In this document: piece by piece, positions 1 through 64,000 of the stretch
Layout of the letters: every line of letters begins with the position of its first letter
Position numbering within the stretch: position 1 is the stretch's first letter
DNA from: Ornithinicoccus hortensis
GTDB taxonomy: Bacteria > Actinomycetota > Actinomycetes > Actinomycetales > Dermatophilaceae
Direction of reading: 5' to 3'
Assembly (NCBI RefSeq): GCF_006716185.1
Contig: NZ_VFOP01000001.1
Coordinates: 2,356,001 to 2,420,000 of the forward strand
DNA length: 64,000 bases
Program-made: the position numbers and the translations under genes
Notes under the pieces: generated by a model
The model's input: only the letters and a program-made list of their open reading frames with translations
The model's database searches: none
Told to the model about the DNA's origin: nothing

Positions 1-795
1 GTCGACCTGGGCGGTGGCGTCGACGGCCTGGTGCACGTCTCCGAGCTGTCCTGGAAGCACATCGACCACCCGGGCGAGGTCGTCGAGGTCGGCAACGAGG
101 TCACCGTCGAGGTCCTGGACGTCGACATGGACCGCGAGCGCGTCTCCCTGTCGCTGAAGGCGACCCAGGAGGACCCGTGGCAGCACTTCGCGCGCACCCA
201 CGCCATCGGGCAGGTCGTGCCGGGCAAGGTCACCAAGCTGGTGCCGTTCGGTGCGTTCGTCCGTGTCGAGGACGGCATCGAGGGTCTGGTCCACATCTCC
301 GAGCTGGCCGAGCGCCACGTGGAGCTGCCGGAGCAGGTCGTCCAGGTGGGCGGTGACATCTTCGTCAAGGTCATCGACATCGACCTGGAGCGGCGCCGCA
401 TCTCGCTGTCGCTGAAGCAGGCCAACGAGGCGGTCACCGCCGAGTTCGACCCGACCCTCTACGGCATGGCCGCCGAGTACGACGAGGAGGGGAACTACAA
501 GTACCCCGAGGGCTTCGACCCGGAGACCAACGAGTGGCTCGAGGGCTTCGAGGCCCAGCGCGAGAAGTGGGAGAAGGAGTACGCCGACGCCCACGAGCGC
601 TGGGAGGCCCACCGCGCCCAGGTCGAGGCCGCCGCCGAGGCCGAGGTCGAGGCCGGCGATGTCGCCACCTCCGCCGCGGCGTCCTACTCCTCGGGCTCCG
701 AGCCGGCCACCCCGGCCGCCCCGCAGGAGGCCACCGGCACCCTCGCCTCCGACGAGGCGCTGGCCGCGCTCCGCGAGAAGCTCACCGGCAACTGA
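1..795 (+). CDS. rpsA: 30S ribosomal protein S1, C-terminal part
   Basis: Ribosomal protein S1 binds mRNA on the 30S subunit through repeated S1 (OB-fold) domains. The frame is open from base 1, so the start lies left of the window and only about 264 residues are seen. Two S1 repeats are visible: the end of one (VDLGGGVDGLVHVSELSWKH) and a complete one with GKVTKLVPFGAFVRV and GLVHISELAERH. An acidic, Glu/Ala-rich low-complexity tail of roughly 110 residues follows, as is usual in actinobacterial S1. It is followed by a strong hairpin, so it appears to end its transcription unit. Downstream coaE and uvrB fit the common actinobacterial order rpsA-coaE-uvrB. Confidence 0.95.
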   Translation, partial: VDLGGGVDGLVHVSELSWKHIDHPGEVVEVGNEVTVEVLDVDMDRERVSLSLKATQEDPWQHFARTHAIGQVVPGKVTKLVPFGAFVRVEDGIEGLVHISELAERHVELPEQVVQVGGDIFVKVIDIDLERRRISLSLKQANEAVTAEFDPTLYGMAAEYDEEGNYKYPEGFDPETNEWLEGFEAQREKWEKEYADAHERWEAHRAQVEAAAEAEVEAGDVATSAAASYSSGSEPATPAAPQEATGTLASDEALAALREKLTGN

Positions 796-825
796 GCTCG
801 GCCGGGCAACCGCCCGGTATGCCGT

Positions 826-858
826 GAGGCCCGGTTCCCCTCGGGGGAGCCGGGCCTC
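826..858. terminator. hairpin terminator after rpsA
   Basis: A long GC hairpin has its left arm at 826-840 (GAGGCCCGGTTCCCC) and its right arm at 843-858, with one bulge or mismatch. It lies between the convergent ends of rpsA and the SDR gene. No U-tract follows, as is common for high-GC terminators, and it could serve both strands. Confidence 0.6.
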
Positions 859-925
859 CGTGCGTCCGCGTGCGTCGCTCAGCGCCGGCCGCAGCCCGTG
901 CCGTGCCCGGCCGGGCCGGGCCGGG

Positions 926-1681
926 TCAGCCGCGGCCGAGGAGGGTGCCGCCGTTGACCTGCAGGATCTGGCCGGTCGTCCATCCCGCGTCGGCCGAGGC
1001 CAGGTAGTCCACCGCGGCCGCCACCTCCTCGACGGTGCCGGCCCGGCCCATCGGGATCGGCCGGAGCCGGCTCTCGTAGGCGGCCGGGTCGGCGGCGAGG
1101 CGGTCGTGCCAGAAGGGCGTGTCCGGGACGAAGCCCGGAGCCACCGCGTTGACCGTGATGCCGTCGGGGGCCACCTGGGTCGCCAGGGAGAGCACCCAGG
1201 CGTTGACGGCCGCCTTCGCCGCGCCGTACGAGCCGTTCCCGCGGAGCGCCGCGATGGAGCTCATCGCCACCACGCGCGCGCCGGGACGGGTCAGGTGCGG
1301 CAGGAGCGCCTGGGTGAGCAGCACGGCGGTGAGGACGTTGCCCTCGAAGTCGGCCCGCCAGGCCCGCGCGACGTCGGCCGGGTCGTCGCCCGCGGCCTGC
1401 CCGAAGTTGCCCCCGGCGTTGGCCACCAGGACGTCGATCGTGGGTCCGGCACGCAACGCTCCGGCCAGGTCGCCGACCTGTGCCGGATCGGCCAGGTCAC
1501 AGGCCGCGACGGTGACCTCGGTCCCGTCCCCGGCCAGGGTCCGCAGCGCGTCGGCCGCGTCCTCGAGCACGCCCCGACGGCGCCCCACGAGCACCATCTC
1601 CTCGCACCCCGCCAGCAGCCGGGCGCCGATCGCCCGTCCGATGCCGGTCCCGCCGCCGGTCACGATGATGCGTCGTCCCAT
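926..1681 (-). CDS. SDR-family NAD(P)-dependent oxidoreductase
   Basis: A 251-residue classical short-chain dehydrogenase/reductase. It shows the nucleotide-binding TGGGTGIG near residues 8-15, the NAGG segment, the catalytic Ser and the YxxxK pair in SYGAAKAAV, and the PGFV segment of the substrate side. It ends with a typical C-terminus (GQILQVNGGTLLG). The substrate cannot be read from sequence; the shape resembles FabG-like 3-oxoacyl reductases. The start at 1681 is preferred over an in-frame ATG at 1689 because the upstream ATG sits inside a TACCAT box six bases before ATG 1681. The gene is inserted on the minus strand between rpsA and coaE, which are usually adjacent. Confidence 0.85.
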   Translation of the reverse strand: MGRRIIVTGGGTGIGRAIGARLLAGCEEMVLVGRRRGVLEDAADALRTLAGDGTEVTVAACDLADPAQVGDLAGALRAGPTIDVLVANAGGNFGQAAGDDPADVARAWRADFEGNVLTAVLLTQALLPHLTRPGARVVAMSSIAALRGNGSYGAAKAAVNAWVLSLATQVAPDGITVNAVAPGFVPDTPFWHDRLAADPAAYESRLRPIPMGRAGTVEEVAAAVDYLASADAGWTTGQILQVNGGTLLGRG

Positions 1682-1687
1682 GGGCCC

Positions 1688-1693
1688 ATGGTA
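1688..1693 (-). promoter_or_regulatory. -10 box of the SDR gene (leaderless pattern)
   Basis: TACCAT on the minus strand, followed by six bases and then the ATG at 1681, matches the actinobacterial leaderless layout TAnnnT-N6/7-RTG. No convincing -35 element is seen. Confidence 0.45.
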
Positions 1694-1729
1694 GGCAGCG
1701 GCGCCGCGCCCCCGGAGGTGCCTCCCGGC

Positions 1730-1735
1730 TAGGCT
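1730..1735 (+). promoter_or_regulatory. -10 box of coaE (leaderless pattern)
   Basis: TAGGCT is followed by six bases and the coaE ATG at 1742. No Shine-Dalgarno sequence fits better. It diverges from the SDR promoter about 40 bases away. Confidence 0.4.
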
Positions 1736-1741
1736 GCCAGG

Positions 1742-2668
1742 ATGCTGTGGATCGGATTGACCGGCGGGATCGGCTCGGGCAAGTCGACGGTCTCGGGGAG
1801 GCTGGCCGAGCTCGGGGCGGTGGTGCTGGACGCCGACCGGATCGCCCGGGAGGTGGTGGAGCCCGACACCCCGGGCCTGACCCGGGTGGTGGAGCGCTTC
1901 GGCGCGGGGGTCCTCGACGACTCGGGGGCGCTGGACCGTCCCGCACTGGGCCGGATCGTGTTCGCCGACCCGGCCGCCCGCCGGGACCTCGAGGCGATCA
2001 CCCACCCGCTGGTCCGGGAGCGCACGGCCGCCCTGCGGAACCAGTTGCCCGACGACAGCATCGTGGTGCACGACGTCCCGCTGCTCGTGGAGCTCGGCTA
2101 CGCCCCGGCATACCACCTGGTGGTGCTGGTCGGCGCCAGCGAGGAGACGCGGGTGGAGCGCCTGGTCCGGACGCGGGGGATGGACCCGGAGGAGGCGCGC
2201 TCCCGGATGGGGACGCAGGCCGACGACGCCGCCCGGCGGGCGGTCGCCGACGTCTGGCTCGACAACGAGGGGTCCCCGGCGGACCTGCAGGCACAGGTGG
2301 ACCAGCTGTATGCCGAACGGTTGGCCCCGCTGGGCGCCAACCTCGGGCGACGTCGCGCGGCCCGGGTTGAGGACCTCGTGCCGCCCACGCCCGGCGAGGA
2401 CCTCGCGACCCGTGCGGACCGGGTGGCGGGCCGTCTCGCCCACCTGGTGGGGGAGCAGCCGGCCGCCTCACGGCATACCTTCGACGGGACCTTCGTGCGC
2501 AGCGAGATCCAGGTGCCCGACCCCTGCGACCCCGCCCTGCGGCGCCGGCTGCGGCGCGGTGGGTTCCCCGCGGTGGGCGAGCACGAGCACGCAGCGGCCG
2601 ACCCCGGTCGGCTGGCGATGGTGGTGCTGCACGGTCCCGATGCGCGCTCTGTCGGTGGGTCGGCGTAG
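1742..2668 (+). CDS. coaE: dephospho-CoA kinase with decayed C-terminal GrpB/UPF0157-like domain
   Basis: Dephospho-CoA kinase phosphorylates the ribose 3'-OH of dephospho-CoA, the last step of coenzyme A synthesis. The P-loop is at residues 8-16 (GGIGSGKST), followed by the DAD and HP-L segments of the family. The kinase proper ends near residue 200, but the ORF runs to 308. In mycobacteria CoaE carries a C-terminal UPF0157/GrpB-like domain. Here the tail keeps only short stretches that recall it ([30 protein letters not shown] followed by hydrophobics and a GG), is about 50 residues short and stops abruptly. I read it as a degraded remnant. The stop codon doubles as part of the uvrB -10 box. 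Confidence 0.9.
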
Positions 2669-2671
2669 CGT
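2666..2671 (+). promoter_or_regulatory. -10 box of uvrB overlapping the coaE stop
   Basis: TAGCGT begins with the coaE stop codon TAG and lies seven bases before the uvrB ATG at 2679, giving the leaderless TAnnnT-N7-ATG pattern. There is no Shine-Dalgarno sequence in the 10-base gap. Confidence 0.4.
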
Positions 2672-2678
2672 CGGTGCC

Positions 2679-4790
2679 ATGCGTCCCACGACCGACCTCC
2701 AGCGCACGGTGGCACCCTTTGAGGTGGTCTCTGAGTTCTCCCCGAGCGGTGACCAGCCGACCGCGATCGCCGACCTCGCCGCGCGGATCAACGCCGGCGA
2801 GCAGAACGTCGTCCTACTCGGCGCCACCGGCACCGGCAAGTCGGCGACCACCGCCTGGCTGCTGGAGCAGGTGCAGCGACCGACCCTGGTGATGGCACCG
2901 AACAAGACGCTCGCGGCCCAGCTGGCCAACGAGTTCCGGGAGCTGTTGCCGCACAACGCGGTCGAGTACTTCGTCAGCTACTACGACTACTACCAGCCCG
3001 AGGCCTACGTCCCGCAGACGGACACCTACATCGAGAAGGACTCCTCGATCAACGACGAGGTCGAGCGGCTGCGGCACTCCGCGACCAACTCGCTGCTGAC
3101 CCGGCGCGACGCGGTCGTCGTGGCCTCGGTGTCCTGCATCTACGGCCTGGGCACCCCGCAGGAGTACGTCGACCGGATGGCGCGCCTCACCGTGGGGCAG
3201 GAGGTCGACCGGGACGCGCTGTTGCGCAGGTTCGTGGAGATGCAGTACTCCCGCAACGACATGGCCTTCACCCGGGGTACCTTCCGGGTCCGCGGCGACA
3301 CCGTCGAGATCATCCCGCAGTACGAAGAGCTCGCGGTCCGGATCGAGTTCTTCGGCGACGAGATCGACCGGCTCTACACGCTGAACCCGCTGACCGGGGA
3401 GGTCGTGCGGGAGGAGCAGGAGATGTACGTCTTCCCGGCCTCGCACTACGTGGCCGGCCCGGAGCGGATGGAGCGCGCGATCGGCGGCATCGAGGCCGAG
3501 CTGGCCGAGCAGCTGGCCGTCTTCGAGCGGGAGGGCAAGCTGCTGGAGGCCCAGCGGCTGCGGATGCGGACCACCTACGACGTGGAGATGATGCGCCAGG
3601 TCGGGTCCTGCTCGGGCATCGAGAACTACTCCCTGCACATCGACGGCCGGGAGCGCGGGTCGGCCCCGAACTGCCTGCTCGACTACTTCCCGGAGGACTT
3701 CCTCCTGGTCATCGACGAGTCTCACGTCACCGTGCCGCAGATCGGCGCGATGTACGAGGGGGACATGTCCCGCAAGCGCACCCTCGTCGACCACGGCTTC
3801 CGGCTGCCCAGCGCGATGGACAACCGGCCGCTGAAGTGGGAGGAGTTCCTGGACCGGATCGGGCAGACCGTCTACCTGTCCGCCACCCCCGGGGACTACG
3901 AGATGGCCAAGGCCGACGGCGTCGTCGAGCAGATCATCCGGCCCACCGGCCTGGTGGACCCCGAGGTGGTGCTCAAGCCGACCAAGGGCCAGATCGACGA
4001 CCTGCTGCACGAGATCAACGAGCGGGTGGAGAAGAACGAGCGCGTCCTGGTCACCACGCTGACCAAGAAGATGGCCGAGGACCTGACCGACTACCTGCTG
4101 GAGAAGGGGGTGCGGGTGCGCTACCTGCACTCCGAGGTGGACACGCTGCGCCGGGTGGAGCTGCTCCGCGGGCTGCGGACCGGTGAGCACGACGTCCTCG
4201 TCGGGATCAACCTGCTGCGCGAGGGCCTGGACCTGCCCGAGGTCTCCTTGGTGAGCATCCTGGACGCCGACAAGGAGGGCTTCCTGCGCTCGACCCGGTC
4301 CCTGATCCAGACGATCGGCCGGGCCGCCCGCAACGTGTCCGGCCAGGTGCACATGTATGCCGACCGGGTCACCCCGTCGATGCAGGACGCGCTGGACGAG
4401 ACCGACCGGCGCCGGGCCAAGCAGCTGGCCTACAACAAGGCCAACGGCGTGGACCCGACCCCGCTGCGCAAGCGGATCGCGGACATCACCGACATGCTGC
4501 AGCGCGAGGACGCCGACACCGAGGCGCTGATGGGCAGCGGACGCAACCAGTCCCGCGGCAAGGGCGGCCGGCCCACCGGCGCGACGGTCGCCGCCGACGC
4601 CGGCGTGGCGTCCGGGGCGCGGGACACCGACTCGATGCCGGCCACCGAGCTGGCCGAGCTGATCCACGAGCTCACCGACCAGATGCACGCGGCCGCCACG
4701 GACCTGCACTTCGAGCTCGCGGCCCGGTTGCGCGACGAGATCTCGGATCTGAAGAAGGAGCTGCGGCAGATGCGCGAGGCCACCGGCTGA
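2679..4790 (+). CDS. uvrB: excinuclease ABC subunit B
   Basis: UvrB is the damage-verification helicase of nucleotide excision repair. It is loaded by UvrA and then recruits UvrC. The 703-residue product has the usual length. Walker A is GATGTGKS at 48-55, the damage-probing beta-hairpin is in [13 protein letters not shown], and the DEAD-like box is IDESH. Helicase motifs [22 protein letters not shown] and QTIGRAARN follow. The C-terminal UVR coiled coil ([20 protein letters not shown]) contacts UvrC. The open frame extends to 2310, but homology begins at [14 protein letters not shown]. uvrA and uvrC lie about 18 kb downstream on the same strand. Confidence 0.97.
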
Positions 4791-4866
4791 GGGCTGTCCG
4801 CACGACGGGACTGCGGTGGACCGTCTGGTGGCCCCGTGGGGTGCCTCCGCCGCCGGGCGCCGCGGC

Positions 4867-5760
4867 TCAGTCGCGGACCTGGGTGCGGGGCCGCCCGAGC
4901 ACCAGGATGCTGGCCACGACGACCAGCGCCATGCCGACGAGCTGGAGCGCCTCCAGCGACTGCTCGAGCACCAGCAGGCCGGCCAGTGCTGCGGCGGCGG
5001 GCTCGAGGCTGAGCAGGACGCCGAACACCCCGGCGGCCATCCGGCGCAGGGCCACCAGCTCGAGGGAGTAGGGGATGGCGCTGGACAGCAGGGCGATGCC
5101 CGCGCCCCGGAGCAGCGCCTCGCTGGACCACAGGTCGGTGCCGGCCGTCCAGATGCCGAACGGCAGGAGCACCACGGCGCCGATCGTCAGGCAGATCGCC
5201 ATCCCGTCCAGGCCCTCGAACCGGGCGCCGGTGCGCCCGCTGAGCAGGATGTACCCCGCCCAACAGGCCCCGGCGAGGAGGGCCATCAGGATGCCGACCA
5301 GGTCCAGCTCGGCCCACGGGACGGTGAGCGCCTCCGAGATGAGGAGCACGCCGACGACGGCGCCCCCGACGGCCGCGATGTCCCGTCCGCGTCGGGAGGT
5401 GAAGGCGGCCAGGGTGAGCGGGCCGATGAACTCGATGGTGACCGCGACCCCGATCGGGAGCCGCTCCAGCGAGGCGTAGAACGCCAGGTTCATGCAGGTC
5501 AGGGCGGCGGCGAAGGCGGCGACGACGGCCCAGTCGGCCCGCTCCCGGCCGCGCAGGCGCGGCCGGACGACGAGCAGGAGCAGCGCCGCGGAGAGTCCCA
5601 GCCGCAGGGTGACCGAGCCGACGACGCCGATCAGCGGGAGCAGCGTGGCGGCCAGGGCCCCGCCGAACTGGACGGAGACGATCGAGACCAGGACCAGCAG
5701 GACCGGGTCGACCCGGGCCAGTCCGCGCGCGGAGGGTGCTCCGCGCCCGGGTGTCACCAT
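4867..5760 (-). CDS. EamA/DMT-family membrane exporter
   Basis: A 297-residue integral membrane protein of the drug/metabolite transporter superfamily, with about ten hydrophobic segments arranged as two EamA repeats (first repeat from about residue 20, second from about 150). It resembles RhtA-like amino-acid or metabolite exporters, with the IGVAVTIEFIGPL segment. The substrate is unknown. The start ATG at 5760 overlaps the end of the preceding metallo-hydrolase gene by seven bases, so it is probably the translationally coupled last gene of the eight-gene Liv/hydroxylase operon. It would then export a product or excess substrate of that pathway (inference). Confidence 0.85.
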   Translation of the reverse strand: MVTPGRGAPSARGLARVDPVLLVLVSIVSVQFGGALAATLLPLIGVVGSVTLRLGLSAALLLLVVRPRLRGRERADWAVVAAFAAALTCMNLAFYASLERLPIGVAVTIEFIGPLTLAAFTSRRGRDIAAVGGAVVGVLLISEALTVPWAELDLVGILMALLAGACWAGYILLSGRTGARFEGLDGMAICLTIGAVVLLPFGIWTAGTDLWSSEALLRGAGIALLSSAIPYSLELVALRRMAAGVFGVLLSLEPAAAALAGLLVLEQSLEALQLVGMALVVVASILVLGRPRTQVRD

Positions 5761-6422
5761 CCCCGGTCGCGCCACTCGGGCAGGGACGGCCGCTCGGCCC
5801 CCAGGGTGGTGCTGTCGCCGTGCCCGGGGTGTACGACGGTGTCGTCCGGGTACACCCCGAAGATGCGCGCTTCCAGGTCGTCCATCAGCGAGCCGAAGTC
5901 CTCCGGGCTCCAGGTCTTGCCCGGTCCACCGGGGAAGAGGCTGTCGCCGGTGAACAGGTGGGTGCCGCCGGCGCCGTCGCGGAGCGCGAGCGCCACGGAC
6001 CCGGGGGTGTGGCCGCGCAGCGCGACGACGTCCAGGGTCAGGTCGCCGACGGTGAGCGTGTCGCCGTGCGCGAGCCGGGTGTCGGGGGGTACCGGCAGCG
6101 CGTCCGCGTCGTTGGCTCCCGCGGCCGTGGCGGGGGTGTGCCGGTCCACGACCGCGCGGAGGGCGCGGTGGTGGTCCCAGTGCTGGTGCGTCGTGACCAC
6201 GAGCTGCAGCTGCCCGGAGCCGGAGTCGACAAGGTCGAGCACGTCCTCGGCCCGGTCGGCCGCGTCGATCAGCAACTGCTCGCCGGTGCGGCGGCAGGTG
6301 ATCAGGTAGGCGTTGTTGTCCTCCTCGGAGACGCTGCGCTTGCGCACGATGGCGTTGCCGAGGTTGGCGAGCCACGCCGGGCCGCCGGGCTCCACGTGAC
6401 AGGACTGTGCGGTGCTGGACAT
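5754..6422 (-). CDS. MBL-fold metallo-hydrolase, glyoxalase II-like
   Basis: A 222-residue metallo-beta-lactamase-fold hydrolase with a complete dinuclear metal site: H79-x-H81-x-D83-H84 (THQHWDHH), H138 in GHTPGS, D160 in FTGDSLF and H201 in HPGHG. Its size and layout match glyoxalase II-like thioester or lactone hydrolases of the cytoplasm. It sits between the flavin hydroxylase (9-base gap) and the EamA exporter (7-base overlap). A role in hydrolysing a pathway intermediate or a detoxification step is inference. Confidence 0.85.
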   Translation of the reverse strand: MSSTAQSCHVEPGGPAWLANLGNAIVRKRSVSEEDNNAYLITCRRTGEQLLIDAADRAEDVLDLVDSGSGQLQLVVTTHQHWDHHRALRAVVDRHTPATAAGANDADALPVPPDTRLAHGDTLTVGDLTLDVVALRGHTPGSVALALRDGAGGTHLFTGDSLFPGGPGKTWSPEDFGSLMDDLEARIFGVYPDDTVVHPGHGDSTTLGAERPSLPEWRDRGW

Positions 6423-6431
6423 GGCGCCAGT

Positions 6432-8063
6432 CTAGGCACGCGCCAGGGCCCGCCCGACAGCCTCCCGGACCTGCGCGAGGTCCGTCGCCCGGGCGGCCAG
6501 GAACGCGTCCGGCCGGACCACCCACAGGTCGTCGTCCGCGCTGCGCAGCCCCTCCCGGACCGCCCCGGTGGTATCGACCCGCGCCAGGTCGAGCACCTGG
6601 CGCGGCACCGCGGGGGAGAGGGTTTCCTCCAGGACGGCCCGCACCGCCTCGTGCCGGTCCTCGGGCGCCAGGACGGTGACCGCCCCGCGGACCACCTCGC
6701 GCATCCGGGTGAGGTCCGGGCGGCCCGGCCACTCCACCGGCGCGTCGGGCAGCACCACACCCGGGACCGGCTCGGCCGGGTGGCCCCGCGGTGGCCGACC
6801 CGGCCACGGCCGCTCGGGATCGGGCGTGGTGAGGGGACTGTCGACATACCAGAAGGGCTCGGAGAGCCGGCCGGAGTCGACGCGCGCACGCGCGGCGGGG
6901 TCGGTGAGGGAGGCCTGCAGGATCTCGTGCCGCCGGGCGTGGGCGGCCTCGTCCTGCGGGACCAGGAAGTCCATCGTGGCCGTGGTCACCTCGAGGTTCT
7001 CCCGGGCGGCGGCGCCGCGCTCGTGCTCGTAGCTGTCCAACAGTGCCGGGGGCGCCCACCCGTGCAGCACGAAGGCCAACTTCCACGCGACGTTGTCGGC
7101 GTCGCCGACCCCGGAGTTGAGGCCGCGGGCGCCGAACGGGGCGACCAGGTGGGCCAGGTCCCCGGCCAGCAGCACCCGGTCGACCCGCATCGCCGTGGTG
7201 ATCCGCGAGTGGAACCGGTAGAGGGAGGACCAGACCACCTCGTAGTCGCGCTCGCCGATGATCTGGCGGATCCGGGTGTCCAGCGACCCGTCGGCGCGCG
7301 CCGCCGCCAGGTCGAACTCCGGCTCGACCTGCCAGTCGATCCGGAAGACGGAGTCCGGGCAGGGGTGGATGAGCACCTGCCGGCCCGGGTTCCACTCGGG
7401 GTCGAAGTAGAATCGGCGCTCCTGCTCCCAGCCGGGCAGGTCGGCCCGGATGTCGCAGATCAGGAAGGCGTCCTCGAAGCTGCGTCCCGGGAACCCGACC
7501 CCCAGCATCGACCTGAGGGCGGAGCCGCGCGCACCGCCGGCGGCCACGGCATACGCGCCGTGCAGCTCGGTCTCACCGGAGGGCGTGCGGCAGGTGACCC
7601 GCACCCCGGAGTCGTCCTGGACCAGCCCGGTGACCTCGTGCGACCAGCGGACCTCGATCAGCGGCTGGTCGGCGATCAACCCGTCGAGGATCTCCTCGCT
7701 GCGGCACTGGGAGAGGTTGACGAACGGCGGCAGGGGGGACCGGCCCGGGTCGAGCAGCTCGACGCTGAACAGCTCCTGGTCGCGGTAGAAGGTCCGGGCG
7801 GTGTGCCAGGTCAGTCCCTCCTCGGCGATCGCCCCCGCCCCGACCCAGGACCACACATCGAGGACGTCGCGCTGTTGGCAGATCGCCTTGCTGCCCACCG
7901 GGTCCCGGTGGGTGCGGCTGTCCAGCAGGACCACCGGCACCCCCCACCGGGCCAGCAGGAGGGCCGCGGTCTGGCCGACCGGGCCGTTGCCGAGGACGAG
8001 GACGGTGTGCTCCGGTCCGGTCAGGACCGGTATGTCGTGCAGCGGCGGCCGCGTTGCCCTCAC
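6432..8063 (-). CDS. FAD-dependent aromatic hydroxylase (PheA/TfdB/MhpA-like)
   Basis: A class A flavoprotein monooxygenase that would use NAD(P)H and O2 to hydroxylate an aromatic ring. The FAD-binding GxGxxG is GNGPVG at 25-30, and the second FAD motif is LLAGDLAHLVAPFGARG followed by NSGVGDADNVAWKLAF. The C-terminal thioredoxin-like extension typical of the MhpA/PheA group is present, giving 543 residues. The substrate is not readable. The start is uncertain: no ATG lies upstream of the FAD fold, and the GTG at 8063 directly abuts GAGGAG, leaving almost no Shine-Dalgarno spacing. It lies inside a Liv transporter operon, suggesting that the imported compound is hydroxylated. Confidence 0.85.
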   Translation of the reverse strand: MRATRPPLHDIPVLTGPEHTVLVLGNGPVGQTAALLLARWGVPVVLLDSRTHRDPVGSKAICQQRDVLDVWSWVGAGAIAEEGLTWHTARTFYRDQELFSVELLDPGRSPLPPFVNLSQCRSEEILDGLIADQPLIEVRWSHEVTGLVQDDSGVRVTCRTPSGETELHGAYAVAAGGARGSALRSMLGVGFPGRSFEDAFLICDIRADLPGWEQERRFYFDPEWNPGRQVLIHPCPDSVFRIDWQVEPEFDLAAARADGSLDTRIRQIIGERDYEVVWSSLYRFHSRITTAMRVDRVLLAGDLAHLVAPFGARGLNSGVGDADNVAWKLAFVLHGWAPPALLDSYEHERGAAARENLEVTTATMDFLVPQDEAAHARRHEILQASLTDPAARARVDSGRLSEPFWYVDSPLTTPDPERPWPGRPPRGHPAEPVPGVVLPDAPVEWPGRPDLTRMREVVRGAVTVLAPEDRHEAVRAVLEETLSPAVPRQVLDLARVDTTGAVREGLRSADDDLWVVRPDAFLAARATDLAQVREAVGRALARA

Positions 8064-8067
8064 CTCC

Positions 8068-9027
8068 TCAGCCCTGCAGCTGGGCCCAGACCTCGCGGTC
8101 CCGCTCGGCCGTCCAGATGACGGGGCGTTCGATGCCCTCCAGCTCGTCCCACACGCGGGAGACGTCGAACGGCAGGCAGTGCTCGAAGATCGGCCACCGG
8201 CCGTACTCCTCGACCATCGCGGCGTGGCTGGCGTCGAAGGCCTCCTTGAGGCTGCCACCGCGGTCGTGCACGGCGGTGACCTGCTCGACCATGACCTGGA
8301 TGAAGTGCCGGGTCTGGCCGATCGCGGCCTGCACGGCGTCCGCGCCCTGGGCGACCGCGCCCCGGCCGCCGACCAGGGAGGTCGCCCCGAACTCGGCGAC
8401 CCGGTCCAGGGTGGCGCCCATCCAGTCGTGGTGGAAGGCGTCACCGGTGTAGAGTGCCGCCTCGGCCTCCACCAGGTCGCCGGCGAAGAGCACGCCGTGC
8501 TTGGGGACGAAGGCCACGATGTCGCCCTCGGTGTGGCCCCGTCCGCAGAACTTCAGCACCAGGTCGCCGCGGTCGCCGCCGAGCGGGATGGTCAGCTCGT
8601 CGGAGAAGGTCAGCGAGGGGCGGGTCAGGCCGGGGATCTCCTCGGGGTCCTTGAACAGCCTCGGCATCCGGCCGAACTCGCTGTCCCAGTCCTGCTGGCC
8701 ACGCTCCTCCACCAGGTGCCGGGTGGTCTCGTGCATGATCGTCTCGGCGGCGTCGAAGGCGCTGGCGCCGAGCACCCGCACCGCGTGGTAGTGGGACAGC
8801 ACGAGGTAGCGGACCGGCTTGTCGGTGTGCTCGCGCAGCTGGGCCAGCCAGTCGCGGGCCGCCGCGGGCGTGGCGCGGGCCTCGAAGGCCACCACGAAGT
8901 CCTCACCCTCGATCGCCCCGACGTTCGGGTCCCCCTCGGCGGTCAGCGCGTAGACGCCGTCGGCCAGGACCTCCAGCGTCTCGGTCTTCTCGGTCAGGTC
9001 CGCGGACGATGCGAACGGCTTGCTCAT
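8068..9027 (-). CDS. MBL-fold protein with altered metal-binding motif
   Basis: A 319-residue metallo-beta-lactamase-fold protein. The canonical HxHxDH reads H79-Y-H81-A-V83-R84, so the Asp and third His that build metal site 2 are replaced by Val and Arg. H165 (GRGHTEGD) and D184 (FAGD) remain. Either it binds a single metal or the fold has another role. The C-terminal ~120 residues form a helical extension (from about 200) not seen in glyoxalase II. The start ATG shares ATGA with the livF stop. It lies four bases upstream of the hydroxylase start, which suggests a shared pathway. Confidence 0.8.
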   Translation of the reverse strand: MSKPFASSADLTEKTETLEVLADGVYALTAEGDPNVGAIEGEDFVVAFEARATPAAARDWLAQLREHTDKPVRYLVLSHYHAVRVLGASAFDAAETIMHETTRHLVEERGQQDWDSEFGRMPRLFKDPEEIPGLTRPSLTFSDELTIPLGGDRGDLVLKFCGRGHTEGDIVAFVPKHGVLFAGDLVEAEAALYTGDAFHHDWMGATLDRVAEFGATSLVGGRGAVAQGADAVQAAIGQTRHFIQVMVEQVTAVHDRGGSLKEAFDASHAAMVEEYGRWPIFEHCLPFDVSRVWDELEGIERPVIWTAERDREVWAQLQG

Positions 9028-9752
9028 CGGTCTCCTCCAGTCGTGCCGCCGAGGTAGGCCGCCTGGACCCGCTCGTCGGCGCTCAGTTCCTGCGGGGTGC
9101 CCTCGGTGACGATCTCACCGCGGTCCATCACCACCGCGCGGTCGGCCACCTTGAAGGCGGCCCGGATGTTCTGCTCGACGAGCAGGACGGCCAGCTGCCG
9201 GGCGTCCCGCAGGTGGGCCAGTGCGGTGATGATCTCACCGACGACCCGGGGCGCCAGCCCCAGGCTCGGTTCGTCGAGCACCACGACCTCGGGCTCGGCC
9301 ATCATCGCCCGGCCCATCGCCAGCATCTGCTGCTCGCCACCGGACAGCGCCCCGGCCTGCAGCCGGAGCCGGTCGGTCAGCCGGGGGAACAGGTCGAGCA
9401 CCTCGGCCTTCATCGCCGCGGTGTTGCCGCCCTTGCGGCGGGTCCACGCCCCCAGGGTCAGGTTGTCCTCGACGGTGAGGGACGGGAAGACCAAGCGGTT
9501 CTCCGGCACGTGGGCCAGGCCCAGGCCGGCGATCTGCTCGGCGCCCATCCCGGTGATGTCCCTGCCGCTGAGGGTGACGGTGCCCGCCTGGGGACGGAGC
9601 AGCCCGCTGACCGTCCGGAGCAGGGTGGTCTTGCCGGCACCGTTGGCCCCGACGACGGCCAGGATCTCCCCGGGCTCGACCTGGAGCTCGAGGCCGTGCA
9701 GCACCTCGAGCCGTTCGTAGGAGGCGCGCAGCCCCGTGACGACCAGACTCAT
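9024..9752 (-). CDS. livF: branched-chain amino acid-type ABC transporter ATPase LivF
   Basis: The second ATPase of a HAAT-family importer (242 residues). Walker A is GANGAGKTT at 35-43, the signature is LSGGEQQ, Walker B is VVVLDEP, and the characteristic LivF stretch SLGLAP follows. Both ends use four-base ATGA overlaps, with the fused LivMG upstream and the MBL-fold gene downstream. The HAAT family carries branched-chain amino acids but also aromatic acids, amides and urea. The surrounding hydroxylase makes an aromatic substrate plausible (inference). Confidence 0.93.
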   Translation of the reverse strand: MSLVVTGLRASYERLEVLHGLELQVEPGEILAVVGANGAGKTTLLRTVSGLLRPQAGTVTLSGRDITGMGAEQIAGLGLAHVPENRLVFPSLTVEDNLTLGAWTRRKGGNTAAMKAEVLDLFPRLTDRLRLQAGALSGGEQQMLAMGRAMMAEPEVVVLDEPSLGLAPRVVGEIITALAHLRDARQLAVLLVEQNIRAAFKVADRAVVMDRGEIVTEGTPQELSADERVQAAYLGGTTGGDR

Positions 9753-11605
9753 TGCTGGACCTCCTCGGCCGCGGCCTGGACGACCTGCTGGTCCTCGTCG
9801 TCCACCCCGAGGTAGGCGGCCACCACGGCCGGGTTGACCCGCACCTCGGCCGGGGTGCCGAGGGCGATCAGCACGCCGTCGTCCAGCACCGCCACCCGGT
9901 CGGCGAGGGCCATCACGGCCCCGACGTCGTGCTCGACCAGGAGCACGGCGATGCCCGCCTCGCGGACCCGGCGCAGCATCGCCGACAGGTGCTCCCGCTC
10001 GGCGCCGGACAGCCCGGCCATCGGCTCGTCGAGGAGCAACACGGTGGGTGCCAGGGCCAGCGCCCGGGCGACCTCCACCTGGCGCTGCTGCCCGAAGGAC
10101 AGCGCCGTGATCGGACGCTCGGCCTGGTGGCCCAGCCCCACTGCGGTCAGCACCCGGTCGGAGTCCCGGGCGATGGTGTGTTCCTCGGCCAGGTCCAGGC
10201 CGAGCATGCCGCGGACCACCCCGGCCCGGCTCCGCAGGTGCCGGGCCACCTGGATGTTGCCGCGGACCGTGGTGGAGCCGAAGACCTGGAGGTTCTGGAA
10301 GGTCCGGGTGGCGCCCAGCCCGGCCACGACGTGCGGCTGCTGGCCGGTGACGGGGGTGCCGCGCACCTCCACCTGGCCGTCGGTGGGCGGGAGCACGCCG
10401 GTGATGATGTTGAACGCGGTCGTCTTGCCGGCGCCGTTCGGGCCGATGAGGGCCACGATCTCCCCGGCCTCGACGTGCAGGTCGAGCTCGGACAGTGCCG
10501 TGACACCGCCGTAGCGCTTGGTGACGCCCTGGACCTGGAGGACGGTGGCGCCCGGTTCGGGCACGTCCGCCTCCGCCAGGAGGGCGTCGAGCTCCGGCCC
10601 GAGGGGGGCGTCGTCCGGCTCGTCTGCCCCCGGGTCTGCGGAGCGGCCGGCCAGGCGGCCGCGGACCGTCTCCCAGAGCTGGGCGAGCCCGCCGGGCATC
10701 AGGATGACGACCAGCACGAGGACCACGCCGAAACCGAGCAGCTGCACCTCGCCTGAGGCACCCGGGATGACCTGCGGGATCAGGTCGCGCATCCCCTCGT
10801 CGAGCGCCTCGACCACGATCGCCCCGGTCAGCGCGCCCCAGACCGTCCCGAGGCCGCCGAGCACCACCATGAGCAGGAAGGACACAGACAGCGGGAAGTT
10901 CGCGGCCTCCGGGCTGACCACCGCCAGCCAGTGGGCGTAGAAGACCCCGGCGAGTCCGGCATACCCGGCGGCGAGCACGAAGACCCGCAGCCGCAGCGCG
11001 AACGTGTTCACCCCCAGGCACTCGGCCGCGACCTCGGAGTCGTTGACCGCGCCGAGCGCCCGCCCGGTGCGCGACCGGGTGAGCTTGGCGGCGAGGGCGA
11101 GCGAGACCAGGACGACCGGGGCGAGCAGCCAGAAGTACTCGGCCGGGGTGTTGTAGACCCGGCCGCCGAGGTCCGGCTTGGGGATGCCGTAGATGCCGCT
11201 GGTCCCGCCGGTGTACTCCAGCTCCCGGACGGTGACCGTGACGATGATGCCCAGGCCGAGGGTGGCCAGCGCCAGGAAGTGGCCGCGGAGCCGGAGCAGC
11301 GGAAGCCCGACCAGGAGGGCGACCAGCATGGCGGCGGCCACCGAGACCGGGATCGCCAGCAACATCGGCACCTCGTAGCGGGTGACCAGGATGGCCTGCG
11401 CGTAGGCGCCCACCGCGAAGAACGCGGCGTGGCCCAGGCTGACCTGCCCGGCCAGGCCCATCAGCAACGACAGCCCGATGGCCGCGATGGTGAAGATGAG
11501 GACGTAAACGCCCAGGTTGACCAGGCTCGTCGAGGCCACCATCGGGAAGATGGTCAGGACGACGGCGAGCAGGAGGTAGGGGGCGAGGACGCGGAGCCGG
11601 CCCAT
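9749..11605 (-). CDS. livMG: fused LivM permease - LivG ATPase
   Basis: One 618-residue ORF encodes both a HAAT permease and its ATPase. Residues 1 to about 310 are LivM-like, with about nine membrane segments and the family motif GLAGQVSLGHAAFFAVGAY. A charged linker rich in Asp, Glu and Pro follows. From about residue 355 there is a LivG ATPase with GPNGAGKTT, LSFGQQRQVEVARALA and LLLDEPMAGLSGAE. LivM and LivG are separate in E. coli; fusions occur in some other bacteria. The ATG at 11605 shares a base with the livH stop (TGATG). A GTG one codon upstream is also possible. Confidence 0.9.
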   Translation of the reverse strand: MGRLRVLAPYLLLAVVLTIFPMVASTSLVNLGVYVLIFTIAAIGLSLLMGLAGQVSLGHAAFFAVGAYAQAILVTRYEVPMLLAIPVSVAAAMLVALLVGLPLLRLRGHFLALATLGLGIIVTVTVRELEYTGGTSGIYGIPKPDLGGRVYNTPAEYFWLLAPVVLVSLALAAKLTRSRTGRALGAVNDSEVAAECLGVNTFALRLRVFVLAAGYAGLAGVFYAHWLAVVSPEAANFPLSVSFLLMVVLGGLGTVWGALTGAIVVEALDEGMRDLIPQVIPGASGEVQLLGFGVVLVLVVILMPGGLAQLWETVRGRLAGRSADPGADEPDDAPLGPELDALLAEADVPEPGATVLQVQGVTKRYGGVTALSELDLHVEAGEIVALIGPNGAGKTTAFNIITGVLPPTDGQVEVRGTPVTGQQPHVVAGLGATRTFQNLQVFGSTTVRGNIQVARHLRSRAGVVRGMLGLDLAEEHTIARDSDRVLTAVGLGHQAERPITALSFGQQRQVEVARALALAPTVLLLDEPMAGLSGAEREHLSAMLRRVREAGIAVLLVEHDVGAVMALADRVAVLDDGVLIALGTPAEVRVNPAVVAAYLGVDDEDQQVVQAAAEEVQQ

Positions 11606-12474
11606 CACACCCGCACCCCCGTCCCGCGCAGCGCGAGGCCCTGCGGCCGGATGACCAGGACGAGCACCAGCACGACGAAGGCCACCGCGTCCCGGAAGCC
11701 GGTGTCACCGTAGAAGGCGACGAGGTTCTCCAGCACGCCGAGCATGAGCCCGCCGACGAAGGCCACCCGGAAGGACACCAGCCCGCCGAGGGTGGCGGCG
11801 ACGAATCCCTTCAGCCCCAGGGTCAGCCCGTGCTCCCAGGAGGCGAAGTAGATCGGCGCGCCGATCACCCCGGCGACCGCGCCGACGAAGCCGGCGATGG
11901 CGAAGGCGATCATGGTGGCCTTCTTCGGCGAGATGCCGACCAGCCGTGCGGCGACGGGCTGCTCGGCACAGGCCCGCAGCGCCTTGCCACGGACCGTGTG
12001 CTCGTAGAACCACACCACGGCATACCCAACGGCCGCCGCGATCCCCAGGATCCACAGCTCCTGGGCCCGGATGCTCACCCCGGCGAGGGTGAAGTCGGAC
12101 CCGGGGAAGCGGGCCAGGCTGCGTGCCTCTGGTCCCCAGATGAGCAGCATGACCGCTTTCACCGCGGTCGACACCCCCAGCGTGAGGATGATCGAGACCA
12201 GGGGAGTCATCCGGCGGACCGGGGCGATGGCGACCCGTTCGATGAGGACCGAGACGAGGACTACGAGCGGCACCACGACCAGGATCGCCACGAGCAGCGG
12301 CAGGCCCGCCGCGACCCCGCTGATCGCGGCGAGCCCGGCCAGCGCGGTGTACTCGCCCTGCGCCAGGTTGACGATCTCGCGGACCGAGAAGATCGCCACG
12401 AAGCCGAGCGCGGCCAGCCCGTAGATCGACCCCTGGGCCAGGCCCGAGAAGACGAGTTGGAGGAGGTCGGTCAT
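11605..12474 (-). CDS. livH: branched-chain amino acid-type ABC permease LivH
   Basis: A 289-residue inner-membrane permease of the HAAT family with about eight hydrophobic segments. Its N-terminal signature (GLAQGSIYGLAALGFVAIF followed by REIVNLAQGEY) is diagnostic of LivH. It pairs with the LivM half of the fused gene to form the translocation pore. It starts three bases after the livK stop and overlaps livMG by one base. Confidence 0.93.
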   Translation of the reverse strand: MTDLLQLVFSGLAQGSIYGLAALGFVAIFSVREIVNLAQGEYTALAGLAAISGVAAGLPLLVAILVVVPLVVLVSVLIERVAIAPVRRMTPLVSIILTLGVSTAVKAVMLLIWGPEARSLARFPGSDFTLAGVSIRAQELWILGIAAAVGYAVVWFYEHTVRGKALRACAEQPVAARLVGISPKKATMIAFAIAGFVGAVAGVIGAPIYFASWEHGLTLGLKGFVAATLGGLVSFRVAFVGGLMLGVLENLVAFYGDTGFRDAVAFVVLVLVLVIRPQGLALRGTGVRV

Positions 12475-12477
12475 CGA

Positions 12478-13692
12478 CTACTGGTCCTCGGCCAGCGTCC
12501 ACTGGCCGTCCTGGACCTCCACCATCATCAGGGCCTCCTTGGTGAGGCCGGAGTGGTCCTCGGGGCTCATCGTGAAGACGCCGGAGATGCCGGGCCAGTC
12601 GGTGATGCCGTTCTCCAGGTGGTCCCGCAGCGCCTGCGGGTCGGTGCCCACCTCGTCGAGGGCGTCGACCGCGATCATGAACCCGTCGTAGGCGTGCCCG
12701 GCGAAGGTCGACGGCGCCTTGTCGTACTTCTCGGTGTAGTCGGCGATGAAGGTCTGGACGACCTCCTTCTGCGGGTCGTCGTCGGCCAGCTGGTCGGCGA
12801 TCAGCATCCTGCCCAGCGGGGCGAGCAGGCCGTCGGCGTTGGCCCCGGCCTCGTCCAGGAACACCTGGTTGCCGATGCCGTGCGACTGGTAGACCGGCGC
12901 GCCGACGTCGAGCTGGACGTAGGCGTTCTGCGCCAGGGCAGCGGCCGGCGGGATGCCCCAGATGACGACCGCGTCGGCGTCAGCGTTGCGCAGGTTCACC
13001 ATCTGCGCGGTGAAGTCCGTCGCGTCGGGGGCGAAGCTCTCCTGGGCGACGATCTCGATCCCCGCGCCCTCCCCGATCTCGGCGAGCATCTCCGGGATCC
13101 CCTCACCGAAGCCGGAGGCGTCCCGGGCGATGGCGACCTTGGTGTAGCCCTTGGCCGACATGTCGTCGACCATCCGCTCCAGCACGACCCGGTCATTCTG
13201 TGCGGTCTTGAAGACCCACTCGGAGCCGTCGATGATCGCCTGGTTGGCGGCCAGCGAGATCATCGGGATCTCGGCGTCCTCGGCCAGCGGCCGCATCGCC
13301 AGGCTGGGGCCGGTGCGGGAGGCGCCGATCAGGATGTCGACCTCCTCGGTCGACAGCAGCGAGCTGGTGGCCTTGGCCGCGCCGTCCTCGGTGGACTGGT
13401 TGTCCTCGATGATGACCTCGACCTCGCGACCGTCGATCCCGCCGTCCTCGTTGACCTGCTCGGCGAGCATCTCGATGGTCTCGCGCTCGGCGACCCCCAG
13501 GCTCGCGCCGGCACCGGTGATGTCGAGGACCACCCCGATCTTGATCGGGCCGGACTCCTCCTCGCCGCCGCCCCCCGCGGCGGTGCCACCGCCACCGTCG
13601 TCGCCGCCACCTCCGTCCTCCTCGGCGCAACCGGCGGCCCCGACCGCCAGCGCAGCGACCGTGACCAGGCTCCAGAACTTGCGGTTCCGCAT
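12478..13692 (-). CDS. livK: Liv-type substrate-binding lipoprotein
   Basis: A 404-residue extracellular solute-binding protein of the HAAT system. The N-terminus has Arg/Lys, a hydrophobic core and a lipobox ending at Cys22 (AVGAAGC), so it is a lipoprotein anchored outside the membrane. A Gly/Glu-rich flexible linker (about 25-47) precedes the periplasmic-binding fold (IKIGVVLDITGAGASLG). A strong Shine-Dalgarno GAGGAG lies about six bases before the ATG. It is first in the operon, downstream of paired inverted sites that face iclR. Its sequence does not reveal the ligand. Confidence 0.92.
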   Translation of the reverse strand: MRNRKFWSLVTVAALAVGAAGCAEEDGGGGDDGGGGTAAGGGGEEESGPIKIGVVLDITGAGASLGVAERETIEMLAEQVNEDGGIDGREVEVIIEDNQSTEDGAAKATSSLLSTEEVDILIGASRTGPSLAMRPLAEDAEIPMISLAANQAIIDGSEWVFKTAQNDRVVLERMVDDMSAKGYTKVAIARDASGFGEGIPEMLAEIGEGAGIEIVAQESFAPDATDFTAQMVNLRNADADAVVIWGIPPAAALAQNAYVQLDVGAPVYQSHGIGNQVFLDEAGANADGLLAPLGRMLIADQLADDDPQKEVVQTFIADYTEKYDKAPSTFAGHAYDGFMIAVDALDEVGTDPQALRDHLENGITDWPGISGVFTMSPEDHSGLTKEALMMVEVQDGQWTLAEDQ

Positions 13693-13776
13693 GGGGTTTC
13701 TCCTCAGGGGTGGGCGTCCTTGACCAGCTCCGGCACCGCCCGACCGGTCAGGACGCTCGCAGGTGGGACCCTCGGC

Positions 13777-13812
13777 GTTCTATATTCGAACAGGCGACTT
13801 CGATAGCAGAAC
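13777..13812. promoter_or_regulatory. paired inverted sites in the livK-iclR divergent region (likely IclR operators)
   Basis: Two related sites lie head to head: GTTCTATATTCGAA at 13777-13790 and TTCGATAGCAGAAC at 13799-13812. Read inward, both follow GTTCT-(4)-TCGAA with matching flanks. This is the most AT-rich spot in the intergenic space, and the first site contains TATATT, which could be part of the livK -10 region. The position suggests binding sites for the adjacent IclR regulator; that is inference. Confidence 0.5.
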
Positions 13813-13836
13813 CAAACCTAAGGTGGCGCCCTGCCG

Positions 13837-14544
13837 ATGACAACCATTGACGCGGTGTTTCCCGAGCCCGTGGTGGACGGGTCGGGCTCGCGCACCCTGG
13901 ACCGGGGGCTGCGACTCCTCTCGCTCGTGTGCGCGTCCCCGGTCCCGTTGTCCGTCGCCGAGATCGCGACCGCCAGCGGGTTGCACCGCTCGATCTGCTA
14001 CCGCCTGGTGCGCACCCTGGCGCACCACGACCTGCTGGAACGGGACCCCGACGGCAGGTACGGGGCGGGCGGGGGACTGGCCGTGCTCGCCGGCCGGCTC
14101 GAGCCCCGGCTCCAGGCGGCCGCGCGCCCGCACCTGGAACGGCTCGCCGAGCAGACCGGGATGACCGCCTTCGTGGTGGCCGCCCACGGCGAGGACGCCG
14201 TGACGGTCCTGGTCCTGGAGCCGCAGACCGGCCTGGCGCACGTCTCCTACCGCCCCGGCGGGCGGCACCGTCTGGAGGTCGGCGCTCCCGGTCTGGCGAT
14301 CCTCGCCGGACGACCCGAGGCCGCGGGGGAGCGCCCCGAGGTCACCAGGGCCCGCACCCGCGGGTGGGCCACCTCCGTGGGAGAGGTGATCCCGGGCTAC
14401 CACGCCGTGGCAGCCCCGGTCGTCGAGGCCGACGGCCAGTGCCGGCACGCCGTCGCCGTCGTCTACGCGGGCGAGGGCGACCCCGCCCGCCTCGGTCCCG
14501 CACTCGTCGACACCGCCCGCCGCATCGCCGCCGACCTCGCCTGA
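13837..14544 (+). CDS. IclR-family transcriptional regulator
   Basis: A 235-residue IclR-type regulator. The N-terminal winged helix (about 20-80; LSVAEIATASGLHRSICYRLVRTL) is followed by the IclR effector domain (about 90-235; VVAAHGEDAVTVL, RHRLEVGAPGLAILAG, GYHAVAAPVV). IclR proteins commonly control catabolic and uptake operons in response to an aromatic or short-chain acid. Divergent placement from the Liv/hydroxylase operon suggests that it senses the imported compound. AAGGTGG about ten bases upstream supports the start. The stop codon TGA runs directly into the first 33-bp repeat unit. Confidence 0.9.
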   Translation: MTTIDAVFPEPVVDGSGSRTLDRGLRLLSLVCASPVPLSVAEIATASGLHRSICYRLVRTLAHHDLLERDPDGRYGAGGGLAVLAGRLEPRLQAAARPHLERLAEQTGMTAFVVAAHGEDAVTVLVLEPQTGLAHVSYRPGGRHRLEVGAPGLAILAGRPEAAGERPEVTRARTRGWATSVGEVIPGYHAVAAPVVEADGQCRHAVAVVYAGEGDPARLGPALVDTARRIAADLA

Positions 14545-14630
14545 CCGGACGCGTCACCTGGCGGCTGCCAGGGGGCACCGGACGCGTGAGGTGGCGGTCT
14601 CCAGGGGCACCGGACGCGCGACCGGGCGGT
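14544..14630 (+). repeat. 33-bp repeat array 1, three units, downstream of iclR
   Basis: Units start at 14544, 14577 and 14609 (spacing 33 and 32). Each opens with ACCGGACGCG and continues to a GGCGGT/C element; the third is more diverged. The first A of unit 1 is the last base of the iclR stop codon. Unit 1 holds a perfect six-base-pair hairpin (CCTGGC at 14557-14562, GCCAGG at 14567-14572). The remaining bases up to the endonuclease stop at 14653 show nothing else. Confidence 0.85.
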
Positions 14631-14652
14631 GGGCCCGAACCCGGGTGGCCAC

Positions 14653-15804
14653 TCAGAGATCAAAGGTCACGGTCACTGCGGCGTGGTCGGAGGCCTGGTG
14701 GATGCTCGCGGTCATCTCCGGGTAGGTCTCCCACGCGGTGGGCCGCGTCTTGCGCTGCCCCCACAGTCCGGCGCGGTGCACGGTCCCGGAGCGGAATGCC
14801 TGGGCGAGGGTGGTGGAGTACAGCAAGTAGTCGAGCCGGTTTCGGATCCCGCACGAGTCGAACGTCCCCGGTCGTGGCCCCACGTCGAACTCCGCGTGGT
14901 CGTAGCACGAGCGCAACGGTCCGTCGGGATCGAACAGCGGCGCCAGGTTCTCGGCCGGCGTCTGCTCATCGGGCTGCCCCTCGTTGAGGTCACCGAGCAC
15001 GATGACCCGCTCTCCGGCATACACGAGCTCGTCGACGATCGCCCGCACCGCCGCGGCCTGCCGCCGACGGGTCGACCCGCCGCCGCCGGACTGGCTCTTG
15101 AAGTGGTTGACGGCGATGTGGATGGCACCGCCCGGCGTGATGACCCGGTAGACGGGGCAGTCGCGGCTGAACACCTGACCGCTGGGGTCGACCAGGTCCA
15201 CGTGCGAGCGGATGGTGCGGATCTCGAAGCCGGGCTTGGTCATGATCCCCACGTCGATGCCGCGGGGGTCGTTGCCGTCGACGAGCATGACGTGCCGGTA
15301 CATGCCCGAGAGGAACTCGCGGTTGAAGCGCTGGAGGGAAGGCCGGTCCTCTGCCTCGACGATCGCGAGGATGTCCGCGTCGATGTCCTGGATCACCTTG
15401 GCCGTCATCGCGATGCCGGTCTCGTCGGTGACCGCGGTCGCGAGCTCCACCCAGCCGATCCAGTCGCCCCGACCCGTGGCGACGATCTCGACGTCCTGGG
15501 TCGGGTCGGCGGGCTCGCGGTCGAAGCTCCCGCGATTCTTCCGCAGCCACGCCCAGGGCGGGTCGGCGCTGAACCGCCGCCGCACCGCCCCGTGGGTGTT
15601 GCGGTAGTAGATCCCCAGCACCAGGAGCAGCTCCGTCAGGCGCGCTCGGTCGGCCTCGTCATACACGGTCTTCGCGCTGAGGTCGGTGAACTCGCTGTAT
15701 GCCGCGAGCACCGGTTCTCCGACCGTCCAGTCAGCGGTGTCGAACGCCTTGGGTCGGGCGAACAGGTTCTCCACGTTGAAGGTTCCGACCGTGACGGTAC
15801 CCAT
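14653..15804 (-). CDS. endonuclease/exonuclease/phosphatase-family protein
   Basis: A 383-residue protein with the EEP (DNase I-like) fold. The N-terminal strand is TFNVENLF, the metal-binding Glu is in AIVEAED, the catalytic His region is AVNHFKSQ, the Asp-x-Asn is in VLGDLNE, and the C-terminal SDH is in QASDHAAV. All key residues appear intact, so a Mg-dependent phosphodiesterase or nuclease is likely; the substrate is unknown. No secretion signal is seen, so it is probably cytoplasmic. The open frame continues upstream to 16137 through the repeat array, but homology starts at MGTVTVGTFN, so 15804 is chosen. It is flanked on both sides by 33-bp repeat arrays in inverted orientation. Confidence 0.85.
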   Translation of the reverse strand: MGTVTVGTFNVENLFARPKAFDTADWTVGEPVLAAYSEFTDLSAKTVYDEADRARLTELLLVLGIYYRNTHGAVRRRFSADPPWAWLRKNRGSFDREPADPTQDVEIVATGRGDWIGWVELATAVTDETGIAMTAKVIQDIDADILAIVEAEDRPSLQRFNREFLSGMYRHVMLVDGNDPRGIDVGIMTKPGFEIRTIRSHVDLVDPSGQVFSRDCPVYRVITPGGAIHIAVNHFKSQSGGGGSTRRRQAAAVRAIVDELVYAGERVIVLGDLNEGQPDEQTPAENLAPLFDPDGPLRSCYDHAEFDVGPRPGTFDSCGIRNRLDYLLYSTTLAQAFRSGTVHRAGLWGQRKTRPTAWETYPEMTASIHQASDHAAVTVTFDL

Positions 15805-15861
15805 GGGTCCATCATGCCCACCGCGGGCCCGGGGCGACAGGGCCCGCGGCAGGCTTCTTGG

Positions 15862-16046
15862 CGCCAGGTGACGCGTCCGGTGCCCCCTGGGGACCGCCCG
15901 ACGACGCGTCCGGTGCCGCCTGGGGACCGCCCGACGAGGCGTCCGGTGCCCTTCTCCTGCCGCCAGACGACGCGTCCGGTGCCCCCTGGGAACCGCCCGA
16001 CGAGGCGTCCGGTGGGGGTGTGGGGCCGCCAGATGAGACGTCCGGT
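15862..16046 (-). repeat. 33-bp repeat array 2, six units, downstream of gltD
   Basis: Plus-strand unit starts are 15862, 15895, 15928, 15961, 15994 and 16027, exactly 33 bp apart; the last is only the 20-bp core. In minus-strand (gltD) orientation the core reads ACCGGACGCGTCRTCKGGCG, with some units differing. The gltD-proximal unit shares its first A with the gltD stop TGA. The 33-bp period equals 11 codons, and the plus-strand frame from 15858 is open throughout. Confidence 0.88.
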
Positions 16047-17506
16047 CAGATGGCGATGGGCTGGTCGCTGGGGCGGACTGGGAAGGGCAGGGAGGTGCGG
16101 CCGGTGAGGTACTCGTCCACGGCGGCGGCGCAGGCACGGCCCTCCGCGATCGCCCAGACGATCAGCGACTGGCCGCGACCGGCGTCACCGGTGACGAAGA
16201 GCCCGTCGTGGGCGGTCGCATACCGCTCGTCGCGGGCGAAGGTGCCGCGCGCCGTGCGCTCCAGCTCGACCTCGCCGGCGACCTCCGGCTCCGGGCCGGT
16301 GAAGCCCAGGGCCACCAGCACCAGCTGGGCGGGCAGGTCCCGCTCGGTCCCGGCATACGGGTCGAACCTGCGGTCGATGCGCTCGCCGTCCACCACCCGC
16401 ACCCCGCTCACGTTGCCGTGCCCGTCGTCGTGCAGCTCCAGGGTGTTCACCCCGAAGACGCGCTCGCCGCCCTCCTCGTGGGAGTCCCCGACCCGGTGGA
16501 TCAGCGGGTACATCGGCCACGGGTGGTGCTCCGGGCGCTCCGACGGCGGTTGCGGGCGGATGTCCAGCTGGGTCACGCTGCGGGCACCCTGCCGGATCGC
16601 GGTCCCGTAGCAGTCGGCACCGGTGTCGCCACCGCCGATGATCACGACGTCGAGACCCTCCGCGCTGGGGCCGCGCGGGGCCCCGAGCGCCTCGCGGTTG
16701 GCGGGGACGAGGTACTCCATCGCGGGCATGACGCCGGCCAGGTGTTCGCCGGGGGTGCCTACCGGGCGGGGGACGGTGGAGCCGGTGGCGAGCACGACCG
16801 CGTCGAACCGCTCCTGCAGGTCGGTCAGGGACATGTCGTCCGGTCCGTCCCCGCCGACGGTGACCCCGGTCTTGAACCGGATCCCCTCGCCGCGCAGCTG
16901 CACCAGGCGCCGGTCCAGCACCGACTTCTCCATCTTGAACTCGGGTATGCCGTAGCGCAGCAGACCTCCGACCGCGTCGTCGCGCTCGTAGACCACGACC
17001 GTGTGGCCGGCGCGGCCCAGCTGCTGGGCGGTCGCGAGCCCGGCGGGACCGGAGCCGACCACGGCCACCGTCTTCCCGCTGAGCCAGTCCGGCTCCTCGG
17101 GGGTGACCAGGCCGTTGTCGAAGGCCCGGTCCACGATCGAGACCTCGACCTGCTTGATGGTCACCGGCGGCTGGCTGATCCCGAGCACGCACGCGGTCTC
17201 GCAGGGCGCCGGACAGAGCCGCCCGGTGAACTCCGGGAAGTTGTTGGTGGCGTGCAACCGCTCGATGGCCTCGCGGAAGTTGCCGCGCCGGGTGAGGTCG
17301 TTCCACTCGGGGATCAGGTTGCCCAGCGGGCAGCCCTGGTGGCAGAACGGGATGCCGCAGTCCATGCACCGGGAGGCCTGGCCGCGCAGCACCCGGTCCT
17401 CCTGGGCGGTGTGCACCTCGTGCCAGTCCTGGATCCGGATCGGGACCGGGCGGGACGGCTGCTCGGCGCGGTCGCGGTGCTTCAGGAAGCCTTTGGGGTC
17501 AGCCAC
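16046..17506 (-). CDS. gltD: glutamate synthase small subunit
   Basis: The FAD/iron-sulfur subunit of NADPH glutamate synthase. It oxidises NADPH and passes electrons to GltB. The 486 residues include N-terminal cysteine clusters ([17 protein letters not shown] and [10 protein letters not shown]) for [4Fe-4S] centres, the FAD-binding [18 protein letters not shown] and a second NADPH-binding [11 protein letters not shown]. The start is GTG 17506, overlapping the gltB stop by eight bases, so the two are translationally coupled. A 33-bp repeat array begins at its stop codon. Confidence 0.95.
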
Positions 17507-20500
17507 GGGACTCCTCCAGGATCAGTTGCCAGGCGTGCGGACCGTCCGGGTCCTCGCCGCGTTCGCGGACCTGCTCCCGGATGCGGGTCACGCTCGCGTA
17601 CTGCCGCGGCGTCACCCGGCTGAACCGGGACCCCCACGCGGGCTCGCCGGCCTCCAGCAGGGCCCGGGCGACGGTGGAGCCGGTGAGCTCCAGGTGTTCC
17701 TCGAGCAGCGACCGGATGGCGCTGGACTCGGCCGAGTCCGGCTCGACCTCCAGCAGCAGCAGGTCGCCCGCCAGGGCCTGGGCGTTCACCTTGGTGCGGT
17801 CCAGGTCCAGCACGTATGCCGTGCCGCCGGACATGCCCGCGCCCAGGTTGCGCCCGGTGGGCCCGAGCACCAGGACGGTGCCGCCGGTCATGTACTCCAG
17901 TGCGTGGTCGCCCACCCCCTCGACCACGGCGATCGCGCCGGAGTTGCGGACGCAGAACCGTTCGCCCACGACCCCGCGCAGGTTGAGCTGACCGGAGGTC
18001 GCGCCGTAGCCGATGACGTTGCCGGCGACGACCTGGGCCTCGGCGCCGTCGCCGGTCAGGAAGCCGGCGTCCCCGGGTGGGTGGACCACGATCCGCCCAC
18101 CGGACAGCCCCTTGCCGACATAGTCGTTCGCGTCGCCGACCAGGCGCAGCGTGACCCCGCGCGGCAGGAAAGCCCCGAAGGACTGGCCCGCGGAGCCGGT
18201 CAGGGTGAAGTCGATGGTGCCGTCCGGCAACCCATCAGGGCCGGCCGCCCGGGTGACCCGGTTGCCGAGCATCGTGCCAACCGTCCGGTTGACGTTGCGG
18301 ACCGGGAACTGCCCGGTCACCGGTGTCCGGTCGGTCAGCGCCGGCCCGGCGGCCGCGATGAGCTGGTGGTCCAGCGCCCGGTCCAGGCCGTGGTCCTGGG
18401 TGGTGGTCCGGCGCAGCGACGCCCCCTCGGGCAGCTCCGGGATGTGCAGCAGCGGGGTCAGGTCCAGCCCGTCCGCCTTCCAGTGGTTCACCGCGCGCAC
18501 GGTGTCGAGCAGGTCGGCCCGGCCGATCACCTCGTCCAGCGAGCGGTAGCCCAGGCCGGCCAGGAGCTCGCGCACCTGCTCGGCGATGAACTCGAAGAAC
18601 GTGACGACGTGCTCGGCCTTGCCCTGGAAGCGCTCGCGCAACTCGGGGTTCTGGGTGGCCACCCCGACCGGGCAGGTGTCCAGGTGGCACACCCGCATCA
18701 TCACGCAGCCGGACACCACGAGCGGGGCGGTCGCGAAGCCGAACTCCTCGCCCCCGAGCAGCGCCGCGATCAGGACGTCCCGGCCGGTCTTGAGCTGCCC
18801 GTCGACCTGCACCGTGATCCGGTCGCGCAGCCCGTTGGCCAGCAGCGTCTGCTGGGTCTCGGCCAGCCCCAGCTCCCACGGGGTGCCCGCGTGCTTGAGC
18901 GAGGTCAGCGGGCTGGCGCCGGTGCCGCCGTCGTGCCCGGAGATCAGCACGACGTCCGCGTGCGCCTTGGAGACGCCCGCGGCCACGGTGCCCACCCCGA
19001 CCTGGCTGACCAGCTTGACGTGCACCCGGGCCTGCGGGTTGGCGTTCTTCAGGTCGTGGATCAGCTGGGCGAGGTCCTCGATGGAGTAGATGTCGTGGTG
19101 CGGCGGGGGAGAGATCAGCCCGACGCCGGCGGTGGAGTGCCGGGTCGCGGCGACCCACGGATAGACCTTCCCGGGCGGCAGCTGGCCGCCCTCGCCCGGC
19201 TTGGCGCCCTGGGCCACCTTGATCTGGAGGTCGTCGGCGTGGACCAGGTAGGCACTGGTCACCCCGAACCGGCCGGAGGCCACCTGCTTGATGGCCGAGC
19301 GGCGCTCGGGGTCCAGCAGCCGGTCCACGTCCTCGCCGCCCTCACCGGTGTTGGACCGTCCGCCCAGCCGGTTCATCGCGATCGCCAGGGTCTCGTGCGC
19401 CTCCCGGGAGATGGAGCCGTAGCTCATCGCCCCGGTGGAGAACCGGGCGACGATGGCGGAGACCGGCTCGACCTCCTCCAGGGGCACCGGCTCGCGGTCC
19501 GGCCGCAGCTCCAGCAGCCCCCGCAGCGTCATCAGCTGCTCGGACTGGTCGTCGACCAGGTCGGTGTACTGCCGGAAGATGTCGTAGCGCCCCGTGCGGG
19601 TGGAGTGCTGCAGGCGGAACACGGTCTCGGGGTTGAACAGGTGGGGCGGTCCCTCCCGACGCCACTGGTACTCCCCGCCGATCTCGAGGTCCCGGTGGTA
19701 TGGCGAGATGCCGGACAGCGGGTAGGCGACGGCGTGGCGTCGGGCCACCTCCTCGGCGATCACCGCCAGGTCGGCCCCGCCCAGTTGGCTGGAGGTGCCG
19801 GTGAACCAGGTGTCGACCAGGTCCTGGGCCAGGCCCACGGCCTCGAAGGTCTGCGCACCCCGGTAGGAGGACACGGTGGAGATGCCCATCTTGCTCATCA
19901 CCTTCAGGACGCCCTTGCCGAGCGCCTTGATGAGGTTGCCGATGGCGAGGTCGGGGTCAAGGCCGTCCAGCTGCCGCCCGGAGCGGCACAGGTCCTCCAC
20001 CGACTCCATCGCCAGGTAGGGGTTGACCGCCGCCGCGCCATACGACACCAGGGTCGCGACGTGGTGCACCTCCCGCACGTCCCCGGCCTCGACGAGCAGG
20101 CCCACCCGGGTGCGGGAGCGCTCGCGGACCAGGTGGTGGTGCACGGCGCTGGTGAGCAGCAGCGAGGGGATCGGGGCGTGCTCCCGGTCGGAGTGCCGGT
20201 CGGAGAGGACCACGAAGAAGGCGCCGCGCTCGACCGCCTCGGAGACCTGGGCACAGATCTCAGCGAGGCGCTCGGCCAGGGCCTCCGCGCCCCCGTCGAC
20301 CCGGTAGAGCCCGCGCACCACGACGGGGGACAGGTAGGGGTGCTGGCCCTCCAGGTTGATGTGCCGCAGCTGGGCCAGCTGGTCGTTGTCGATGACCGGG
20401 AAGTCCAGGACCACCTGGCGGGCGTGCTCGGGGGTCGCATCGAGCACGTTGAGCTCCGGCCCGGTGGAGGAGGCCAGGGAGGTCACCACCTCCTCGCGGA

Positions 20501-22073
20501 TCGCGTCCAGCGGCGGGTTCGTCACCTGGGCGAATGCCTGGACGAAGTAGTCGAACAGCAGCCGGGGCCGGTCCGACAGCGCGGCGATCGGGGTGTCCGA
20601 ACCCATCGCGCCCAGCGGCTCCATGCCGCCCTGGGCCATCGGCGCCAGCAGCACCCGCAGCTCCTCCTCGGTGTAGCCGAAGATCTGCTGCCGGCGGGTC
20701 ACCGACGAGTGCGTGTGGCGCACGTGCGCCCGCTCGGGCAGGTCGGCGAGCCGCACGAGGTGCTCGTCGAGCCAGGCCCGGTAGGGGTGGGCGGCGGCCA
20801 GCTCGGCCTTCAGTGCCCGGTCGTCGACGATCTGCCCGGCCGCGGTGTCCACCAGGAACATCCGGCCCGGCTTGACCCGGCCCTTGCGGACCACCCGCGC
20901 CTCGGGGATCGGCAGGACACCGGACTCGGAGCCGAGGACGACCAGGCCGTCGTCGCTCACCCAGTAGCGCGAGGGCCGCAGCCCGTTGCGGTCCAGCACG
21001 CCCCCGACCTGGGTGCCGTCGGTGAAGACCAGGTTCATCGGCCCGTCCCACGGCTCCATCAGGATGGAGTGGAACTCGTAGAAGGCCCGCAGGTCCGGGT
21101 CCATCTGCTCGTCGTTCTCCCACGACTCCGGCACCATCATCAGCACCGCGTGCGGCAGCGAGCGCCCCCCGAGGTGGAGCAGCTCGAGCACCTCGTCGAA
21201 GGTGGCCGAGTCGCTGGCCCCCGGCGTGCAGATCGGCAGCACCGAGGTCAGGTCGGCGGGGAAGCCGCCACCGGCCAGGTTGCTCTCCCGCGCGTTCATC
21301 CAGTTCCGGTTGCCCCGCACCGTGTTGATCTCCCCGTTGTGCGCGATCAACCGGTAGGGGTGGGCCAGCGGCCAGGACGGGAAGGTGTTCGTGGAGAACC
21401 GGGAGTGCACGACCGCCAGGGTGGTCTCGAACCGGGGGTCGTGCAGGTCGGGGAAGAACGCCGGCAGCTGCGTGGTGGTCAGCATCCCCTTGTAGGTGAT
21501 CGTCCGGGAGGACAACGACACCGGGTATGCCGTGGTCGTCCGCTCGATCAGCTTGCGGGCCACCCAGGCGCGGCGCTCCAGGTCGTCGCCGGACTCACCG
21601 GTGGCGGAGTCCACCACGAGCTGGCGCATCACCGGCATCGTGGAGCGCGCCATCGGACCCAGCGGCCCCGGGTCGACCGGCACGTCCCGCCAGGCCAGCA
21701 CCCGCAGCCCGGCGTCGCGCACGACCTGCTCGACGGCCGCGGCCACCTGGTCCACGTCGGAGTCGACGGGCAGGAACACCGTCCCCACGGCATACGCACC
21801 GGCCGGGGGCAGGTCCACCGGCAGCACGGCCCGGAAGAAGGCGTCCGGGACCTGGGTGAGGATGCCTGCCCCGTCCCCGCTGTCCGGCTCCGCGCCGACC
21901 GCGCCACGGTGGTCGAGGTTCTCCAGCGCGGTCAGCGCGTGCTGCACGATGTCGTGCCCGGGGCTGCCCCGGAGGGTCGCCACGAAGGCCACGCCGCAGG
22001 CGTCGTGTTCGTGGGCGCTGTCGTACAGCCCCTGTCGTGGGGCGGGTGCGGGACCGGGAGGCAGTGTCGTCAT
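17499..22073 (-). CDS. gltB: glutamate synthase large subunit
   Basis: The 1524-residue alpha subunit of NADPH-GOGAT makes two glutamates from glutamine and 2-oxoglutarate. Domains in order are the class II glutamine amidotransferase with catalytic Cys26 (HDACGVAF; the preceding 25 residues would be a propeptide), a central domain, the FMN-binding synthase domain with [11 protein letters not shown], the 3Fe-4S cysteine cluster ([19 protein letters not shown]) and a C-terminal glycine-rich beta-helix. The start at 22073 is set by the family N-terminus; the open frame upstream is spurious. The 211-bp gap to uvrA holds both promoters. Minus-strand TATCAT near 22146-22151 is a possible -10. Confidence 0.96.
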
Positions 22074-22280
22074 AGCACCGTCCGGGGTAGGGCGCCGTAG
22101 CGCACGATGGCAGCACGGGGCGGCGTCGACCCGACGAGTGGCGTGATGATACCGATAACAGGGGGTCATCCCCAAGATCGTGGGAACCGTGGCCGGTGAC
22201 CGGGGCCGCTCCGAGGGCTCCCCGAGGGCGCCCGGCCGGCCCCTCACCTCGCCGAACGCGCCCTTGTCGGTGCCGGGACC

Positions 22281-22286
22281 TACCAT
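22281..22286 (+). promoter_or_regulatory. -10 box of uvrA
   Basis: TACCAT overlaps the ATG at 22285 and lies seven bases before GTG 22294. That fits a leaderless mRNA beginning at GTG 22294, which would make that codon the real uvrA start. Confidence 0.35.
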
Positions 22287-25233
22287 GCTGTACGTGCCTG
22301 CAAAGTCCCGAACCAGCCCCGCCGGTCCCGCCGTGCTCGGGCGCCCGCGACACGATCGGTTGATCGTCCGGGGTGCCCGGGAGCACAATCTCAAGGACGT
22401 CTCGGTCGACGTGCCGCGCGATGCGCTCGTGGTGTTTACCGGCCTGTCCGGGTCGGGCAAGTCCTCGCTCGCCTTCGACACCATCTTCGCCGAGGGACAG
22501 CGCCGCTACGTGGAGTCGCTGTCCGCCTACGCCCGGCAGTTCCTCGGGCAAATGGACAAGCCGGACGTGGACTTCATCGAGGGGTTGTCGCCGGCGGTCT
22601 CGATCGACCAGAAGTCGACCAACCGCAACCCGCGGTCCACGGTGGGGACCATCACCGAGGTCTACGACTACCTGCGGCTGCTGTATGCCCGGGCCGGGCG
22701 GCCGCACTGCCCGGTGTGCATGGAGCCGGTCACCCGGCAGACGCCGCAACAGATCGTCGACCGGCTGCTGGAGCTCCCGGAGCGCACCCGGTTCCAGGTG
22801 CTGGCCCCGGTCGTGCGGGCCCGCAAGGGAGAGTTCGTCGACCTGTTCGCCGAGCTGCAGTCCAAGGGCTTCGCCCGGGCCCGGGTAGACGGTGAGGTGA
22901 TCGCGCTCACCGAGCCGCCGGAGCTGGAGAAGCAGAAGAAGCACACCATCGAGGTCGTCGTGGACCGGCTCGTCGCCAAGGGCGCGGGCGACGACGGGGC
23001 GCGGCGCCGGCTCACCGACTCGGTCGAGACCGCGCTCGGCCTGGCCGGCGGCATGCTGGTCGTGGAGTTCGTGGACGCCGGGAAGGAGGGCGCCGAGGAC
23101 CTCCCCGCCGAGCGCCGCTTCTCCGAGCGGATGGCCTGCCCCAACGACCACCCGCTCGCGCTGGACGAGATCGAGCCGCGGTCCTTCTCGTTCAACAGCC
23201 CGTTCGGTGCCTGCCCGGCCTGCACCGGGATCGGGGTCGAGCTGGAGGTCGACCCCGAGCTGGTCATCCAGGACCCGGACCGGAGCATCCTGGAGGGTGC
23301 GATCGCGCCCTGGTCCAACGCGCACGGCATCACCGACTACTACCTGCGGGTGCTCGGCGGGCTGGGCGAGGACCTGAAGTTCTCGCTGGACTCCCCGTGG
23401 CGGTCCCTGCCCGGGCGGGCCCGGGACGCGATCCTGGAGGGCTACAAGCACAAGGTGCACGTGCGCTACCGCAACCGGTTCGGCCGGGAGCGGTCCTACT
23501 CCACCGGCTTCGAGGGCGTGATCCCCTACGTCAAGCGCAAGCACGGCGAGACCGACTCGGACTCGAGCCGCGAGCGCTACGAGTCCTACATGCGCGAGGT
23601 GCCCTGCCCGACCTGCAAGGGGGCCCGGCTCAAGCCGGAGATCCTGGCGGTCCTGCTGGGCGGGCGCAGCATCGCCGAGGTCTGTGCGCTGCCGATCGAC
23701 CAGTGCCGCGAGTTCCTCGCCGGGGTCGCGTTCACCGACCGGGAGCAGCAGATCGCCGAGCGGGTGATCAAGGAGATCGACTCCCGGCTCGGCTTCCTGC
23801 TCGACGTGGGCCTCGACTACCTGGCGCTGAACCGCCCGGCGGCGACCCTCTCCGGCGGGGAGGCGCAGCGGATCCGGTTGGCCACCCAGATCGGGTCCGG
23901 CCTGGTGGGGGTGCTCTATGTGCTGGACGAGCCCTCGATCGGCCTGCACCAGCGGGACAACCACCGGTTGATCGAGACGCTGAGCCGGCTGCGCGACCTG
24001 GGCAACACGCTGATCGTGGTGGAACACGACGAGGACACCATCGCCGCCGCCGACTGGGTGGTCGACATCGGCCCGGGCGCCGGCGAGCACGGTGGCCAGG
24101 TGGTGCACTCGGGGACGGTCAAGGACCTGCTGGCCCACCCGGACTCCCTCACCGGGGAGTACCTCTCCGGGCGCCGGGTGATCGAGACCCCCGCGGTGCG
24201 CCGCCCCCGGGACGGCCGCACCGTCAAGGTGGTGGGTGCCCGGGAGAACAACCTGGACAACGTCACCGTCGAGTTCCCGCTGGGCAACCTGGTCGCGGTG
24301 ACCGGGGTGTCCGGGTCCGGCAAGTCGACGCTGGTCAACGACATCCTCTACACGGTGATGGCCAACCAGCTCAACGGCGCCCGCAGGGTGCCGGGACGGC
24401 ACGGCCGGGTCGAGGGGCTGGCCGAGCTGGACAAGGTGGTGCACGTCGACCAGAGCCCGATCGGGCGCACGCCGCGCAGCAACGCCGCCACCTACACCGG
24501 GGTGTTCGACCACATCCGGCGGCTGTTCGCCGAGACGACCGAGGCCAAGATCCGCGGCTACCTGCCGGGCCGGTTCTCCTTCAACGTCAAGGGCGGGCGC
24601 TGCGAGGCCTGCTCCGGTGACGGCACGCTGAAGATCGAGATGAACTTCCTGCCGGACGTCTACGTCCCGTGCGAGGTGTGCCACGGCGCGCGCTACAACC
24701 GGGAGACCCTGGAGGTGCACTTCAAGGGCCGCACCATCGCCGAGGTGCTGGACATGCCGATCGAGGAGGCCGCCGAGTTCTTCGCCGCCGTGCCGGCCAT
24801 CGCCCGACACCTGACCACGCTGGTGGACGTCGGGCTGGGCTACGTCCGGCTCGGCCAGCCGGCGCCCACCCTGTCCGGCGGGGAGGCCCAACGGGTCAAG
24901 CTCGCCGCGGAACTGCAGAAGCGCTCGTCCGGGCGGACCAGCTACGTGCTCGACGAGCCGACCACCGGTCTGCACTTCGAGGACATCCGCAAGCTGCTGG
25001 GCGTGCTCCAGGGGCTGGTCGACAAGGGCAACACGGTCATCGTCATCGAGCACAACCTGGACGTCATCAAGAGCGCCGACTGGGTGATCGACCTCGGGCC
25101 CGAGGGCGGCGTCGGCGGTGGCCGGGTGGTGGCCGAGGGGACCCCGGAGCAGGTGGCGGAGCAGCCGGGCAGCTACACGGGCCGGTTCCTGGCCCCGTTG
25201 CTGGACCGCGACCGGCGCTCCACCTCGGCGTGA
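22285..25233 (+). CDS. uvrA: excinuclease ABC subunit A
   Basis: UvrA is the dimeric ABC-ATPase that finds bulky DNA lesions and loads UvrB. The product of about 980 residues has two ATPase modules: [12 protein letters not shown] early and [13 protein letters not shown] in the second half, each with an LSGGEAQR signature. Zinc-binding cysteines are present in [12 protein letters not shown] and the pair CEACSG...[10 protein letters not shown]. The [16 protein letters not shown] start region is preceded by about 25 poorly conserved residues. ATG 22285 is listed, but GTG 22294 is equally possible from the -10 position. uvrC follows after 24 bases. Confidence 0.95.
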
Positions 25234-25257
25234 GACCGCGCGGGCCGGCGGTGAGCC

Positions 25258-27174
25258 GTGGCTGACCCCTCGACATACCGTCCGAAGCCGGGCGAGATCC
25301 CCACCGACGCCGGGGTCTACCGGTTCCGGGACCAGCACGGCCGGGTGATCTACGTCGGCAAGGCCAAGTCGCTGCGCCCCCGGCTCAGCTCCTACTTCCA
25401 GGACATCGCCGCGCTACACCCGCGGACCCGGTCGATGGTGCTCACCGGGGCCAGCGTGGAGTGGACGGTGGTACGCAACGAGGTCGAGGCGCTGCAGCTG
25501 GAGTACTCCTGGATCAAGGAGTTCGACCCGCGCTTCAACGTGAAGTACCGCGACGACAAGTCCTACCCCTACCTCGCGGTGACCATGGGGGAGGAGTTTC
25601 CGCGGGCCCAAGTGATGCGCGGGGCGAAGAAGCCGGGCACCCGGTACTTCGGTCCCTACGCCCACGCGTGGGCCATCCGGGAGACGCTCGACCTGTTGCT
25701 GCGGGTGTTCCCCCTGCGCACCTGCAGCAAGGGGGTGTTCCGGCGGGCCGGGCAGGTCGGTCGGCCGTGCCTGCTGGGCTACATCGACAAGTGCTCGGCG
25801 CCCTGCGTCGGGACGGTCACCGCGGAGGAGCACCGGGCGATCGCCGAGGAGTTCTGCGACTTCATGGCGGGGGACACCGGGCGCTTCGTGCGGCGCCTGG
25901 AGCAACGGATGCGGGCGGCCAGCAAGGAGCTGGACTTCGAGCAGGCGGCCCGGCTGCGGGACGACATCGCGGCCATGCAGAAGGCGTTGGAGAAGTCGGC
26001 GGTGGTGCTGCCGGACGCCACCGACGCCGACGTCTTCGCCCTCGCCGAGGACGAGCTGGAGGTCGCGGTGCAGGTCTTCCACGTCCGCGGCGGACGGGTC
26101 CGGGGACAGCGCGGCTGGGTGAGCGAGAAGGGCGCCGAACAGACCGCCGAGGTGATGGAGCATCTGTTGCAGCAGGTGTATGGCGGGGAGTCGCCCGAGG
26201 CGGTCCCGCGCGAGGTCCTGGTGCCCCTGCTGCCGGGCGGAGTGGACAACCTGTCGGCCTGGCTCACCGGTCTGCGGGGCGCCCGGGTGGACCTGCGGGT
26301 GCCGCAGCGCGGACCGAAGAAGACGCTCCTGGAGACGGTGGCCCGCAACGCACAGCAGTCGTTGGCCCGGCACAAGGTGGCCCGGTCCGGTGACCTGACC
26401 CTCCGCAGCCAGGCGCTGCAGGAGCTGCAGGACGTGCTGGAGCTGGAGGAGGCCCCGCTGCGGATCGAGTCCTTCGACATCAGCCACGTGCAGGGCACCG
26501 ACGTCGTCGGGTCGATGGTCGTCTTCGAGGACGGGCTGCCCCGCAAGTCCGAGTACCGCCGGTTCATCGTGCGCGAGGGCGTGACCGACGACACCGCCGC
26601 CATGCACGAGGTGCTCACCCGCCGGTTCCGGCACCTCACCGAGCCGCGGGAGCGGACCGGCGAGGACGGGCGACCGGCCCGGTTCGCCTACCCGCCCAAC
26701 GTCGTGGTCGTCGACGGGGGACTGCCCCAGGTCAACGCGGCCCAGGCGGCGATGAGCGAGGTGGGGATCAGCGACGTCACGGTCATCGGGCTGGCCAAGC
26801 GGTTGGAGGAGGTGTGGCTGCCGGGACAGGACTTCCCGGTCGTGCTGCCCCGCACCAGCGAGGGTCTCTACCTGCTGCAGCGGGTGCGCGACGAGGCGCA
26901 CCGGTTCGCCAACACCTTCCACCGGCAGCGCCGGTCCAAGAGCATGACGGCCAGCCAGCTCGACGGCATCCCCGGGCTCGGCCCGGCCCGCCGCAAGGCG
27001 CTGCTGCGCACCTTCGGCTCGGTGAAACGGATCCGGGAGGCGAGCCCCGCCGACCTGCAGTCCGTGCCCGGGATCGGGCCCGCCGTCGCGGAGGCGATCC
27101 TGACCAGATTGCTCGCGGACTCGGAGAAGGCGACGCCCGCCGTTAACCTGACCACAGGCGAAGTGCTCGACTGA
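25258..27174 (+). CDS. uvrC: excinuclease ABC subunit C
   Basis: UvrC cuts on both sides of the lesion in the UvrB-DNA complex. The 638-residue product has the N-terminal GIY-YIG nuclease ([21 protein letters not shown]), a central UVR motif ([17 protein letters not shown]), the RNase H-like C-terminal nuclease ([20 protein letters not shown]) and a helix-hairpin-helix pair ([30 protein letters not shown]). GTG 25258 is used as the start. The gene lies 24 bases after uvrA and 9 before rapZ, so the three are probably co-transcribed. Confidence 0.96.
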
Positions 27175-27183
27175 GGAGGGCGG

Positions 27184-28083
27184 ATGGACCAGGCGGAGAC
27201 GGCGGTCGCCGACGCGACCGGCGACGATCACCAATTCGTGCTGCTCACCGGGATGAGCGGGGCGGGCCGCACCACGGCGGCCAACCTCCTGGAGGACCGC
27301 GGGTGGTATGTCGTGGACAACCTGCCGCTGAAGATGCTGCTGCCGCTGGTGGAGCTGATCGGGGAGGACCGCCGGGGGCAGCGGGTGGCCGCCGTGGTCG
27401 ACGCCCGGAGCCGGGACTTCTCCACCCAGCTGCAGTCGACCGTGGGGGAGCTGCGCGACCGCGGGTGGTCGCCGCGGATCGTCTTCGTCGACAGCACCGA
27501 CGAGGCACTGGTCCGCCGGTTCGAGTCGGTCCGCCGGCCGCACCCGCTGCAGGGTGACGGGCTGCTGCTGGACGGCATCCAGCAGGAGCGCGAGGTGCTC
27601 GGCGACATCCGGTCGATGGCCGACGTGGTGGTGGACACAACCGGCTACAACGTGCACCAGCTCACCGCCAAGGTGGACGACCTCCTGAACGCTGACGCCA
27701 GCGTGCGGCTGCGCCTGGTCGTGCTGTCCTTCGGCTTCAAGTACGGCATCCCGCTGGACGCCGACATCGTCTTCGACCTGCGCTTCCTGCCCAACCCCTA
27801 CTGGGACCCCGAACTGCGGCCCTACAACGGCAAGGACCGGCGGGTGCGCGACTTCGTTCTGTCCCGGCCCGGCGCCGAGGAGTTCGTCGAGGCGGCCGGG
27901 CGGATGCTGGACATCGCGACCGCCGGCTACCTGGCCGAGGGCCGGCGCTACGTGACGATCGCCGTCGGCTGCACCGGCGGCAAGCACCGCTCGGTCGCGA
28001 TCTCCGAGGCGCTGGTGGCGCGGATGAACGTCCCCGAGGGGGTCGCGATCACCTCGATCCACCGCGACCTGGGGCGAGAGTGA
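27184..28083 (+). CDS. rapZ: RapZ/YvcJ-family nucleotide-binding protein
   Basis: A 299-residue P-loop protein of the RapZ family. In E. coli RapZ binds GlmZ/GlmY small RNA to control glucosamine-6-phosphate synthase; the actinobacterial role is less clear. The P-loop is G23-MSGAGRT, with Arg29 in place of Lys, as I recall for actinobacterial members. The C-terminal RNA-binding half carries the conserved FGFKYG, DLRFLPNP and GCTGGKHRSV. GAGGAGG overlapping the uvrC stop is its ribosome-binding site. Its start of the rapZ-yvcK-whiA trio is a conserved actinobacterial and firmicute order. Confidence 0.95.
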   Translation: MDQAETAVADATGDDHQFVLLTGMSGAGRTTAANLLEDRGWYVVDNLPLKMLLPLVELIGEDRRGQRVAAVVDARSRDFSTQLQSTVGELRDRGWSPRIVFVDSTDEALVRRFESVRRPHPLQGDGLLLDGIQQEREVLGDIRSMADVVVDTTGYNVHQLTAKVDDLLNADASVRLRLVVLSFGFKYGIPLDADIVFDLRFLPNPYWDPELRPYNGKDRRVRDFVLSRPGAEEFVEAAGRMLDIATAGYLAEGRRYVTIAVGCTGGKHRSVAISEALVARMNVPEGVAITSIHRDLGRE

Positions 28084-29045
28084 GCCCCGGACGCATGGGG
28101 CCGCCACGGGTGGTCGCCATGGGTGGAGGGCACGGCCTCTCGGCCTCGCTGCAGGCGCTGCGGCACATCACCGAGGCGATCACCGCCGTCGTGACGGTCG
28201 CCGACGACGGCGGGTCCAGCGGCCGGTTGCGCCGCGAGTTCGACATCCTGCCGCCGGGCGACCTGCGGATGGCGCTGGCCGCCCTCTGCGAGGACACGGC
28301 GTGGGGCCACCAGTGGAGTGCCGTGCTGCAGCACCGGCTCTCCGGGACGTCCGGGCTGGCCGGCCACCCGATCGGCAACCTGCTGATCATGGGCCTGTGG
28401 GAGCTGCTGGACGACGACCCGGTCCGTGGCCTGGACCTGGTGGGGCGGTTGCTGAACACCCGCGGCAGGGTGCTGCCCGCGTCCTCGATCCCGCTGGACA
28501 TCGAGGCCACGGTCGCGGGCCTGGACCCGGACGACCCGGACGCGCACACGGTGGTCCGCGGCCAGTCCACCGTGGCCAAGACGCCCGGTCGGGTGCTCAG
28601 CGTCCGCCTGCTCCCGGAGGACCCGCCGGCGGCCCCGGAGGCCGTGGAGGCGATCAAGCTCGCCGACTGGGTGATCCTCGGTCCCGGTTCGTGGTTCACT
28701 TCCGTGATGCCCCATCTGTTGGTCCCGGACCTCCAGCGCGCCCTGGTGGACAGCCCGGCCCGCCGTATCCTGACCCTGAACGTGGGCACCGACGACGACG
28801 AGACACACGGCTTCTCCGCCGCCGAGCACCTGGAGGTGCTGTCGGCGCACGCCCCCGACCTCCAACTGGACTACGTCGTGGTGGACCCCACGGTGGTCCG
28901 GTCGGACGACGAGGTGCTGCGCGAGGTGGCCGCGGGGGTGGGAGCCGAACTGATGGTGGCCCCGGTCCGCAAGATGCGCACCAGGGACCAGCACGACACC
29001 CTGCGCCTGGCCGCGGCCTACCGGGACGTGATCCTGGGTGGCTGA
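28080..29045 (+). CDS. yvcK: YvcK/CuvA-family protein
   Basis: A 321-residue protein of the gluconeogenesis-factor (YvcK, CuvA in mycobacteria) family, related to 2-phospho-L-lactate transferase. It binds UDP-sugars and influences cell shape and growth on gluconeogenic carbon. The glycine-rich [14 protein letters not shown], the [10 protein letters not shown] motif, [10 protein letters not shown] and [14 protein letters not shown] are all present. GTG 28080 overlaps the rapZ stop by four bases (GTGA); an ATG at 28095 is a possible alternative start. Confidence 0.94.
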
Positions 29046-29070
29046 GCCAGCACAGAGCCGCACACGCAAC

Positions 29071-29076
29071 GGGAGG
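29071..29076 (+). promoter_or_regulatory. ribosome-binding site that selects the whiA start
   Basis: GGGAGG ends nine bases before ATG 29086 but directly abuts the in-frame ATG at 29077. This favours 29086 ([10 protein letters not shown]), which also matches the N-terminus of the family. Confidence 0.6.
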
Positions 29077-29085
29077 ATGTCCGCG

Positions 29086-31145
<2,060 letters not shown>

Positions 31146-31164
31146 ACCCGGAGGCCACGTCGCG

Positions 31165-32367
31165 ATGAAGACCGTCGAGGACCTGGGTGACCTGCGCGGC
31201 AAGCGGGTGCTGGTCCGCAGCGACCTGAACGTCCCGCTGGACGACGCCGGTGCGATCACCGACGACGGGCGGGTGCGGGCCTCCGTTCCGACCGTCCGGG
31301 CGCTGGCCGACGCCGGCGCCCGGGTGATCGTGTGCGCCCACCTGGGTCGTCCGAAGGGGGCGCCGGAGGCGAAGTACTCGCTGCGTCCCGTCGCCACCCG
31401 GCTGGCCGAGCTGCTCGGGTCACCCGTGGCCTTCGCGGAGGACACCGTCGGTCCTTCCGCGCGGGACATGGCCTCGGCGCTCCAGGACGGCCAGGTGCTG
31501 CTCCTGGAGAACCTCCGGTTCAACCCCGGGGAGACCGCCAAGGACGACGCGGAGCGCGGCGCCTTCGCCGACGAGCTGGCCACCCTGGCCGACGTCTTCG
31601 TCAGCGACGGGTTCGGTGTCGTGCACCGGGCGCAGGCCAGTGTCTACGACATCGCCCAGCGGCTGCCGCACGCGGCCGGTGGCCTCGTCACCGCCGAGGT
31701 AGAGGTCCTCACCCGCCTCACCCAGGACCCGGCCCGCCCGTATGCCGTGGTTCTGGGTGGGGCGAAGGTCAGCGACAAGCTCGGCGTGATCGAGAACCTG
31801 CTCGGCACCGCCGACCGGATCCTAGTGGGTGGCGGCATGGTGTTCACCTTCCTGAAGGCGCAGGGTCACGAGGTCGGCAAGAGCCTGCTCGAGGCCGACC
31901 AGGTCGACACCGTGCGCGGCTACCTGGAGACGGCCCGGGAGCGCGGGGTGGAGATCGTGCTGCCGACCGACGTGGTGGCCGCCACCGAGTTCTCCGCCGA
32001 CGCCGACCACGAGGTCGTCCCGGTCGACGCCATCCCCGCCGACCGGATGGGGCTGGACATCGGGCCGGACTCCGCGGCGGCCTTCGCCGAGCGGCTCGCC
32101 GACGCGAAGACCGTCTTCTGGAACGGCCCCATGGGTGCCTTCGAGATGGCGCCCTACGCGGAGGGCACCACGACCCTGGCCCGCGCCCTGCGGGACATCA
32201 CCTCCGGCGGGGCGCTGACCGTCGTCGGGGGTGGCGACAGCGCCGCCGCGGTCCGCCAGCTCGGGTTCGCCGAGGAGGACTTCGGCCACATCTCGACCGG
32301 CGGCGGGGCCTCCCTGGAGTTCCTGGAGGGCAAGGAGCTGCCGGGCCTGGCGGTGCTGCAGGACTGA
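31165..32367 (+). CDS. pgk: phosphoglycerate kinase
   Basis: Makes ATP from 1,3-bisphosphoglycerate. 400 residues, full length. The N-terminal [11 protein letters not shown] and [12 protein letters not shown], the CAHLGRPKG substrate loop, ENLRFNPGE and the C-terminal [28 protein letters not shown] motifs are intact. It begins 19 bases after gap. Confidence 0.97.
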
Positions 32368-32446
32368 CCACGCCGGGCGTACCGTCCCCGCGGGAGCCCG
32401 ACCCACGATTCCCACCCGACCCACGACATACGAGGACCGAGGCACG

Positions 32447-33244
32447 ATGGCCGAGCGCATCCCGCTGCTGGCGGGCAACTGGAAGATGAACCTGGACCAC
32501 CTCCAGGCCACCCACCTGGTGCAGAAGCTGGACTGGAGCCTGCGCGACGGCAAGCACGACTTCGCCGCCGTGGAGGTGGCGGTGCTGCCGCCGTTCACCG
32601 ACCTGCGGTCGGTGCAGACGATCATCCAGGGCGACAAGCTGGCGATCCGGTTCGGCGGGCAGGACCTGTCCCAGCACGACGCGGGCGCCTACACCGGGGA
32701 GATCTCCGGGGCGTTCCTGGCCAAGCTGGGCTGCACCTACGTGGTCGTCGGGCACAGCGAACGCCGCGCGCTGCACGGCGAGGACGATGCCGTGGTGGCG
32801 GCGAAGGTCAGGGCCGCGCTGCGCCACGGGCTGAGCCCGATCCTGTGCGTGGGCGAGGCCCTGGAGGTGCGCCAGGCCGGCGAACAGGTCGCGCACGTGC
32901 TCGCCCAGCTGGACGCCGCCCTCGACGGCCTGACGGCCGAGGAGGTCGCACAGGTCGTGGTCGCCTACGAACCGGTCTGGGCGATCGGCACCGGCGAGGT
33001 GGCGACCCCGGCGGACGCGCAGGAGGTCTGCGGGGCGATCCGCACCCGGCTGGCCGAGCTGACGACCGGGGACACGGCCGACGGGGTCCGCATCCTCTAC
33101 GGCGGCTCGGTCAAGCCCGGCAACGTCGCGGCGATCATGGCCGAGGAGGACGTCGACGGCGCCCTCGTGGGCGGCGCCTCGATCGAGGTGGACGACTTCA
33201 GCTCCATCTGCCGGTACCGCTCGCACCACGGGGGACAGGGCTGA
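32447..33244 (+). CDS. tpiA: triosephosphate isomerase
   Basis: Interconverts dihydroxyacetone phosphate and glyceraldehyde 3-phosphate. The 265-residue TIM barrel has N11 and K13 (AGNWKMN), the electrophilic His103 (VVGHSERR), catalytic Glu175 ([11 protein letters not shown]) and the phosphate-binding YGGSVKPGN loop. The real start is ATG 32447; the upstream frame is noncoding. It lies 79 bases after pgk. Confidence 0.97.
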
Positions 33245-33259
33245 GTCTCCTTCCCTCCC

Positions 33260-33284
33260 GACCGGTCGGCCCGTGCTGGCCGGT
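33260..33284 (+). terminator. hairpin after tpiA
   Basis: GACCGG...CCGGTC with an inner GGCC/GGCC pairing forms a GC hairpin 15 bases after the tpiA stop. No U-tract is present. It probably ends or attenuates the gap-pgk-tpiA transcript before secG. Confidence 0.4.
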
Positions 33285-33356
33285 CCCGGGTGCCGCGTGG
33301 GTTACCCTGTTCTCTGCGCTCGTTCCTCGATCCAGCCCCCAACGTAAGGTGTTGTA

Positions 33357-33599
33357 GTGACCGTTGTCCGGATCTTCCTCGATGTGCTGCTGGCCCTGAG
33401 CAGCATCTTCCTGGTGCTGCTGATCCTCATGCACAAGGGTCGCGGTGGCGGCATGTCCGACATGTTCGGCGGGGGCATGTCCAGCAGCCTGGGCGGGTCG
33501 TCCGTGGCCGAGCGCAACCTGAACCGGATCACCATCGCCGTGTCCGTCATCTGGGTCACCGCGGTCACCGGCATCGGCCTGCTCATCCGGTTCGCCTGA
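33357..33599 (+). CDS. secG: protein translocase subunit SecG
   Basis: An 80-residue membrane subunit of the SecYEG channel. Two hydrophobic helices (about 3-25 and 57-78) flank a Gly/Ser/Met-rich loop containing GRGGGMSDMFGGG, the family hallmark. GTG 33357 is the start, after GTAAGGTG. TACCCT near 33304 could be its -10 box. secG following tpiA is a widespread bacterial order. Confidence 0.93.
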   Translation: MTVVRIFLDVLLALSSIFLVLLILMHKGRGGGMSDMFGGGMSSSLGGSSVAERNLNRITIAVSVIWVTAVTGIGLLIRFA

Positions 33600-33700
33600 C
33601 GCGTCCTGCCCGGACCCGCCCGGTCGGGCGTCCTCCCTCGAAACCTGCTGGTCAGTGGGGTACTGTGCTCCCACATACCCCTGTGACGTGAGGAGCGACG

Positions 33701-34069
33701 GTGGTTGGGACGAATGCCATCCGAGGACGCCGGGTCGGAGCCGGCCCGATGGGGGAGGCCGAGCGCGGGGAGACCGCGCCCCGCGTCACCGTGACCTACT
33801 GGTGCGCCAACGGGCACGAGACCACGCCGAGCTTCGCCCACGACGACGCGCTGGAGGTCCCCGCGGAATGGGACTGCCCGCGGTGCGGCCTGCCGGCCGG
33901 TCAGGACCGCGAGAACCCGCCGGAGGCGCCGCGGACCGAGCCGTACAAGACGCACCTGGCCTACGTGAAGGAACGCCGCTCCGAGCAGGCGGGGGCCGAG
34001 TTGCTCGACGAGGCGCTGAAGGCGATGCGCGGGCGGGGCATCGGGAAGGGCCCACGGGCCGGCGACTGA
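33701..34069 (+). CDS. rbpA: RNA polymerase-binding protein RbpA
   Basis: RbpA is an actinobacteria-specific activator that binds the principal sigma factor and stabilises the open promoter complex. The 122 residues contain the N-terminal AIRGRRVGAGPMGEAERGE, a zinc ribbon-like core with C35, C59 and C62 (WCANGHE, CPRCG), and the basic linker and sigma-interaction domain (RTEPYKTHLAYVKERRS). GTG 33701 is chosen because AGGAG lies five bases upstream. TACTGT at 33661-33666 is a possible -10. Confidence 0.95.
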   Translation: MVGTNAIRGRRVGAGPMGEAERGETAPRVTVTYWCANGHETTPSFAHDDALEVPAEWDCPRCGLPAGQDRENPPEAPRTEPYKTHLAYVKERRSEQAGAELLDEALKAMRGRGIGKGPRAGD

Positions 34070-34090
34070 CCGGCCGATCGACCTGACCCA

Positions 34091-34114
34091 CCCTCGGCGC
34101 CCGCCGGGGGAGGG
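34091..34114. terminator. hairpin between rbpA and the pentose-phosphate operon
   Basis: CCCTCGGC at 34091-34098 can pair with GCC...GAGGG at 34103-34114, leaving a small bulge. It lies between convergent genes and may stop transcription from both. Confidence 0.4.
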
Positions 34115-34117
34115 CGG

Positions 34118-35977
34118 TCAGCCCTCGATGCCGGCCCCGTCCGCGACGGCCCGGTCCACCCACCAGACCGTCTCCAGCGTCCCCTGCGGCCAGGAGGCGG
34201 GCACCTGGGGGTCCTCCCGCTCGGCGCGCGCGGCCCGCACCGCGTCCGCCTTGTCCGCGCCCGCCACCGTGAACCACACCCGCTTGGCCCTCCGGATCGC
34301 CGGGACGGTCAACGAGACGCGCAGCGGCGGGGGCTTGGGGGAGTCGGTGACCGGGACCGTCGTCCGGTCGGTGACCAGCAGTTCCTCGCGGCCCGGGAAG
34401 AGCGAGGCGACGTGCGAGTCCGGGCCGACCCCGAGCAGCAGCACGTCGAACTCCGGCACCGGCACGGAGGCCCCCTCGGGGGCGTGCTCGGCCAGGGTGG
34501 CGGCGTAGCTGACGGCTGCCTGCGGCAGGTCCGCCTCGTCGGCGCCGGCGGGGACCGCGTGCACGTGACCGGGGGCGAGCGGCAACCGGTCCAGCCCGGC
34601 ATCGACCGCCTGCTGCACGTTCCGGTCGGGGTCGCCCTCGGGGACGAAGCGTTCGTCGCCCCACCACACGTGCACGTGTTCCCAGGTCTGCGGGTCGGGC
34701 GACAGGTCGGCCAACGCCCCGACCGTGGCGGTGCCGAGCGAACCGCCCGTGACCACCAGGTGGGCCACGCCACGCTCGGCCACGGCGCGCTGCACCACGG
34801 CGTCCACCGCGGTGGCCACCGCCGCGGCCACCGACGGGGTGTCCTCGGCGATCCGCACGCTGCCGCGGGCGAACTCGGCCAGCCCCTGGTGGATCCGCTC
34901 GTCCAGCGCCGTCCCCTCGACCCGCTCCGAGGGGGCCGGCGCCCCCTCGAGGGCCTTGGTGGACAGTTCGGGGTGGTGGGTCTCGGCCAGTTCGGCCGGC
35001 TCCTCGGGTGCCTTGCCCTTGCGGACGGCCTCGCTGTGCGTCGTGGTGGACCTGCCGACCCGGGGTATGCCGTCCCGCACCGCCGAGGCGTAGACCTCGT
35101 CCGCGTCGAGCCGGCGCAACTCGGCCGCCAGCAGTTCCGGCAGCGTGGAGTCGGGCAACGGCACCTGCCGGGTGGGCTGGCCGGCCTGGCTCAGCGTCCC
35201 GACCTGCTCGGCGGACCCTGCCCTGGTGGCGACCAGGTCCACCGGGCCGCTGGCCCGTTCCAGGCGCACGGCCACCAGTCCGGTGCCGGCGGCGGTGCGT
35301 GCCACCTTCACCGGGACCTGCAGCGCGTCGGCGAGCCACCCGGCCATCAGGTCTGTGCTCGGGCTGTCCGCGTCCCCGGACACCGTCGCGGCCGTGACGT
35401 CCTCGTAGGGGGGCTGGTCCAGCGTCGCGGCGAGCAGCCCGCGCCAGCGGGTGAGCCGGGTCCAGGACAGGTCGGTGTCGCCCGGCTGGTAGTGCTTGGC
35501 CCGTCGGCGGAGCTCGGTGCGTGGCTTCGCACACCCGGAAGCATCCGTGATCCGGCGGTGCGCGATCTGCCCGAGGGGGCTGCCGGCAACGTCGTGGGGC
35601 GGGTCGTGCGGCCACCAGCCGACGATGGGGGAGTCGGGCAGCAGCAGCGCGGTGACCACCGACGCCGCCTGGTCGGCCAGTTCCCCGTAGAGGCGCAGCA
35701 CCACGATCTCGCTGGCCCCGGCGTCGCCGCCGACGCGCACCTGGGCGTCCAACCGGTTAGCGCCGCGGCGGTTGGCGCGGACCACGACGATGATCCGGGC
35801 CGGGTGCTGCCGGGTGGCGTCGTTGGCCGCCCTGATCGCCTCGTCGGAGCCGGTGTCGTCGGTGACCACGAGCAGGGTCAGGACGCGGCCCATCGCCATC
35901 GCCCCGACGTCGTTGCGCAGCTGCAGCAGCTTCTTGCTGACCTCCTTGGCGGAGGTGCTGGGCAGGTCGATGATCAC
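34118..35977 (-). CDS. opcA-pgl: OpcA-6-phosphogluconolactonase fusion
   Basis: One uninterrupted 619-codon frame encodes two pentose-phosphate proteins. Residues 1 to about 310 are OpcA, the glucose-6-phosphate dehydrogenase assembly/redox factor (MIIDLPSTSAKEVSKKL, SPIVGWWP, DLSWTRLTRWR). A Glu/Pro/Thr-rich linker follows. From about 350 comes 6-phosphogluconolactonase (LVVTGGSLGTATVGAL, HVWWGDERFVP, GVGPDSHVASLFPG), which hydrolyses the lactone made by Zwf. The two are separate genes in Corynebacterium and Streptomyces. GTG 35977 forms GTGA with the zwf stop and has GGAGG five bases upstream. A GTG four codons earlier is open but lacks that support. Confidence 0.9.
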   Translation of the reverse strand: MIIDLPSTSAKEVSKKLLQLRNDVGAMAMGRVLTLLVVTDDTGSDEAIRAANDATRQHPARIIVVVRANRRGANRLDAQVRVGGDAGASEIVVLRLYGELADQAASVVTALLLPDSPIVGWWPHDPPHDVAGSPLGQIAHRRITDASGCAKPRTELRRRAKHYQPGDTDLSWTRLTRWRGLLAATLDQPPYEDVTAATVSGDADSPSTDLMAGWLADALQVPVKVARTAAGTGLVAVRLERASGPVDLVATRAGSAEQVGTLSQAGQPTRQVPLPDSTLPELLAAELRRLDADEVYASAVRDGIPRVGRSTTTHSEAVRKGKAPEEPAELAETHHPELSTKALEGAPAPSERVEGTALDERIHQGLAEFARGSVRIAEDTPSVAAAVATAVDAVVQRAVAERGVAHLVVTGGSLGTATVGALADLSPDPQTWEHVHVWWGDERFVPEGDPDRNVQQAVDAGLDRLPLAPGHVHAVPAGADEADLPQAAVSYAATLAEHAPEGASVPVPEFDVLLLGVGPDSHVASLFPGREELLVTDRTTVPVTDSPKPPPLRVSLTVPAIRRAKRVWFTVAGADKADAVRAARAEREDPQVPASWPQGTLETVWWVDRAVADGAGIEG

Positions 35978-37524
35978 GGGAGCCTCCACTCACGGCCGTC
36001 TCGGCGCATCATCTCGTCCGCCTCCGGCGGACCCCAGGTGCCCGCCGGGTAGGTCTGTGGGGGCGTCCTGGTGCGCGACCAGTAGTCGATGACGGGGTCC
36101 AGGATCTGCCAGGACAGCTCGACCTCTTCGTGCCGCGGGAACAGCGGCGGATCGCCCAGCAGGACGTCCAGGATCAGCCGCTCGTAGGCCTCCGGGCTGG
36201 ACTCGGTGAAGGAGGCGCCGTAGCCGAAGTCCATCGTGACGTCGCGTACCTCCATCTGGGTGCCGGGCACCTTGGATCCGAACCGCATGGTGACGCCCTC
36301 GTCCGGCTGGACCCGGATGACGACGGCGTTCTTGCCCAGTTCCTCGGTGGAGGTGCTGGAAAACGGCAGGTGTGGGGCCCGCTTGAAGACCACGGCGATC
36401 TCGGTGACCCGCTTGCCCAAGCGCTTCCCGGTGCGTAGGTAGAAGGGGACCCCCGCCCACCGCCGGGTGTCCACTTCGAGCTTGAGTGCGGCATACGTCT
36501 CGGTGCGGGAGGCCTGGGCGACACCATCCTCGTCGAGGTAGCCGACGACCGGTTCCCCGCCCTGCCAGCCGGCCACGTACTGTGCCCGGCTGGTGGCGGT
36601 GGCCAGGTCCTCGGGCAGCCGCAGCGACGCGAGCACCTTTTCCTTCTCGGTCCGCACTCCGCGTGCAGTGAAGGACACCGGCTCCTCCATCGCGGTGAGC
36701 GCGAGCAGTTGGAGCAGGTGGTTCTGGATGACGTCCCGTGCGGCCCCGACGTCGTCGTAGTATCCGGCGCGGCCGCCGATCCCGATGTCCTCGGCCATCG
36801 TGATCTGCACGTGGTCGACGTAGTTGGCGTTCCAGATTGGCTCGAACAACTGGTTGGAGAAGCGCAACGCCAGGATGTTCTGCACCGTCTCCTTGCCCAG
36901 GTAGTGGTCGATCCGGAAGATCGAATCCGCCGGGAAGACCGACTCGACGATCTCGTTGAGCTCCTGCGCACTCTCCAGGTTGTGACCGAACGGCTTCTCG
37001 ATGACGACCCGCCGCCAGGTGCCCGGTTGCGGGTCGCTCAACCCGGACGCCTTCAGCTGCTCGCAGACCGGGGCGAACCAGTCCGGCGGGATGGACAGGT
37101 AGAACGCGTGGTTGCCGCCCGTGCCGCGCTCGTCGTCCAGCTTGCGCACGGTCCGGGCGAGCAGCTGGAAGGCATCGGGGTCGTCGAACGCCCCGGGAAC
37201 GAAGCGGAACCCCTCCGCGAGGCTGCGCCAGACCTCTTCGCGGAACGGGGTTCGCGCGTGCTCCCGGACCGAGTCGTGGACCACCTTGCTGAAGTCCTGG
37301 TCGGCCCAGTCCCGCCGCGCGAAGCCGACCAGGGAGAACCCGGGTGGCAACAGACCCCGGTTGGCCAGGTCGTAGATGGCCGGCATCAGCTTCTTGCGTG
37401 CCAGGTCGCCGGTCACGCCGAACATCACCATGCTGCAGGGCCCGGCGATCCGGGGCAGCCGCTTGTCGTCGGGGTGACGCAGCGGGTTGTGCTCGGCGGT
37501 GACCGGTGCCGGACCCGGGCTCAC
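35974..37524 (-). CDS. zwf: glucose-6-phosphate 1-dehydrogenase
   Basis: Oxidises glucose 6-phosphate to 6-phosphogluconolactone with NADP. The 516-residue product shows the coenzyme motif GVTGDLARKKLMPAIYDL, the catalytic RIDHYLGKE segment and the YYDDVGAARDVIQNHLLQ region. GTG 37524 overlaps the pgi stop (GTGA) and its own stop overlaps the opcA start, so translation is coupled along pgi-zwf-opcA/pgl. Confidence 0.96.
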   Translation of the reverse strand: MSPGPAPVTAEHNPLRHPDDKRLPRIAGPCSMVMFGVTGDLARKKLMPAIYDLANRGLLPPGFSLVGFARRDWADQDFSKVVHDSVREHARTPFREEVWRSLAEGFRFVPGAFDDPDAFQLLARTVRKLDDERGTGGNHAFYLSIPPDWFAPVCEQLKASGLSDPQPGTWRRVVIEKPFGHNLESAQELNEIVESVFPADSIFRIDHYLGKETVQNILALRFSNQLFEPIWNANYVDHVQITMAEDIGIGGRAGYYDDVGAARDVIQNHLLQLLALTAMEEPVSFTARGVRTEKEKVLASLRLPEDLATATSRAQYVAGWQGGEPVVGYLDEDGVAQASRTETYAALKLEVDTRRWAGVPFYLRTGKRLGKRVTEIAVVFKRAPHLPFSSTSTEELGKNAVVIRVQPDEGVTMRFGSKVPGTQMEVRDVTMDFGYGASFTESSPEAYERLILDVLLGDPPLFPRHEEVELSWQILDPVIDYWSRTRTPPQTYPAGTWGPPEADEMMRRDGREWRLP

Positions 37525-39152
37525 GGCGTGCCCAGGGCCTGGCGGAGCTGGGCCAGTCCGGCGGCCTGGTCGGTGAGGTGGAGTCGCAGCACCGGGCGGC
37601 CGTGACCGGCCAGCACCTGGGCGTCCCCGGCGGCCTGGGCCGCGATGAAGGAGCCGAAGGTGTAGTCCTTGCCGGGCACCGGGTAGTCCGCGGCGGCCGT
37701 GCCGGTGACCTGCAGGTAGACCCCCACCGGCGGGCCACCCTTGTGGAACTGGCCGGTGCTGTGCAGGAAGCGGGGTCCCCAGCCGAAGGTGACCGGGCGG
37801 TGCAACGTCTCGGTCAGCGGGCCGGCGACGTCGGCCAGGTCGGCGTGGCTGAGTCGGTCCAGGTAGACCATGACCGCCAGGTAGCCCGCGTCGCGGTCCA
37901 GTGTGTCGAGCAGCGCCTTGACCGCGGTGGTGACGTCGTCGCCGACCGTGGCCGGGTCGAGGTTGGCGGCCCGGATCTCGACGGCGCCGTCGACCGCCAG
38001 GGGTACGTCGGAACCGCCGCCCCCGGAGGCCATCACCTCGCGTGCGGCCTGCTTGGCGCTCTCCACGTCGGGCTGGTCGAACGGGTTGATCCCGAGCACC
38101 CTCCCGGCGACCGCGGTAGCGACCTCCCAGAGCAGCAGCTGCGCGCCCAACGGGCCGCTGACCCGGACCAGGGACGCTGCCGCGCCGGCCGACGCTGGCT
38201 CCTCGTCCTCGTCCGCGTCGGCGGCCAGGTGCACGACCGTGACGTCGTCCGCCGCCCCGAGGACCGCCTCGGAGCCGGCGTCCGCCACGACCGGGAGCAG
38301 CCCGGTGCCCTCCTTGCCGGTGCTCTCGGCGATCAGCTGTTCGGCCCAGTCGGGGAACCCGACGATGCCCGAGCCCTGGTCGACGAGCAGCACCTTGTCC
38401 CGGAGCGGGGTCGCCCCGGCCAGGGCGGCCCCCAGGGTCAGCCCCGGGTTGCTGCGGTCGTCCTCGGCGAGCAGGTCGGCGATCTCCTCGGCCTCGTCGA
38501 GTAGTCCGGCGATGTCGGCCCCGGCCAGGCCCGAGGGGACCAGGCCGAACGCGGTGAGCGCGGAGTACCGCCCGCCGACCGCCGGGTCGGCGTTCACCAC
38601 CCGGTAGCCGTCGGCGCGGGACTGCTGGTCCAGCGGGCTACCCGGGTCGGTGACGATGACGATCCGCTCGGTCGGGTCGATGCCGGCGTCGGTGAAGGCA
38701 CCGATGAAGGCGCGCCGCTGGCTGTCGGTCTCCACCGTGGACCCGGACTTGGAGGACACCACGACGGCCGTGCGGTCCAGGCCCTCCTCGACGGCCGCCC
38801 GGACCATGTCCGGGTCGGAGGAGTCGAGCACTACCAGGTCGACGCCGGCCGTCGCGCAGATCACCTCGGGGGCCAACGAGGAGCCGCCCATCCCGCACAG
38901 CACGATGCGGTCGACGCCGCGTCCCCGCAGCTCCTCCCGCAGTGCCGCCACCTCGCCGACCAGGGGCCGCGAGCTCCGGTGCAGACCCACCCAGGACAGC
39001 CGCTTGCCGGCCTCGTCCTCGGCGGCCGGGCCCCAGAGGGTAGCGTCCTGCTGGAAGAGGCGGGAGGCGAAGGAGTCCTCGACCAGTCCCGGGACCACGC
39101 GCTCGGCCGCGTCGGCGGCGGCGCCGGACAGTTGGAGGGACAGGGCGTTCAC
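37521..39152 (-). CDS. pgi: glucose-6-phosphate isomerase
   Basis: Interconverts glucose 6-phosphate and fructose 6-phosphate. The 543 residues carry the sugar-isomerase (SIS) motifs [26 protein letters not shown] and [11 protein letters not shown], and are of the diverged kind found next to transaldolase in actinobacteria rather than the E. coli type. GTG 39152 overlaps the tal stop by four bases (GTGA). Its placement between tal and zwf joins upper glycolysis to the oxidative pentose-phosphate branch. Confidence 0.9.
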
Positions 39153-40282
39153 TTGGCGTCCCCGGCGAACCTGTCCAACTCCTGCTGCACGTCGGCCAGG
39201 AGCTCGTCCCAGGACTTCTCGAACTTGTCCAGGCCCTCGACCTCCAGCGTCTCCACGACCTGGGCGTAGGAGACCCCGACCTTCTCCAGGCTCTCCAACA
39301 CCTGCTGGGCGTCGTCGTAGTGCCCGGTCACCGCGTCGCCGGTCACCTGGCCGTGGTCCGCGGTCGCGTCGAGCGTCTTGCGGGGCATCGTGTTGACCGT
39401 GTTGGGGGCGACCAGCTCGGTGACGTAGAGGGTGTCGGGGTAGTCCGGGTTCTTCACGCCGGTCGAGGCCCACAGCGGACGCTGGGCGTGCGCCCCGTCG
39501 TCGGCCAGGTTCTGCCAGCGGGGGGTGCTGAAGACCTCCTCGTAGGCCTGGTAGGCCAGCCGGGCGTTGGCCACGCCGGCCTTGCCCTTGAGCGCCGTCG
39601 CCTCGTCGGTGCCCAGGGCGTCCAGCTGGCCGTCGATCTCGGTGTCCACCCGGGACACGAAGAAGGAGGCGACCGAGTGGATCGTGGACAGGTCGTGCCC
39701 GTTCTGCCGCGCCTGCTCCAGGCCGGTGAGGAAGGCATTCATCACCCCGCGGTAGCGGTCCAGGGAGAAGATCAGGGTCACGTTGACGCTGATCCCCTCG
39801 GCCAGGGTCTGGCTGATCGCGGGCAGGCCCTCCACCGTTGCCGGGATCTTGATGAACAGGTTGGGCCGGTCGATCTCGGCCCAGAGCTTCTTGGCCATCT
39901 CGACGGTGCCGGCGGTGTCCGCCGCAAGCTTCGGCTCGACCTCGATCGAGACCCGCCCGTCGACCCCGTTGGTGCGGTCGTAGACCGGCCGCATGATGTC
40001 GCAGGCGTTGCGCACGTCGGTGGTGGTCAGCGCGAAGACGGTGGCGTCCACGTCGGTCCCGGTCGCGGCCAGCTCCTTGACCTGGTCGGTGTAGGCCTCG
40101 CCCTGGGAGAGGGCGTTGGCGAAGATCGTCGGGTTGGTGGTGACCCCGACGACATACAGGTCATCGATGAGGGACTGGAGCCCGCCGTCGGTGATCATCG
40201 AACGGTTGAGGTCGTCGAGCCAGATGGAGACGCCTGCCTCGGACAGGTCGGCGAGTGGGTTCGTGGTCTGCTGTTCGGTCAT
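39149..40282 (-). CDS. tal: transaldolase
   Basis: Transfers a dihydroxyacetone unit between sugar phosphates through a Schiff-base lysine. The 377-residue protein has [26 protein letters not shown], catalytic Lys in [12 protein letters not shown] and [12 protein letters not shown]. It starts 38 bases after tkt in the same operon. Confidence 0.96.
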
Positions 40283-40320
40283 CGGTCTCTTCTTCCGTAT
40301 CTCGTGGTCGGGCGCGCCGC

Positions 40321-42534
40321 TCAGGCGTCGCCGAGGGTCTGCTCGCTGCCGCTCGGGTCGGCGGGGGTGCTCTGCGCCGGGGCTTCGTCGCCAGCCGCGG
40401 CCGCGATCGACTCGCGGGCGGCAGCGGCGACGGCCTCCGCGGTGATCCCGAACTCGGTGTACAGCCGCTGGTAGTCGGCCGAGGCGCCGAAGTGCTCCAG
40501 GCTGACCGTGCGGCCGGCGTCACCGACCAGCTCGCGCCAGCCCTGGGCGATGCCGGCCTCGACGCTGACCCGGGCCCGCACGTCGGGGGGCAGGACCTCG
40601 TTGCGGTAGGACTGGTCCTGGGCGTCGAACCACTCCCGGCAGGGGAGCGACACGACCCGGGCGGACACGCCCTCGGCGGCCAGGATGTCGCGGGCCTGGA
40701 CCGCGAGCTGGACCTCCGACCCGGTGCCGATGAGGATCACGTCGGGGGAGTCGCCCTCGGCGTCGGCCAGCACGTACCCGCCCCTGGCCACACCGTCCAC
40801 CGAGGCGAACTTCTCCCGGTCGAAGGTCGGCACGTTCTGCCGAGTCAGCACCAGGGCGGTTGGGCGGTCCGTGTGCTCCAGCGCCGAGCGCCAGGCGGCA
40901 GACGTCTCGTTGGCGTCGGCCGGTCGGACAACGTCCAGACCCGGGATCGCGCGCAGCGCAGCCAGGTGTTCGACCGGCTGGTGGGTCGGCCCGTCCTCGC
41001 CGAGCCCAATCGAGTCGTGGGTCCACACGTAGATGACCGGCTGCTGCTGGAGTGCTGCGAGGCGCACGGAGGGACGCATGTAGTCGGAGAAGACCAGGAA
41101 GGTTCCACCGTACGGGCGGGTCAGGCCCTCCAGCGCGATCCCGTTCAGGATCATCCCCATCCCGTGCTCTCGGATCCCGAAGTGCAGGGTGCGGCCGTAG
41201 AGGTCGCCCGGGAAGGCGTCGGTGGCCTTGGCCGGCGGGACGAAGCTCGGCTGCCCCTTCATGGTCGTGTTGTTCGACCCTGCAAGGTCGGCCGAGCCGC
41301 CCCACAACTCGGGCAGGACGTCGGCCAGTGCGGTCAGGACGTCTCCGGACGCGGCCCGCGTGGCCTTGCCCTTCTCGTCCGCGGGGAAGACGGGCAGGGC
41401 ATCGGCCAGGTTGTCCGGCAGCCGGCGCTCGACCAGTCGGTCCAGCAGCGCGGCCCGCTCGGCGTCGGCGTCCCGCCAGGCCTGGTAGGTCTTGTCCCAC
41501 TCGGCGTGCGCGGTCTTCCCGCGCTCGACGACCTGGCGGACGTGGGCGAGGACCTCCGGCTCCTCCGGGAAGGCGACGTCCGGGTCGAAGCCCAGGAGCT
41601 TCTTGGTGGCCGCGATCTCGTCGTCGCCGAGGGCGGACCCGTGTGAGGCGCCGGTGTCCTGCTTGGTCGGCGCGGGCCAGGCGATGATGGTGCGCAACAG
41701 CACCAGGGTCGGCCGGTCCACGCTGGCGCGGCTGGCCTCGAGGGCGGCCAGCAACGCGTCGATGTCCTCGGTGTAGGGCTCGGCCTCGCGCCAGTCGACC
41801 GTGATGACCTCCCAGCCGTAGGCCTCGTAGCGCTTGGCCACGTCCTCGGAGAAGGAGATGTCCGTGTCGTCCTCGATGGAGATGAAGTTCTGGTCGTAGA
41901 CGACGGTCAGGTTGCCGAGCTCCTGGTGGCCGGCCAGCGAGCTGGCCTCCGAGGACACGCCCTCCATCAGGTCACCGTCCGAAGCGATCACCCACACGTG
42001 GTGGTCGAACGGGGAGTCCCCGGCCGCGGCGTCCGGGTCCAGCAGCCCGCGCTGCCGCCGCTGGGCCATCGCCATACCCACGGCGGAGGCCATGCCGGAC
42101 CCGAGGGGGCCGGTGGTGATCTCGACGCCGGTGGTGTGGTGGACCTCCGGGTGCCCCGGGGTCAGGCTGCCCCAGGTGCGGAGCGACTTGAGGTCGTCCA
42201 TCTCCAGGCCGTAGCCGTTGAGGTAGAGCTGGACGTACTGGGTGAGGCTGGAGTGGCCGGCCGAGAGGACGAACCGGTCGCGACCCAGCCAGTGCGGGTC
42301 GCTCGGGTCGTGCCGCATCACCTGTTGGTAGAGCAGGTAGGCGACGGGAGCCAGGCTCATCGCCGTCCCCGGGTGCCCGTTCCCGACCTTCTGGACGGCG
42401 TCGGCGGCCAGCACCCTGGCCGTGTCGACCGCACGGATATCGAGGTCGGTCCACCCGGCGTTCTCCGCGACCGGCCTGGCGAGGCCCTCGTCGCGGTTTC
42501 CGGTGACCTTGGTGTCGGCTACCTGATCAGACAT
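40321..42534 (-). CDS. tkt: transketolase
   Basis: A thiamine-diphosphate enzyme of the non-oxidative pentose-phosphate pathway. 737 residues include [15 protein letters not shown], the ThDP motif region ([19 protein letters not shown]), [11 protein letters not shown] and the pyrimidine-domain [23 protein letters not shown] upstream of the ATG is its ribosome-binding site. It leads the minus-strand operon and diverges from ctaB. Minus-strand TAGAGT near 42602-42607 is a possible -10 element. Confidence 0.97.
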
Positions 42535-42711
42535 CTGGCACTCCTCACTGAAGAACTCGGGCGATGAGCGGCGGAATGCCGGGCCCGTCTGGATTCTCCC
42601 CCGACTCTAGTGCGCGGGCCCGACCCACGCAGCACCCCCCGGGCGGGTACCATCGAGACGCAACCTCCGGCATACCGGCCGGCATCCACCCGACCATCGC
42701 GAAGGGACACT

Positions 42712-43671
42712 GTGACCACCTTGGACCGCCGCCCTCCTACAGCCGGGGCGTCCGCGCCAGAGCGAGGGTGGCAGCAGGTGGTCGGCGACTACGTGTCGTT
42801 GACCAAGCCGAGGATCATCGAGCTGCTCCTGGTCACGACCTTCCCGGTGATGTTCCTGGCCGAGCGTGGCGTCCCGTCGATCTGGCTGATCCTGGCGACC
42901 CTCGTGGGCGGCTCGCTGTCGGCGGGCTCGGCGAACACCCTGAACTGCTACCTGGACCGCGACATCGACGCGCGGATGCACCGCACCGAGAACCGACCGC
43001 TGGTGACCGGCGCGATCAGTCCCCGCAACGCGATGATCTTCGGGGTCGTCCTCGGGGTGGCGTCGGTGGTCTGGCTCGGCGTGCTGGTCAACTGGCTGTC
43101 CGCCTGGCTGGGGCTCGCCGCGATCGTGCTCTATGTCGGCTTCTACACCCTGCTGCTAAAGCGCCGGACGAGCCAGAACATCGTCTGGGGTGGTGTCGCC
43201 GGCTGCATGCCGGTGCTGATCGGCTGGTCCGCGGTGACCAACAGCCTCGACTGGCCCGCGCTGGTGCTCTTCCTGGTCGTCTTCTTCTGGACGCCGCCGC
43301 ACTACTGGCCGCTGTCGATGCGGTTCAAGGAGGACTACGCCAACGCCGGCGTCCCGATGCTGCCGGTCGTCGCCGAGGACATCGCGGTGGGGCGCCAGGT
43401 CGTGGTCTATTCCTGGGTGACCGTGCTGGTCTCGCTAGCCCTCGTCCCGGTCGCCGACATGGGGTGGATCTACACCGTCACGGCGGTCGTCGCCGGCGCG
43501 GTCTTCCTGGTCGAGGCCCACGGCCTGTTGAGCCGGGCGCGTCACGGCGTCACCGGCACCGGCCTCCGGGCGATGCGGCTGTTCCACTACTCGATCAGCT
43601 ACCTGACCCTGTTGTTCCTGGGCGTGGCCGTCGACCCCCTGCTCCACTGGGCCCTCCCCATCTCCTTCTGA
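42712..43671 (+). CDS. ctaB: protohaem IX farnesyltransferase (haem O synthase)
   Basis: A membrane UbiA-family prenyltransferase that adds a farnesyl chain to haem B to make haem O for cytochrome oxidase. The 319-residue protein has about eight or nine membrane helices and both aspartate motifs: [20 protein letters not shown] and the [12 protein letters not shown] segment. GTG 42712 follows GAAGGGA; TACCAT near 42650 may belong to its promoter. Its stop is followed within ten bases by a 33-bp repeat array. Confidence 0.95.
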
Positions 43672-43681
43672 CCCCCTCTCG

Positions 43682-43842
43682 ACCGGACGCGCGACCTGGC
43701 GGTTTTCACCCCCGACCGGACGCGTGACCGGTCGGCTTTCACTCCCGACCGGACGCGTGACCGGTCGGCTTTCACCCCATCCAGACGTGTGATCGGGCGG
43801 CTTCACCCGCGACCGAGCGCGCGACCGGGCGGTCTCCGTCTC
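43682..43842 (+). repeat. 33-bp repeat array 3a, five units, downstream of ctaB
   Basis: Unit starts are 43682, 43715, 43748, 43780 and 43812 (spacing 33, 33, 32, 32). Units 2 and 3 form perfect eight-base-pair hairpins (CCGACCGG at 43712-43719 with CCGGTCGG at 43728-43735; repeated at 43745-43768), each followed by CTTTC. This resembles tandem intrinsic terminators. Units 4 and 5 are more diverged. Bases 43843-43892 between this and the facing array hold no recognisable feature. Confidence 0.85.
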
Positions 43843-43892
43843 GGGCGCGGCGACGGGACCGACCGATGGCGGGCTCGGTCAGGGGTCAGGAT

Positions 43893-44024
43893 CGCCCGAC
43901 GAGCCGTCCGGTGGGCACTGGCGACCGCCAGGTGAGACGTCTGGTGGGGGTTGGAGGCCGCCAGGTGAGGCGTCTGGTGGGGGTTGGAGGCCGCCAGGTC
44001 ACGCGTCTGGTCGGGGGTTGGGGG
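43893..44024 (-). repeat. 33-bp repeat array 3b, four units, downstream of ctaA
   Basis: Plus-strand unit starts are 43893, 43926, 43959 and 43992, exactly 33 bp apart. They are oriented along the minus strand and face array 3a. The ctaA-proximal unit overlaps the gene: the ctaA stop codon (43999-44001) is the TGA inside ACGCGTGACC, so the last few residues of CtaA are encoded by repeat sequence. With array 3a it fills the 327-bp space between the two cta genes. Confidence 0.85.
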
Positions 44025-44904
44025 TGGCGTGCTCGTTGAGGGTGAGGATGCCGAGGGTGACGGTGAGGGTCAGGAGGGCGGCGCCGAGCATGTGGACGAG
44101 GACGAGGAACTCGGGGAGGCCAGCGAGGTACTGGGTGTAGCCGATCAGGCCCTGGGCCAGCGAGATCAGCATGACGTAGCCCCAGATCTCCCGGGACCGG
44201 CGCGCGTCGGGGACCAGGGTGGTGGCCACGAGCATCGCGAGCACCAGGCCGATGAAGAGCATCACGGAGTCGGCGTGCAGCCAGGAGATGGTCCGCGGGT
44301 CGAAGCCGAACCGGGCCGGGTCGTTCGCGTCACCGGAGTGCGGCCCGGAGCCGGTGACGACCGTCCCGAGGACCAGCACGGCGACCAGGACCAGGGCGGT
44401 GAGCCAGCCGAGGCGCTGCACGATGACCGGGACGAGGCTGCGGGGCGGCCCGTCGGGTTGGCGCTCGCGCCACACCAGGGCGGTGCTGATCGCGACCAGG
44501 CCCATCGAGATCAGGAAGTGCGCCATGACCGTGGTCGGGTGCAGACCGGTGCGCACCGTGATGCCGCCGAGCACTCCCTGCAGGACGGTGAATCCGATGA
44601 TCAGGCCGGCGAGCAGCGGCAGGCCCCGGCGGTGCCGAGCCCAGCGCCAGACCCCCACGACCGCGGCAAGGGCGGCGAAACCCACCAGGATGCTCAGCAT
44701 CCGGTTGCCGAACTCGATGTAGGGGTGGTAGCTGGCCGAGTCCTCCAGGACCGGGGTGTAGGAGCCGGGGTGGCACTCCGGCCACGTGGGACAACCCAGG
44801 CCGCTCCCGGTGAGCCGGACCAGGCCGCCGGTGACCACGATGAGCACTTGGAGGACCAGGTTGGCGAGCAGGATCCGGCGCAGCCAGGGGGAGGTGGGGG
44901 TCAC
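43999..44904 (-). CDS. ctaA: haem A synthase
   Basis: Oxidises the C8 methyl of haem O to the formyl group of haem A. The 301-residue membrane protein has about eight helices and the N-terminal TGSGLGCPTWPEC, whose two cysteines match the CtaA extracytoplasmic disulfide pair. Haem-ligand histidines include those in GLHPTTVMAHFL, SWLHAD and VLVHMLGA. The C-terminal NPRPDA and stop codon come from a 33-bp repeat unit, suggesting that an insertion re-set the end of the gene. Convergent with ctaB. Confidence 0.94.
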   Translation of the reverse strand: MTPTSPWLRRILLANLVLQVLIVVTGGLVRLTGSGLGCPTWPECHPGSYTPVLEDSASYHPYIEFGNRMLSILVGFAALAAVVGVWRWARHRRGLPLLAGLIIGFTVLQGVLGGITVRTGLHPTTVMAHFLISMGLVAISTALVWRERQPDGPPRSLVPVIVQRLGWLTALVLVAVLVLGTVVTGSGPHSGDANDPARFGFDPRTISWLHADSVMLFIGLVLAMLVATTLVPDARRSREIWGYVMLISLAQGLIGYTQYLAGLPEFLVLVHMLGAALLTLTVTLGILTLNEHATPNPRPDA

Positions 44905-44918
44905 TGCCTCATGGTAGG

Positions 44919-45698
44919 TCAGTCGCTCCAGCGCAGGACGCGGGTCACCAGCAACGAGGTGCCGGCCGCCCAGACCAGCAGCACCAGGGCAGCGACGAGG
45001 TCCAGCCGCCCCTCCACCAGGGCGGCGCGCATGCCGTCGCCGAGCGCGCCGGACGGCAGCATCCGGGCGATCGGGCCAAGCGCGCCGGGGAGCTGCTCGG
45101 TCGGGACGAGGACACCGCCACCGGCCACGAGCACGATCCAGATCAGGTTGGCCAGGGCCAGCACGCCCTCGGCGCGGAGCGTGCCACCAAGCAGGAGCGC
45201 GAGACCGGCGAAGGCCGCGGTCCCAAGGAGGCCGACGAGGAGCGCCAGGGGGATCCCGACGGGGTCCGGGCGCCAGCCGAGCGCCAGCGCGGTCACCCCG
45301 AGGACCAGGAGCTGGACGGCGAGCACCACCAGCACAGACAGCGCCTTGGCCGCCAGCAGCCCGGACCGGCCCAGCGGCGTGGTGCCGAGCAGGCGCAGCA
45401 CGCCGTAGCGGCGTTCGAAGGCCAGCAGGATCGCCTGACCGGTGAAAGCGGTGGACATCACGGCCATCGCGGCGACACCCGCCGCGGCCAGGTCGACCCG
45501 TCGGCCGGACCCGAGGTCGGGGGTGGAGCCCATCGCCAGCCCGACCAGGGCCATCAGCGGCAGGACCACCGAGACCAGGAGCTGCTCGCCGTGGCGCAAC
45601 AGGCCGGTGGCCTCGAACCTGGCCTGGGCCAGCACCCGTCGCGAGGGCGTGGCCGGACCGGCGTGTCCGGAGCGGGCGGTGTCGGTGCCGGCCGTCAT
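44919..45698 (-). CDS. ABC-2-type transporter permease
   Basis: A 259-residue membrane protein with six hydrophobic helices after a 30-residue hydrophilic N-terminus. It contains the LLRHGEQLLVSVVLPLM entry helix and the FERRYGVLRLLGTTPL loop seen in ABC-2 exporter permeases. Its start overlaps the upstream ATPase by four bases. ctaA begins 14 bases downstream. This ATPase-permease pair between sufR and ctaA is common in actinobacteria; the substrate is unknown, and a link to haem or oxidase assembly is only suggested by position. Confidence 0.88.
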   Translation of the reverse strand: MTAGTDTARSGHAGPATPSRRVLAQARFEATGLLRHGEQLLVSVVLPLMALVGLAMGSTPDLGSGRRVDLAAAGVAAMAVMSTAFTGQAILLAFERRYGVLRLLGTTPLGRSGLLAAKALSVLVVLAVQLLVLGVTALALGWRPDPVGIPLALLVGLLGTAAFAGLALLLGGTLRAEGVLALANLIWIVLVAGGGVLVPTEQLPGALGPIARMLPSGALGDGMRAALVEGRLDLVAALVLLVWAAGTSLLVTRVLRWSD

Positions 45699-46399
45699 CC
45701 CGCGTCCGCCAGTTCGGTCAGCGCAAAGTATGCGTCCTCCAGCTTCCCGTCGCCCGACACCTCGGCGACGGTGCCCTCGGCCACCGCGCGGCCGGTGGTC
45801 ACAATCACCACGTGGTCGGCGAGCCGGTCGGCTTCCTCGAAGGAGTGCGTGGTCACCAGGACGGTCGCGCCCGCGGCGGCCGTCTCGCGGATCAGGCTCC
45901 AGACGTCCCGGCGGACGTGCGGGTCCAGCCCGGCGGTCGGCTCGTCCAGGAAGAGCACGTCAGGGCGGCCCACCAGCGCGGCCGCGAGCGCCACCCGCTG
46001 CCGCTGGCCCCCGGACAGCCGCCGGATGGTGGTGCCGGCGAACTCGGGGATCCGCAACGTCTCCGCGAGTTCGGTGACGTCGGCGGGCCGGGCGTAGAAC
46101 GTGGCGAGGTGGTGCAGCAACGCCATCGGGCGCACCTGTTGCGGGAGCCCGCCGTCCTGCAGCATGACGCCCACCCGGGCGCGGTGCGCGGGGCCGGCCT
46201 GCCAGGGATCGGTGCCGAGCACCTCGACCCGGCCCGAGTCGGCGTGCTGCAGCCCCTCAGCGATCTCTACGGAGGTGGTCTTGCCCGCGCCGTTCGGCCC
46301 CAGCAGGGTGGTGACCTGACCGGGGGCGGCGGTCCACGACATACCGTCCAGGGCGCGGACCGAACCGAAGCGGCGGGTCACCTCGTGCAAGCGGATCAC
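45695..46399 (-). CDS. ABC transporter ATP-binding protein
   Basis: A 234-residue ATPase partner of the adjacent ABC-2 permease. Walker A is GPNGAGKTT, the signature is RLSGGQRQR, Walker B is VLFLDEPTAGLD, and the switch His is in VTTHSFEEA. GTG 46399 is the start. The gene diverges from sufR across 123 bases that hold an iron-box-like site, so its transcription could share that control. Confidence 0.9.
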   Translation of the reverse strand: MIRLHEVTRRFGSVRALDGMSWTAAPGQVTTLLGPNGAGKTTSVEIAEGLQHADSGRVEVLGTDPWQAGPAHRARVGVMLQDGGLPQQVRPMALLHHLATFYARPADVTELAETLRIPEFAGTTIRRLSGGQRQRVALAAALVGRPDVLFLDEPTAGLDPHVRRDVWSLIRETAAAGATVLVTTHSFEEADRLADHVVIVTTGRAVAEGTVAEVSGDGKLEDAYFALTELADAG

Positions 46400-46466
46400 G
46401 AAGGGAAACTGTAGGCGACGACGGCGGGGGAGCAGGCACCGCGTCCCGACCGCCCGAGCACCCCCC

Positions 46467-46485
46467 CAAGGTTAGGCTTCCCTGG
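46467..46485. promoter_or_regulatory. iron-box-like site (DtxR/IdeR) upstream of sufR
   Basis: CAAGGTTAGGCTTCCCTGG matches 13 of 19 positions of the DtxR/IdeR consensus TTAGGTTAGSCTAACCTAA, including the central GGTTAGGCT. It ends one base before the sufR -35 element. Iron control of the suf operon is plausible, but no DtxR homologue lies in this window and the site is predicted by eye. Confidence 0.4.
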
Positions 46486-46486
46486 C

Positions 46487-46516
46487 TTGGTTCCGCCGGC
46501 GTAAATAGGTCACACT
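46487..46516 (+). promoter_or_regulatory. sufR promoter
   Basis: TTGGTT at 46487-46492 and CACACT at 46511-46516 are 18 bases apart. CACACT is six bases before GTG 46523, which suggests a leaderless transcript. Confidence 0.35.
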
Positions 46517-46522
46517 GGGCTT

Positions 46523-47275
46523 GTGTTTATTGCCGACGGCGCTGCCGAATCCCGCACGCGGGACCGCGTCCGTCGTGCCATCGGCGAGCAGGGGCCGGTC
46601 TCGGCCCGGGAACTCGCCAAGGTCCTGGGACTGACCCCGGCCGCCGTGCGCCGGCACCTGGACGCGCTGAGCGAGGCCGGGATGATCGCCGAGCACGAGG
46701 CGACGGTAGCGGGCGGGTCCCGCGGCCGTGGGCGCCCGGCCCGCAGTTTCGTCCTGACCGGGATCGGTCAGGAGCAGTTCGAGACCAGCTACGACGGTAT
46801 CGCCACGGCCGCCCTGCGGTTCCTCGGCGAGCACGCCGGGGAGGACGCCGTGGTCGCGTTCGCCGAGGAGCAGGTCGCCGAGCTCGAGGAGCGCCTCGTG
46901 TCCGTGGTCGAGGCGGCGGGCGAGGACATCACGGCCCGCACCGAGGCGCTGGCCGCGGCCCTGTCGGCCGCGGGGTATGCCGCCAGTACCCGCCCTGTTG
47001 GTGAGGGAACGGGCCTGACCGGCATACAGTTGTGTCAAGGACACTGCCCGGTGCGCAATGTGGCCACCGAGTTCCGCCAGATCTGTGACGCGGAGACCGA
47101 GGCGTTCTCCCGACTGCTGGGCGTGCACGTGCAGCGCCTGGCCACGCTCGCCGGCGGCGAGCACGTCTGCACCACGTTCGTACCCACCGGGGCGCTGGCG
47201 GTTGCCCAGCGTCCCGACCCTGTCCATGCCCCACCGGCCACCGAGTCGACTCACGAAGAGAGGTCCTCGCGATGA
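46523..47275 (+). CDS. sufR: SufR-type iron-sulfur-sensing regulator
   Basis: A 250-residue ArsR/DeoR-like regulator that heads the suf operon. The N-terminal winged helix (about 12-60; [24 protein letters not shown]) is followed by a cluster-binding half with four cysteines: C171, C175, C188 and C216 ([27 protein letters not shown]). This is the SufR pattern for a [4Fe-4S] or [2Fe-2S] cluster. It represses suf transcription when cluster supply is adequate in related bacteria. Its end overlaps the sufB start by four bases. Confidence 0.92.
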
Positions 47276-48693
47276 GCACCAACATTGAAGAGCTGAACCC
47301 AGGTCTGAAGGACCTGGGCCGTTACGAGTACGGCTGGTCCGACTCGGATGCGGCCGGCGCCACCGCCCGGCGGGGCCTGGACGAGGAGGTCGTGCGCGAC
47401 ATCTCCCGGCTCAAGAACGAGCCCGAGTGGATGCTGGACATCCGGCTCAAGGCGCTGCGCCTGTTCGGCAAGAAGCCGATGCCGACGTGGGGGTCGGACC
47501 TGTCCGACATCGACTTCGACAACATCAAGTACTTCGTGCGCTCCACCGAGAAGCAGGCCACCACCTGGGACGAGCTGCCCGAAGACATCAAGAACACCTA
47601 CGACCGGCTGGGCATCCCCGAGGCCGAGAAGCAGCGGCTGATCGCCGGCGTCGCGGCCCAGTACGAGTCCGAGGTCGTCTACCACCAGATCCGTGAGGAC
47701 CTGGAGGAGCAGGGCGTCCTCTTCCTGGACACCGACACCGCGCTGCGCGAGCACGAGGACCTGTTCCGCGAGTACTTCGGCTCGGTCATCCCGGTCGGCG
47801 ACAACAAGTTCGCCTCGCTGAACACCTCCGTATGGAGTGGCGGCTCGTTCGTCTACGTGCCGCCGGGCGTCCACGTGGAGATCCCGCTGCAGGCCTACTT
47901 CCGGATCAACACCGAGAACATGGGCCAGTTCGAGCGGACCCTGATCATCGCCGACGAGGGCTCCTCCGTGCACTACGTCGAAGGCTGCACCGCCCCGATC
48001 TACCAGTCCGACAGCCTGCACTCGGCCGTCGTGGAGATCATCGTCAAGAAGAACGCCCGGGTGCGCTACACGACGATCCAGAACTGGTCGAACAACGTCT
48101 ACAACCTGGTCACCAAGCGCGCCACCTGCGCCGAGGGCGCCACCATGGAGTGGATCGACGGCAACATCGGCTCCAAGGTCACCATGAAGTACCCGGCCGT
48201 CTACCTGCTCGGAGAGCACTCCAAGGGGGAGACCCTGTCGGTCGCCTTCGCCGGTGAGGGCCAGCACCAGGACGCCGGCGCGAAGATGGTGCACGCCGCC
48301 CCGCACACCTCCTCGACCATCGTGTCCAAGTCGGTGGCCCGTGGCGGTGGCCGCACCTCCTACCGGGGCCTGGTGCAGGTGCTGGCCGGGGCCGCGCACA
48401 GCAAGTCCAGCGTGGTCTGCGACGCCCTCCTGGTCGACCAGATCTCCCGCTCGGACACCTACCCGTATGTCGACGTCCGCGAGGACGACGTCCAGATGGG
48501 CCACGAGGCGACCGTCTCCAAGGTGTCCGAGGACCAGATGTTCTACCTGATGTCCCGCGGTATGTCCGAGACCGAGGCCATGGCCATGATCGTGCGCGGG
48601 TTCGTCGAGCCCATCGCCCGTGAGCTGCCGATGGAGTACGCCCTCGAGCTGAACCGCCTGATCGAGCTGCAGATGGAAGGAGCCGTCGGCTGA
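47272..48693 (+). CDS. sufB: Fe-S cluster assembly protein SufB
   Basis: The scaffold subunit on which the SufBC2D complex builds iron-sulfur clusters. 473 residues, full length and without the intein found in the mycobacterial homologue. Beta-helix core motifs [29 protein letters not shown] and [18 protein letters not shown] are intact. It begins within the end of sufR (ATGA) and its stop overlaps the sufD ATG. Confidence 0.97.
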
Positions 48694-49919
48694 TGACCCT
48701 GGTCACCGACACCACCAACGCGCCCCGCGCGACCGACCACACCGACCCACAGTCCCAGGTGGGACGGGTGCCGGACGAGTCCCGTGCGGCCCGCACCCGG
48801 TCCTTCGACGTGGCGGACTTCCCGGTCCCCAACGGTCGCGAGGAGGAATGGCGCTTCACCCCGATCGACCGGCTCGGCGGCGTCTTCGCCGACGAGGCGA
48901 CCGACGACCGGTCCGGCGACCACGCCGCGGACTTCGACGTCCAGGTGCCCGAGGGCGTCACCGTCGACAGACTGGCCCTGGGGCAGGCGCCCCGCGGCAC
49001 CGTGCTGGTCCCGGAGGACCGCGGCGCCGTGGTCGCCTCCGCGAACACCGCCGAGGCGCTGCACGTCAAGGTGCCCGCCGACGCCGAGTATGCCGAGCCG
49101 CTGCGGATCACCGTCCACGGCAACGGCGCCGGTCGGCGCAGCAACGCCCACTACGTGCTGGAGACCGGTGCGCACAGCAAGGCGCTGGTCGTGCTCAACC
49201 ACACCGGCAGCGCGGACCACACCGGCAACCTTGAGGTCGTCGTCGGGGACGGCTCCGACCTCACCGTCGTCTCCCTGCAGCAGTGGGAGGACGACGCGGT
49301 GCACCTGGGCCAGCACGAGGCCCGGGTCGGGCGCGACGCGACCTACAAGCACATCGCGGTCACCCTCGGCGGCTCCATCGTCCGGGTGAACAGCAACGTC
49401 ACCTACGGCGGCAACGGCGGCAACGCCACGCTGCTCGGGGTGTACTTCGCCGACGCCGGTCAGCACCTGGAGCACCGCTCCTTCATCGACCACAACGCGC
49501 CGCACTGCGAGTCCCTGGTCACCTACAAGGGCGCCCTGCAAGGCGAGACCGCGCGCACCGTGTGGGTCGGCGACGTGCTGATCCGCAAGGAGGCCGAGGG
49601 GATCAACACCTACGAGCTGAACCGCAACCTGGTCCTCACCGACGGCGCCCGCGCCGACTCGGTGCCGAACCTGGAGATCGAGACCGGCGACATCGCCGGG
49701 GCCGGTCACGCCAGCTCCACCGGTCGCTTCGACGACGAGCAGCTGTTCTACCTGATGTCCCGTGGCATCGACGAGGCCGAGGCGCGCCGCCTGGTGGTGC
49801 GTGGCTTCTTCGCCGACATCATCGCCAAGATCGGCGTCCCCGAGGTCGTCGACAAGCTGATGACGGCCATCGAGGAAGAGCTGGCCAAGGACATGGGAGA
49901 GACGGTCCAGCCGGCATGA
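48693..49919 (+). CDS. sufD: Fe-S cluster assembly protein SufD
   Basis: SufB paralogue and partner in SufBC2D. 408 residues with NGREEEWRFTPIDRL, the beta-helix core and YLMSRGIDEAEARRLVVRGFF at the C-terminus. It shares one base with the sufB stop and four with the Rieske gene start. Confidence 0.96.
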   Translation: MTLVTDTTNAPRATDHTDPQSQVGRVPDESRAARTRSFDVADFPVPNGREEEWRFTPIDRLGGVFADEATDDRSGDHAADFDVQVPEGVTVDRLALGQAPRGTVLVPEDRGAVVASANTAEALHVKVPADAEYAEPLRITVHGNGAGRRSNAHYVLETGAHSKALVVLNHTGSADHTGNLEVVVGDGSDLTVVSLQQWEDDAVHLGQHEARVGRDATYKHIAVTLGGSIVRVNSNVTYGGNGGNATLLGVYFADAGQHLEHRSFIDHNAPHCESLVTYKGALQGETARTVWVGDVLIRKEAEGINTYELNRNLVLTDGARADSVPNLEIETGDIAGAGHASSTGRFDDEQLFYLMSRGIDEAEARRLVVRGFFADIIAKIGVPEVVDKLMTAIEEELAKDMGETVQPA

Positions 49920-50251
49920 GCGCCCAGCCCGAGGACCGGGGATTCGTGCGGGTCTGCACCCTGCAGGACCTGCCGGAGGTCGGTGCGGTGCGCGCCGACT
50001 TCGACGGCAGGATGGTCACGATCGCGAGGGACTCCCGCGGGGAGGTCCACGCCTTCGACGACACCTGCACGCACGAGAACATCTCCCTGGCCGAGGGCGA
50101 GGTCGACGGCACCAGCATCGAGTGCTGGCTGCACGGCTCCCGGTTCGACATGGTCTCCGGGCGCCCGACCAGCCTGCCCGCGACGCAACCCGTCGTCGTG
50201 CACACCGTGAAGATCCAGGGCGACGACGTCTACGTCGCCATCAACGACTGA
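49916..50251 (+). CDS. Rieske [2Fe-2S] ferredoxin of the suf operon
   Basis: A 111-residue soluble Rieske protein. The cluster ligands are C51, H53, C70 and H73 (CTHENISL, ECWLHGSRFD). No partner oxygenase is nearby. Its place between sufD and sufC, with ATGA overlap, suggests electron delivery or a cluster-handling role for Suf, as in other actinobacterial suf operons; its exact function there is not established. The upstream open frame is not coding. Confidence 0.92.
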   Translation: MSAQPEDRGFVRVCTLQDLPEVGAVRADFDGRMVTIARDSRGEVHAFDDTCTHENISLAEGEVDGTSIECWLHGSRFDMVSGRPTSLPATQPVVVHTVKIQGDDVYVAIND

Positions 50252-50299
50252 AGACCTGCCGGCACCACGGCATACCGACACAACGAGGACGAAGAACAG

Positions 50300-52352
<2,053 letters not shown>

Positions 52353-52353
<1 letters not shown>

Positions 52354-52808
52354 TGGACCTGTATGCCGAGTTGATCCTCGAGCACTCCAAACGGCCGCAG
52401 CACGCCGGGCTGCGCGAGCCCTTCGACGCCGAGGTGCACCACGTCAACCCGACGTGCGGTGACGAGGTGACCCTGCGGGTGAGACTGGACGGCGACGTGG
52501 TGCGCGACGTGTCCTACGACGCGATGGGCTGCGCGATCTCGATCGCCTCCAGCTCCGTCCTGGCCGAGGAGACCATCGGGCACACCGTGCCGCAGGCCCT
52601 GGCCAGTTACCGGGCGATGCGGGCGATGCTGACCAGCAAGGGCCAGGATCCCGGCGACCCGCAGCAGATCGGTGACGGCGTGGCCTTCGCCGGGGTCTCC
52701 AACTACCCGGCCCGGGTCAAGTGCGCGCTGCTCGGCTGGGCGGCCTTCACCGATGCCCTCGCCCGAGCCGGCGCGGCCGTCCCTGACGCCGCCGACGTGA
52801 CATCCTGA
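52353..52808 (+). CDS. sufU: sulfur transfer protein SufU
   Basis: A zinc-containing IscU-like protein that accepts sulfur from SufS. 151 residues; the probable ligands C35 (NPTCGDEV), D37, C60 (GCAISIASSS) and C124 (VKCALLGW) are all present. The insert between the second and third ligands that separates SufU from IscU is visible. Confidence 0.95.
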
Positions 52809-52840
52809 GAAGTACACGACCTCGTCCCTGAGGAGGAGCG

Positions 52841-53170
52841 ATGAGCCAGACCGCCACCACCCCGCCCAACGTCGCCGATGTCGAGGAGGCCCTGCGCGAC
52901 GTCGTCGACCCCGAGCTCGGGATCAACGTCGTCGACCTCGGCCTCGTCTACGGCGTGACCGTCGACGCGCAGTCCCACACGGTCATCGACATGACCCTGA
53001 CCAGTGCGGCCTGCCCGCTCACCGAGGTGATCGAGGAGCAGATCGAGCAGGCACTGGAGGGCCTGGTCAGCAGCCACCGGATCAATTGGGTCTGGATGCC
53101 GCCGTGGGGGCCGGACAAGATCACCCCCGAGGGCCGCGAGCAGCTGCGCGCCCTGGGCTTCAACGTCTGA
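52841..53170 (+). CDS. sufT: SufT-like metal-sulfur cluster assembly factor (MIP18/DUF59 family)
   Basis: A 109-residue protein with the DUF59 fold: EEALRDVVDPELGINVVDLGLVYG and the single conserved Cys in TSAACPLTEVI. Family members assist maturation of iron-sulfur proteins. GAGGAG seven bases before the ATG is a strong ribosome-binding site. Last recognisable member of the suf operon. Confidence 0.93.
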   Translation: MSQTATTPPNVADVEEALRDVVDPELGINVVDLGLVYGVTVDAQSHTVIDMTLTSAACPLTEVIEEQIEQALEGLVSSHRINWVWMPPWGPDKITPEGREQLRALGFNV

Positions 53171-53174
53171 GACG

Positions 53175-53846
53175 CTGACCGGTCCCGGCGCGCCGGCGCC
53201 CCGGCTGATCGAGGTCGACCCCGCCCGGCTCGGGCGCTGGGTCGACGGCTTCGCCGAGCGGCACGGGACGCTGCGCTGGACAACTCCCGAAGGGGAGCCC
53301 GGCGTGGTCCGGCTCGTGGCCGACGACGGCTCGGTCGCGGACCTGCAGACCTGGCCGGCGCCCGACAGTGCCGCCGTCCCGACGTCCCGTCGCGAACTGG
53401 TGGGGTGGGGGAGTCCGCCGCAGACGCTGGGCCTGGTGCTGCTGCGCAGGGGCGGGTATGCCGTGGGCCGGGCGAGCGGGGACCGGCTGGTGGACCACAA
53501 GTGCGGCACCCGCTACGTGCAGTCCCGCACTGCCGCGGGTGGCTGGTCCCAACAGCGCTTCGCCCGGCGACGGGGCAACCAGGCGGACGCCCTGGTCGGC
53601 ACGGTGACCGACTTGGTCCTGGACCGTCTCGGAGGTGCCGGACTGGAGGGGCTGGTGGCGGGCGGGGACAAGGCCCTGGTGCGCCAGGTGTTGGCGGAGC
53701 CCCGGCTGGCGGACCTGACCGGGCTGCCACGACGGGAGTTCTACGACATCCCCGACCCGCGCCTGACGGTGCTGGAGCACGCGCTGCGCCGGGGGCGGGC
53801 CGTCCGCGTCCGGCTCCGGGAGTCCGCCTCCGCGGTAGGCGACTGA
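53175..53846 (+). CDS. acVLRF1-type peptidyl-tRNA hydrolase (Vms1/eRF1-like)
   Basis: A ~223-residue protein matching the actinobacterial branch of VLRF1 (Vms1-like release factor) proteins, which release nascent chains on stalled ribosomes in eukaryotes. The diagnostic stretch is GTRYVQSRTAAGGWSQQRF followed by ARRRGNQA, with the Gly-Gln region typical of the family. Conserved coding sequence (LIEVDPARLGRWVDGFAERH) begins upstream of the first GTG at 53304. No in-frame ATG, GTG or TTG exists between the frame's last stop at 53028-53030 and 53304. CTG 53175 (giving a TGPGAPAPRLIEV N-terminus) is my best guess. Five bases after sufT, so probably in that transcript. Confidence 0.75.
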   Translation: MTGPGAPAPRLIEVDPARLGRWVDGFAERHGTLRWTTPEGEPGVVRLVADDGSVADLQTWPAPDSAAVPTSRRELVGWGSPPQTLGLVLLRRGGYAVGRASGDRLVDHKCGTRYVQSRTAAGGWSQQRFARRRGNQADALVGTVTDLVLDRLGGAGLEGLVAGGDKALVRQVLAEPRLADLTGLPRREFYDIPDPRLTVLEHALRRGRAVRVRLRESASAVGD

Positions 53847-53848
53847 GA

Positions 53849-53879
53849 CCCGGCCGGGCGGCTGACGCGCCCGGCCGGG
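53849..53879. terminator. bidirectional terminator hairpin
   Basis: A perfect 12-bp stem (CCCGGCCGGGCG at 53849-53860, CGCCCGGCCGGG at 53868-53879) with a seven-base loop sits between two convergent stops. It would end the suf transcript and the metalloprotease transcript. Confidence 0.75.
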
Positions 53880-53903
53880 GAACCACCCACCGGCGGTCCC
53901 GGG

Positions 53904-54821
53904 TCAGCCCAGGTCGTCGGCCGCGAAGGTGTCGCAGGCGTTCGGGTCGCCGCTCTCGTATCCGGTCATGAACCAGTGCTTGCGCTGCTCCGAGGAGCCG
54001 TGCGTCCAGTTCTCCGGGGTGACCCGGCCCTGCATCTGCTCCTGGATCCGGTCGTCGCCGACCGCCTCGGCCGCGGACAGCGCCGAGGAGATCTGGTCCT
54101 CGGTGACCCGCTCGAGCATGGCGTCGGACTCGTCGCCGGTGCGGGTGCCGTCCGCGTGGGCGACCCACACGCCGGCGAAGCAGTCGGCCTGCAGCTCCAC
54201 CCGGACCGCGCCGGACTCCGGGCCCTGCGGGTCCTGCTGGGCCCGGTTGAGCAGCCCCAGCTGGTTCTGGACGTGGTGGCCGTACTCGTGGGCCACGACA
54301 TACATCTGGGCGAGCGGTCCGCCGTCGGCGCCCATCTGCTCCAGCTGCTGGAAGAAGCTGACGTCGATGTAGACCTGCTGGTCCAGCGGGCAGTAGAACG
54401 GCCCGACCTGGCTGTTGGCCGCGCCGCAGCCGGTCTGCACCGCCCCGGAGAACATGATGGTCTTCGCCGGCTGGTAGCCGTCGGCCGCGGAGTTCCAGTA
54501 CTGCTGGACGCTGTTGACGGTGCCGATCACCCGGCAGTCGGCGTGCTCGTTGGCGTCCGCGCCGGTCTGGCAGTGCGAGAAGTCGCCGGTGGCGTCCTCC
54601 TGGTCGTCCACCACGTTGCTCGTGCTGAAGTTCCACGGGCCCTGCGCGCCGCCGATGCCGCCCCCGCCGCCGCCCAGGCCCTGGATGAGCATGTAGAGGA
54701 TGACCAGGAGCAGACCGCCCACGCCGCCACCGACCGCGATGCCACCACCGCCGCGGCGGCCGCCACTTCCGCCCCCGCCGACCTGGGACCTGTCGAGCCG
54801 AGCATTCTCCTTGAACGTCAT
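53904..54821 (-). CDS. YpfJ-type neutral zinc metallopeptidase
   Basis: A 305-residue membrane-anchored protein of the YpfJ/KPN_02809 family. A Gly/Arg-rich cytoplasmic start precedes one transmembrane helix (about 34-49). The extracellular domain carries the zinc motif H178-E-Y-G-H182 (VVAHEYGHHVQ) and a downstream Glu/Asp region (ELQADCFAGVW), as in zincins. Cysteines at C84, C96, C132 and C144 may form disulfides. GGAGG precedes the ATG. The substrate is unknown. Confidence 0.9.
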   Translation of the reverse strand: MTFKENARLDRSQVGGGGSGGRRGGGGIAVGGGVGGLLLVILYMLIQGLGGGGGGIGGAQGPWNFSTSNVVDDQEDATGDFSHCQTGADANEHADCRVIGTVNSVQQYWNSAADGYQPAKTIMFSGAVQTGCGAANSQVGPFYCPLDQQVYIDVSFFQQLEQMGADGGPLAQMYVVAHEYGHHVQNQLGLLNRAQQDPQGPESGAVRVELQADCFAGVWVAHADGTRTGDESDAMLERVTEDQISSALSAAEAVGDDRIQEQMQGRVTPENWTHGSSEQRKHWFMTGYESGDPNACDTFAADDLG

Positions 54822-54848
54822 CCTGCCTCCGTGCGGGTGCGGATCCGG

Positions 54849-54869
54849 ATCCTGGGTGTGACCCAGGAT
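54849..54869. promoter_or_regulatory. perfect palindrome in a divergent promoter region
   Basis: ATCCTGGG and CCCAGGAT flank a five-base centre (TGTGA). The site lies between the metalloprotease start (54821) and the ABC-F start (54954), near plus-strand TAGACT at 54900-54905. Its symmetry and position suggest an operator, although a leader hairpin in the protease mRNA is also possible. Confidence 0.4.
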
Positions 54870-54953
54870 ATGGCGGCGACAGAACAGTCGCGTCCCGCGT
54901 AGACTAACCAGTCGGCCCGTTTCAGACACGACATATGAGGAGTTGCAGTTTCG

Positions 54954-56552
<1,599 letters not shown>

Positions 56553-56579
56553 GGGCCGCGACGAGGAGGTGAGGCGCCG

Positions 56580-58469
56580 GTGACGATCGGACGGGGTCAG
56601 GGACCGGGAGCGGTGGTCCGGGGCTTCACCAAGGACGGTGCGGTCACCGACCACCGGCTGCAGCGCGGCACGGTCCGGCGCGTGGCGGCATACGGCCGGA
56701 GGTTCCTTCCCCAGATCACGGTCTTCCTGGTGCTCACCGTGCTCGCCGCGGCCCTGGTCACGGCGGTGCCGCTGGTGCTGCGCGCGATCATCGACGACGG
56801 GGTGGTCCCGGGGGACCGGCGGGTGGTGATCGTGCTCGGCGGCCTCGTGGCGGTGCTCGCGCTGCTGGAGGCCCTGCTCACCGTGGCCATCCGGCTCTAC
56901 TCGGCCCGGATCGGGGAGGGCCTGATCCTGGACCTGCGCAGCGAGGTCTTCGCGCACGTGCTGCGCCAGCCGATCGCGTTCTTCACCCGGGCGCAGACCG
57001 GCGCGCTGGTCAACCGGCTGAACACCGACGTGATCGGCGCCCAACAGGCGTTCACCAGCATCCTGTCCGGGCTGGTCAGCAACCTGGTGTCGCTGGCGCT
57101 GACGCTCGGCGTGCTGGTCACCATGTCCTGGCAGATCACCCTGCTGGCGCTGCTCCTGCTGCCGGTCTTCCTGGTCCCGGCCAAGCTGATGGGGGACCGG
57201 CTCTCCGCGCTCACCCGGCGGCAGATGAACCTCAACGCCGAGCTGGCCACCCGGATGACCGAGCGGTTCAACGTGGCCGGCGCCCTGTTGGTGCGGCTGT
57301 TTGGCCGCCCCGAGGAGGAGAACCGGGAGTATGCGGCACGCGCGGCCGGGGTCCGCGACGCCGGGGTCTCGATCGCGCTGAACCGGGCGGTGTTCATGGC
57401 CGGCCTGGCCATGGTCGCCGCGCTCGCGACCGCCCTCGTCTACGGGATGGGCGGGCTGATGGCCGTCGCCGGCCAGCTGTCGGTGGGCACGCTGGTGGCG
57501 ATGGCCGCCCTGATCGGGCGCGTCTATGGGCCGCTCACGGCGCTGTCCAACGCCCGGGTCGACATCATGACCGCGCTGGTCTCCTTCGAGCGGATCTTCG
57601 AGGTGCTCGACCTCGAACCGTTGGTGACCGAGGCTCCCGACCCGACCGCAGTCCCCGATGGGCCGGTCGGGGTGGAGCTGGACGGCGTGACCTTCGCCTA
57701 CCCCTCCGCCGAGGAGGTGTCGGTGGCCTCCCTCGAGCAGCGGCCGGGCGCGGAGCACGAGGACGGACGGCCCGTGCTGCGCGGGGTGACCGCCCGGATC
57801 GAGCCCGGCCAGCTGGTCGCCTTAGTCGGCCCCAGCGGCGCCGGCAAGACCACGTTGACCAACCTGGTCCCCCGGTTGTACGACCCGAGCGAGGGGACCG
57901 TCCGGGTCGGTGGGGTGGACCTGCGCGAGGTCGAGCTCGGGTCGCTGCGGGAGACGGTGGGCGTGGTCACCCAGGAGGCCCACATGTTCAACGACTCTAT
58001 CCGGGCCAACCTGCTGTATGCCGACCCCGCGGCCACCGAGGACGCCATCTGGGAGGCGTTGCGGGCCGCGCAGGTCGAGGCCCTGGTGTCCTCGCTGCCG
58101 GACGGCCTGGACACGGTGGTGGGGGACCGGGGCCACCGGCTGTCCGGGGGCGAGAAGCAACGGCTCGCGCTGGCCCGGCTGCTGCTGCGCTCACCCCGGG
58201 TGGTGGTGCTGGACGAGGCGACCGCCCACCTGGACAGCGAGTCCGAGGCGGCCGTGCAACGGGCCCTGGACGCCGCGCTCGAGGGCCGGACCTCGCTGGT
58301 CATCGCGCACCGGCTGTCCACCATCCGGGACGCCGACCAGATCCTGGTCCTCGACCGGGGCCGGATCGTGCAGCGCGGGACGCACCAGGAGCTGCTGGCC
58401 GAGGGCGGGCTCTACCGGGTGCTGCACGACACGCAGTTCCGGGAGCAGCCCCGCGAGCGCCGGGGCTGA
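56580..58469 (+). CDS. ABC transporter, fused permease and ATPase (exporter type)
   Basis: A 629-residue half-exporter. The N-terminal ~340 residues contain six transmembrane helices. The C-terminal ATPase has GPSGAGKTT, the Q-loop VVTQEAHMF, signature RLSGGEKQR, Walker B VVVLDEATAHLD and switch IAHRLSTI. A 25-residue acidic insert (around SLEQRPGAEHED) interrupts the start of the ATPase fold. It probably works as a homodimer exporting a lipid or drug; the substrate is unknown. GAGGAGG lies ten bases upstream of GTG 56580, and the ABC-F gene ends 27 bases earlier. Confidence 0.92.
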   Translation: MTIGRGQGPGAVVRGFTKDGAVTDHRLQRGTVRRVAAYGRRFLPQITVFLVLTVLAAALVTAVPLVLRAIIDDGVVPGDRRVVIVLGGLVAVLALLEALLTVAIRLYSARIGEGLILDLRSEVFAHVLRQPIAFFTRAQTGALVNRLNTDVIGAQQAFTSILSGLVSNLVSLALTLGVLVTMSWQITLLALLLLPVFLVPAKLMGDRLSALTRRQMNLNAELATRMTERFNVAGALLVRLFGRPEEENREYAARAAGVRDAGVSIALNRAVFMAGLAMVAALATALVYGMGGLMAVAGQLSVGTLVAMAALIGRVYGPLTALSNARVDIMTALVSFERIFEVLDLEPLVTEAPDPTAVPDGPVGVELDGVTFAYPSAEEVSVASLEQRPGAEHEDGRPVLRGVTARIEPGQLVALVGPSGAGKTTLTNLVPRLYDPSEGTVRVGGVDLREVELGSLRETVGVVTQEAHMFNDSIRANLLYADPAATEDAIWEALRAAQVEALVSSLPDGLDTVVGDRGHRLSGGEKQRLALARLLLRSPRVVVLDEATAHLDSESEAAVQRALDAALEGRTSLVIAHRLSTIRDADQILVLDRGRIVQRGTHQELLAEGGLYRVLHDTQFREQPRERRG

Positions 58470-58496
58470 CGGGCGAGGCCCACTGGTAGACGGTTG

Positions 58497-58536
58497 GGGG
58501 CACTGGTGGCACGGTCGACCGTGCTACCAGTGCCCC
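58497..58536. terminator. 40-bp near-perfect palindrome between convergent genes
   Basis: Arms 58497-58516 and 58517-58536 match at 19 of 20 positions; the mismatch would be a G-U pair in RNA. There is no loop at DNA level. A third, related copy of its inner part (CACTGGTAGACGGT) lies just upstream at 58481-58494. It probably terminates both the ABC exporter and SURF1 transcripts, but its symmetry is unusually complete for that role. The rest of the 139-bp gap shows nothing. Confidence 0.6.
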
Positions 58537-58608
58537 GAACGTTCTCCTAGTCGCGGACGGTGACACCTCCGGCAGCCGCGAACGGCTCCGGCACCGGGGC
58601 GCAGCCGG

Positions 58609-59418
58609 TTAGCCGTCCTCCTCGTCCCAGATCCGGACCTTCTTGGGGCGGGCGGGGACGGGCGTGCCGTCGGTCGCGGTCCGCTCCTGCGCCTGGGCGT
58701 CCAGGTAGTCCCGGCGAGCGAAGACGACGACCATGACGAACCCGATCGGGGAGGTGAACCACCACTGGATCGCGTAGGCGAGGTGGGGGCCCAGGTCGGT
58801 GCGGGGGCGGGCGATCGGCACGGGGCGCTCCACCTCGGGCGACTCCTCGCCCAGCACCAGGTAGCCGTCCAGCAGCGGCAGGTCCGGCCCGATCGCAGCC
58901 TGGGCGCCGGCGACGTTGATCGAGGCCAGCTGCCCCGCGGGCAGGTCCCGGCCCAGGTCAGGCTCACCGGGTCGCAGCCACCCGGTGACCGTGGCCGTCC
59001 CCTCCGGCGGGGGCGGTACCTCGGGCAGCGTCGAGGCGTCTTCCGCGTTGGCCAGCCACCCCCGGTTCACCAGCACGGCGGGGGAGCCGTCGTCCGGGAC
59101 GAAGGGCACCAGCACCTCGTAGCCGAAGGTGCCGTCGAACGGCCGGTTGCGGACCATCAGCTGGTCCTGCGCGCGGTAGCTCCCGGTCGCGGTCACCCGG
59201 GTCCACTCCTCGGCCTGGGTGACCGGCTCGGTGAGGTCGACGGTGTCGCCCAGCGGCCGCGGCTCGGCGTCGTAGTGGGCGGCCACCCGGTCCCTGTTGG
59301 CCGTCTTGTCCACGTGCTTGGAGTACTGCCAGTTGCCCAGCAGCACGGCGACGACCGCGAACACCGCGGCCAGGGCGAGCGCGCCGGCCCACTGCCGGCT
59401 CATCAGGGTGCGCAGCAC
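58609..59418 (-). CDS. SURF1-family cytochrome oxidase assembly protein
   Basis: A 269-residue protein with two membrane helices (about 11-28 and 212-232) flanking a large outer domain, the SURF1 layout. Family motifs are LGNWQYSKH, the VTATGSY strand, VRNRPFDGTFGYEVLVPF and VLVNRGWL. SURF1 helps deliver haem A to cytochrome oxidase, consistent with ctaA and ctaB elsewhere in the window. GTG 59418 is listed; an ATG five codons in is possible. Confidence 0.93.
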   Translation of the reverse strand: MLRTLMSRQWAGALALAAVFAVVAVLLGNWQYSKHVDKTANRDRVAAHYDAEPRPLGDTVDLTEPVTQAEEWTRVTATGSYRAQDQLMVRNRPFDGTFGYEVLVPFVPDDGSPAVLVNRGWLANAEDASTLPEVPPPPEGTATVTGWLRPGEPDLGRDLPAGQLASINVAGAQAAIGPDLPLLDGYLVLGEESPEVERPVPIARPRTDLGPHLAYAIQWWFTSPIGFVMVVVFARRDYLDAQAQERTATDGTPVPARPKKVRIWDEEDG

Positions 59419-59424
59419 GTTCGG

Positions 59425-59651
59425 TCAGCCGTCCTCGGGCCCGAGCTCAGCGACCGGGAGCACCTCGAGCAGGAACCCGCGCAGGGACAGGAAGCCGGAC
59501 AGCGACTCCCGGTGCTCGGGGCAGGCCAACCAGACCTTGCGCCGGTCGGGCGCGTGCACCGAGGGGTTGTTCCAGACGACGCCGTATGCCGCGCGGTCGC
59601 GACAGCCGCGCGCGCTGCAGACGAGCTCGGGGCCCGGGGTGTTGGCTGCCG

Positions 59652-59655
<4 letters not shown>
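59425..59655 (-). CDS. small conserved protein with a likely zinc site
   Basis: A 76-residue hydrophilic protein. C13, C18, C45 and H48 (LVCSARGC, LACPEH) suggest a zinc-binding fold. The stretch WNNPSVHAPDRRKVW followed by LACPEHRESL is familiar from uncharacterised actinobacterial proteins next to SURF1. Function unknown. GTG 59655 forms GTGA with the upstream DUF3099 gene; six bases separate it from SURF1. Confidence 0.75.
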
Positions 59656-60703
<1,048 letters not shown>

Positions 60704-60721
60704 GAAGTGGCCCGGGACGAC

Positions 60722-60727
60722 TATTCT
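60722..60727 (+). promoter_or_regulatory. -10 box of fabI (leaderless pattern)
   Basis: TATTCT is six bases before ATG 60734. It lies in the 30-base fabG-fabI gap, so fabI may have its own leaderless transcript in addition to fabG read-through. Confidence 0.45.
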
Positions 60728-60733
60728 GCCCCC

Positions 60734-61489
60734 ATGCTCCTCGACGGCAAGAAGCTTCTGCTCACCGGTGTCCTGATGGAGTCATCCATCGCCTTCCACG
60801 TGGCCAAGTTGGCCCAGGAGCAGGGGGCGGAGGTGGTGTTGACCTCGTTCGGCCGGACCTTCCGGATCACCCAGTCGATCGCCAAGCGTCTTCCGGTGGA
60901 GGCCCCGGTGATCGAACTGGACGTGGCCAACCAGGAGCACCTGGACACCCTGGCCGAGCGCCTCGGGGAGCACGTGGACGCGCTCGACGGGGTGTTGCAC
61001 TCCATCGGGTTCGCCCCCAAGGGCGCATTCAACTTCCTCGACGCGACCTGGGAGGACGCGGCGACGGCGCTGCAGGTCTCCGCGTTCTCGCTGAAGGCGC
61101 TGTCGGTGGCCACGCTGCCGCTGCTGAAGGAGGGCGGCTCGGTCGTCGGGCTGACCCTCGACGCGAGCTACGCCTGGCCGGTCTACGACTGGATGGGCGT
61201 GGCCAAGGCGGCCTTCGAGTCCACCAGCCGCTACCTGGCCCGGGACCTCGGACCCAAGGGGATCCGGTGCAACCTGGTGTCGGCCGGTCCGATCGCCACG
61301 ACCGCCGCCAAGTCCATCCCGATGTTCGACCAGTTCGCCCGGTGGGGGGAGCACTCCCCGCTCGGCTGGGACATCAAGGACCCGGAGCCGGCCGCCCGCG
61401 CGTGCATCGCGCTGCTGTCCGACTGGTTCCCCGCCACCACCGGCGAGATCGTGCACGTGGACGGCGGCTTCCACGCGATGGGGTTCTGA
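60734..61489 (+). CDS. fabI: enoyl-ACP reductase
   Basis: Reduces the enoyl-ACP double bond with NADH, the last step of each fatty-acid elongation round and the isoniazid/triclosan target. 251 residues; LLTGVLMESSIAF is the cofactor loop, HSIGFAPKGAF follows, and the catalytic Y151-x6-K158 is in VYDWMGVAK. ATG 60734 matches the family start; GTG 60707 in the same frame is unlikely. Confidence 0.95.
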   Translation: MLLDGKKLLLTGVLMESSIAFHVAKLAQEQGAEVVLTSFGRTFRITQSIAKRLPVEAPVIELDVANQEHLDTLAERLGEHVDALDGVLHSIGFAPKGAFNFLDATWEDAATALQVSAFSLKALSVATLPLLKEGGSVVGLTLDASYAWPVYDWMGVAKAAFESTSRYLARDLGPKGIRCNLVSAGPIATTAAKSIPMFDQFARWGEHSPLGWDIKDPEPAARACIALLSDWFPATTGEIVHVDGGFHAMGF

Positions 61490-63724
61490 GTGCCCCAGGA
61501 GAGCGCACCCGACGCGGCCCCCGTGCACGTCCGTGAGGTCCGGCTGCTGGAGGGCCCCAACCTCTACTTCCCGCGGCCGACGGTCAAGGTCAGCATCGAC
61601 ATACCGGGCTACCAGTCCGCGAGCCAGGGGCAGATGCAGGACCTGGCCGACCGCCTGGGCCTGCGCCGGGTCGCCCCGGGCAAGCCGCACACCGAGCAGC
61701 GGCACCGCTTCCTGGTGCGGCTGGTCAGCACCGTCGTGCGACGGATCGCCGAGGCCAGCGGGACCCGGCTCGGGGTGCGCGGCCGCCCCACGTCGGACCT
61801 GGACAGCATCGTGGTCGCCTTCCCCTGGCGGCACCGGGGACGGGCACTGGCGATGGGGGAGTCGCTGCAGCCCGCGCTGACCGAGCTGCTGGCGGGGGCA
61901 GATCCCGCCGGGCCGCTCGCGGAGGCGGCCTCGGCCGTCACCGGCGCGGAGCCCGGTGACCGTCCGACCCTGGTGCGCCCGCGGATCCCCGTGGTCTCGG
62001 TCACCGGGACCAACGGCAAGACCTCAACCACCCGGTTGCTCGCCCACATGTCGATGACCTGCGGCAACCGCACCGGGTGGAGCTCCACCGAGGGCGTCTT
62101 CATCCAGGGGGACCAGGTCGTCGCCGGCGACTACTCCGGCCCCTCCGGCGGTCGCCACGTGCTGGCGGACCGCAGCGTGCAGGTGGGGATACTGGAGACC
62201 GCCCGGGGCGGGCTGCTGCTCAAGGGCATGGGCGTGGCGCACAACAACGTCTCGGTGGTCACCAACGTGACCGCCGACCACCTCGGCACCCAGGGGATCG
62301 ACACAGTCGACCAGCTGGCCGAGGTGAAGAGCATCATCACCCGGGTCACCCGCAAGGACGGCTGGGTCGTCCTCAACGGGGACGACCCGCGCGTCCGGTC
62401 GATGGCGGCCAGCGCCAGCGGCCGGATCTGGATGTTCAGCCTGCACCCCGACTCCCCGGCGCTGCGGGAGACCCTCGACAAGTGTGGCCGCGGCATCACC
62501 GTGCTCGAGGACGCCATCGTGATCCTGCGCCGGGACGCCGACCCCGACCGGTTGATCCGGGTGCTGGACGTCCCGATGACCCTGTCCGGGCTGAGCCAGC
62601 ACAACATCGCCAACGCCCTCGCGGCCACGGCGGCGGCACTGGCCCTAGGGCTGCCGCGGGAGGGGGTGGTCGAGGGCCTGCGCACCTTCACCCCCGACCT
62701 GCAGCACAACCCGGGCCGGATGAACGTCTGGACCATCCCGGTCCCCGGTGGCGGGAGCGGCACGGTCATCGTCGACCTGGCGCACAACGAAGCCGGCCTC
62801 GAGGCCCTGTGCGACGTCGCCGAGGGGCTGCGTCCTCCCGGGGCCCGGATCCACCTGGGCCTGGGCGGCGTCGGCGACCGCACCGACGAGATCCTGGGCG
62901 GGCTCGGCGAGATCGCCGGACGCCGGGCCGACCGGGTCCAGATCACCCACAAGGGCCACTACCTGCGCGGCCGGAGCGTGGAGGACCTGGAGGAGCAGTT
63001 CGTCCGGGGGCTGGCCAACGTCGGCGCGGTGGCCAGCGGATCCTCCCCGACCGAGGTCGAGGGCCTGGCCGCCATGGTCGACTCGATGACCGACGGGGAC
63101 GTGGTCTGCCTGATGTGCCACGCCGAGCGCGGCGCGGTGGTCGAGTGGCTCGAGGAGCACGGCGCGACCCCGGACGGGGGACGCCAGATCCGCAAGAAGG
63201 TCATCGCCGCCCGCGGTGAGCATGAGCTCGAGGCGGTCCTCAACGCGATCGGTGAGCGGCCGGTCCAGGAGCGGGTCGAGGCGGCCCGCACGCTGCTCGA
63301 CCAGTCGCCGGACGACCCGCGGCTGATCTACGAGCTCGCCTCGGCGCTGGACCATGCCGGTGACGAGAGCCAGGCCGTCACGTACTACCGCCGGGCGCTG
63401 GCCGGCGGGCTCCGGGAGCCGCACCGGTTCCGCGCCCAGGTCGGGCTGGCCTCGACGCTGCGCAACCTGGACCAGCAGCCGGAGGCGGCGGACCTGCTCG
63501 ATGAACTGGCCGCCATCCGGCCCGACAGCGCGGTCGTGGTGGTCCTGCAGGCCCTGGTCGACGCCGACCAGGACAACCCGCGGGTCGGCGTGGCGCGACT
63601 GGTGGAGTACGTCATGCAGCACGCCACCGGCTCCGACGACAGCGGCTACCGCCGGGCCATGCGCAACTACGCCCAGGAGCTGGAACGCTTCACCGCGGCG
63701 TTGCGCGGCGAGGACGCCCGCTGA
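61490..63724 (+). CDS. cyanophycin-synthetase-like Mur ligase with C-terminal TPR domain
   Basis: A 744-residue multidomain protein. Residues about 13-135 resemble the N-terminal domain of cyanophycin synthetase (VREVRLLEGPNLYFPRP, IVVAFPW). Residues about 165-590 form a Mur-ligase module with P-loop TGTNGKT at 173-179, ETARGGLL, NVTADHLG and LSQHNIANALAA. The ATP-grasp domain that normally lies between them in CphA is absent. The C-terminal ~150 residues are TPR-like helices (LIYELASALDHAGDESQAV and AQVGLASTLRNL). It is predicted to join an acid to an amine using ATP; the substrate is unknown. GTG 61490 immediately follows the fabI stop. Confidence 0.8.
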   Translation: MPQESAPDAAPVHVREVRLLEGPNLYFPRPTVKVSIDIPGYQSASQGQMQDLADRLGLRRVAPGKPHTEQRHRFLVRLVSTVVRRIAEASGTRLGVRGRPTSDLDSIVVAFPWRHRGRALAMGESLQPALTELLAGADPAGPLAEAASAVTGAEPGDRPTLVRPRIPVVSVTGTNGKTSTTRLLAHMSMTCGNRTGWSSTEGVFIQGDQVVAGDYSGPSGGRHVLADRSVQVGILETARGGLLLKGMGVAHNNVSVVTNVTADHLGTQGIDTVDQLAEVKSIITRVTRKDGWVVLNGDDPRVRSMAASASGRIWMFSLHPDSPALRETLDKCGRGITVLEDAIVILRRDADPDRLIRVLDVPMTLSGLSQHNIANALAATAAALALGLPREGVVEGLRTFTPDLQHNPGRMNVWTIPVPGGGSGTVIVDLAHNEAGLEALCDVAEGLRPPGARIHLGLGGVGDRTDEILGGLGEIAGRRADRVQITHKGHYLRGRSVEDLEEQFVRGLANVGAVASGSSPTEVEGLAAMVDSMTDGDVVCLMCHAERGAVVEWLEEHGATPDGGRQIRKKVIAARGEHELEAVLNAIGERPVQERVEAARTLLDQSPDDPRLIYELASALDHAGDESQAVTYYRRALAGGLREPHRFRAQVGLASTLRNLDQQPEAADLLDELAAIRPDSAVVVVLQALVDADQDNPRVGVARLVEYVMQHATGSDDSGYRRAMRNYAQELERFTAALRGEDAR

Positions 63725-63735
63725 GCCGACGCCGG

Positions 63736-64000
63736 TCAGCAGGCCGCGGCGAGCGCGTAGTGCACGTGGGTCGCGTAGGGCGAGCTCCACGTGCCGAGGA
63801 TCTCCAGGTCCAGGTCCTGCCCGAAGCCGGCGAACAGGAGCTTGCCGCCGCCGAGCACGACCGGCGCGGTGGAGATCGCCAGCTCGTCGACGACACCCGC
63901 GGCCAGACCCTGGCGGATCAGGTCGGCACCCCCGCCGAGGGAGACCGCCTCAGGCGCCGACGGACTCGTACATGCCGCGCCCGACGATGCCGCAGCCCGG
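63736..64000 (-). pseudogene. remnant of a dihydrofolate-reductase-like (RibD C-terminal) gene
   Basis: The C-terminal part reads well in one frame: GGGADLIRQGLAAGVVDEL, APVVLGGGKLLF and a short tail. Just upstream, in another frame, is GRGMYESVGA followed by a stop, which matches a segment that should lie about 60 residues earlier in this family. The sequence between is missing, so I read an internal deletion with a frame change. The 5' part lies beyond the window. Confidence 0.6.

Follow-up and report, generated by a model that had tools for sequence, protein, structure and literature searches.

REP sequences are short, high-copy extragenic repeats that lie mainly downstream of coding regions, between unidirectional or convergent genes, and their ends often provide a stop codon, as set out in one study (PMC3733652). 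The tandem arrays described here are likewise extragenic, mostly downstream of genes and in contact with stop codons, making REP/BIME sequences and the RAYT proteins linked to them the closest described kind. However, REPs are palindromes with a GTAG or CGTC terminus, whereas the units of the arrays do not fold and are joined head to tail with a constant step. The link to RAYTs is also a point of difference and was rejected for the arrays, as a search for the Y1-type transposase (PF01797) returned nothing from 31 genomes of the genus, some of them incomplete, while a control search found it in 5 of 14 named genomes.

Mycobacterial interspersed repetitive units (MIRUs) are tandem intergenic repeats that lie near stop codons and vary in unit number. 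Compared by features, the arrays resemble MIRUs and bacterial VNTRs in being tandem, intergenic, close to stops and variable in unit number, but their unit is shorter, combines a constrained core with a loose spacer and recurs every two or three helical turns. A CRISPR array was also considered and rejected, given that there are 59 dispersed arrays of 2-6 units whose 12-bp spacers are similar within an array, whereas CRISPR repeats are confined to one or a few loci and alternate with unique spacers.

Two further comparisons concern what such rows of sites might do. It is an established idea that a DNA-bound protein can stop RNA polymerase by acting as a roadblock (PMC10310618). The arrays are proposed here to work alike, through a putative bound protein, and the literature searched on roadblocks yielded no natural arrays of such kind at gene ends. 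The ends of Tn7- and Mu-type transposons, for their part, each carry a series of ~22-bp binding sites, the two series standing in opposite orientation. Of the 59 arrays in the genome from which our sequence comes (G000), 38 stand in convergent pairs within 3.5 kb and 21 are without such a neighbour; in contrast to transposon ends, no transposase is present among 10 bracketed proteins scanned, and two array sites persist at orthologous places. Neither the literature searched, in which few subscription journals were included, nor a search of the window (the whole stretch of 64,000 nucleotides analysed) against Rfam, which gave no match, provided a description of these repeats, in agreement with the first-pass annotation, which had not recognised them as a described family.

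Arrays at gene ends in the window and genome-wide

The window contains four arrays that, on re-counting, comprise the 18 units initially claimed (3, 6, 5 and 4), with boundaries slightly different from those first given and, as also claimed, a unit step of 33 bp, rarely 32. Array A (14544..14629, forward strand; three units, steps 33 and 32) follows a gene for an IclR-type regulator (13837..14544, forward; Pfam PF09339 and PF01614) and has the final A of its TGA in common with unit 1. Array B (15861..16046, reverse strand; six units, step 33) follows a gene for a GltD-type oxidoreductase (16046..17506, reverse; Pfam Fer4_20 and Pyr_redox_2, the GltD name being that of the first-pass annotation), and here too the A of the stop is common to unit 1. 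These two arrays face inward and enclose a gene of the endonuclease/exonuclease/phosphatase family (14653..15804, reverse). Array C (43682..43832, forward; five units, steps 33, 33, 32 and 32) begins 10 bp after the stop of ctaB, which encodes a UbiA-family prenyltransferase (42610..43671, forward; Pfam). Opposed to it is array D (43892..44011, reverse; four units, step 33), which follows a COX15-CtaA family gene (43999..44904, reverse; Pfam), contains the ctaA stop within unit 1 and has a very weak fifth unit at ~43859-43879 (weight-matrix score 10.1).

All of these stop contacts are as originally described, and the observation of four stop-anchored arrays in the window is confirmed as real. 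That every unit reads in the direction of its upstream gene is also true, but is informative for the gltD array only: the iclR, ctaB and ctaA arrays lie in convergent gaps, where the statement would hold whichever way the array pointed, and array B is the only one in the window to occupy a gap between tandem genes.

The genome G000 consists of one contig (C1) of 3,935,242 bases. With up to three mismatches allowed, the core pattern matched this sequence 132 times (72+60), compared with 2 times (0+2) for the reversed pattern, placing the repeats of the window far above chance. A 33-position sequence model built from 87 units gave 189 matches at E <= 1, and 37 stretches were taken around matches, 150 of the 189 being listed, together with three control stretches; arrays composed of weak units only and lying outside the 150 listed matches may thus escape the census. 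Applied to the fetched stretches, a weight matrix returned 67 groups with 226 units, while the best that a 60-kb control stretch offered were single matches scoring 15.1 and 11.9. When an array was required to have at least two units, at least one of them scoring 20 or more (a score chosen after the data had been seen), 59 arrays were retained with 218 units in total, 2-6 per array, and with steps of 33 bp in 147 cases, 32 in 11 and 31 in one. The arrays are unevenly spread, as the interval 0.94-2.28 Mb of the contig holds 4 of 40 array clusters where 13.6 would be expected (binomial 0.0005), an interval picked post hoc.

Placement was assessed against genes called with a home-made, unvalidated codon-usage script, in regions most of which had been chosen for holding arrays. 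Under a looser rule that admits 68 arrays in G000, and with each gap coded first by the gene end behind the array and second by the gene end ahead of it, 22 arrays fall into class 3/3, 18 into 3/5, 13 into 5/3 and 6 into 5/5, with one at an edge and 8 inside called ORFs; these last are mostly weak two-unit calls, although 704350+ and 257062- are good weight-matrix arrays. In G000, 28 of 59 arrays begin within 25 bp past a same-strand stop, compared with 16.2 expected from random placement and orientation within the same gaps (5000 simulations, p <0.0001, uncorrected; the 25-bp cut-off was set after the data had been seen). The excess is retained when tandem gaps alone are considered (13 of 31 arrays, 4.8 expected), and is found in the congeners G006 (20 of 27, 9.5 expected) and G004 (7 of 13, 2.3 expected), while not being significant in the small samples from G010 (6 of 11, 4.3 expected) and G012 (4 of 8, 4.3 expected).

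Orientation follows a similar pattern. Across five species, stop-proximal arrays in tandem gaps point with the gene in 28 cases and against it in 7 (0:2 in G012 alone); with no condition on distance, the tandem gaps of G000 divide 18:13, indicating that the orientation bias exists only near stops. In G006, 21 of 27 arrays have a same-strand gene behind them, and in 16 of these the first core lies 13-16 bp past the stop. The stops preceding arrays in this species are enriched in TAA (9 of 19 versus 10 of 173; Fisher p 6e-6, uncorrected), as they are in G000 (4 of 30 versus 12 of 329; p 0.036, uncorrected), with few cases available in G004 (0 of 6), G010 (1 of 7) and G012 (0 of 1). Copies throughout the genome therefore do favour stop codons and the orientation of the upstream gene, so that the preference proposed for the window holds beyond it and exceeds random expectation in G000, G006 and G004. 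However, 19 of 59 intergenic arrays in G000 have no same-strand gene end behind them (13 reversed, 6 between divergent genes), and the stop-codon preference is a tendency, not a rule.

Unit anatomy and a putative protein site

The conserved part of the unit in G000 is a bipartite site of ~21 bp, ACC-NN-ACG-N8-G-N-CGG. Conservation was compared over 49 arrays with 138 full units, the per-position figures being drawn from first full units. When the first full unit of each array is set against those of the others, core positions 1-3, 6-8, 17 and 19-21 are identical in 92-100% of cases, positions 9-12, 14 and 16 in 36-57%, and the remaining core positions in 81-88%. When all units are taken together, cores agree at 78% between arrays and 84% within them, while the corresponding values for spacers are 47%, with 43% expected from composition, and 62%. 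The last spacer letters (30-32) are kept at 77-81% in first units, so the spacer sequence is not entirely free. Most spacer letters nonetheless vary while the length of the step hardly does, which indicates that length is constrained and most of the spacer sequence is not. Conservation, judged by eye, ignores codon positions, and the idea that each 33-bp unit is a run of 11 codons was therefore rejected; a half-site repeated within the core, with a lag of 11-12, was also set aside, the signal being a weak bump (0.38 versus 0.31 expected in G000, 0.33 versus 0.27 in G006).

The step itself takes few values. In fetched stretches of nine genomes, some of them selected by a pattern that left steps above 40 bp outside, neighbouring cores of this first family (family 1) are separated by 22 bp in 44 cases (G004 and G012), by 32 bp in 37 and by 33 bp in 95, with one case (29 bp) between 22 and 32, these step sizes representing few independent families. 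Steps of 22 and 32-33 bp equal two or three turns of B-DNA, and in a second repeat family, considered below, 34 of the 45 steps no longer than 120 bp are of 32 bp.

The repeat system is real and looks functional. A conserved core combined with fixed spacing is the pattern expected of a bipartite protein site that needs set spacing, and, judging from sequence, each unit may be such a site. Our preferred reading, a tentative one that we hold to be plausible rather than probable, is that the arrays are oriented rows of putative protein sites that lie preferentially at transcription-unit 3' ends and act there as a boundary. A putative DNA-binding protein would occupy each ~21-bp site, and spacing the sites by 32-33 bp, or by 22 bp in some congeners, would put the copies on one face of the helix, an arrangement in which whole-turn spacing would make cooperative binding possible. 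We infer that an occupied row might then slow or block RNA polymerase past the stop codon and so separate neighbouring transcription units, while the number of copies would rise and fall locally by whole units.

Array pairs, orthologous sites and competing explanations

A mobile element and a neutral minisatellite are serious rivals of the protein-site reading. The first, which we regard as rather unlikely, supposes a miniature non-autonomous element bounded on both sides by inward-facing rows of transposase sites, single arrays then representing solo ends or decayed ones. The arrangement of neighbouring arrays speaks for this explanation: within 3.5 kb in G000, 19 of 19 neighbours are convergent, 12 of them less than 700 bp apart, with none divergent and none on the same strand, and 11.3 kb separate the closest two divergent arrays. 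Independent terminators would also yield same-strand and divergent neighbours and would not give this excess, while convergent gene ends account for some of the convergent array pairs. An opposite partner within 700 bp is present for 22 arrays, 15 of which sit in tandem gaps where there is one gene end only. The sharp left end of the G006 arrays past the stop and the over-representation of TAA also speak for an element. The convergent excess, the chief unexplained fact, is compatible with an element of inverted pairs, with a mobile ancestor and with arrays that bridge to each other. In G012, where exact cores only were read by eye, about five pairs within 3.5 kb are convergent, one is same-strand and none is divergent; in G006 (L179), one divergent pair ~3 kb apart was read by eye, so that convergence is not absolute in the genus.

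Other array pairs in G000 enclose genes, and the 10 products scanned from the 13 called bracketed genes match a hydrolase, a mycothiol transferase, an exonuclease, a phosphodiesterase, an amidohydrolase, a glyoxalase and others, with no transposase among them; transposon cargo was rejected on the ordinary character of these proteins. A mobile origin is also opposed by the 21 of 59 arrays that lack any convergent neighbour at up to 3.5 kb, and by a between-array spacer likeness of 47%, which is unlike that of copies of one recent element.

Orthologous sites bear on both rivals. Two arrays of G012 were traced through G028, G029, G030 and G017, with stray core-like matches excluded at the first site. 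This site holds 6 units in G012, 4 in G028, 3 in G029, 2 in G030 and ~5 in G017, and the second holds 7 in G012, 6 in G028, 5 in G017, 3 in G029 and 1 clear unit in G030. These two arrays thus stay in place and change by whole units, down to a single copy but never from present to absent across the five species, which counts against a mobile element and leaves the insertion at stop codons that had been proposed from the window unsupported. Their retention in five congeners also speaks for the protein-site reading. Changes of this kind are, on the other hand, what would be expected of neutral minisatellites, anciently dispersed, driven by slippage and tolerated only in gaps just past stops, an explanation that we consider unlikely and with which the mostly intergenic location also agrees. 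Neutrality is difficult to reconcile with anchor letters near 100% beside six core positions at 36-57%, with a step that stays constant in length although most of the spacer sequence changes, or with a stop preference and orientation that exceed random placement in the same gaps.

At the RNA level, no consensus pairs were predicted over 87 units of G000, and single arrays fold no better than their shuffles on average (mean sense z in five species of -0.65, 0.02, -0.81, 0.18 and -0.56), which points to action at the DNA level. Array C alone reaches a z of -2.4, the antisense strand of the G010 arrays a mean of -1.28 (n=11), and arrays C and D together, if transcribed as a pair, form a long hairpin (z -11, sense) that results from their inverted arrangement. 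A strict scan for terminator-like GC-rich hairpins followed by a T tract recovered them at 0 of 177 unit-end genes in the G000 stretches and 1 of 100 in those of G006; for array-bearing unit-end genes the figures are 0 of 32 and 1 of 20, respectively. So near-total a lack of terminators makes the contrast between array-bearing and array-free genes uninformative, and makes some other termination device plausible. A Rho site was rejected as well because composition is not alike in the two families, the sense strand being only slightly C-rich in family 1 (C 0.40, G 0.34) and the second family G- and T-rich. An RNA element, whether 3'-UTR hairpin, terminator or stabiliser, is improbable despite the location past stop codons, the C and D hairpin and the G010 antisense value, as the units have no consensus fold, single arrays are no more stable than shuffles on average, hairpins with T tracts are almost absent, the composition speaks against a Rho site and the window has no Rfam match.

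Of the 3'-end element first suggested, a terminator or RNA-stability device, the RNA hairpin is unsupported for single arrays, whereas a terminator or boundary acting on DNA remains the best reading. With scanned stretches of two genomes nearly devoid of canonical terminators, arrays of putative protein sites would offer a concrete DNA handle on how transcription ends in high-GC bacteria. A speculative and improbable extension of this reading would be a genus-specific boundary system in which helically phased rows, paired face to face, enclose either a gap or from one to a few genes, over some 0.1-3.4 kb. A rapidly evolving protein would link the two facing rows and so close a small insulated loop, comparable to those at convergent CTCF sites in animal chromosomes. 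The same function might then be served in different congeners by different site 'dialects', with steps of 22, 32 or 33 bp and two families of sequence.

Distribution among relatives and a second repeat family

A sequence model fitted to G000 (R1) gave 108 matches in that genome and 0-2 weak ones in each of 96 relatives, a near-absence that reflects too specific a model, since variants were found with a two-core pattern. This looser form of family 1, two ACCGRRCGCG cores 18-40 bp apart, was applied to 186 genomes of the family. It has 12-138 matches in 12 of the 31 genomes of the genus and 0-4 in the remaining 19, so family 1 is dispensable, some of the 19 carrying family 2 or shortened arrays. 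The 155 genomes of other genera have 0-2 matches each, many of those listed being one recurrent, coding-looking site. Among 396 genomes drawn from the order, none but G000 has more than 4 matches, although isolated tandem runs are present locally, and the step is 33 bp in one of them (G329). An exact-core scan of public contigs, whose coverage possibly excludes near genomes, identified 7 contigs from unrelated taxa with one match each.

Within the genus, family 1 has steps of 22, 32 and 33 bp. In G006, G010 and G023, the ctaB site is occupied by another repeat, whose core is of the GGTTTCGT or GGTTTTGT type and whose step is ~32 bp. The short core of this second family, GGTTTYGTMSG, has 52-121 matches in G006, G010, G014, G018 and G023 and 0-16 in the other 26 genomes of the genus, while tandem pairs of it are present in 6 of 184 family genomes, all from the same genus. 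Among the genomes searched, both families occur in quantity in one genus only. In a CtaB tree of 29 genus genomes (without G003 and G005), which represents a single gene, the presence of family 1 is scattered and the five genomes rich in family 2 are grouped. Tandem pairs of family 1 number 4 in G030 and 1 in G021, compared with 66-125 in G012, G028 and G029 and 78 in G017. Clade-specific families with a patchy distribution are consistent with a mobile element, and the patchiness, in which genomes closely related to rich ones have so few tandem pairs, is also consistent with minisatellites. For the protein-site reading, the shifts of step and sequence among congeners would constitute a natural series for the co-evolution of a protein and its site.

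Several minor observations accompany these repeats. Although its tandem pairs number only 4, G030, a close relative of G012, G028 and G029, contains 46 single GCACCGGACGCG cores, compared with 6 for a control, and its arrays seem to be shortened genome-wide. Several 22-bp arrays of G004 (L272, L273, L275, L276, L277, L196 and L200) are followed by words resembling the DnaA box, the consensus of which is TTATCCACA; the words are exact in L272, L276 and L277 and near variants in the others, and some are inverted about the centre of convergent arrays. Other intergenic tandem repeats were found in gaps of various types in G006, with periods of 23, 44 and 48 bp (L168:2163-2311, L176:9387-9521 and L179:6394-6511). 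In G002, a palindromic-looking 44-bp unit unlike either family is repeated 6.6 times at L194:13952-14244, beginning 5 bp past a called stop.
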